In this document: one piece after another, positions 1 through 36,087 of the stretch
How positions within the stretch are numbered: position 1 is the first letter of the stretch
Layout: every line of letters begins with the position of its first letter
DNA from: Candidatus Endomicrobiellum cubanum
GTDB taxonomy: Bacteria; Elusimicrobiota; Endomicrobiia; Endomicrobiales; Endomicrobiaceae
Assembly: GCA_031269735.1 (NCBI GenBank)
Contig: JAISYS010000036.1
Coordinates: forward strand, 1-36,087
Direction: 5' to 3'
Length of the DNA: 36,087 nucleotides
The notes under the pieces: generated by a model
What the model saw: the letters and a program-made list of their open reading frames with translations, nothing else
Told to the model about the DNA's origin: nothing
Databases searched by the model: none
Position numbers and translations under genes: made by a program

Positions 1-63
1 GTCTATTTTTTGAAGTTGTGATACAAGATTGTCAATATCTAGTTTTTCTCCTGACTTGAGCAT
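1..63 (-). CDS. 5' end of an Mfd/UvrB-like reading frame, runs off the left edge
   Basis: An ATG at 63-61 opens a frame that stays open to the window edge and gives 21 residues beginning MLKSGEKLDIDNLV. This resembles the LKxGexlDxdxLxxkL segment that precedes the GYER/QYER region in Mfd and UvrB helicases. In those proteins the segment is internal, more than 100 residues from the N-terminus, and nothing coding lies upstream here. The gene may therefore be 5'-truncated, or the resemblance may be chance. The first codons overlap the terminal inverted repeat of a family B repeat (50-133). A purine-rich stretch that could act as a ribosome binding site lies 8-20 bases upstream. The evidence is too short to be firm. 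Confidence 0.35.
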   Translation of the reverse strand, partial: MLKSGEKLDIDNLVSQLQKID

Positions 64-133
64 TAGGGTTCCCCCATTCCTCCTTTTTTATGAATAAATT
101 TCACCTTTTTTTCCTTAAAACAGTCAAGTCAGG
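50..133 (-). repeat. Family B dispersed repeat, complete copy B1
   Basis: An 84-bp unit is bounded by perfect 10-bp inverted ends, CCTGACTTGA and TCAAGTCAGG. Its interior on the minus strand is purine-rich (AAGGAAAAAAAGG, then TCATAAAAAAGGAGG). A similar unit occurs at 35926-35993 and a fragment at 32046-32075. The ends and size suggest a MITE-like or REP-like intergenic repeat. It lies just before the Mfd/UvrB-like start and overlaps it. Confidence 0.7.
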
Positions 134-148
134 TTTTAATTATTTCTT

Positions 149-264
149 GGAACATTCTTTAACATATATCTTTCTTCGACAATGCCATAATAAACACATT
201 TTGCCTAGCCTTGTCAAAAAATTCACAATAATTATACACTTTAAATGGAAATTAGACAATCTCC
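149..264 (-). repeat. Family A dispersed repeat, copy A1 (116 bp)
   Basis: The minus strand carries the family core GTGTATAATTATTGTGAA followed by TTTTTTGACAAGG and AGGCAAAATG. The outer ends GGAGATTGTCTAA and GGAACATTCTTTAA are imperfect inverted copies. It starts 11 bases past the pckG stop codon, so pckG transcripts probably run into it. It shares its core with copies at 2077, 9634, 13643, 30597 and 32191. Confidence 0.75.
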
Positions 265-274
265 AATATAACAA

Positions 275-2044
275 TTACAGAGTTAACTTATTTTTTAGTT
301 CTAACAAATAGTCTTTTAACTCTTTAGGTATTTTGTCTCCAAATTTTGTATAAAAATCTTCTACCATTTCTATTTCTTTCTTCCAATCATCTTTGTTTAT
401 TTTCAACAACTTTTCAACAACTTCTTTATCTATATCTAAACCTGCCAAATCTAAAGAATCTATTTTAGGTAATAGTCCTATTTCAACCTCAGTAGCATCT
501 ACTTTCCCCTCAATCCTGTCTATCATCCATTTTATAACCCTTGAATTCTCTCTAAAGCCTGGCCACATAAACTTACCAACTTCATTTTTTCTAAACCAGT
601 TTACCATAAATATTTTTGGCAAGTGTTTTACTTTTTTGCCAATATCAAGCCAATGCTGAAAATAATCTCCCATATTATAACCACAAAATGGGAGCATGGC
701 CATAGGGTCTCTTCTTACTGCCCCTACTTTTCCAGTCGCAGCTGCAGTTGTCTCTGACCCTATTGATGAAGCAATAAAAACACCACTATTCCAATCTTTG
801 GCCTCATATACTAAGGGTATGGTATCCTTTCTACGCCCACCAAAAATTATGCCAGAAATTGGCACACCTCTAGGATTATCATATTCACAAGAAAGTGTTG
901 GACAATTATACACAGAAACAGTAAACCTAGAATTTGGATGCGCCGCGGGTTTACCCAAATTTTTATCATATACTCCACCTTGCCAATCTGTCAAATCAGA
1001 AGGAACTTTATCCGAAACTCCTTCCCACCAAGGAGTATTATTACTATTATCTATAGCTGTATTTGTAAAAAGTGTAGGGGGAAATTTATCATTCTTTAAC
1101 GTCTTCATCATAACAGGATTTGTCTTCATTCCTGTTCCAGGAGCAACACCAAAAAAACCTGATTCAGGATTAATTGCATAAAGTTTTCCATCATCACCTA
1201 TATTTATCCAAGCAATATCATCACCCAAAGTCCAAACTTTATATCCTTTAAGAACAGGCTCTAAAAGCGCAAGATTTGTCTTCCCACACGCAGAGGGAAA
1301 CGCTCCCAAAAAGTAAGTTATTTTCCCATCTGGAGCTTGTACACCAATAATAATCATATGTTCAGCAAGCCAACCTTCTTGCTTACCTAAATAGGATCCT
1401 ATCCTTAATGAGTAACATTTCTTTCCTAACAAAGCATTACCACCATAACCAGAGCCAAAACTCATAACAAGATTTTCCTGAGGAAAGTGCATTATAAACC
1501 TTCTGTCAGGATTGACATCTCCTATTGAATGCATACCTCTAAAAAAATCTGAAGAATTGCCAATTTTTTCTATTGCTTGTTTCCCAACTCTAGACATAAC
1601 ACGCATACTTAAAGCAACATAAATAGAATCAGTTACTTGAATACAATTTTTTGCATATTTTGATTTTGGGTTCCCCATAACAAAAGGAATTATATACATC
1701 GTTCTTCCTTTCATTGCACCTTTAAAAAAGCCATCCATTTTATCTTTAGCTTCATTTGGATTTAACCAATTGTTGTTTGGCCCTGCTTCTTCTTGAGTTG
1801 GAGTACAAACAAAAGTTAAATGTTCTGTTCTTGCTACATCATTAGGGTTTGAATTATGATAATAAGAGTTTGGGTACTCTTGCCAATTTAACTTTTTTAA
1901 AACAGTTCTTCCATCTAATGTAGATTTCTCAGCAAGATTTGCTAATCTTTCCGCTTCTTCCTGAGTACCATCCATCACATAAACTTCATCAGGCAAAAAA
2001 AGCTCTCGCATTTCATTAACAAATAATTCCATTGGTGTTGACAT
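275..2044 (-). CDS. pckG: Phosphoenolpyruvate carboxykinase (GTP)
   Basis: GTP-dependent PEPCK interconverts oxaloacetate + GTP and PEP + GDP + CO2. In fermentative anaerobes it often works toward oxaloacetate. Visible signatures are ARTEHLTFVCTP near the N-terminus (substrate-binding Arg), the P-loop GAFPSACGKTN around residue 255, the kinase-2 motif TLGDDIAWI and FGGRRKDTIPLVYEA. The length of about 589 residues is normal for the GTP family and unlike the ATP family. The frame extends upstream to a TTG at 2062, but I chose the ATG at 2044 because the TTGGAG containing that TTG looks like the ribosome binding site. Copy A2 of family A fills most of the leader; copy A1 follows the stop. Confidence 0.95.
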   Translation of the reverse strand: MSTPMELFVNEMRELFLPDEVYVMDGTQEEAERLANLAEKSTLDGRTVLKKLNWQEYPNSYYHNSNPNDVARTEHLTFVCTPTQEEAGPNNNWLNPNEAKDKMDGFFKGAMKGRTMYIIPFVMGNPKSKYAKNCIQVTDSIYVALSMRVMSRVGKQAIEKIGNSSDFFRGMHSIGDVNPDRRFIMHFPQENLVMSFGSGYGGNALLGKKCYSLRIGSYLGKQEGWLAEHMIIIGVQAPDGKITYFLGAFPSACGKTNLALLEPVLKGYKVWTLGDDIAWINIGDDGKLYAINPESGFFGVAPGTGMKTNPVMMKTLKNDKFPPTLFTNTAIDNSNNTPWWEGVSDKVPSDLTDWQGGVYDKNLGKPAAHPNSRFTVSVYNCPTLSCEYDNPRGVPISGIIFGGRRKDTIPLVYEAKDWNSGVFIASSIGSETTAAATGKVGAVRRDPMAMLPFCGYNMGDYFQHWLDIGKKVKHLPKIFMVNWFRKNEVGKFMWPGFRENSRVIKWMIDRIEGKVDATEVEIGLLPKIDSLDLAGLDIDKEVVEKLLKINKDDWKKEIEMVEDFYTKFGDKIPKELKDYLLELKNKLTL

Positions 2045-2076
2045 TTTATTTATATGCTCCAATTTATATTCACTTG

Positions 2077-2201
2077 GGTCTATCTAAAAACTCTAACACG
2101 CATAGATACCGTAAATTTTGGCAATTAAGGCAAAATGCAAGGCTTATGTCTCTGTCTAAAAAGACGCAGTAAGGATGTATATTAGAGTTTTTAGAGAAAC
2201 C
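2077..2201 (+). repeat. Family A dispersed repeat, copy A2 (125 bp)
   Basis: The left end GGTCTATCTAAAAACTCTAA and the reverse complement of the right end GGTTTCTCTAAAAACTCTAA match at 18 of 20 bases, so the unit can fold on itself. The core reads ACGCATAGATACCGTAAA then AAGGCAAAATGCAAGG, diverged from the other copies. It occupies most of the gap between ndk and pckG, both on the minus strand, and lies in the pckG leader. Confidence 0.85.
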
Positions 2202-2248
2202 ATCTTATAAAGCAGCAGGCTTAAAACTCTCTTAAATATGTAACAAGC

Positions 2249-2761
2249 TTATGACCAAACTTCTATTTCTTCTTTTTCAACAATTACTTTTTTAGTAGGG
2301 TAAATTGACGTTAGTATCTCATTTGGTTTAAACCAAAGTTTGATTTCTCTTTGAGCTTCTTGTGTATCCGAAGAACAATGCACTACATTTTCATATACAC
2401 CTTTTGTCGTTATCCTACCATAAGCTCCTCTTATAGAAACTGGATCTGCTTCTTCAGGATTTGTTGCACCTGCAATTTTTCTCATTCTTGCAATAGCATC
2501 CTCCCCTTGATAAACAAAAGCTATAACTCTATCCCATGGCTCTCCATATATTTTCCCCTGTATATAGTCTATAAGTTCACCGAAAAAAGGCTTATCTTTA
2601 AGCTGTTGATAATGGGCTTCTGCTAATTCTTTACTTACTTTAACAGCCTTTGCTCCTATAATAAGCATTCTTGCTTCAGAAAGCTTAGTTAAAATATTCC
2701 CTGTTAGAGATTTTTTTACTCCATCTGGTTTAATCAAAATTAAAAGTTGTTCAATCGCCAT
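2249..2761 (-). CDS. ndk: Nucleoside diphosphate kinase
   Basis: The enzyme transfers the gamma-phosphate between nucleoside tri- and diphosphates through a phospho-histidine. The N-terminal LLILIKPDGVKKSL, the KPFFGELIDY segment, GATNPEEADPVSIRGAYG, and the active-site His in ENVVHCSSD (about residue 127) are all present. At 170 residues it is about 30 longer than the common ~140-residue form. The extra length lies in an insert after DYIQGK and a C-terminal tail rich in Lys and Glu. The ATG at 2761 is preferred over a TTG three bases earlier because GGGGAG lies six bases upstream of it. It follows pssA by a few bases in the psd-pssA-ndk operon. Confidence 0.95.
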   Translation of the reverse strand: MAIEQLLILIKPDGVKKSLTGNILTKLSEARMLIIGAKAVKVSKELAEAHYQQLKDKPFFGELIDYIQGKIYGEPWDRVIAFVYQGEDAIARMRKIAGATNPEEADPVSIRGAYGRITTKGVYENVVHCSSDTQEAQREIKLWFKPNEILTSIYPTKKVIVEKEEIEVWS

Positions 2762-2764
2762 CAA

Positions 2765-3559
2765 TTACTCCCCTTTTTTAAATTTATTTTTTTGTTTAAA
2801 AGTTCTATAATATTTTGCTCCTGTAAAAAGTATACCAGAAATAACATACAGACTAAACAATATAAAAATAACATTTTGAGGGAATGTTATTATAAGAAAT
2901 AAAAGTATTATTATTAAAACCAATAATCTAAATGCTTTTGGTTTTGAAAGATCCATTTTTTTAAATGATAAATACGTAACATTTGATACCATAAGTAAAG
3001 ATAATATTACTACAGTAATAGGCATAACTTTGAAGAAAATAGGCATACTTTTCATAAGGATTGGAATTGTTTTAAATGTCAAGTCTTGCCCTGGAGAAGC
3101 AATGAAAAGCTCGTAACTTAACACAAAAGATATTAGAAGTCCTGCAGAAGCTGGTGTAGGTAAACCTACAAAAGAACTATGAACAATACCTTCTTTGGAT
3201 TGAACATTAAATTTTGCAAGCCTTAAAGCACTGCACACAACAAATAAAACAGCAATAGCAAGCCCAACTTTTCCCATGGAATTTAAAACAAGTTGATACA
3301 TCATAATAGAAGGAGCAACACCAAAAGAGATTAAATCGCTTAAAGAATCTAGTTGTACACCGAACTCGCTAGATGCCTTGGTGAGTCGTGCAATCCTACC
3401 ATCAGTCATATCAAAAGCTATCGCAAATATTAAAAACCATGCAGCTTGAGTAAAATTACCCTTCAGAGAAGCTACTATAGATAGATAACCACAAGAGATA
3501 TTTCCACAAGTAAACAAGCTCGGTAAGATATAGATTCCTTTTCTTAAGCTTCTGTCCAT
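2765..3559 (-). CDS. pssA: CDP-diacylglycerol--serine O-phosphatidyltransferase
   Basis: Membrane enzyme that makes phosphatidylserine from CDP-diacylglycerol and serine. The CDP-alcohol phosphatidyltransferase signature DG-x2-AR-x8-G-x3-D-x3-D is intact (DGRIAR through LDSLSD, about residues 52-75). Several hydrophobic helices follow, and the tail is Lys-rich. The frame opens at 3577 with an ATGA overlap of the psd stop, but no ribosome binding site precedes that ATG. GAGGAG stands 10 bases before the ATG at 3559, so that start is chosen and gives a normal N-terminus (MDRSLRKGIYILPSLFT). Its product is the substrate of the decarboxylase encoded just upstream. Confidence 0.95.
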   Translation of the reverse strand: MDRSLRKGIYILPSLFTCGNISCGYLSIVASLKGNFTQAAWFLIFAIAFDMTDGRIARLTKASSEFGVQLDSLSDLISFGVAPSIMMYQLVLNSMGKVGLAIAVLFVVCSALRLAKFNVQSKEGIVHSSFVGLPTPASAGLLISFVLSYELFIASPGQDLTFKTIPILMKSMPIFFKVMPITVVILSLLMVSNVTYLSFKKMDLSKPKAFRLLVLIIILLFLIITFPQNVIFILFSLYVISGILFTGAKYYRTFKQKNKFKKGE

Positions 3560-3573
3560 GGTTTGGCATCTCC

Positions 3574-4194
3574 TCATCTATTTAAAATTGCAAAAATACT
3601 TACACCTGAAACAACTTTATCTCCAAATTTAACTTTAACGTCTACATTCTTTGGCATATGAATATCTACCTGAGAACTAAATTTTATCACCCCTATCTTA
3701 TCTCCAGCTTCTAAAATATCCCCTGGTTTAACCCAGGAAACGCACCTTCTAGCTAAAACTCCAGCAATCTGTTTAACAAGATATTTGCCATTCTCATTCT
3801 CTATTGTAATAATATTTTGCTCATTAACTATATGAGCTTGAGGCTCCATTGCTTTTAAAAATTTTCCAGGTTTATGTTCCACACCTACAACTTTACCAGC
3901 AATTGGAGAACGCTGTAAATGCACATCTAAAACAGACAAAAACACTCTAACAACTTTTTCTGTTTCACTTTCGCTAACTTCTAAAACAGTGCCATTACAA
4001 GGGGACAGAATTAGATTATCTCCTTTTGTTATTTCTACATCAGGATCTCTAAAAAAATATAAGCAAAATAAAGAAGCTAAAATAAATAAGAAGCCTAAAA
4101 TATCTGCTATAATTCCAATATTAGAAAAAAACAAAATTAGACCCACAGCAAATGTTGAAATAATAAAAATATACCCTTCTTTTACAATTCTCAT
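3574..4194 (-). CDS. psd: Phosphatidylserine decarboxylase proenzyme, short type
   Basis: Converts phosphatidylserine to phosphatidylethanolamine. It is the short (~206-residue) form with one or two N-terminal membrane helices (residues 8-45), FFRDP, SPCNGTV, FLSVLDVHLQRSP (conserved His) and IKFSSQVDIHMP near the C-terminus. Family members self-cleave before a serine in a Gly-Ser pair to form the pyruvoyl cofactor. Here the pair reads Ser-Ser (about residues 174-175), so the glycine is replaced. AAAGGA lies nine bases before the ATG and a strong promoter lies just upstream (4227-4255). With pssA it forms the complete PE branch. Confidence 0.92.
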   Translation of the reverse strand: MRIVKEGYIFIISTFAVGLILFFSNIGIIADILGFLFILASLFCLYFFRDPDVEITKGDNLILSPCNGTVLEVSESETEKVVRVFLSVLDVHLQRSPIAGKVVGVEHKPGKFLKAMEPQAHIVNEQNIITIENENGKYLVKQIAGVLARRCVSWVKPGDILEAGDKIGVIKFSSQVDIHMPKNVDVKVKFGDKVVSGVSIFAILNR

Positions 4195-4226
4195 TTTAAA
4201 ACATCCTTTAATATTTTATAATAACG

Positions 4227-4255
4227 ATTCTACTAAAAATACCTATACGTGTCAA
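4227..4255 (-). promoter_or_regulatory. Sigma70-type promoter for psd-pssA-ndk
   Basis: On the minus strand TTGACA (4255-4250) and TAGAAT (4232-4227) are separated by exactly 17 bases. They lie about 35 bases upstream of the psd start in an AT-rich gap after prfB. Confidence 0.8.
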
Positions 4256-4295
4256 AATATAAAAATACCTGAAAAACCAATTATTTTTTTAATAT

Positions 4296-5382
4296 TTAGC
4301 TCTTTTTTTCCAACTTCCAAGACAAATACGCATCTATAAAACCATCTATTTCTCCATCCATTACTAAATTAACTTGAGAGGTCTCATAACCTGTTCTATG
4401 GTCTTTTACAAGTTGATAGGGCATAAAAACATAAGAACGTATTTGACTACCCCACTCTATAGCGCCTTTTTCATTATAATGTTTTTCATAAGATGCTCTT
4501 TGTTTTTCTTGTTCAAGTTCATAGAGTTTAGCCTTCAAAAGTTTCATAGCTGTTGCTCTATTTTTTATTTGAGATCTATCATTTTGAGATTGAACAATAA
4601 TGCCTGTTGGAATATGTGTAATTCTAACTGCAGAGTCTGTCTTATTAATGTGTTGTCCTCCAGCACCTGAAGCTCTATACGTATCAATCCTAATATCTTT
4701 ATCTTCAATAACAATATTTATATTATCATCTATTTCAGGAATAACATCTACAGAACTAAAAGATGTATGCCTTCTTTTATTAGAATCAAAAGGAGAAATT
4801 CGAACCAATCTATGAACACCAACTTCCGACTGCAAAAAACCGTAAGCATACTCACCTTTTATAATCATTGTTATACTTTTAATCCCTGCTTCCTCTCCAT
4901 CTAAACTATCAACAATATCTACCTCAAATCCTTTATCTTCAGCCCACCTGGAATACAGTCTCACAAGCATTTGAGCCCAATCGCAAGACTCAGTCCCACC
5001 AGCTCCAGCATGTATAGCCACAATTGCATTATTTTTATCATGCCTTTGGCCTAATTTTGTTTTAGTTTCAAAACCAGATAACTCTTTTTCAAGTTTTTTA
5101 GCAGTTATTTCTATTTCAGATAAAGTATGTTCATCATTTTCTAAAATGGCAATTTCTTTTAAATCTATTAAATCTTGAAGTTGATTTTTCAGAGATGTCC
5201 AAGACTGGTTTAAATCTTTTAAGCTATTAAGTTCTGACATAATTTTTTTAGCATTATTTTGATCATTCCAAAAATTTAAATCAGATATTTTTATTTCAAG
5301 TTCTTTGATTTTTTGTATTTTAGTATCTAAATCAAAGCACCCTCCTTAACGCAATTATCCTTTCCTTTTGTTTTTCTAACAT
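4296..5382 (-). CDS. prfB: Peptide chain release factor 2, with programmed +1 frameshift
   Basis: Releases nascent peptides at UGA and UAA. The main frame has the codon-recognition tripeptide SPF (VRISPFDSNKRR) and the catalytic GGQ (ASGAGGQHINKTD). The gene starts upstream of this frame: the ATG at 5382 gives MLEKQKERIIALRRVL and reaches TGA at 5334-5332. The slippery site AGGAGGGTGCTTTGA has a Shine-Dalgarno-like AGGAGG before CTT-TGA. A +1 slip gives DLDTKIQKIKELE, typical RF2 sequence, and restores a protein of about 361 residues. This is the classical autoregulatory site. The ATG overlaps the end of lnt by seven bases, suggesting translational coupling. Confidence 0.96.
5332..5349 (-). 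promoter_or_regulatory. prfB programmed +1 frameshift site
   Basis: The minus strand reads AAGGAGGGTGCTTTGAT. The in-frame TGA (5334-5332) ends a 16-codon leader frame, and sliding CTT to TTT reads GAT next and enters the long frame. The internal AGGAGG a few bases upstream is the element known to stimulate slippage in RF2 genes. When RF2 is scarce, slow termination favours the shift. Confidence 0.93.
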
Positions 5383-6986
5383 ACAAGCCCTCTTTTTATT
5401 TTTTTATAAAAAATTTTTGAGAAATATAATATTAATACTATAAAAAATGTAGCTAAACTTATGCTCATGCAAACATATACAAATATATCACCGCGTTTTG
5501 TATAGAAAGTTAAAAAGTCATTTTGTAAAAATGTTCCTCTTAGTAAAGCTCTTTTTGAAGGCACTGTTTGACTCACAATAAAACCAGATGCATCAATTAT
5601 TCCAGAAATACCAGAATTAGCAGATATTAACATCGACTTTCTATTTTCTACAGCCCTGAATACATTCATTATAAAGTGCTGCTCAAGTGCTGCGGTATCA
5701 AAAAACCATGCATCATTAGCTTGGTTTACAAGAACTTTGGCCCTAGAAAGAACAAAGCGCCTAGAAATGTCTGGGAAAAAATTTTCTGAACATATTGTAG
5801 AACCTAAATATATTTTCCCATTATTAAAAACTTGAGTATCCTCACCCCCAACAAAATCACCCATTTGATTTAAAACTCCAAAAAATCTTGAAAGGAAGGA
5901 TTTGTACGGGATAAATTCCCCAAAAGGCACAAGATGATTTTTTTTATGGACAAAAACATAATCTCCGTTATCTTCAAAAGCAAATGTAGCATTATAAGGT
6001 AAATCTTTTTCAAAAAAATTAGAACCAACTATATTAAATCCACCTGCAATATTTACCATATATTTAGCATTATCATAAATATATTTATCTATCGGTACAT
6101 ATCCAGGCAAAACTGTTTCTGGCCATATAACCAAATCTGTTTTATTTTCAGAAATTTTAATAGCAAATTTGTTTAATATATCCGAAATCTGCTCTTTATA
6201 AGCATCATCCCATTTACGATTTTGGTCAATATTAGGTTGAACTATAGATACAGAAAATTCTTCTTGTCCAAAAAAATTAAACTTTTCTGCCCTTATCACT
6301 CCAAACACTAATACAATTAGAATAAAAAATAATGCTAAATATAAGTATTTCTTTTGATTTTCTTTAATCCAAAAATAAAAACACAAATTACAAAATAATA
6401 TTAAAAATGATATTCCATAAACACCACAAATTTCAGACAATTGTATAATTTCAATAAATTTAAACTGTGAGTATCCAACTAACATCCAAGGAAACCCTGT
6501 AAGAAAATATGTTCTTATATATTCCAATAATACCCACAAACATGAACCAACAATAATAGTAATACTATTTGCAAATATTCTATTTTTAATTTTCCTAGTG
6601 TTTATATAAATAAAGGAAAAGAATAGGGCCCAAGCTCCCCAATATAAAGAAAGATAAGCCCATAAACAACAAGAACTTATAATTGTTTGCACATATGAGC
6701 CCATATTAAGTTCTAACATCGGTACTAACCAATAAAGGCCTAAAGCATTAAAAGTAAATCCTGCTATAAAACCATAAAAAAATGATTTTTTAAAACTATT
6801 CTCTGTAACTACAAAAATGAATGGAATAAACGCTATCCATATTAAAAAAGAATAACTAAATTTAGGGAATGAACCGACCGCCATCAGACCAGTAAAACAG
6901 CAAAATATAATATTTTTATAATTTTTTATAAAATTACCTAAAGCTGCTTTATTTTTTATCAAACACATATTCATTTTGTGTAACAC
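5376..6986 (-). CDS. lnt: Apolipoprotein N-acyltransferase
   Basis: Inner-membrane enzyme that adds the third acyl chain to lipoproteins, the last maturation step before sorting to the outer membrane. About six to seven hydrophobic helices fill residues 25-230, then a nitrilase domain carries the Glu-Lys-Cys triad: WPETVLPGY (about 290), KKNHLVPFGEF (about 350) and GSTICSENFF (about 397). A final membrane helix sits near 505-525. The length of 536 is usual. The start is uncertain: GTG at 6986 or ATG at 6974, neither with a clear ribosome binding site, 16 bases after the secA stop. It overlaps prfB at its 3' end. Presence of Lnt supports a diderm envelope. Confidence 0.93.
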   Translation of the reverse strand: MLHKMNMCLIKNKAALGNFIKNYKNIIFCCFTGLMAVGSFPKFSYSFLIWIAFIPFIFVVTENSFKKSFFYGFIAGFTFNALGLYWLVPMLELNMGSYVQTIISSCCLWAYLSLYWGAWALFFSFIYINTRKIKNRIFANSITIIVGSCLWVLLEYIRTYFLTGFPWMLVGYSQFKFIEIIQLSEICGVYGISFLILFCNLCFYFWIKENQKKYLYLALFFILIVLVFGVIRAEKFNFFGQEEFSVSIVQPNIDQNRKWDDAYKEQISDILNKFAIKISENKTDLVIWPETVLPGYVPIDKYIYDNAKYMVNIAGGFNIVGSNFFEKDLPYNATFAFEDNGDYVFVHKKNHLVPFGEFIPYKSFLSRFFGVLNQMGDFVGGEDTQVFNNGKIYLGSTICSENFFPDISRRFVLSRAKVLVNQANDAWFFDTAALEQHFIMNVFRAVENRKSMLISANSGISGIIDASGFIVSQTVPSKRALLRGTFLQNDFLTFYTKRGDIFVYVCMSISLATFFIVLILYFSKIFYKKIKRGLVC

Positions 6987-7002
6987 ACCGTTTTCAATAC
7001 AT

Positions 7003-9612
7003 CTATTTTACACCGCAACACTTTTTATATTTTTTACCACTACCACAAGGACAAGTATCATTTCTGCCAATTTTGTTTAAATCCTTAAGTTTATTGGGTT
7101 CTACTTTTACTTTTTTATTTTCTAAAATAGAATTTGATTTTTTAACATCAGAAAAAACTTTATTTTCAACTTTAGGTTTTGTGTTTACTTGCACTTTAAA
7201 TATATATTCTATAGTGTTTTCTCTAATTCTTTTCATCATGGACTCAAACAAAGCAAAAGATTCTTTTTGATACTCTATCTTAGGATCTTTTTGAGCATAA
7301 GCTCTAAAGCCTATACCTCTTTTTAATTGGTCAAGTTCGTATAGATGGTCTTTCCAAGAAGAGTCTATCATCTGTAAAAGAATCATTCTTTGTATCTGAG
7401 CCATAAGTTCTGGAGTAAGTTCTTCTTTTCTTTTCTTATAAGCTTCTAAAACTCTATCATAAATATCTTTAGAAAGAGCTTCTCTTGTCAAAAAGTTTGA
7501 CTCATCTTTCCTGCCAACTTCATACTTAATACCAAAACTTCTAAAAAGCCATGCATCTATACTTGGGGAATCCCACTCTTCTGAATATTTTGCAGATGCC
7601 CACATATCAAGTTTTTCTTCTATTGACTCACTAATCATATCTTTTAGAGTGTCTGTAATATCTTCGCCTTCAAGAATTTCATTTCTTAAATTATAGACAG
7701 CTTCCCTTTGCTTATTCATAACATTGTCAAAATCTATCAGCTGTTTTCTTATATCAAAATTCATGCCTTCAACTTTCCTTTGAGCGCCCTCTACAGCTTT
7801 TGTTATCCATGGATGTTGAATATTTTCGTCCTCTTTTAGTCCAAATCTCTGCATCATAACAATCATTCTATCTGAGCCAAAAAGACGCATAAGCTCATCT
7901 TCCATAGAAAGAAAAAATCTTGTAGAGCCTGGATCTCCTTGTCTTCCAGCACGTCCTCTTAACTGATTATCTATTCTTCTAGATTCATGCCGTTCTGTTC
8001 CTATTATGTGTAGCCCACCTAAATTTTTAACTTCTTGGTTTTGCAATTTATCCTGAGCACCAAGAACAATATCTGTACCTCTTCCAGCCATATTTGTAGC
8101 TATAGTAACAGCTCCTTTAGCTCCTGCAGCAGAAATTATTTGTGCCTCAAGTTCATGATACTTTGCATTTAAAACCTGGTGAGGAATACCTCTTTGCCTA
8201 AGTATTGAAGCTATTTTTTCAGACTTTTCTATTGACCTTGTACCAACAAGAATAGGTTGACCTTTTCTCCAGAACTCTTCTATTTCATTAACTATGGCTT
8301 TATCCTTTTCTTTCTCTGTTCTATAAATAACATCTGGATGATCTTTCCTGATCATGGTGTTATTCGTAGGCACTTCTACAACTCCAAGCTTATAAATCTC
8401 CCAAAATTCTGCAGCCTCTGTTGAAGCAGTACCTGTCATACCTGATATTTTTTTATACATTCTAAAGAAATTCTGAAAAGTTATAGTCGCAAGAGTTTGG
8501 TTTTCAGCTGCAATCTTCAAGTTCTCTTTTGCTTCTACAGCTTGATGCAAACCATCAGACCATCTTCTTCCGGGCATCAGTCTACCTGTAAATTCATCAA
8601 CTATTATTACTTCACCATTCTTTACAACATATTCAACATCTTTATGATATAAATTATGTGCTCTTATAGCTTGAGTTATATGATGCACCCATTCTGACTG
8701 TAAATCATCATAGATATTTTTAACGCCTAATATTTTCTCTGCTTTTAAAATACCTTGCTCTGTTAAAACTACAGAATGATTTTTTTCGTCAAGAAGATAG
8801 TCATAACCTTTTGACAAATCTACATTATCATACTTTGCTTTTATTTCTTCAGTCTCTGTAATCGCTCTTCCCTTTAACATAGGAACTATTCTATCTGAAA
8901 TATAATATTTATCTGTGGACTGTTCTGCAGCGCCAGATATAATAAGCGGAGTTCTTGCTTCATCAATTAAAATAGAATCTACTTCATCTATAATTGCATA
9001 ATTTAAAGGACGCAAAACTCTTTCCTCTTTTGAGGGGACCATATTGTCTCTTAAATAATCAAAGCCAAGCTCATTATTTGTAACGTAAGTTATATCACAA
9101 TTATAAGCTTGCCTTCTTTCTTCATTTTTAGTTTCATGCCCAACATTCCCAACCGTAAGCCCTAATTTTTCATAGATTTTACCCATCCACTCTTTATCTC
9201 TTTTTGCCAAATAGTCATTAACTGTTACAATATGTACACCTTTACCAGATAAAGCATTTAAATACGCAGCAAGCGTTGCGACCAAAGTTTTACCCTCACC
9301 TGTCTTCATTTCAGATATTTTACCCTTATGAAGAATATATCCGCCCATTATCTGTACATCAAAATGTCTTAAACCTATTGTTCTAACAGAGGCTTCTCTA
9401 ACACAAGCAAAAGCTTCTGGCAAAATGTCATCTAGGGTTTCCCATTTTGCGAGACACTCTCTAAACTCAACCGTTTTATTTTTTAAATCTTTATCTGAAA
9501 GTTGCTTAATAGTTACTTCTAAAGCATTAACTTTTTCCACTACGGGTTTTATTGCTTTTATATCTCTTTCATTTTGAGACCCAAAAATCAAACCAAGAAT
9601 AGCTTTTAACAT
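7003..9612 (-). CDS. secA: Preprotein translocase ATPase SecA
   Basis: Motor ATPase that drives proteins through SecYEG. Visible are the Walker A region KTGEGKT (about residues 102-108), the DEVD box (about 210), DEFTGRLMPGRRWSDG, TNMAGRGTDIVLG, QLRGRAGRQGDPG, the helical scaffold/wing region and a C-terminal zinc-binding tail CPCGSGKKYKKCCG. The length of 869 residues is typical. It starts the secA-lnt-prfB operon. Its 5' leader contains family A copy A3 and a promoter-like pair lies beyond that. Confidence 0.98.
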   Translation of the reverse strand: MLKAILGLIFGSQNERDIKAIKPVVEKVNALEVTIKQLSDKDLKNKTVEFRECLAKWETLDDILPEAFACVREASVRTIGLRHFDVQIMGGYILHKGKISEMKTGEGKTLVATLAAYLNALSGKGVHIVTVNDYLAKRDKEWMGKIYEKLGLTVGNVGHETKNEERRQAYNCDITYVTNNELGFDYLRDNMVPSKEERVLRPLNYAIIDEVDSILIDEARTPLIISGAAEQSTDKYYISDRIVPMLKGRAITETEEIKAKYDNVDLSKGYDYLLDEKNHSVVLTEQGILKAEKILGVKNIYDDLQSEWVHHITQAIRAHNLYHKDVEYVVKNGEVIIVDEFTGRLMPGRRWSDGLHQAVEAKENLKIAAENQTLATITFQNFFRMYKKISGMTGTASTEAAEFWEIYKLGVVEVPTNNTMIRKDHPDVIYRTEKEKDKAIVNEIEEFWRKGQPILVGTRSIEKSEKIASILRQRGIPHQVLNAKYHELEAQIISAAGAKGAVTIATNMAGRGTDIVLGAQDKLQNQEVKNLGGLHIIGTERHESRRIDNQLRGRAGRQGDPGSTRFFLSMEDELMRLFGSDRMIVMMQRFGLKEDENIQHPWITKAVEGAQRKVEGMNFDIRKQLIDFDNVMNKQREAVYNLRNEILEGEDITDTLKDMISESIEEKLDMWASAKYSEEWDSPSIDAWLFRSFGIKYEVGRKDESNFLTREALSKDIYDRVLEAYKKRKEELTPELMAQIQRMILLQMIDSSWKDHLYELDQLKRGIGFRAYAQKDPKIEYQKESFALFESMMKRIRENTIEYIFKVQVNTKPKVENKVFSDVKKSNSILENKKVKVEPNKLKDLNKIGRNDTCPCGSGKKYKKCCGVK

Positions 9613-9633
9613 TAATTTCCACCTTATAATTTG

Positions 9634-9811
9634 GGTCTGTCTAAGAACCCTAATTCCTATCCTTTCCTTACTGCATCTTTTCCGACACTGCGGCGTTAAA
9701 CACTCCTATATCACAAACTGACGCTTATCACTCGATAAACTCTGCGTTTTTTGGCTTGCTTTGTCAAAAAATTCACTGCAATCCATACGCACTACAGTTT
9801 TTAGAAAGACC
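9634..9811 (-). repeat. Family A dispersed repeat, copy A3 (178 bp, longest)
   Basis: The minus strand begins GGTCTTTCTAAAAACTG, holds the core GTGAATTTTTTGACAAAGCA and CCAAAAAACGCAG, and the opposite end is GGTCTGTCTAAGAACCCTAA. It is about 90 bp longer than the short copies, with extra sequence between the core and the far end containing further small palindromes (TTATCGAGTGATAA). It fills the gap between dus and secA and lies downstream of the likely secA promoter. Confidence 0.85.
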
Positions 9812-9829
9812 AATTTAAATATTTAGTTA

Positions 9830-9858
9830 ATTATAGCTTTATTTTTAAGTATTTTAAA
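9830..9858 (-). promoter_or_regulatory. Probable promoter for secA-lnt-prfB
   Basis: TTTAAA (9858-9853) and a perfect TATAAT (9835-9830) on the minus strand are 17 bases apart, in the AT-rich gap after dus. Transcription would start near 9823 and place all of repeat A3 in a leader of about 210 bases. The -35 box is weak. Confidence 0.5.
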
Positions 9859-9874
9859 TAAGTTTTACAATTAT

Positions 9875-10849
9875 CTAAGGGGAGGTTTTGCATAAAACTT
9901 TTAATATTGAATTAAAATCGTCTAAATTAACCATCGTATTAATCATAAAACGTATTTTTGAAGCATTAGGAAAATCTTTAACATAATAATGTGCAACTTT
10001 TCTAAAAGCAACTAGTCCTCTTTTTTCGCCATAATTATCAACTAAATATTTAACATGCTTTTTTAACCATTGAATTTTTTCTTCTTTGCTAGGAGTGGGT
10101 AAAATTTTCCCGGAAGACAAAAAATTTTCTAATCTTTTGAATATGGAATAATTACCAATAGCCCCACGCCCTATCATTATACCTGCACAGCGTGGTATTT
10201 TCATAAAATTCTGAGCAGTTTTCTCATCAACAATACCACCATTTGCAATAATTGGAATTTTAGCATCAACACACGATTCTTCAAAAGCATTTAAATCAGG
10301 TCTTCCTGAATGCCCTAAAGATGCAGGCCTAGCATGTACTACTACCATTTTTACACCAACTTCTTGAGCTATATGTATAATTTCTTTTGCCACGTTTTGA
10401 CCTGGCAAAAGTCCTATACGTATTTTAATTGTAACCGGAATTTCTACACTATGTACAACAGATTCTAAAATCTTAGCTACCAAACGTTCATTTGCAAGAA
10501 GTTTTGCGCCAGCTCCAGCTTTTGCTACTTTTCGTACAGGACAACTCAAATTAATGTCGACAATATCAGCACCAATATCTTGCACAATTTTAGCAGCTTC
10601 GCTCATAATGTTAATTTCACTGCCAAATATTTGTGCAGCAACTGGCCTTTCCTGATTGTTTATTTTCAAAAGACTTTTAGTTTTTTCATCACGATAAACA
10701 AGAGCTTTAGCTGAAACCATTTCAGTATATACTAATCCCGCACCACCTGCTTTTGCAAGAATGCGTAATGGTAAGTCTGTAATACCTGCCATTGGAGCAA
10801 GAAAAATATTATTGCAAAATTTTATGTTATCTACGTTTAATTTACTCAT
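9875..10849 (-). CDS. dus: tRNA-dihydrouridine synthase
   Basis: FMN enzyme that reduces uridines in tRNA to dihydrouridine. It has the Dus TIM barrel: LAPMAGITDLPLR at the N-terminus, YTEMVSA, RPVAAQIFGSE, the catalytic Cys in DINLSCPVRKV (about residue 101), GAGAKLL, VTIKIRIG, an altered VVHARPASLGHSG where HGRT-like sequence is usual, IIANGGI and GIMIGRGAIGN. Length (324) and motifs fit the DusB group, but I did not resolve the subgroup. It lies 15 bases after tsaD, so both tRNA-modification genes are probably co-transcribed. Confidence 0.92.
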   Translation of the reverse strand: MSKLNVDNIKFCNNIFLAPMAGITDLPLRILAKAGGAGLVYTEMVSAKALVYRDEKTKSLLKINNQERPVAAQIFGSEINIMSEAAKIVQDIGADIVDINLSCPVRKVAKAGAGAKLLANERLVAKILESVVHSVEIPVTIKIRIGLLPGQNVAKEIIHIAQEVGVKMVVVHARPASLGHSGRPDLNAFEESCVDAKIPIIANGGIVDEKTAQNFMKIPRCAGIMIGRGAIGNYSIFKRLENFLSSGKILPTPSKEEKIQWLKKHVKYLVDNYGEKRGLVAFRKVAHYYVKDFPNASKIRFMINTMVNLDDFNSILKVLCKTSP

Positions 10850-10864
10850 TTTTATTATTTTGAC

Positions 10865-11887
10865 TTACCAATTAGATAAAAGAAGAGATGGGTTCGACTT
10901 TAGTTGAAAACTACTATAACTTAATCCGCATTTTTTTTGTTTTAAGTATGCACAGCTACCAATCATAGCAGCATTATCTGTACAATATATAGGAGAAGGA
11001 ATAAAAACTTTTATTTTATTTTTTTTACCATTTTCTAAAAACATATATCTTATTAAAGAATTAGAACTTGCACCTCCTCCTAAAACAACCTTTTTTAAAT
11101 TAAATTCTTTAGCAGCTTCAAAAGCTTTAAAATTTAAAGTCTCAGCTATTGCCATCCTAAAAGATGCACATATATCGTTTAAGTGTTGTCCACTTTTTAT
11201 AGGATTTGCTTTAAGATAGTTTAAAAGTGATGTTTTTATCCCAGAAAACGAAAAATCCCAACTGCCTTTTAAATATGGACGAGTAAATTTAATTGCAGAA
11301 GGATTACCTCTAGAAGATTTTTCATCAATTATTGGCCCACCTGGATATGAAAGACCTAACATTTTTGCAGCTTTATCAAAAGCTTCTCCGACCGCGTCAT
11401 CTCTTGTACCACCTAATATTTTATATCTACCGAAATCTTCCACTATAATAAGTTCTGTATGTCCACCAGATATTATAAGAGCTAAAAATGGTGGTTTCAG
11501 AGATTTATTTTCAATAAAAGTAGAATATATGTGCCCTTCTAAATGATTTACAGGTATTAATGGTTTTCTATATACGCTTGCTAATGATTTTGCCACAACT
11601 GAACCAACAAGCAATGCTCCAGCAAGACCAGGACCTACAGTAAAAGCTATAGCGTCAATTTTTTTTGTAAAATCGTTAAAACTAATTTTAGCGTCGCTTA
11701 AAGTTTTAGCTATTACAGGATTTATATTTTCTATATGCGCGCGACTTGCAAGCTCTGGAACAACTCCAAAAAACTTTGCATGTATAGGGATTTGTGATGA
11801 AATTACTAAAGATTTTACATCTAAACCATTTGAAATAACTGATGCAGAAGTTTCATCACAAGATGTTTCTATGGCAAGAATATTCAT
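10865..11887 (-). CDS. tsaD: tRNA threonylcarbamoyladenosine transferase TsaD
   Basis: Catalytic subunit that, with TsaB and TsaE, places threonylcarbamoyl on A37 of ANN-decoding tRNAs. The ASKHA-fold motifs are clear: ILAIETSCDETSASV at the N-terminus, VPELASRAH, the metal-binding His pair in HLEGHIYS, ALIISGGHTEL, AVGEAFDKAAKMLGL, SFSGIKT, VLGGGASSNSLIR and the C-terminal CTDNAAMIG. The length of 340 is normal. The ATG overlaps the stop of the upstream gene by four bases (ATGA). Confidence 0.97.
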   Translation of the reverse strand: MNILAIETSCDETSASVISNGLDVKSLVISSQIPIHAKFFGVVPELASRAHIENINPVIAKTLSDAKISFNDFTKKIDAIAFTVGPGLAGALLVGSVVAKSLASVYRKPLIPVNHLEGHIYSTFIENKSLKPPFLALIISGGHTELIIVEDFGRYKILGGTRDDAVGEAFDKAAKMLGLSYPGGPIIDEKSSRGNPSAIKFTRPYLKGSWDFSFSGIKTSLLNYLKANPIKSGQHLNDICASFRMAIAETLNFKAFEAAKEFNLKKVVLGGGASSNSLIRYMFLENGKKNKIKVFIPSPIYCTDNAAMIGSCAYLKQKKCGLSYSSFQLKSNPSLLLSNW

Positions 11888-12330
11888 TTCTTATATCCAT
11901 TCTTTAAAGATTTTACAGGAACAACAGTTATATTAGAATATGTTCTATCAGGAGAATAAAATCTATAAGTGGCAGAACCATCTATATTATTTAATCTACT
12001 TAGGCCTATTTTCATATCCCTAGCAATTTTTCTAAAATCTTCTTGAAAAAATTCTATATTTTGATTAGGTTTGAGTTTTATTACTTTATAAAATTCGTCC
12101 CATTTAGCATTAACTGTTTTTCTTTCCCTTACATATTGCTTTAAGATATCATCTTGTGTGACATTATGTTCAACTAAAATCTCAACAATTTTTGTTTCTA
12201 TAGATACATCAGTTGAAATTTTTTGTCTTTTCACAGGTTGTGTACAGAACCATATACCTACTCCACAAAAAAACAACACAACTAGATATAACTTAATCCA
12301 TAAACTTTCTCTTTTTCCTTTCCGTTCCAT
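11884..12330 (-). CDS. Small single-pass membrane protein of unknown function
   Basis: I do not recognise this 148-residue protein. A basic start (MERKGKRE) is followed by one hydrophobic segment at about residues 12-30, then a soluble domain of about 115 residues with HNVTQDDILKQYVRERKT and YRFYSPDRTYSNITVVPV. The layout suggests an inner-membrane anchor with a periplasmic domain. GGAG lies well placed before the ATG. It is 20 bases after the S41 protease gene and overlaps tsaD by four bases, so it is probably translated from one message with both. Its position after a periplasmic protease hints at an envelope role, but this is only context. Confidence 0.8.
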   Translation of the reverse strand: MERKGKRESLWIKLYLVVLFFCGVGIWFCTQPVKRQKISTDVSIETKIVEILVEHNVTQDDILKQYVRERKTVNAKWDEFYKVIKLKPNQNIEFFQEDFRKIARDMKIGLSRLNNIDGSATYRFYSPDRTYSNITVVPVKSLKNGYKK

Positions 12331-12350
12331 ACACTCTCCAAAAACACAAA

Positions 12351-13610
12351 TTATCTTCTCTTCTTTAAACCAGATGATACCTTAGAGGTTTCTATCTCTT
12401 CCATAATTTTATTGGTTTTAATTATCTCCAAAGCTTTATTTAAAGCTTTATCTTCTACTTCATTTTTTAACTCTTTATCTTTTTCAAATAACATATCACC
12501 ATGTGCATAAAGTTTAATTTCTTCCTCTCTAGTAACATTGACATCGATATCTGGGGTAATACCATTTTTTGCTGTTTTTTCATTTGAACGCTCAATCGGA
12601 CGACCAGATGGCAAATAATATTTTGCTGTAGTAAGTCTTAATGCTGTTCCATCAGACAAAGGAAAAATAGTTTGCATACTACCTTTGCCAAAGGTGTTTG
12701 AGCCCACTATTAATGCTCGTTTAAAATCTTGCATAACTCCAGAAACAATTTCAGAAGCAGAAGCTGAACCTCTATTTATAAGTATAACAACCGGAAGATC
12801 AAAAAAAAGTCCTCCTCCATTGGTAAAATACTCTGTTTTTGTTTCCTCTATTTTACCTTTTGTAGTAAGAACTAATCTTCGCTCACTCACAAACATACTA
12901 ACTATTTCTAATGCCGATTCTAATAGGCCACCAGGATTATTTCTTAAATCTAAAATTAAAGCTTTTATATTTTGACTTTTATAATTTAAAAGTTCATTAC
13001 GTATATCAGCTGCGCTTTGAGAGTTAAATTCGGTAAGCCTAATATAAGCAATGTTTTTATCAAAAATAGTAGATTTAACAGTTTCTATTTTTATCTTCTC
13101 TCTTACAAGAGTAAATTCTACTTCTTTAGCATCTTTCCCTCTACATATTGTAAGTTTAACTTTTTTACCTACTTTACCTCTCATTATACTAACAGCCCTG
13201 TCAGTTGACATTCCGACGCTAGATTTATCATTTATTTTTATAATTCTATCTTCAGGCAAAATTCCAGCTTTATAAGCAGGTGTCCCTGGTAAAGGAGACA
13301 CCACAATTAAATTTGAGTTTTTTGTCATAATCCTTAGTCCTACACCACCATAGGAACCATCTGCTTCCGTTTGTACTTCTTTGTATGCTTTTTCTTCCAT
13401 ATATTGTGAAAATGGATCTAAAGTGCCTGCCATACCTTTTATTGCATTAATTACTAAATTCTTGGGTTTGGTTTCAGAAACATAATTTGTATTTATTATT
13501 TCCATAACGTCTACAAAAGTACTTAATTTTTCGTAAGTTTCATCAGTTTGCGAAAAAATAGAAGTTTGGCAAAAAAACATCAATATTAAAAGAGGAAATA
13601 TTTTTTTCAT
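12351..13610 (-). CDS. ctpA: Carboxy-terminal processing protease, S41 family
   Basis: Periplasmic serine protease that trims C-terminal ends of envelope proteins or cell-wall hydrolases. A signal peptide (residues 1-20, ending near IFSQ) is followed by an N-terminal helical part, a PDZ domain (about 90-160, GGVGLRI, PLPGTPAYKAGI), and the S41 core with the catalytic Ser in NRGSASASEIVSG (about 282) and Lys in FGKGSMQT (about 308). The tail is charged. The leader contains family A copy A4. The gene symbol follows the family; the exact orthologue (CtpA/CtpB/Prc) is not resolved. Confidence 0.94.
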   Translation of the reverse strand: MKKIFPLLILMFFCQTSIFSQTDETYEKLSTFVDVMEIINTNYVSETKPKNLVINAIKGMAGTLDPFSQYMEEKAYKEVQTEADGSYGGVGLRIMTKNSNLIVVSPLPGTPAYKAGILPEDRIIKINDKSSVGMSTDRAVSIMRGKVGKKVKLTICRGKDAKEVEFTLVREKIKIETVKSTIFDKNIAYIRLTEFNSQSAADIRNELLNYKSQNIKALILDLRNNPGGLLESALEIVSMFVSERRLVLTTKGKIEETKTEYFTNGGGLFFDLPVVILINRGSASASEIVSGVMQDFKRALIVGSNTFGKGSMQTIFPLSDGTALRLTTAKYYLPSGRPIERSNEKTAKNGITPDIDVNVTREEEIKLYAHGDMLFEKDKELKNEVEDKALNKALEIIKTNKIMEEIETSKVSSGLKKRR

Positions 13611-13642
13611 CTATCTTATTTACCCCAAAACAATATTTTTAA

Positions 13643-13801
13643 GGGCTTTTCTGAAAAACTATATGTGTATAATCGCTGTGAATTTTTTGATAATTCAAGG
13701 CAAAAAATACAGAACTTATACATATAGTAAACACAAGCTTTTAGTGCAGCAGTTCTAAAAATAACATAATTAAGGATATACAAGGCTTTAGACAGATCCG
13801 T
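13643..13801 (+). repeat. Family A dispersed repeat, copy A4 (159 bp)
   Basis: The plus strand reads GGGCTTTTCTGAAAAAC, then GTGTATAATCGCTGTGAA, TTTTTTGATAATTCAAGG and CAAAAAATACAG. The opposite end is GGATCTGTCTAAAG in reverse complement. It fills the gap between envC and the S41 protease gene, both minus strand. Read on the minus strand the core offers TTATCA-16-TATACA facing the protease gene. Confidence 0.8.
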
Positions 13802-13805
13802 AACT

Positions 13806-14933
13806 TTATTTTAACCACAAAATAGGGTTTTCAGACACATTATTTTTCCTTATTTCAAAATAGAGCACATTATTTTTCCCACTGCCAACACTAGCAAGTA
13901 CCTCACCTTTGGATACTTTCTGATCTTCTTTAACGTAAATATTTTCTAAAAGTCCATAAATAGAAAAAAGAGAACTTTTATGGTCTATTATAACAACTTT
14001 CCCATAAGAACGAAAATTGCCAACAAAAACAACTCTTCCAGAACTAATACTTTTTACTTTATTAAAATTTGTCGTTTTAATTTTTATTCCATTGCTTATC
14101 ACATAAGTATCAAGTTGAGGATGTCGGCTTTTACCAAAATTTACAATAATTTTACCGTTTAGAGGCCAAGGCAAAGATTTTTTTCTTTTTACTAGCATAC
14201 TTTTATCAACAACATAAACATCTTTTTGTTTATTCGAAAAACTAATCTTGTTTATTAAATCCTGCATAGCTTTTGCACTGTCATTTAAGGCTTTTATTTC
14301 TTGTTCTGCAACTACAAGTTTACCTGATACTGTATCTAAAAGCTTATTTTTTTCTTCTATCAGGCTTCTATGTTTTACTACTAACGATTTTTCTTGTTTT
14401 TGTAAGTTTAAAAGTTTGTCTTTTGTGTTCTGCCATTTTTTTAGATCTAAAGAAAAATTAGTTAGTTCTCTTTTGGTCTTTTCATAATTTGCCTTTTTAT
14501 TTTCTAAAATTCTTCGTCTTATTTTATATTCAAGAGGGTTTTTTTCATAAGGCAATATAAAAGTTATTTTATTAAAAAAATCTACTTCATCTTGCATGTT
14601 TTTATCACAATTTTTACTTTTTAAAAAAGCAATATTATACAACTTAGATGATTTTTCAAGGTTTTTTTGCGCTACTGCTATATCCTTTATACACTGATTA
14701 AGTTTTTGTTCTGTAAGTGCAATATCTCTATTTAATTCATCAAGTTCTTTTTTAAAAGTTTTTTTTTGAATAATAAGTTTATTCTTTTCTTGCTCTTTGG
14801 ATTGAATAGTCGCTTTTACTTTTGTTAATTGTTCTGATTTTATTCTTAAGTCAGAATTTTCAGAAAATGACAGATCTGAACAAAACAATAAAAAAATTAA
14901 TAAGAATATTTTTTTCATATTATTTAACGTCAT
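13806..14933 (-). CDS. envC: EnvC-like murein hydrolase activator with degenerate LytM domain
   Basis: Periplasmic protein expected to activate cell-wall amidases under control of FtsEX. A signal peptide (from MKKIFLLIFLLFCS, about residues 6-23) precedes a long Lys/Glu-rich coiled coil (about 25-230) and a C-terminal M23/LytM fold (about 255-375). The zinc-binding residues of active M23 peptidases are missing: the final HxH is LYFEIR, and the HxxxD-like segment reads VISNGIKIKT. The same losses occur in E. coli EnvC, which activates AmiA/AmiB and does not hydrolyse murein itself. The start overlaps the ftsX stop (TAATG), so the two are translationally coupled. Confidence 0.88.
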   Translation of the reverse strand: MTLNNMKKIFLLIFLLFCSDLSFSENSDLRIKSEQLTKVKATIQSKEQEKNKLIIQKKTFKKELDELNRDIALTEQKLNQCIKDIAVAQKNLEKSSKLYNIAFLKSKNCDKNMQDEVDFFNKITFILPYEKNPLEYKIRRRILENKKANYEKTKRELTNFSLDLKKWQNTKDKLLNLQKQEKSLVVKHRSLIEEKNKLLDTVSGKLVVAEQEIKALNDSAKAMQDLINKISFSNKQKDVYVVDKSMLVKRKKSLPWPLNGKIIVNFGKSRHPQLDTYVISNGIKIKTTNFNKVKSISSGRVVFVGNFRSYGKVVIIDHKSSLFSIYGLLENIYVKEDQKVSKGEVLASVGSGKNNVLYFEIRKNNVSENPILWLK

Positions 14934-15661
14934 TACAATTTATTATCAAATACTAATCCTATTATAGTAGCAAAAGGGATCACAAGCGAAATCAACGGCT
15001 TATTTATTGACAAATCGCATTGAACAAATATACTAAACATCCAAATTACAAAAAAACCTACAGAAGCTGCCATAAAATAAAAACAGAGTTTTCGAATAAG
15101 TTTTTTTATAAAGAATTCTTGTAAAAAAACAGCAAAAATAAATTTAAAAACAATCAAACTTCCAAATATAACAAAAAGATAGAAGAAAGTTTTTTGACAT
15201 GATATTAACAAACTTTTAAGTTTCCTATATTGATTAAAAGAATAAGTATCAAAAACTACTTCATCAACACCATTGATGGCCTCTATGCCATTGCGTATTT
15301 TTAGCAAATATTTTTCATCAAAAATTTCCTTGGGTAAAACAACAGCATAACTGCCAATAGACCCTATATCTTCAAAAGTTGATATATCCTTTAAAAAAGG
15401 ATTCTTTTCTAAAGCTTTTAAATACGACTGAGAAGAGTCCACTAATTCCTTAATGTACAACTCATCCTCTTTTGTTATTTCTTCACAAATTGCCTTTATA
15501 TCCTTAATATCATTTTTTAAAAACACAACGATATTAAGATCATCATAGACTGAACAAACATATGATTGCACTTGATAATAATAATTTAAAAACAAAACAA
15601 AAAACGAACTAAAAAACATTACGCTTAAAAACTTTATAATATTATTTACCATTTTTACCAA
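14933..15661 (-). CDS. ftsX: Cell-division protein FtsX-like permease
   Basis: Membrane half of the FtsEX complex, which transmits ATP-driven changes to periplasmic hydrolase activators. A first helix (about 12-30) is followed by an extracytoplasmic domain (about 35-155) and three helices near 160-185, 195-220 and 225-240, the usual FtsX plan. At 242 residues it is shorter than the usual ~300. The assignment rests largely on topology and on the adjacent envC. No ftsE lies beside it, which is unusual. The start is either TTG at 15661, seven bases after AGGTGG, or ATG at 15652. Confidence 0.8.
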   Translation of the reverse strand: MVKMVNNIIKFLSVMFFSSFFVLFLNYYYQVQSYVCSVYDDLNIVVFLKNDIKDIKAICEEITKEDELYIKELVDSSQSYLKALEKNPFLKDISTFEDIGSIGSYAVVLPKEIFDEKYLLKIRNGIEAINGVDEVVFDTYSFNQYRKLKSLLISCQKTFFYLFVIFGSLIVFKFIFAVFLQEFFIKKLIRKLCFYFMAASVGFFVIWMFSIFVQCDLSINKPLISLVIPFATIIGLVFDNKL

Positions 15662-15672
15662 CTTGCTACCAC

Positions 15673-15697
15673 CTAGGAGTTCCTCTAAAAATCCTAG
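15673..15697 (-). promoter_or_regulatory. Hairpin at the ftsX ribosome binding site
   Basis: CTAGGA and TCCTAG arms (6 bp) enclose a 13-base loop between glgA and ftsX. The 3' arm abuts AGGTGG, the likely ribosome binding site, so the stem could limit ftsX translation. The loop TTTTTAGAGGAAC resembles a family A end. Short, so only suggestive. Confidence 0.35.
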
Positions 15698-15700
15698 TAA

Positions 15701-17179
15701 TTAACTTCTAACAAAAATCGTCTCTTTTAATTTATTTATAGTTAAATCATTATACATTTTTTCATATTTTAAAACAGATCTATCCCAAGAAAAATTGCTA
15801 TTTAAAGCATTTAACATTAAAGTATGCCAGTTTTGTTTGTCATTAAATATTTTTTGCGATTTTAAAACTGTCTGAACAAAGTTCTCTCCATAAGTTATAT
15901 TAAACACAAAACCGTTTCCCTCTTTTGTGAAATGATTATAATAAACTATAGTATCTGAAAGCCCTCCTGTACGATTAACTATAGGAATAGTTCCATAAGC
16001 TAAAGCTATCATTTGACTAAGACCACAAGGTTCAAACTTAGAAGGCATCATGTAGCTATCGCAACCTGCATAAATTTTGTGAGCAAGTTTTTCATTATAA
16101 TCAAAAAACACAGCAACTTTCTTTGGCATACTTAATGCAGCTTCTTTTAGTCTATTTTTTATTGTATCATCACCTGAACCTAAAATAACAAATTGCATAT
16201 CATAATTTTTTAAACTGTATAATGCATCAACTATGATATCAAAACCTTTCTGATTATCTAATCTTGAAACACAACCAAACATATATGTACTGTCATTTAC
16301 TTTAAACCCACAAAGCTTTTGTAAATCTCTTTTACAAAGCTTTTTCCCATTTAAGTTATTTTTATCGTAATTTGCTGCTATAGTCTTATCTGTAAAGGGA
16401 TCCCAATAGCTATAATCTATACCGTTTAAAATACCGTAAACTTCATCATATCTAGAATTTAATACAACTTCCATACCTCTACCATTAAATTCTTTTATTT
16501 CCTTTGCATAAGTAGGACTTACAGTAGAAACAGCATCAGCCATAGCAATAGCACATTTCATAAAATTTATATTGTTGTAATATTCTAACTTTTCCGGAGT
16601 AAAGTCAGACCAAGAAAAACCAGCCTCTACTACTGTTTCTGCACTAAATTGTCCTTGATAGGCAATATTGTGTATTGTGAATGCACAAGAAGTATTCCAA
16701 AAAAAACCATCATTTTTTAAATTTGTCTTAAGATATGCAGGAATCAAACCTGTTTGCCAATCGTGGCAATGTATAACATCTGGTCTAAACATTAAAGCCT
16801 TAATAGATTCTAAAACTGCTCTACAAAAAAATATATATCGTTCTTTATTGTCAACATAGTCTAATCCTGTACTACTACTATATATTCCATCACGATTAAA
16901 AAAATGCATATTCTCTATAAAATAAACTTCTATTCTATCTTCTGTTGTACAATACTTTACTCTAAAGCTTTCAGCACTCTTTCCTACTTGAACATTTAAT
17001 CTAAATGGAAGAGTTTGTAAATTATATTTTTTGCCATCTATATGCCTATATTTTGGTAAAATTATTTTTATATTATGACCTAACTTTTTTAAATATTTAG
17101 GCAAGGTCCCTACAACATCTGCCAAACCTCCAACTTTCACAAAGGGAAAACATTCAGAAGCAACCATTAAAATATTCAT
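15701..17179 (-). CDS. glgA: Glycogen (starch) synthase, GT5
   Basis: Transfers glucose from ADP-glucose (or UDP-glucose) to a growing alpha-1,4-glucan. The GT5 signatures are present: VASECFPFVKVGGLADVVG at the N-terminus (sugar-nucleotide binding Lys in KVGG), HCHDWQTGLIPAYL, TIHNIAYQG, NGIDYSYWDP, CVSRLDNQKGFD and PSKFEPCGLSQ with the acid/base-region Glu. The length of 492 residues is normal for GlgA. It follows galT by nine bases and belongs to the long operon that starts at the kinase. No glgB, glgC or glgP lies in the window. Confidence 0.95.
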   Translation of the reverse strand: MNILMVASECFPFVKVGGLADVVGTLPKYLKKLGHNIKIILPKYRHIDGKKYNLQTLPFRLNVQVGKSAESFRVKYCTTEDRIEVYFIENMHFFNRDGIYSSSTGLDYVDNKERYIFFCRAVLESIKALMFRPDVIHCHDWQTGLIPAYLKTNLKNDGFFWNTSCAFTIHNIAYQGQFSAETVVEAGFSWSDFTPEKLEYYNNINFMKCAIAMADAVSTVSPTYAKEIKEFNGRGMEVVLNSRYDEVYGILNGIDYSYWDPFTDKTIAANYDKNNLNGKKLCKRDLQKLCGFKVNDSTYMFGCVSRLDNQKGFDIIVDALYSLKNYDMQFVILGSGDDTIKNRLKEAALSMPKKVAVFFDYNEKLAHKIYAGCDSYMMPSKFEPCGLSQMIALAYGTIPIVNRTGGLSDTIVYYNHFTKEGNGFVFNITYGENFVQTVLKSQKIFNDKQNWHTLMLNALNSNFSWDRSVLKYEKMYNDLTINKLKETIFVRS

Positions 17180-17188
17180 TTAACACTC

Positions 17189-18172
17189 TTAATAAAACTC
17201 TCTTAAAAATTTTGCAGCATATTCAGGTGCTACTGGGTTCACATGTAAACCACTCTCCCATTCAAAACCAATATTATTTACGATCGCAGGTTTTATGCTA
17301 ATATACCAATGATAAAACGGAGTATTAACATCTTTTAAAGGACTTATATGAAGAGTATAATTATATGAACAATTATCCAAAGTTTTACTTATTTTTGATA
17401 ATAGCTCTTTTGTTATTTTAGATAAGCTTTCTATTTCATCCTTCGCAATAAGATCAAAGTCTGACTTATGATTTTTTGGAAAAATCCATGTTTCAAAGGG
17501 ATATCTAGATGCATACGGACAGAAAGCAATAAACAAATCGTTTTCAAAAATAATTCTTACTGAATTTGCAGTTTCTTGAGCGATAATATCACAAAAAACA
17601 CATCTTTCTTTATTAGCAAAATAATCCCTACATGCATTAATTTCAGATTTTATAATACCCGTAATTGCTGGCATTGCTATAAGTTGAGAATGAGGATGCT
17701 CTAAAATAGCATTTGCAAATCTCCCATAATTTTTAAAAAACAAAATATACTCTAGCCTTTCATCTTTACGTAAATCTTTTATACGCATAACTAGAGCTCT
17801 GTACAAAACATTGTAATAATAAATAGAGGCACCTTGAGGTTTAACAAAATGTTCTGGAGTCTCTATAAAAATTTCGTGAACTCCAAACCCGTGTATTTTG
17901 TCATATATACCATCTGCTTCTTTTTTTAAAGCAGTTTCAATATTTAATATGGGATTATTATTTGGAACCACTCTTAACTGCCAATTTCTTAAATCTCCCT
18001 CTTTGGGAATAGTTAAGATATCCTTTTTGGTCATAAACTCATTACCAGGACAAAAAGGACACTTAGAAATATCTGTGGGGTACTTGTCATGATCTAAAAT
18101 TTTATTAATATTTCTTGAAGAATCTATAATAACCCAACTGCCTAAAACTGGGTCTTTTCTAAATTCAGACAT
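17189..18172 (-). CDS. galT: Galactose-1-phosphate uridylyltransferase family protein
   Basis: Nucleotidyl-transferase of the HIT superfamily, most likely exchanging UMP between UDP-glucose and galactose-1-phosphate. The RKDPVLGSWVII start, the zinc-binding pair in CPFCPGNE (about residue 39), VPNNNPIL, and the active-site HPHSQL (about 160) are present, followed by a second HIT-like half with CVFCDI, FETWIFP and YHWYISIKP. The length of 327 is slightly short for GalT (340-350). Family members also include ADP-glucose phosphorylase-type enzymes, which would suit the adjacent glycogen synthase, so the substrate is open. AAGGGG stands five bases before the ATG. Confidence 0.88.
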   Translation of the reverse strand: MSEFRKDPVLGSWVIIDSSRNINKILDHDKYPTDISKCPFCPGNEFMTKKDILTIPKEGDLRNWQLRVVPNNNPILNIETALKKEADGIYDKIHGFGVHEIFIETPEHFVKPQGASIYYYNVLYRALVMRIKDLRKDERLEYILFFKNYGRFANAILEHPHSQLIAMPAITGIIKSEINACRDYFANKERCVFCDIIAQETANSVRIIFENDLFIAFCPYASRYPFETWIFPKNHKSDFDLIAKDEIESLSKITKELLSKISKTLDNCSYNYTLHISPLKDVNTPFYHWYISIKPAIVNNIGFEWESGLHVNPVAPEYAAKFLREFY

Positions 18173-18195
18173 TACTACCCCTTTTAGAGAGAACC

Positions 18196-18220
18196 TTTAT
18201 TTATTTATTTATTTATTTTA
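18196..18220 (-). repeat. ATAA tetranucleotide microsatellite over the stop codon of the PorV-TPR gene
   Basis: About five tandem ATAA units on the minus strand cover the end of the upstream gene and its TAA stop. Since the unit length is not a multiple of three, slippage would change frame, but every frame of this repeat soon meets TAA, so the protein end would hardly change. Confidence 0.7.
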
Positions 18221-20175
18221 TCTAACAATTTCATAACTTTTTCATTATTTTTATCATAAAAGCTTGCTTTTTCCAACAAGGATACTGCTTTTTTGTTTTG
18301 TTTTAAATTATAAGCTTTCAAACCTTGATTATAATATTTTTCTGAAAGTCTTAACCCCAACCTATCTTTTTCTTGAGCAATATATTCTTCTTGAACATAT
18401 CTATATGCTTTATCTAGATATGCAAAAGCACTTTCTAACTTATTCTTTTTTATAAGATTCAAAGCTTTATTGTAATAATCCTTCGCATTTTTTTGTTCTT
18501 GCAAAAAGGTTTGTTCATCTTCTGCTATAAGATTAAGAGACTTTTTATTAAATAACTCTATATCATCATATCTTTGTTTTAATGCTTTTTTAGAAAGTAT
18601 ATAATATTTTTTTGCCTCAACCATATTAGGATTTGTAACATATGCAGCACTAAAATATTTTGCAGCTTCTTTGTAATTTTTTTCATTATAGTATTGCATT
18701 CCTTGCTCAAAAACTATTCTAGTTTGCACTGAAATTATATTAGATAATTGAGTCTCAATAAGATTTAAATATCTTATAGCTCCTGGATTCTTAGAATCAA
18801 TCGATATAATCTCTTTAAACTTTTCTTTTGCAAAAACAAAATTTTTTTCATTATAAAATTTTACTCCTTCTTTCCACAATGATACAATCTTTTTAGAGTT
18901 TATTTCTTTGTTCTCATTATTATCTATTTCTTTTAATCTTTTATTTATTTCTGAAATTCCCTCTAACGCTTGGGTATTAGCAGTATCTAAACCAAGAACT
19001 TCTTTATAATAAACTCTTGCCTTTATTAAATTATTAGCTTCATAAGCTTTTTGGGCTTTACGCAAAAACTTATTTATAGAAAGTTCTATAATCTTTTTTT
19101 GTACATCAAGTTCATAAATAATTTTTTGTAAATATTTTTTAGAAGGAGCATGGTTTGGATACACAGCAAGAATATTCTCAAACATTTGCCTTGCATTGAT
19201 AAAATCTTTTTTATCGTATGCTTCTTTTGCTCTAACAAAATTAACGCCTAAGTAATATTTATATGCTTTGTTCTCATTTTCTATAACACCAAACATAAAT
19301 CCCATATTTATGGTATGTTTTGCTTCTTTATTATTTATCCCTGAAAAAGCATAGCCTATATTGAATGAATTAAAATCCAAAAAAACACCAGCTGTAACAC
19401 CTTTTAAATAACCATCATTGTAATCCGTATAACCAAATTTAAATGTTGTAGGAGATATTGGAGATATTTCAGCTCCACACGCACAGCCAAGCATCTGATT
19501 ATCAAAAAATTTAATCACATCTGCTACAAGCGCAAAACTAGAAGCTCCCTTAAAATTGTACCTTAAAGCAAAATCAAAGTTCTCAATCCCTTCTATCAAA
19601 TTTTTGTTTTTTAAATCGGTTTTGTTGCTTAAATTTCTAACACACATTACAATAAAAAAGCCATCATCTATCATATGAAGTTTATAGTGAGCACCCAAAT
19701 CGCAAGCATAAATAAAGTTTGAAATTCCATCAACATTCCACCTAGAACCTTTAATCGTTATTCCAACACCGCCAATATTCTCATACACTGGACATGTCTT
19801 AAAAATTGGCAATGTATAGTTTAAATATAATGCAGCAGCATTATCTTCTAAATAATCATCCTCACTTTTAGGAGAATCTTTACTATAAGAGCCTGCTAAG
19901 GTAACATTCCCAAATGAAAATGGCATACACATAGCAGATGCTCCAGCATATGTATCGCTCGGCAAAGAAATAAAAGAAAAATCTATTTTTTTGGATAAAA
20001 AATTAAAGTTTGTTGAAGGAGAATTTATAAAAGAAAATGAATTGTTAGAAAAAGAAGCTATACTATTACCCATAGCACTAGACTGCGCATCATAGTTTTT
20101 AAAAAAAAGTTTATCTGCATAAATTAAAACATTAGTAAAACTTAAAAAAATAAATACTAAGAATATTTTTTTCAT
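18205..20175 (-). CDS. PorV/UPF0164-like outer-membrane beta-barrel protein with TPR domain
   Basis: A signal peptide (residues 1-20) is followed by a region of about 270 residues with the start typical of PorV/PorQ-like barrels (AQSSAMGNSIASFSNN, FINSPST) and alternating hydrophobic beta segments rich in Gly and aromatic residues. From about residue 300 to the end come repeated TPR motifs (AYDKKDFINARQMFENILA, YNEKNYKEAAKYFSAAY, and others), helical and Lys-rich. Probably an outer-membrane barrel with a periplasmic or surface protein-binding domain. Its ATG overlaps the receiver-domain stop by four bases, tying it to the signalling genes. The exact cargo or partner cannot be read from sequence. 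Confidence 0.8.
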   Translation of the reverse strand: MKKIFLVFIFLSFTNVLIYADKLFFKNYDAQSSAMGNSIASFSNNSFSFINSPSTNFNFLSKKIDFSFISLPSDTYAGASAMCMPFSFGNVTLAGSYSKDSPKSEDDYLEDNAAALYLNYTLPIFKTCPVYENIGGVGITIKGSRWNVDGISNFIYACDLGAHYKLHMIDDGFFIVMCVRNLSNKTDLKNKNLIEGIENFDFALRYNFKGASSFALVADVIKFFDNQMLGCACGAEISPISPTTFKFGYTDYNDGYLKGVTAGVFLDFNSFNIGYAFSGINNKEAKHTINMGFMFGVIENENKAYKYYLGVNFVRAKEAYDKKDFINARQMFENILAVYPNHAPSKKYLQKIIYELDVQKKIIELSINKFLRKAQKAYEANNLIKARVYYKEVLGLDTANTQALEGISEINKRLKEIDNNENKEINSKKIVSLWKEGVKFYNEKNFVFAKEKFKEIISIDSKNPGAIRYLNLIETQLSNIISVQTRIVFEQGMQYYNEKNYKEAAKYFSAAYVTNPNMVEAKKYYILSKKALKQRYDDIELFNKKSLNLIAEDEQTFLQEQKNAKDYYNKALNLIKKNKLESAFAYLDKAYRYVQEEYIAQEKDRLGLRLSEKYYNQGLKAYNLKQNKKAVSLLEKASFYDKNNEKVMKLLDKINK

Positions 20176-20537
20176 TGCAGCAGCCTTGTCACTCTCTTTA
20201 TAACATCTTCTACATTTATAGGTTTAAAAATACAATCATCTGCTCCTTGAGCAAATGCTTTATCTACGTGAACTGTAACATCTGCCGTCATCATAACAAC
20301 TGGAATATTTGAAAATTGATAGTGAGATTTTAATTTATTTAAAACATCAAAACCATTATCTTCTGGAAAACACACATCCAATAAAATTATATCTGGAATT
20401 TCGTCTTTTAATACATTAAAGATATTCTTTGGATTTAACAATTTGATAACACTAAACCCTTGTCCTGAGAAAAAAATATCAATAGAATCTAAAAATGTTG
20501 CATCATCGTCAACAACTAGTAGTTTCTTTCGGACCAT
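20172..20537 (-). CDS. Stand-alone response-regulator receiver domain
   Basis: The 121 residues form a single REC domain with no output domain. The acidic pocket VVDDD (residues 8-12), the phospho-acceptor Asp in IILLDVCFPEDNG (about 54), the Thr in VVMMTAD and the Lys in CIFKPIN are all intact, so it should be phosphorylatable. No histidine kinase is encoded in the window. It is embedded between a PP2C phosphatase and the PorV-TPR gene. GGAGG, inside the end of the PP2C gene, serves as its ribosome binding site. It may link histidine-kinase signalling with the Ser/Thr module; this is inference. Confidence 0.92.
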   Translation of the reverse strand: MVRKKLLVVDDDATFLDSIDIFFSGQGFSVIKLLNPKNIFNVLKDEIPDIILLDVCFPEDNGFDVLNKLKSHYQFSNIPVVMMTADVTVHVDKAFAQGADDCIFKPINVEDVIKRVTRLLQ

Positions 20538-20541
20538 AAAA

Positions 20542-21960
20542 TTAATCCTCCAAATTATTTGGAACCATTAAAATTATTTCTTCTCTTAGTTCACCAATTA
20601 AATCTACTGATAAGTTTAAATACTTAACAATATTGAAATTATTATCAACTAAACTAAAACTCGGATATTTTAATGACATTTTATATTCTCCTTGAGGTAG
20701 ATAAACTTTTATGGGATAATTTCCAGAAATAGCAATAAATTTATTATACCCTGTCTTCTCTTCAATAAAAACAGCAGCATTAACAAATGGAAAAGAATGA
20801 CCTTCATAAAAATTTTTAGATTCTTCTAACAGTTGTTTTTTGTAATTATAATTATCAGCTTCTTTAATAGTTTTTAATCTACCTTTATTTAAACGTCTTA
20901 TGTTCAATATTACACCTGAAATTTCATCCAATTTTTTATTATGAGCTTTTTCTTCCTCTTTCCTAGAAAAAAAATAGTACCCCAAAAAGAGTAATGATGT
21001 TACAAATACAACTATATATAAATATGTATAAATTTTTTTCTTTTTTTTTAAATTTTCTGGTATTTCTATACTAAGTTTTTTTGATGATTCTTTTAAAATT
21101 CTATCTTCGTATAAACCTTTTTGTAAGTCATTATCACTAAATGATAAAATATCCTTTTTAATATCTTTCAACAACTTAACAGGCTGACCATCATCCTCTA
21201 TTGTAAACATGATAACTGTAGTATTATCTCTTCCACCTGCTCGATTTGCAGAGGTTATAAGTTCATTTACAGCAAAAGCTAAATTTTTACCATTTTTATT
21301 AACTATATCATTAATTGAATTATCATCAATTTCACCATTTAAACCATCACTACACATGATATAAAAATCATTTGGTTTATAATGATACTGCCTATAATCT
21401 ACTTTTACACTAGAAGCTATACCTACTGCTCTTGTAATAATGTTTTGATTTTCTGTAAACTTTACATCTTCTTGTGTTAACTTACCGGCATCCAATAAAT
21501 CATTTATCTTAGAATGATCTTTTGTAAGAAGTTTTATGTTACCTTCTCTAATTCTATATAATCTACTATCTCCTACGTGATAAACGTTTAATACATTGTA
21601 GTCTCTATCAACTTTAGACATTACAGCTGTAGTGCCCATGCCAGCAAGTTTCGGATATTTAATAGTCAAATTGTATAACATTCTATTCGCAAGCATAATT
21701 GCTACAATAGGAGAAAAAATATCTATATCATTGCCAATTTTTGAAAGTTCATTACCAATAATATCTCTTACTTGCTCAATATTAATAGTTTTACATAATT
21801 TAAGAATAACCTCAACAGCTACTTGACTAGCAAATGATCCAGCAACAGCACCTCCCATACCATCACAGACTAAATAACAATCTTCTCCTATGCCATAAGA
21901 ATCTTGATTTTCTGTCCTTAAAAGCCCTATATCTGTTTTAGCATAGTAAGAAATTTTCAT
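20542..21960 (-). CDS. PP2C-type Ser/Thr protein phosphatase with membrane anchor
   Basis: The N-terminal 250 residues are a PPM/PP2C domain with the metal-binding motifs TENQDS, CDGMGG, GMGTTAV, YHVGDSRLYR, MCSDGLNG and GGRDNTTVI. It is expected to remove phosphates placed by the kinase encoded two genes upstream. A charged linker leads to one transmembrane helix (about 308-330), then a domain of about 140 residues on the other side of the membrane whose end (VYLPQGEYKMSLKYPSF) resembles a PEGA-type beta domain. The ATG overlaps the stop of the FHA gene (ATGA). Confidence 0.93.
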   Translation of the reverse strand: MKISYYAKTDIGLLRTENQDSYGIGEDCYLVCDGMGGAVAGSFASQVAVEVILKLCKTINIEQVRDIIGNELSKIGNDIDIFSPIVAIMLANRMLYNLTIKYPKLAGMGTTAVMSKVDRDYNVLNVYHVGDSRLYRIREGNIKLLTKDHSKINDLLDAGKLTQEDVKFTENQNIITRAVGIASSVKVDYRQYHYKPNDFYIMCSDGLNGEIDDNSINDIVNKNGKNLAFAVNELITSANRAGGRDNTTVIMFTIEDDGQPVKLLKDIKKDILSFSDNDLQKGLYEDRILKESSKKLSIEIPENLKKKKKIYTYLYIVVFVTSLLFLGYYFFSRKEEEKAHNKKLDEISGVILNIRRLNKGRLKTIKEADNYNYKKQLLEESKNFYEGHSFPFVNAAVFIEEKTGYNKFIAISGNYPIKVYLPQGEYKMSLKYPSFSLVDNNFNIVKYLNLSVDLIGELREEIILMVPNNLED

Positions 21961-24134
21961 AAAAACCTGACCTTAAGCCTCTTAAACTTCCTTCTGACTG
22001 AAATAAAGATTTTAAAAAATACAAAACAAACAAAAACTAAGGTAGATGAATAAAATATCAAATAATATTTAATTTTAAACTGAGGAGTCCCTTGACTCGT
22101 ATGGGCTGCATTCCCTAAATACATAGGCCATGGACAAAAATTTTTTATAACTTTTGAGTTCGTGTTTATAACTTGTAAAGCATTAGTTGCATTGGCAAAT
22201 ATAATATTTAATTTGCCCGAACCAAAAGCATCGGCAATTAAAGGAGCTGACGTTATAGGCACATTGCTAGCTTTTATTTCAGCAAGAATTTCTAATTCCT
22301 GTCTTCTAATATTATTTTTAATAACTATTATTCGTCCATCTTCTGTCCCAATAACAAATTCATCATGACCATCTTTATCAAAGTCATACTTAGATGGACT
22401 AGATATTATCCTTTTAGCATTAGGGATATCCAATTTTGATAAAAGCTCACCTGAAGAATAAGTTGTTTTTCCCTTTAAGTTGTATACAGTTCCATTAGCT
22501 GAAACAACAAAAACGTTCCCATCAGCAATTAAAGGTGACGCAGTATATTGCAAGTCCAAAGGTGGAGTAGGTTCAACTAAAAAACTCCATAAGACATTCA
22601 AATTATTGACATCAATTGCAGTGACATACTGAGGATAATTTGTTTGCACCACAATATCTGCACGACCATTTTTTGTTATATCCCCAACAGCTGGCGCCTC
22701 CACAATAAAATGTTCTTTGCCGGTTTTTTCCAGCAAATCCAACATTTTCTTTTCACGTGATTTTCCATTTATAAAATAAATTTTTCCTTTACTATTTGCA
22801 ACAACAACTAATGCTGTATCTTTTTTTCTATTACATAGAACAGGCGTTGCATATAAAGGTCCATCAACATATTCTGTAACTTTTTCATACTCTTTTTCAT
22901 AGCCAACATTATATAAAAAGTTAACAGCACCATCTTGAGAACATACAACTATATCCATCTTTCCATTACCAGTTAAATCAGCTACTAAAGGAGTAAGGCC
23001 TGCAATATCACCCCCTATAACTTCTTTTCTTATTAAACTACCAGTTTGTCCATCATAAATATATAGCATAGAAGTCGCTGACAAAACAATTATATCTTTT
23101 ACACCATCATTATTTACGTCTGCAATCATTGGAGAAGCGATATCTAAATTAAGTACTTCTAAACGATTCCATAATTCTTTGCCGGTTTTTAAGTCCCAAC
23201 AATATAAGAAACCAGAACCAGTAAGACTTACAAGAGCATTATTACCATTATTTAAAATATCTCCAACGACCGGAGTAGAAGTTTTACGATAATCTTCTAA
23301 ATATTTTAAGAGGATATCTTTTTTAAAAGTTGTATTCAATTCTAATGTCAACTTTTCATCGTAAGAATTCATGATAGATAGTTTTTGATGTGAAACAAAA
23401 GCAAAACATAAAGATAGAATAGTGACTAGAATAGTAAGAGAAATAGATAATGGCTTTATAAATCTTAATAAAAACATATGTTGTTTTGATGGAAAAGAAT
23501 AATCTTCATTAGTAGAATTGGCAAATCGGAAAATAGATCTTCCTATAGATATTTCATCTCCACTTTGTATAGAAAAACTTTCAAATTGCCCTATTTTTAA
23601 ACCATTTACAGCAACTCCTCCAGTACTGCCAGTATCTTCAACAAAAAATTTACCATCCTTAAATGAGATTATGGCATGTCCTTTAGAAACTGTATTGTCA
23701 TTAAACAACACTATATCATTTTCTATTCCTTTGGGAGTAAAAATATCTCTACCAATAAACGTTTCGACATCTTTTACAAAATATTTTTTACCTTCAAACT
23801 TACCATAAATTCCTAGAAGATAGTACCTATTCTCTGGGGTAGAATTTTTTTGCCAATATTCTAATATATAAGAACCTACAGTAATACTATCACCGTTAGA
23901 AAGCTCCTGCTCTAAAACAGTTTTGCCATTAATTTTAACACCTGATATTGTGTTGTGATCTTTAATATAATACTTGTTATTTTTTAACAGTAAAGTGCAA
24001 TGACTATCTGAAACTAATGGATCATTAATAACAATATCATTTGTTTTTTTACTTCCAATAAAAACCTTATCTTTCCTTTTTAAAACATATTCACCCAAAA
24101 TTTCTTCTTTTTTCTTCAGCAATAACAAGGGCAT
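21957..24134 (-). CDS. Membrane protein with two FHA domains and an extracytoplasmic FG-GAP/PQQ-like beta-propeller
   Basis: Two N-terminal FHA domains (about 5-90 and 105-205) carry VSDSHC and IGRDIF...VSKGHA motifs that bind phosphothreonine. A transmembrane helix (about 225-248) follows, then a large repeat domain (about 285-680) of blades of the type VADLTGNGKMDIVV, VGDITKNGRADIVV and FDKDGHDEFVIG, with Asp/Asn/Gly loops like FG-GAP calcium-binding loops. A second helix (about 690-715) and a basic tail end the protein. It could dock on the phosphorylated kinase inside the cell and sense or bind something outside. AGGAGA lies five bases before the ATG, 43 bases after the kinase gene. Confidence 0.9.
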   Translation of the reverse strand: MPLLLLKKKEEILGEYVLKRKDKVFIGSKKTNDIVINDPLVSDSHCTLLLKNNKYYIKDHNTISGVKINGKTVLEQELSNGDSITVGSYILEYWQKNSTPENRYYLLGIYGKFEGKKYFVKDVETFIGRDIFTPKGIENDIVLFNDNTVSKGHAIISFKDGKFFVEDTGSTGGVAVNGLKIGQFESFSIQSGDEISIGRSIFRFANSTNEDYSFPSKQHMFLLRFIKPLSISLTILVTILSLCFAFVSHQKLSIMNSYDEKLTLELNTTFKKDILLKYLEDYRKTSTPVVGDILNNGNNALVSLTGSGFLYCWDLKTGKELWNRLEVLNLDIASPMIADVNNDGVKDIIVLSATSMLYIYDGQTGSLIRKEVIGGDIAGLTPLVADLTGNGKMDIVVCSQDGAVNFLYNVGYEKEYEKVTEYVDGPLYATPVLCNRKKDTALVVVANSKGKIYFINGKSREKKMLDLLEKTGKEHFIVEAPAVGDITKNGRADIVVQTNYPQYVTAIDVNNLNVLWSFLVEPTPPLDLQYTASPLIADGNVFVVSANGTVYNLKGKTTYSSGELLSKLDIPNAKRIISSPSKYDFDKDGHDEFVIGTEDGRIIVIKNNIRRQELEILAEIKASNVPITSAPLIADAFGSGKLNIIFANATNALQVINTNSKVIKNFCPWPMYLGNAAHTSQGTPQFKIKYYLIFYSSTLVFVCFVFFKIFISVRRKFKRLKVRFL

Positions 24135-24177
24135 AAATTTCTCCTTGCAGTATAAATAAGAATAAAACTATTATTTA

Positions 24178-27100
24178 TTAATATGTAAGAGGCTTACCAC
24201 AATTTGAACAAAATTTTAGTTTCTTCCCCTTTGGAATTATATTAGCATACCCACAATTTGAACAAATTACTACTTCTTGCCCATCTTTTGTAGTTGTCGT
24301 TTTACTTACTCTATTATCAACTGCTGACTCTACACCTACTGCTTCTATATTATCTATAACATCGATATTCTCAATAATAGGCAAAGAATTCTTCTTTGAA
24401 ATTAAAGTTAATTTCTTAATATTGTTATTAATTGTTAAAGAAACGCTAAAGGTCTGTGTCATAAATCCTTTAGCAACAATCTTTCCTTTTATATTTTTTT
24501 TTGCAAATTTATATTTCCAGATTCCCTCCTTACTAGTTTTACCTAACATTATATCATCAATCCAAATAGCAGCACCATAAACAGGTAATCTATTGCCATC
24601 TTCATTAATATATGAAACTTCCAAATTTAAAGGAATTTTTGCAGGAGCCAATTCAACATTTATAGAATTTGTCTTCTCAATATCTACATTATCTCTAACA
24701 AGAGACTCAAAACCCTCTCCCCAAAAAGTAAACTTGTATACACCAATAGGAAGAGACATAGATAACGGCTTATCAGCACTTATATCTTGTATGTTTGATG
24801 ATTCTAGTCCGCTATCATCTGCCATTTCTAGATTTACCTGACTTCTCGTACTTAAAGTAGAAGAACTCATAGCTTCTGAATATCCATTATCATTTGAAGT
24901 AATAGTCTCCTTTTCATTATTTAAAGGTTCATCTTCTTTTGCTCCTGTATGTAAATCTATGGGCACTTCGGGACTTTTATTAGATGATTGAGTATTAAAA
25001 TTCTCTTGTTGGTTAGCACTTTCTCTATTTAATACAATATTACTGGACATATTAATTTCGTGACTAGAAAAACTACTTTGTGATATTGCATCTTCATTTT
25101 TTTGATTACCTTGTAAAATAATATTGTCTGATTGTACAGCAATATTATTTTCATTAATATTCTTACGTTCTATTTTTAATTTTGCTTTAAAAAACTTAGA
25201 TGAACCTTTAGCTTTTACCCTAAATGTAACTAATTTACGCATATCAATAAGTTGTTGTTGTTGGGTAACAGAAGATACTTGTATCTCTTCTACTACTTCA
25301 GAATATTTACCATCAGGATCAAGAATTTTAATTTTATAGTTACCTTCTTTCAATCTTAAATCAATCGGCGTAATACCTGCAGGTTTTGGTTCGCCATATA
25401 CTTGCAAAGTCATATTTGTTGGATTTGTATTAAAATTAATTTTTTTATACAAATAACCTGCTATACTAAACACTTGGTCATTACCTTGATTTTGTATTGA
25501 TACATTCCAAAAATTTTTATCTACTCCTGCAAAAATTTCTTCTTGACTAGACTTAGTAAAATCTATATTACACTGACCTTCTTTAAATTCTTTTGCATCA
25601 GAACCAAGATTATCAAAACCAGGTAGTGAAAGTCTTAAAGTATGTGTTTGGCCTGCAGAAAGTTGTACTTTATATGGAGAAACTCCAACTTTATTCCCAT
25701 CCACATAAATAATTGCATTGCTTGGATAAGATGTAACATTCAAATCAACATCAAATATAAGTTCTATTTTTGCTTGATCCTTCTTAGAATTTTTATCTAT
25801 TGTAATAATACGTTGTATCGGATTAAAACCTGGCTTGACAGCGGTAACAACATATGAACCTGGATGAATGTTTCTTAAAGTAATAGGTTTCCGTAAAGCT
25901 TCGTTTTCAATAATCACATCTCCCTCTTTGGTTTTTAACGAAACAACTGAATCTTGAGGAATCGTAGTGATTATAACATCTGCAGGATTAATTCTTGCAT
26001 AAATATATTCGCCGACCGGTGTAACTTGTAAAAAAATGTCACAAACTAAAGAAACAAAAACTAATATAAAAAAAACCATTGCGATTTTTACTAAAATATT
26101 TTTTAAATTTCCTATTTTTTTCTTAAACCAATCATCGACTTCTTCAAAAATAGTTTTTCCTTTCGATTCAAATTGTGGCTGTGGTTTTGTCTGGTCATTT
26201 TCACTACCAACTTGTTTAACAGTTGGCATTATAATTTGTTCTTTAGTTTGACCTGCAATAAAGTCTATAGTATTAATCTTAGCAACAGATGTATCGCTAT
26301 TTAGTGTATCTATATTAATTGTTTTAACAATGTTTGAAACAGCAACAGATTCATTAAATTCTTTCTCCATTATCTTTAAAATAAAAGATGAAAAATCTGA
26401 AATAATATCCTCTTCATCTACACCTTTTAAAACTCGTCTTAAGTCTCTATACATTTCAATAGCCCTTTCATACCGCAAATTTCTATCTATCTGAAGAGCT
26501 TTGGAAAGAATTTCTCCAATTTCATCGGGCAAATCTAATCCATTTAAAAAAGTTTTGTTAAATCCCTGATTTAAAATACAAAATTTTATATTAGAAACAT
26601 CACCAGAAAAAAGTTGTTTACCTGTAAGCATTTCATATAAAACAACAGCTGTAGAAAATATATCAGAGCTATGGTCTATATCTTTAGCTCCTTTTATTTG
26701 CTCTGGAGACATATAAGAATACTTTCCGGTTAAAATTGATTCTTTTAAAGTAGTATTTAAATCATCTGCAGTTTTTGCAATACCAAAATCACTCAACTTA
26801 ATATTGCCCTCAAAAGAAAGGAGAACATTCCCAGGAGAAATATCACGATAAACTATACCATACGGACTATGTGTAATAGGATCCATAGCAACGCGGTTTA
26901 TATAATCTATTGCTCTAAGTATACTCATACAAATAACAATAGAAAATTCCCATGGAATTTTTATTTGATATTCATTACATCTTTTTATAAGATTTTCAAG
27001 ATCTGTGCCATTAACATGGTCCATTAAAATATAAAAAGAGCCGTTATTGCCTTTCCAAAAATTTTGCACTCTTACAATATTTGCATGTACAATATTTTTG

Positions 27101-27318
27101 GCAATCAACGCCTCTTTATAAAACATTTCTACAAATTTCAATTCAGAAAATTGACTTAGAAGCTCTTTGCAAGCAGTGTAGTTTTTTAAACTAAAATCAT
27201 ACATCTGCCATACAATACCAAAACCACCAACTCCAATTTTTTTTACACTTACATATTGTCCATTAATAATAAATTTAACATTTGAGACTTTTTGAGATTG
27301 ATTATCAAGCACTGTCAT
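24178..27318 (-). CDS. Ser/Thr protein kinase with transmembrane helix, PEGA domains and C-terminal zinc ribbon
   Basis: The kinase domain (residues 20-290) looks active: glycine loop GVGGFG (29-34), Lys51 in TACKE, Glu69, YRDISPGN with Asp159 and Asn164 (Tyr instead of the usual His), DFG at 177-179 and SPEQ. One transmembrane helix lies near 405-425. Outside it come about three PEGA-type domains (430-650), a Ser/Asn-rich low-complexity stretch (about 720-860), another beta domain with GAAIWIDDIMLGKT, and at the end a four-cysteine zinc ribbon, CSNCG...CSNCG (about 1019-1041). First gene of the signalling operon. AAAGGA almost touches the ATG at 27318, whereas the GTG at 27312 has the better spacing, so the true start may be two codons later. 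Confidence 0.93.
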   Translation of the reverse strand: MTVLDNQSQKVSNVKFIINGQYVSVKKIGVGGFGIVWQMYDFSLKNYTACKELLSQFSELKFVEMFYKEALIAKNIVHANIVRVQNFWKGNNGSFYILMDHVNGTDLENLIKRCNEYQIKIPWEFSIVICMSILRAIDYINRVAMDPITHSPYGIVYRDISPGNVLLSFEGNIKLSDFGIAKTADDLNTTLKESILTGKYSYMSPEQIKGAKDIDHSSDIFSTAVVLYEMLTGKQLFSGDVSNIKFCILNQGFNKTFLNGLDLPDEIGEILSKALQIDRNLRYERAIEMYRDLRRVLKGVDEEDIISDFSSFILKIMEKEFNESVAVSNIVKTINIDTLNSDTSVAKINTIDFIAGQTKEQIIMPTVKQVGSENDQTKPQPQFESKGKTIFEEVDDWFKKKIGNLKNILVKIAMVFFILVFVSLVCDIFLQVTPVGEYIYARINPADVIITTIPQDSVVSLKTKEGDVIIENEALRKPITLRNIHPGSYVVTAVKPGFNPIQRIITIDKNSKKDQAKIELIFDVDLNVTSYPSNAIIYVDGNKVGVSPYKVQLSAGQTHTLRLSLPGFDNLGSDAKEFKEGQCNIDFTKSSQEEIFAGVDKNFWNVSIQNQGNDQVFSIAGYLYKKINFNTNPTNMTLQVYGEPKPAGITPIDLRLKEGNYKIKILDPDGKYSEVVEEIQVSSVTQQQQLIDMRKLVTFRVKAKGSSKFFKAKLKIERKNINENNIAVQSDNIILQGNQKNEDAISQSSFSSHEINMSSNIVLNRESANQQENFNTQSSNKSPEVPIDLHTGAKEDEPLNNEKETITSNDNGYSEAMSSSTLSTRSQVNLEMADDSGLESSNIQDISADKPLSMSLPIGVYKFTFWGEGFESLVRDNVDIEKTNSINVELAPAKIPLNLEVSYINEDGNRLPVYGAAIWIDDIMLGKTSKEGIWKYKFAKKNIKGKIVAKGFMTQTFSVSLTINNNIKKLTLISKKNSLPIIENIDVIDNIEAVGVESAVDNRVSKTTTTKDGQEVVICSNCGYANIIPKGKKLKFCSNCGKPLTY

Positions 27319-27377
27319 TTCCTTTTGCTTAAATTTTTACTCAAATTATGTCATTCATGTGTCAATATGCAAATACT

Positions 27378-27406
27378 ATTGTAAATATAAAAATAATATT
27401 AGTCAA
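27378..27406 (-). promoter_or_regulatory. Sigma70-type promoter for the kinase/FHA/PP2C operon
   Basis: TTGACT (27406-27401) and TACAAT (27383-27378) on the minus strand are separated by 17 bases. They lie about 60 bases upstream of the kinase start, in the 135-base gap after scpB. Confidence 0.75.
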
Positions 27407-27453
27407 CTTGTAACATACCATTAGAATAGAATCGGTTTACTATATACTAAAAT

Positions 27454-28071
27454 CTAAATATTTTTATCTGCCATCTCAGCAGCTGTTGGCTCAACAACAT
27501 CAAATAATAATTCTGAATCTGATGCGTTGTTTGTTTGACAATCATCTTTAGAAATATTTTCAATAAGAGGCAATTCACTCAAATGAGCCAATCCAAAATG
27601 TTTTAAAAAATCTTGTGTTGTTCCATAAAGCAAAGGTTTTCCTAAGGTTTCTTTCCTACCAACTATTTTTATAAGTCTTCTTTCCAAAAGAGTATCTATA
27701 ACCCCAGAAGATTCAACACCTCTTATTTCGTCAATTTCAGCTCTTGTTATAGGTTGTTTGTATGCAATCATAGCGAGTGTCTCTAAAGCAGAAGGAGATA
27801 ATTTTAAAACAGCCTTTTCTTTTAATAGTTTTTTAATCCAACTAGAGTATTCTGGTTTTGTTACAAATGTCCAACCATCTGCAACAAACTTAATATTATA
27901 AGGTTTGTTTAACTTTATATATTCGTCCTGCAATTGGCTTAAAATATCTTTTATACTAGAAGCATCCGGACAATCAGTTTTTAATATATCTTTAAAATCT
28001 TTAAAATTTAAAGGCTTTTCTGAAACAAAAAGCAATACCTCTAAAATTTTTTTGATCTCAGATATTTCCAT
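27454..28071 (-). CDS. scpB: Segregation and condensation protein B
   Basis: Partner of ScpA and SMC in chromosome condensation and segregation. Two winged-helix domains are visible: EISEIKKILEVLLFVSEKPLN at the start, then LSPSALETLAMIAYKQPITRAEIDEIRGV and LLYGTTQDFLKHFGL, the hallmark stretch. The frame is open upstream to 28158, but that would overlap scpA by 100 bases and add a hydrophobic sequence foreign to the family. The ATG at 28071, preceded by GGGGAAGAGG, gives a normal 205-residue protein that overlaps scpA by 14 bases. No smc gene is in the window. Confidence 0.94.
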   Translation of the reverse strand: MEISEIKKILEVLLFVSEKPLNFKDFKDILKTDCPDASSIKDILSQLQDEYIKLNKPYNIKFVADGWTFVTKPEYSSWIKKLLKEKAVLKLSPSALETLAMIAYKQPITRAEIDEIRGVESSGVIDTLLERRLIKIVGRKETLGKPLLYGTTQDFLKHFGLAHLSELPLIENISKDDCQTNNASDSELLFDVVEPTAAEMADKNI

Positions 28072-28921
28072 CCTCTTCCCCTTGTATATTATCGATTTTA
28101 CTAATCTCATCTGTAACAGGAACACTAGCATAATCAGAACTGCCCATATCAATATCACCTTTCTGCGAAGTTATTCCTTCCACTAAGGCCAAAACATTTT
28201 CAACATCTTTTAGATTAGCTTCAACTTCATTATTAACTTTATAAATTCGTATTTCTGTAAAAAGTTCAGACTGCCTAGCTATAATTTGTTTATTTTTTAC
28301 TAGTTCTAAAACTGCCATAAAACACACTATTAATGCAGGTTTTGAATTTTGATTTTTTAGTATTTCTGTAAAAGAAACATATTCTTTATCTTCTAAGATA
28401 TCAAGAATTTCTCTAATTTTAACTTCTATAGGGATCTCTTGATACATAATTTCTTTTATGTCTTCAGGTAAGGTAATTAAAGTCTTGCGAAACCATCTCA
28501 CTAAATCAAAAATTGTAACATCTAAAATAAAGTCATGTTTACTTATTACTTGAGCTGGTCTATAATAAACCTGAGTACTCTCTAAAACTTTATAAGACAA
28601 AAGCTTACCAATTTCTTTATATTTTTGATACTCTAATAACCTGTTCTTGAGCTGGTCGAGCATATCACCTTCTTCATCTTGTAAATCACTACTTGAAGGC
28701 AACAAAGATTTAGCTTTTATCTGCATAAGAGTAGATGCCATTACAAGAAATTCGCCAGCTATTTCAATATTCAAATTTTGTATTAAACCTATATATGAAA
28801 GATATTCGGCAGTAATATCAGCTATTCTTACCTGACTAACCTCAAGATCATTCTTCTTTATAAGGTGTAAAAGAAGATCTAATGGACCTTCAAACATGTC
28901 TAGATGTATATCGTAAACCAT
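28058..28921 (-). CDS. scpA: Segregation and condensation protein A
   Basis: Kleisin subunit that bridges SMC heads and binds ScpB. The N-terminal VYDIHLDMFEGPLDLLLHLIKKNDLEV is the classical ScpA signature, followed by AGEFLVMASTLMQIKAKSLLP and, near residue 190, SFTEILKNQ with the C-terminal winged-helix part. The tail is acidic. The length of 287 is slightly above the usual 250. It lies 13 bases after trpS and overlaps scpB, so the genes are one transcript. Confidence 0.95.
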   Translation of the reverse strand: MVYDIHLDMFEGPLDLLLHLIKKNDLEVSQVRIADITAEYLSYIGLIQNLNIEIAGEFLVMASTLMQIKAKSLLPSSSDLQDEEGDMLDQLKNRLLEYQKYKEIGKLLSYKVLESTQVYYRPAQVISKHDFILDVTIFDLVRWFRKTLITLPEDIKEIMYQEIPIEVKIREILDILEDKEYVSFTEILKNQNSKPALIVCFMAVLELVKNKQIIARQSELFTEIRIYKVNNEVEANLKDVENVLALVEGITSQKGDIDMGSSDYASVPVTDEISKIDNIQGEEDGNI

Positions 28922-28934
28922 TTAAGAGACCCCA

Positions 28935-29915
28935 TTAGAATTTTAAAACAGCTCTTAATTCAATCATAGTTTTTTGAGCAACTTCTCTTGCTTTTTGATT
29001 TCCCTCATCAATTATCTTTTGTAAATAATCTTTATCTGCAATTACTTCTTTTCTTTTTACTGTAAAAGGTCTCATAAACTCCGAAAGTATTTCCATTAAC
29101 TCTTTTTTACATAACACACAGCCAACCGAACCTGCCTTACACTCATTTTGTCTTTTTATGTAATCTCTATTAAACATCTTATGAAAAGAAAATACAACAC
29201 ATCCTTCAGGATGCCCAATATCATCTTTTTTTATTTTTAATGGATCTGTAAACATGGCTCTAACTTTTTCTTTCAAAACATCATCTTCTTCTCCAAGTAA
29301 AATTGTGTTACCATAAGATTTTGACATTTTTCTTCCATCTAAGCCTACAAGTCTAGAGGTATTTGTTAAGCATTCTTTTGGTTCAATCAAAACGTTACCA
29401 TAAAAATTATTAAATCTTCTAGCTATTTCTCTAGTAAGCTCTAAATGTGCAAGCTGATCTTCTCCTACAGGGACTAAACTTGCTTTATAAAGCAAAATAT
29501 CTGCTGCCATTAAAACTGGGTATCCTAAAAAACCATAATTATTAAGATCTTTATTTTTTATTTCTTTTATTTGTTCTTTATATGTTGGGCATCTTTCAAG
29601 CCAACCCAAAGGCGTTATCATAGAAAGAATTAAAAATAGCTCACTGTGTTGTAAAACTTTAGATTGCTTAAAAATAACTGCTTGATTTGGATTTATTCCT
29701 GCTGTAATCCAGTCACCAACCATTTCATATGTACTCTCATCTATTTTAGATGTATCTTCATAGTCTGTAGTTAAAGCATGCAAATCAGAAGACATATAAA
29801 AACATTCAAAACTTTCTTGCATCTTGACCCAGTTTTTTAAAACTCCAAAATAATGACCTAAGTGAAGTCTTCCTGTGGGACGCATACCGGACAATACTCT
29901 TTCTTTTGCACTCAT
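28935..29915 (-). CDS. trpS: Tryptophanyl-tRNA synthetase
   Basis: Class I aminoacyl-tRNA synthetase that charges tRNA-Trp. The HIGH-type motif is TGRLHLGHYFG (residues 13-23) and the KMSKS loop is GRKMSKSYGN (about 195-204). ITPLGWLERCPTYKEQ and GEDQLAHLELTREIARRFN are typical. The length of 326 is normal. A Cys-rich insert (CKAGSVGCVLCKKEL) sits near residue 260, as in many bacterial TrpS. It follows the site-2 protease gene by 23 bases. Confidence 0.97.
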   Translation of the reverse strand: MSAKERVLSGMRPTGRLHLGHYFGVLKNWVKMQESFECFYMSSDLHALTTDYEDTSKIDESTYEMVGDWITAGINPNQAVIFKQSKVLQHSELFLILSMITPLGWLERCPTYKEQIKEIKNKDLNNYGFLGYPVLMAADILLYKASLVPVGEDQLAHLELTREIARRFNNFYGNVLIEPKECLTNTSRLVGLDGRKMSKSYGNTILLGEEDDVLKEKVRAMFTDPLKIKKDDIGHPEGCVVFSFHKMFNRDYIKRQNECKAGSVGCVLCKKELMEILSEFMRPFTVKRKEVIADKDYLQKIIDEGNQKAREVAQKTMIELRAVLKF

Positions 29916-29938
29916 AAAAGCTCTCTTTTACATTTACA

Positions 29939-30574
29939 TTAAAAAATAATACCACTTAAATTTGTCACAAAAAAATGAATTATAGGATATAAAATACTCC
30001 ACGCTAAACCTGAAGATAATACTATAAATAAAATTATTAAACATACAAAGGGATTTAAACTTAAATAACTCTTAGAAATTTTTTTAGGTAAAAAATAAGC
30101 AACAACTTTCGAACCATCTAATGGAGGAATTGGTATCAAGTTTATAACAGCAAGAACAAGGTTTATATTAAGCATTACATACAAAAAATTTTCTATTGAT
30201 CCGCCAAACCCATTAGCAAAATCTGGGAATTGACTAATCACGCGTATTCCAATACCGGAACACATAGCAAGCAATATATTGGATGCAGGTCCTGCAAAAG
30301 ATACAATAGCTCCATCTAACTTTGGATTCTTTAAATTAGAGTAATTTACAGGAACAGGTTTAGCCCATCCAAAAAGTATTGGAGCTTTTATAAATAATAG
30401 CATAGCTGGGAGAACTATACTTCCAAAAAGTTCTAAATGAACAAAAGGGTTAAGTGTTATGCGTCCAAGATCTTTTGCGGTATCATCACCTCTCAAATGA
30501 GCTACATATCCGTGTGAAACCTCATGAATTATAACTGAAAAAACAAAAACAACAATATATACAAAAATTTCCAT
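29939..30574 (-). CDS. Site-2 protease family membrane metalloprotease (M50)
   Basis: Intramembrane zinc protease homologue. Zinc ligands are the HExxH in IHEVSHGYVAH (about residues 17-27) and the Asp in NLIPIPPLDGSKV (about 150). Four or five hydrophobic helices make up the rest; the protein is 211 residues with no PDZ domain, placing it with the small YwhC/Rip-like M50B group rather than RseP. The substrate is unknown. AAGGA stands six bases before the ATG. It opens the operon with trpS, scpA and scpB, behind promoter 30720-30748 and repeat A5. Confidence 0.93.
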   Translation of the reverse strand: MEIFVYIVVFVFSVIIHEVSHGYVAHLRGDDTAKDLGRITLNPFVHLELFGSIVLPAMLLFIKAPILFGWAKPVPVNYSNLKNPKLDGAIVSFAGPASNILLAMCSGIGIRVISQFPDFANGFGGSIENFLYVMLNINLVLAVINLIPIPPLDGSKVVAYFLPKKISKSYLSLNPFVCLIILFIVLSSGLAWSILYPIIHFFVTNLSGIIF

Positions 30575-30596
30575 TTGAATTCCTTAGTAACATTTA

Positions 30597-30682
30597 GGCT
30601 CTCTAAAAACCATTACATTTTTTACCTTGCTTTGAAAAAAAATCTACAATAAATTATACGAATCAGGGTTTTAGACAAGACC
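30597..30682 (-). repeat. Family A dispersed repeat, copy A5 (86 bp, short form)
   Basis: On the minus strand the unit begins GGTCTTGTCTAAAACCC, holds the core TTCGTATAATTTATTGTAG and TTTCAAAGCAAGG, and ends in the reverse complement of GGCTCTCTAAAAACC. The ends can pair as CTAAAACC with GGTTTTTAG. It lies in the leader of the site-2 protease operon, between the promoter and the ribosome binding site. Confidence 0.85.
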
Positions 30683-30719
30683 AATTTGACTTTATAAAAT
30701 TTTAAAAATAAGACCATTA

Positions 30720-30748
30720 ATTTTATGTTTTTTGAATATATTTGTCAA
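30720..30748 (-). promoter_or_regulatory. Sigma70-type promoter for the site-2 protease/trpS/scpAB operon
   Basis: TTGACA (30748-30743) and TAAAAT (30725-30720) on the minus strand are exactly 17 bases apart. The -35 box and spacer lie inside the duplicated segment D1. The stretch 30575-30948 has no gene: it holds repeat A5, this promoter, an opposite promoter and the predicted small RNA. Confidence 0.82.
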
Positions 30749-30781
30749 TAAAAAACTATTGAAAAAATCACTAAATTTTAC
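30724..30781. repeat. Direct repeat D1 (duplicated divergent-promoter segment)
   Basis: The first 43 bases (30724-30766) recur without mismatch at 32079-32121, and similarity continues for about 15 more bases. Inside is the perfect inverted repeat TCAATA-N6-TATTGA. In both copies the next plus-strand -35 box begins 68-69 bases after the repeat starts, so a whole promoter region seems to have been duplicated around the islet. Confidence 0.9.
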
Positions 30782-30791
30782 AATTTATACA

Positions 30792-30820
30792 TTGACAACT
30801 TAAAAAATTTAGATTAGAAT
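30792..30820 (+). promoter_or_regulatory. Consensus promoter for the predicted small RNA
   Basis: TTGACA (30792-30797) and TAGAAT (30815-30820) are 17 bases apart on the plus strand. No reading frame follows; transcription from near 30827 would run to the terminator at 30918-30942. Confidence 0.8.
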
Positions 30821-30826
30821 ATACTT

Positions 30827-30942
30827 GCAAGTAAGAATGGGTGGGGTGTCCCGCGTTTCTACTTGTTTATAGTTAAAATTATAAAAATGGAATGGGACTT
30901 TCTCGTTCGGCGTTATAGCCTCTGGTTAATCCGGAGGCTTTT
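30827..30942 (+). ncRNA. Predicted structured small RNA (~115 nt), family unknown
   Basis: The unit has a consensus promoter, no coding frame and an intrinsic terminator. The 5' part can form a stem between CAAGTAAGAA and TTTCTACTTG (one mismatch, one wobble) capped by GGG/CCC pairing. TTATA/TATAA can form a second small stem, and GTCCC in the first loop can also pair with GGGAC further down. The G-rich segments stand out from the AT-rich surroundings. I do not recognise it as 6S, SRP, tmRNA or RNase P RNA. A tracrRNA was considered, but no cas gene or repeat array is present. It points toward the broken DUF3800 gene on the opposite strand. Confidence 0.6.
30918..30942 (+). terminator. Intrinsic terminator of the small RNA
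   Basis: GCCTCTGG and CCGGAGGC form a stem with one T/G wobble-type position around the loop TTAAT and are followed by TTTT on the plus strand. On the minus strand no T-run follows, so it serves plus-strand transcripts. Confidence 0.85.
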
Positions 30943-30948
30943 CGCTTT

Positions 30949-31670
30949 CTACGGGTAAATTTTCAATCCGCAGTCTTCAAATTTCCCATCCTGCTTTCTA
31001 AACTTGTTTTTCAATATCTCAAAAGCCCTGTTTGGCTGATTAGGGTTTATAGCGTATCTGCCTATCGGTCTTGCCATTAAGTCAACAAATTGCAAACCCA
31101 AAGAATTTGTTGCTTTTGGAGTAATTTCTATATTTAAATTATTCCAGTTCATTTCTCTCATCAGGTCATAGAAATTTACTTTCAACTCTTTGTCTTCCTG
31201 CTCTCCTCTCTTTTCAAACAGCAAAGTCGTCATATCATTTGAAGCGTTGTTTTCTTTAAGAAATTCTTGTATTCTTTCAATACATAGTTTGCTCGCAAAT
31301 GATATGCGTGAGGCAGTCTTTCGGCTTTAATTTTTATAGCAGGTTTATTTATAACTGTTGCAACAAGGGTGTAATCTATGCCGATTATTAAATTATTAAA
31401 ATCCGTCATAAAATTATTTAAAATATCTCTATTTTTTAATAGTGAAAATTCGTTAATTTTCTTGTGAATTTCCCTCTCGTGAAATATGATTCCGTCATTA
31501 TGAAAATATTTTAATTTTATATCAGTAAATTTAGGCAAAAGATTATGCAGATATTCCCCTTTCTTAATAATACAGCAAGCCAAAACAAACACGGAGTATT
31601 GCTGATTTGTAAAATCTAAAATATGGTCTCCGCTTTCGTCTATAAAAATAATATATTTACTATCAGCCAT
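30949..31670 (-). pseudogene. DUF3800 family protein, broken by a single frameshift
   Basis: The 5' frame (31670-31230) starts MADSKYIIFIDESGDHILDF, with the IDESG motif of DUF3800 proteins. The 3' frame (31233-30949) carries EKRGEQEDKELKVNFYDL, NSLGLQFVDLMARPIGRY and NRAFEILKNKF, the rest of the family. Joining the frames near 31255 restores FLKENNASNDMTTLLFEKRG. The break is explained by loss of one A in an A-run (TTAAAG for TTAAAAG). Function of DUF3800 is not established; it is common near mobile and defence genes. Either a recent pseudogene, a sequencing error in a homopolymer, or less likely a frameshifted product. Confidence 0.85.
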
Positions 31671-31731
31671 TTTTATTTCCTCGTATAGAATAGATAATGA
31701 AAAGATTATACAAAAATAAACAGGTAAAATT

Positions 31732-32060
31732 TCAGGCGAGTTCGTACTTTGAATATGACTTCTTATGTATTATCCCTCTTGGCTTTTCCTCTTCATCTTT
31801 CATAAACCCAAATTCAAGCTGATTTTTGTACCTGAGCCTTTCTAAAAACATCTTCAATTCTTCTTCATTATGCACTACTACTAGGTGTTCTACCCCTATG
31901 CGAACTCTTCCATCTTTACAAATTATTTTTACTCTTGTTCTTTATTTTATCTATTTTTTCTTTGCATATGTATCTTTTCATGACATTTATTTTAGCATAC
32001 CAAGCCCTTTGGTAACCACTTTTTTCTATTTTTGTGAGTTTATTCTTCCCTTTTTTTAAA
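31732..32060 (-). pseudogene. Decayed reading frame of unknown family
   Basis: Two adjacent minus-strand frames look like one former gene. The upstream part (to TAA at 31918-31916) reads KSGYQRAWYAKINVMKRYIC...KIDKIKN. Shifting by one base near 31930 continues as VKIICKDGRVRIGVEHLVVV, then a Lys/Glu-rich stretch to TGA at 31734-31732. Neither part has a good start, and I cannot name the family. The 5' end abuts a family B fragment and repeat D2. The 31671-32300 stretch otherwise holds only these repeats, the mnmG promoter and repeat A6. Confidence 0.5.
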
Positions 32061-32075
32061 ACAGTAAAAGTCAGG
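32046..32075 (-). repeat. Family B repeat fragment B3
   Basis: The minus strand reads CCTGACTTTTACTGTTTTAA then AAAAAGGGAAG, matching the first 30 bases of copies B1 and B2 with a few changes. Only one end is recognisable. It lies at the edge of repeat D2. Confidence 0.5.
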
Positions 32076-32078
32076 TTC

Positions 32079-32135
32079 TATGTTTTTTGAATATATTTGT
32101 CAATAAAAAACTATTGAAAAATCATTAAATTTATA
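32079..32135. repeat. Direct repeat D2 (duplicated divergent-promoter segment)
   Basis: Identical to 30724-30766 over the first 43 bases, with the same TCAATA-N6-TATTGA palindrome. On the minus strand it keeps TTGACA-N17 but the -10 has become TAGAAC, facing the decayed frame. On the plus side it precedes the mnmG promoter. Confidence 0.9.
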
Positions 32136-32146
32136 ACTTAAACAAT

Positions 32147-32175
32147 TTGCTTTTTTCTATATAAAAAGATAAAAT
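32147..32175 (+). promoter_or_regulatory. Sigma70-type promoter for the mnmG operon
   Basis: TTGCTT (32147-32152) and TAAAAT (32170-32175) lie 17 bases apart. Transcription would begin near 32182 and include the whole of repeat A6 in a leader of about 120 bases. Confidence 0.65.
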
Positions 32176-32190
32176 TCTTCCATTATTAGT

Positions 32191-32274
32191 AGCTCTCTAA
32201 CAAGCCTTACGTTTTTGCCTTGCTTTGACAAAAAATTTACAATAATTATACGCATTAGGATTTTCAGAGAAACC
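32191..32274 (-). repeat. Family A dispersed repeat, copy A6 (84 bp, short form)
   Basis: On the minus strand it begins GGTTTCTCTGAAAATCCTAA, carries the core ATGCGTATAATTATTGTAAA, TTGTCAAAGCAAGG and CAAAAACGTAAGG, and ends in the reverse complement of AGCTCTCTAACAAGCC. It lies 26 bases before mnmG. Read on the plus strand the core contains TTGACA (32225-32230), 16 bases, TATACG (32247-32252), a promoter-like pair facing mnmG. Confidence 0.85.
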
Positions 32275-32300
32275 CTTTTAATATAAACCAGAGGAATATT

Positions 32301-34097
32301 ATGGAAAGAAGATTTCAGGTTGTAGTCATAGGTGCAGGACATGCTGGTTGTGAAGCTGCCTTAGCTTCTGCAAGAATGGGCTTAAAAACACTCATTATTA
32401 CATTAAATGTTGATTCCATAGCAAGAATGCCTTGTAATCCTGCTATAGGAGGGATAGCTAAAGGACAAATGGTTAGAGAAATTGACGCTATGGGAGGTGA
32501 AATGGGTTGGATAACTGACCATGCTGGCCTTCAATTCAAAATTCTAAACAGTTCAAGAGGACCAGCTGTTTGGTCTCCAAGAGCGCAATGTGATAAGGAA
32601 CTTTATTCTGTTTTAATGTCAAAGTCTTTACAGAATCAAACAAATTTAGAAATATTACAATCTGAAGCAATTTCTATAATAGTTAAAAATGGAAAAGTTT
32701 GTGGAGTTAAAATACTTACTGGAGAAGAGATAGAAGCAGAGGCTGTTGTAGTAACAACTGGAACCTTCTTAAAAGGCACAATTCATCTTGGAAAAATGCA
32801 TTTTGAAGGAGGAAGATTTAATGAAAGACCTTCTTCACATCTTTCAAAATCATTAATTGACGATGCTGGATTAGAGCTTGGAAGGTTTAAAACAACAACA
32901 ACGCCAAGAATTAATACTTTGTCAATAGATTATTCAAAAATGACAGAACAGCCTGGAGATGAAAAACCAAAACCTTTTTCACATTTTACAGAAATAGAAT
33001 CTTGGAGAAAAAATTTAAAACAACTTTCTTGCTGGCTTACATATACAAATCCAAAAACACACAAAATTGTAGGAGATAACTTGGATCTTTCTTCAATTGA
33101 TATAGGGCAAGTAAACAGCAAAAGTCCAAGATACTGCCCTGCTATAGAAGAAAAAATTGAGCGTTACCCAGAAAAGACAAGTCATCATATTTTCGTAGAA
33201 CCAGAAGGATACAATACAAATGAAGTATATTTAAATGGCTTATACACTGGACTTCCATTTGATTTACAACAACAAATGATCAACTCTATAGCTGGCCTTG
33301 AAAATGCAAAAGTCATACGTTATGGATATGCTATAGAGTACGATTATTCAAGTCCCTTACAAATAACAAAATCTCTAGAAACAAAAACTTGTCAAAATCT
33401 TTTTTTGGGAGGACAAGTTAATGGCACGACTGGATATGAGGAAGCTGCATCTCAGGGTTTTGTAGCTGGAGTAAACGCTGCCTTAAAAGTTTTGGGTAAA
33501 GAGCCGCTTATCCTAAAAAGAAACGAATCTTACATAGGAATATTAATAGACGATATTACAACAAGGGGCATGGATGAACCTTACAGAATGTTTACTTCTA
33601 GAGCAGAGTATAGACTCTCCATTAGAAACGACAATGCAGACTTAAGACTTATGGACATAGGACGCTCTTTAGGACTTATTTCTGATAAAGCCTATAAAAA
33701 ATTTGAACTCTACAGAAATACTTTAAATGATATATATAACAACACCATTGACAACCTTCCAACTGATCAAGATTTATCACCATGGTCATTGGAAAAGGCA
33801 AAAGAAGAAGTGTATATTCATAAAAAATATGAGGGATACATTGAAATACAAGACAAGTTGGCAAACAAAGTGAAAAAAAATGAAGATAAAAAAATTCCTT
33901 CTGATTTTGATTATAGTAAAATAAATTCTTTATCTGCAGAAACAAAACAAAGACTTATACAAATACGTCCTCAAACAATAGGACAAGCATCAAGAGTACA
34001 TGCAATTAAGCCTTCTGACATAGCTATAATCACAATACATTTAGAAAAACAAAAAAAGGAGAGAAAGCAAAAAATAAGTGGACAATACAATAGTTGA
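32301..34097 (+). CDS. mnmG: tRNA uridine-5-carboxymethylaminomethyl modification enzyme MnmG (GidA)
   Basis: FAD enzyme that with MnmE builds the cmnm5 group on U34 of wobble tRNAs. The dinucleotide-binding start VVVIGAGHAGCEAALASARMG, NPAIGGIAKGQMVREIDAMGG, SRGPAVWSPRAQCDK, TTGTFLKGTIHLG, FLGGQVNGTTGYEEAASQG, TTRGMDEPYRMFTSRAEYRL and the C-terminal RIRPQT-like region (QIRPQTIGQASRV) are present. The length of 598 is slightly below the common ~620-630. GAGGA stands five bases before the ATG. rsmG is the last gene of the same operon, as the gid gene pair often is. Confidence 0.97.
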   Translation: MERRFQVVVIGAGHAGCEAALASARMGLKTLIITLNVDSIARMPCNPAIGGIAKGQMVREIDAMGGEMGWITDHAGLQFKILNSSRGPAVWSPRAQCDKELYSVLMSKSLQNQTNLEILQSEAISIIVKNGKVCGVKILTGEEIEAEAVVVTTGTFLKGTIHLGKMHFEGGRFNERPSSHLSKSLIDDAGLELGRFKTTTTPRINTLSIDYSKMTEQPGDEKPKPFSHFTEIESWRKNLKQLSCWLTYTNPKTHKIVGDNLDLSSIDIGQVNSKSPRYCPAIEEKIERYPEKTSHHIFVEPEGYNTNEVYLNGLYTGLPFDLQQQMINSIAGLENAKVIRYGYAIEYDYSSPLQITKSLETKTCQNLFLGGQVNGTTGYEEAASQGFVAGVNAALKVLGKEPLILKRNESYIGILIDDITTRGMDEPYRMFTSRAEYRLSIRNDNADLRLMDIGRSLGLISDKAYKKFELYRNTLNDIYNNTIDNLPTDQDLSPWSLEKAKEEVYIHKKYEGYIEIQDKLANKVKKNEDKKIPSDFDYSKINSLSAETKQRLIQIRPQTIGQASRVHAIKPSDIAIITIHLEKQKKERKQKISGQYNS

Positions 34098-34872
34098 TAT
34101 ATACTTTTTTACAGGTACAGGGAATACTTTTCTTGCTGCATCAAAAATCGCACAAATTCTTGAAAGTAAAAACTACAAAGTAAGTGTGTCTGATATAGCA
34201 AAAAGTGAGGCTGCTTCTATAAATTTGTCTCATATAATAGGGATAGGTTTTCCAATTGCATTTTGGAACACGTTCCCTATTGTTAAAAATTTTATAAATA
34301 CTTTGCCCAATACAGAAAATGCTACAAAAGTTTTTATATTTACCACTATGGGAGACTCTTCTTTAAATGCAGCAAGCAATTTTGGACACGTTCTAAAAAA
34401 CAAAGGATATAAATTAATTGGGGCTAGCAGCTTTTTGATGCCTAATAATTTTATAGCAGTCCAAAAAGAAAGTAAAAACATTGAAAAGAGAGAAAAAGCC
34501 TATAAACAACTGCAAACTTTCGCAAAAAGTTTAACTGACACAGATATAAAACCTGTAAAAACAAACTCCTTTTTTAAGTTATGTTTTGTTATTACAAATT
34601 TTATAACCGATAGATGGAAAGGCAAATTATTCCAAAAAATCGTTAAGTTTAAAATTCAAAAAAAGAAGTGCATTAAATGCGGTTTTTGTGCTAAAATCTG
34701 CCCAGCAAAAAACATTGATTTCAACGGAACTTATCCTACTTTTAAAGCTCGAAATTGTCAGATATGTATGAGATGCATATCTTACTGTCCTCAAAAAGCA
34801 ATAAAATCTGTTTTAATAAGAAAAACATATCAAGCTTTAAATAAACAAGAGCAAGAAAAATGCTTCTTTTAG
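34078..34872 (+). CDS. EFR1-type flavodoxin/ferredoxin fusion protein
   Basis: The N-terminal flavodoxin-like domain begins VDIYFFTGTGNTFLAASKIA (FMN phosphate loop TGTGNT) and continues through GIGFPIAFWNTFP and IFTTMGDSS. The C-terminal part (about 195-245) has two 4Fe-4S ferredoxin motifs, CIKCGFCAKICP and CQICMRCISYCP. Proteins of this make-up (EFR1 family) are presumed electron carriers in anaerobes; the partner is unknown. The only usable start is GTG at 34078, so the gene overlaps the mnmG end by 20 bases; AAGGAG lies about 16 bases upstream, longer than ideal. The 3' end overlaps the next gene by 13 bases. Confidence 0.9.
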   Translation: MDNTIVDIYFFTGTGNTFLAASKIAQILESKNYKVSVSDIAKSEAASINLSHIIGIGFPIAFWNTFPIVKNFINTLPNTENATKVFIFTTMGDSSLNAASNFGHVLKNKGYKLIGASSFLMPNNFIAVQKESKNIEKREKAYKQLQTFAKSLTDTDIKPVKTNSFFKLCFVITNFITDRWKGKLFQKIVKFKIQKKKCIKCGFCAKICPAKNIDFNGTYPTFKARNCQICMRCISYCPQKAIKSVLIRKTYQALNKQEQEKCFF

Positions 34873-35123
34873 ATATATTAGGATTTACAGCAGGTTTCTT
34901 TTCCATGATAATCTTTGTTCCACAGATTTACAAAACTTGGAAAAACAAATCTGCTAGAGATGTCTCTATTCAAACATTTATTATATGTACAATAAGTAAC
35001 ATTCTGTGGGTAATTTACGGCATTTTTTTAAAAGAACCTGCTATTTACGTAACAAATATTGTGATGTGTTCTCTTGCTTTAACACAAATTTCTCTAAAAA
35101 TTAAATATGATTTTAAAAAATAA
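34860..35123 (+). CDS. SemiSWEET-like PQ-loop transporter
   Basis: A small membrane protein of 87 residues with three hydrophobic helices (about 4-24, 38-56, 62-80) and the PQ-loop motif VPQIYKTWKNKSARDVS after the first helix. This is the SemiSWEET fold, which dimerises to carry sugars in bacteria; the substrate cannot be read. It overlaps the end of the flavodoxin/ferredoxin gene by 13 bases and sits nine bases before rsmG, so it should be co-translated with both. Confidence 0.9.
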   Translation: MLLLDILGFTAGFFSMIIFVPQIYKTWKNKSARDVSIQTFIICTISNILWVIYGIFLKEPAIYVTNIVMCSLALTQISLKIKYDFKK

Positions 35124-35131
35124 TTTACTAT

Positions 35132-35878
35132 ATGCAAGATATTTTAATATTTAAACAATTCCAGGAGTACGCTAAAATAAACATAATCTCTTTTTTATCA
35201 GAAGAAATGATAAATGGATTTGAGATATACTTTAACGAACTTATAGAATGGAATCAAAAATTTAATCTTATATCTTTTAAAACAGAACAAGACATATTAT
35301 ACAGACACTTTTGCGATTGCCTATATAGCGCAAAAGCAATGAGTGAATTAGAAAATTTTAAAAGTGCAAAGGTAGCAGACTTGGGAACTGGCTCAGGCAT
35401 GCCAGGAATACCTGTAAAAATTGTGTTGCCTAACATTCAAATTACATTAGTTGAATCCATAACAAAAAAATGTAAATTCCTTGAAAGCGTAAACAACAAG
35501 CTGAATTCTAATATAGAAATACTAAATACTCGAGCAGAAGAAATAGGACAAAATCTAAAATACAGAAATAAGTACGACTTCGTTTTATCTAGAGCTGTAA
35601 GCAAGTTTTCTCCTAACTTAGAAATTTCAATCCCATTATTAAAAATTGGTGGTTATTTTATAGTTCACAAAACAAAAGATTCAATTTTAAACCTAAAAGA
35701 AGGTTTACCCTCTTTAGATAATGCTCTTAAACATCTTGGATCAAAATTAGAAAAAACTATATCCTACAATTTGCCTAATCAAGACCTTGATTATTGCATT
35801 TTAATATTTAAAAAATATAAAGATACGCCGTCACAATTTCCTAGAAAAGTTGGAATACCAGAAAAGAAACCTTTATAG
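35132..35878 (+). CDS. rsmG: 16S rRNA (guanine527-N7)-methyltransferase RsmG (GidB)
   Basis: SAM-dependent methylase of G527 in 16S rRNA. Signatures: WNQKFNLIS with RHFCDCLYS, the SAM-binding VADLGTGSGMPGIPV, ITLVESITKKCKFL, NTRAEEIG, FVLSRAVSKF and the C-terminal PRKVGIPEKKPL. The length of 248 is slightly longer than the usual 210-240, with an N-terminal extension. There is no clear ribosome binding site, which suggests coupling with the preceding gene. A family B repeat follows 48 bases after the stop. Confidence 0.95.
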   Translation: MQDILIFKQFQEYAKINIISFLSEEMINGFEIYFNELIEWNQKFNLISFKTEQDILYRHFCDCLYSAKAMSELENFKSAKVADLGTGSGMPGIPVKIVLPNIQITLVESITKKCKFLESVNNKLNSNIEILNTRAEEIGQNLKYRNKYDFVLSRAVSKFSPNLEISIPLLKIGGYFIVHKTKDSILNLKEGLPSLDNALKHLGSKLEKTISYNLPNQDLDYCILIFKKYKDTPSQFPRKVGIPEKKPL

Positions 35879-35925
35879 TCAAATTTTTATGGATATGTAT
35901 ACATATTAATGAATTTTAATAGTCC

Positions 35926-35993
35926 CCTGACTTGACCGGTTTAAGGAAAAAAAGGGGAAATCACTCATAAAAAGGAAGGAAAGGGGTAACCCA
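35926..35993 (+). repeat. Family B dispersed repeat, copy B2
   Basis: The unit begins CCTGACTTGACCGGTTTAAG, then GGAAAAAAAGGGGAAATC, TCATAAAAAGGAAGG and GGGGTAACCC, aligning with B1 over about 67 bases. The right-hand inverted end TCAAGTCAGG is not seen. The rest of the window to 36087 (about 95 bases) is AT-rich and I see no feature in it. Confidence 0.65.
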
Positions 35994-36087
35994 AAGAGTT
36001 AGTTTTATATAAAAGCATCTACTTTTTGTTTTTTCTAAAAATGAAGTTGTCCTCTTTACTTGTATATATTTTTTACATAATTAGTGT

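Follow-up and report, generated by a model that had tools for sequence, protein, structure and literature searches.

Between the divergently transcribed genes for a site-2-protease-like peptidase of the M50 family (29939–30574, minus strand; Pfam PF02163) and for MnmG (GidA; 32301–34097, plus strand; PF01134), the genome of Candidatus Endomicrobiellum cubanum carries an islet extending from about 30790 to 32075. The locus lies in the 36,087-nt stretch of DNA that was analysed as a whole, hereafter the window, and it raises the question of what the islet is, how it came to lie between the two genes, and what it may do in its host.

Insertion between the M50 gene and mnmG

The sequence-only reading had placed two identical segments about 1.36 kb apart on either side of the islet, and this pair is borne out: D1 (30721–30766) and D2 (32076–32121) are identical at 45 of 46 nt with a start-to-start distance of 1355 nt, and every 20-mer that is repeated within the 36,087 bases falls in their 43-nt exact core (30724–30766 in D1). 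Similarity continues more weakly beyond the core, out to about 30785 in D1 and 32138 in D2. Since this right-hand extension is non-significant when taken alone (285 of 2000 shuffles), the length of about 65 bp given here for the duplication, with the two copies annotated without strand at 30721–30785 and 32076–32138, is an estimate. D is not a general repeat, a finding that would have told against insertion with duplication: the bin (1.33 Mb, 60 contigs) contains only two good copies, and the next best match is 77% identical over 47 nt.

Relatives were fetched via MnmG from Candidatus Endomicrobiellum and related Endomicrobia, which are termite-gut symbionts of the Elusimicrobiota. The M50 gene and mnmG are adjacent in seven of them (L101 roisinitermitis, L102 incisitermitis, L104 cryptotermitis, L115, L117, L129, and L133 siamense), and the comparison of this locus, which had been set beforehand, gave the same result in every case: the divergent pair is separated by a single D, with neither the islet nor an A repeat, the dispersed element described below. 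The gap between the two genes is 182–224 nt in these relatives vs. 1726 nt in the window; subtracting 1355 nt for one D plus the islet and about 173 nt for the two A repeats, A5 and A6, leaves about 198 nt, which is the ancestral size. In addition, the left flank of the window joins D1, while the right flank joins D2. The presence of single-D empty sites in all seven relatives implies that the islet came in with a duplication of its target, and from these comparisons it was very probably inserted between the M50 gene and mnmG with a target duplication of about 65 bp. The earlier proposal of an ancestral intergenic region with one D, to which a second copy was added with the islet, thus agrees with the relatives. 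The accompanying idea that the site is a hot spot for small accessory units is not supported, as all seven sites are empty.

A tandem duplication of D that came first, with the islet landing later between the copies, is improbable, as it needs two events and two D copies are present in none of the seven relatives. A single crossover of a D-carrying circle, or site-specific recombination at D, would make D1 and D2 products of recombination, and this would account for an insert flanked by a direct repeat; recombinases also adjoin related units elsewhere, as described below. However, the islet itself has no recombinase gene, D is a core promoter segment of the locus, and no free D copy is present in the genome, so that this route is rather unlikely compared with insertion accompanied by target duplication.

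The promoters of the locus were read as the sequence-only reading had read them. In the relatives, D holds the conserved minus-strand promoter of the M50 gene, which is followed by the mnmG promoter. In the window, the near-perfect M50 promoter, TTGACA-17-TAAAAT, lies within D1 (30748–30720, minus strand) and is kept before the M50 gene in relatives, while the mnmG promoter, TTGCTT-17-TAAAAT (32147–32175, plus strand), is likewise conserved. The corresponding minus-strand promoter in D2 reads TTGACA-17-TAGAAC; this copy of the M50 promoter has lost its -10 element, as expected once it had become redundant. Each flanking gene would have kept its own promoter through the duplication, the M50 gene the one within D1 and mnmG the one past D2.

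Beyond D1 and D2 lie two copies of a dispersed repeat, A5 (30596–30682, plus strand) and A6 (32185–32275, plus strand). Their existence was correctly noted from the sequence, whereas the symmetric part in the insertion that had been suggested for them is not supported. The A family has about 40 copies in this genome and, of 42 genomes of the genus, is found in 6; neither A5 nor A6 is present at the empty sites, and they are only 84% alike, far below the 98% of D1 and D2, for which reason A5 and A6 are treated as separate insertions, probably so in the case of A5, and a role of the A repeats in the insertion event is rejected. The family is a dispersed repeat of about 70–115 bp in a subclade of Endomicrobiellum, and the left half of most copies reads CTGCTGCGTTAAAAAACTTGTGCTTAT. 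A5 and A6 have no such longer left half and have in common a short left end, GCTCTCTA, which looks like the right end in inverted form; the family is possibly a MITE-like element.

A separate observation concerns a second contig of the same bin (L051; G000 contig C49, 1–3229), which carries a second mnmG 5′ fragment with 96% amino acid identity over 113 aa, beside tol-pal. This arrangement is found in other Endomicrobiellum lineages, and the fragment probably derives from a contaminating relative in the bin.

A DUF3800 gene facing a small structured RNA

The main gene of the islet is a DUF3800 gene on the minus strand (30949–31670; PF12686), which matches the Pfam model with 38.2 bits vs. a gathering cut-off of 21 and in which both halves of the domain are present. 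It occupies two frames (31230–31670 and 30949–31233), and alignment with plasmid and phage relatives places one frameshift near 31300–31315. The motifs DESGDH and GLQ..DL.ARP are kept in this alignment, and the product is predicted to be an RNase H-fold nuclease. Because the gene is frameshifted, the unit is probably decaying here and its protein lost, unless the frameshift is an error of short-read assembly; a loss of the protein would fit a reduced genome. No close copy of the gene was found in the genus. In the collections searched, its closest relatives, at about 29–37% identity, are encoded on plasmids of Sinorhizobium, Microvirga, Shinella, Devosia, Bradyrhizobium, Methylorubrum, and Paraburkholderia and in two phages, Pseudomonas phage JBD68 and Paracoccus phage Pkon1. 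Close peptide patterns retrieved no further relatives from the genome-contig and viral-contig collections, a sequence search found none in the PDB, and the window protein matched none of the PADLOC models. The islet also contains a 65-aa open stretch without a start codon upstream of the DUF3800 gene (31732–31930, minus strand), which had no match in searches; no transposase or recombinase is present among the ORFs of the islet, nor does it contain restriction-modification genes.

Facing the DUF3800 gene, on the plus strand, is a conserved small RNA of two hairpins (30885–30950), the second of which is a terminator. The plus strand at 30818–30965 folds far better than shuffled sequences (z -5.4), and an element common to the plasmid and phage loci, AA(A/G)TGGA..GGG..CCCGGTCGGCG..GCCTCGG..CCGGGGCCTTTCGCTTT, recurs in the window at 30885–30950. 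To guard against circularity, a covariance model, R1, was trained on 12 sequences from Proteobacteria and phages, with the window and all Elusimicrobiota left out; its sole match in the 36-kb window is this same interval (60.8 bits, E 3.9e-11). In an alignment of 21 members, pairing holds in 97.9% of cells, and both-side changes, 50 such cells in all, occur in 15 of 21 pairs, as opposed to a mean of 6.3 pairs in shuffled alignments (0/500) and 2–4 in slid controls. The 12 proteobacterial and phage sequences alone yield 10 pairs with both-side changes (0/500 shuffles). Four of the seven pairs of the first hairpin show such changes, and the conservation extends to unpaired sequence, e.g., the 5′ AAnUGG.

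Most proteobacterial members have a -10-like box that ends 6–7 nt before the start of the conserved RNA. The near-consensus promoter claimed for a small RNA in the window, TTGACA-17-TAGAAT (30792–30820, plus strand), is present, and it sits 64 nt upstream, which predicts a 57-nt 5′ extension with a long hairpin (30827–30884, plus strand), a feature that proteobacterial members do not have. The RNA and the DUF3800 gene are convergent on opposite strands, with the terminator hairpin ending at the DUF3800 stop codon; together they form a recognisable two-gene unit, which the sequence-only reading had missed. The identity of the islet as a DUF3800-RNA module is close to certain.

The 66-nt element might instead serve the DUF3800 gene purely as a bidirectional terminator and have no function as an RNA, as its second hairpin is a canonical terminator abutting the stop codon. 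However, termination has no need of the first hairpin, which covaries, and conservation is also seen in unpaired stretches like the 5′ AAnUGG; moreover, sigma70-like promoters lie at a fixed upstream distance in most proteobacterial members, and the RNA persists at loci that retain no more of DUF3800 than its C-terminal end. A mere terminator is thus a poor candidate. It is still more improbable, to the point of being negligible, that the islet is decaying junk, with a DUF3800 gene that is dead and a hairpin that arose by chance: while the frameshift and the genome-reduced symbiotic host would favour such decay, the RNA matches an independently built model and has retained its pairs, and it has a promoter close to consensus.

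The structured element belongs to a covarying two-hairpin RNA family that is absent from Rfam 15, in which no family exceeds its threshold in the window and none is reported in the 12 member loci at E≤0.5. BjrC68 was considered as the identity of the RNA and rejected, as its match at one locus (L217) reaches 26.3 bits, below the cut-off of 39, and rhizobial members have no BjrC68 match. By inspection, no core sites of an integron attC were recognised.

Distribution and genetic setting

At DUF3800 loci fetched by protein similarity, the RNA is present in 16 of 17, and in most of them its 3′ end lies within a few nucleotides of the DUF3800 stop codon, with an overlap of about 20 nt with the gene in two. 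A scan for the RNA alone in 295 genomes of the phylum located it beside intact DUF3800 genes in two (G032 and G293, convergent in the latter) and adjoining C-terminal remnants of DUF3800 in two others (G071 and G103); R1 scores 63.6 bits in G032. At a weak match in G246, the flanking codons, by reading of the sequence, correspond to the DUF3800 C-terminus. The R1 family has members among Elusimicrobiota, Proteobacteria, Bdellovibrionota, and two phages, and with its recurrent adjacency to DUF3800 in unrelated genomes it falls in the class of DUF3800-associated RNAs. The RNA patterns found no match in the viral-contig collection.

The pairing is not absolute, since copies of the RNA occur without DUF3800 in Pigmentibacter, G056, and G014. 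In Pigmentibacter ruber (Bdellovibrionota; L255, 2501–2563), a member scoring 56.9 bits faces AbiEii/AbiEi, which suggests an exchange of partners. In G056 and G014, weaker copies have no recognisable DUF3800 beside them: the former lies in an island with genes for YhcG, an AbiL-like AAA protein, and Thoeris ThsB, and the latter is accompanied by two D12 methylases beside two tRNAs. As a further observation, a 300-bp block, 92% identical and with a decaying RNA copy inside (L060/L205, 1045–1340; L061/L206, 4000–4295), recurs in the defence islands, otherwise unrelated, of two Endomicrobiellum genomes, once beside two tRNA genes. That the 3′ half of the RNA in this block might encode a protein C-terminus on the opposite strand was considered and rejected, as it has no protein relatives and covariation favours an RNA.

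Elsewhere, the unit is found in mobile settings. In phage JBD68, DUF3800 begins where the repressor gene ends, and in Pkon1 a CI-like repressor is followed by one small gene and then DUF3800, while tyrosine or serine recombinases adjoin DUF3800 units in Microvirga, Shinella, Methylorubrum, and Paraburkholderia.

Known systems and proposed role

The RNAs named DUF3800-I, V, IX, X, and XI reportedly stem from a 2017 study of 224 candidate structured RNAs. No earlier description of the present family was found in the open literature searched; the 2017 survey might contain one. DUF3800 proteins have an RNase H fold, and ncRNAs have been reported near their genes (PMC10910872); several DUF3800-associated RNAs are included in Rfam (PMC11701678). 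The combination of DUF3800 with a structured RNA is thus already known as a kind, and it is the RNA family that is new to Rfam 15. The Rfam families (RF02964 DUF3800-V, RF02975 DUF3800-XI, and DUF3800-I, IX, and X) resemble the window unit in that a small structured RNA lies beside a DUF3800 gene, and DUF3800-V RNAs, in particular, are found in the same class immediately past the 3′ end of DUF3800 genes and convergent with them, an arrangement like that in the window. However, the window RNA differs from them in sequence and in its fold of two consecutive hairpins, and none of them reaches its threshold. Separately, five loci of Elusimicrobiota (L210, L213, L214, L216, and L218) carry a different convergent RNA downstream of DUF3800, GAGUAAGUCCUU...GGGGUUCC..GGUUCCUC, which resembles DUF3800-X/V by eye and is not reported by Rfam at E≤0.5.

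The DUF3800 nucleases linked to CRISPR types V-A2 and VI-F (PMC10910872, PMC12669027) have the domain, the RNase H fold, and the association with RNA in common with the window unit. However, no Cas gene or CRISPR array is seen in the islet, and the 66-nt RNA has no variable guide-like stretch, which points to a structural partner, i.e., an inhibitor or cofactor, more than to a guide. RNA-protein toxin-antitoxin systems such as type III likewise combine a nuclease-like protein with a small structured RNA, whereas the window RNA has no repeat array and is convergent rather than co-transcribed. With regard to the insertion, long target duplications were first seen in Helicobacter pylori and are often linked to restriction-modification genes (PMC1643837). 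The cases of Nobusato et al. (2000), as described therein, are alike in having a small accessory unit, a long direct target repeat, and a single copy in relatives; restriction-modification genes are frequent in those cases, in contrast to the DUF3800 gene and RNA found here.

Taken as a whole, the islet is likely to be a horizontally acquired DUF3800-RNA module, gained by insertion between the M50 gene and mnmG with duplication of the target and encoding a nuclease under the control of an RNA. The protein and the RNA probably form a complex, in which the RNA would bind the DUF3800 nuclease and may hold it inactive, license it, or direct it. Whether the pair serves as a defence or toxin-antitoxin unit on mobile DNA and prophages is evenly balanced. 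More tentatively, and with the chances somewhat against it, the RNA may belong to an undescribed and widespread family to which one branch of DUF3800 nucleases is obligatorily tied, the two acting as a mobile, RNA-gated nuclease of prophages and plasmids against other phages, with the RNA pairing also with other effectors such as AbiE.

To the DUF3800-associated RNAs, this locus adds a family that Rfam 15 lacks, one that covaries strongly and keeps a fixed geometry relative to its gene. The member in the laboratory phage JBD68, directly behind a prophage repressor, lends itself to simple deletion tests. For the endosymbiont itself, the locus is a clear-cut example of how a small accessory unit can enter together with a long duplication of its target, the empty site being seen in seven relatives.
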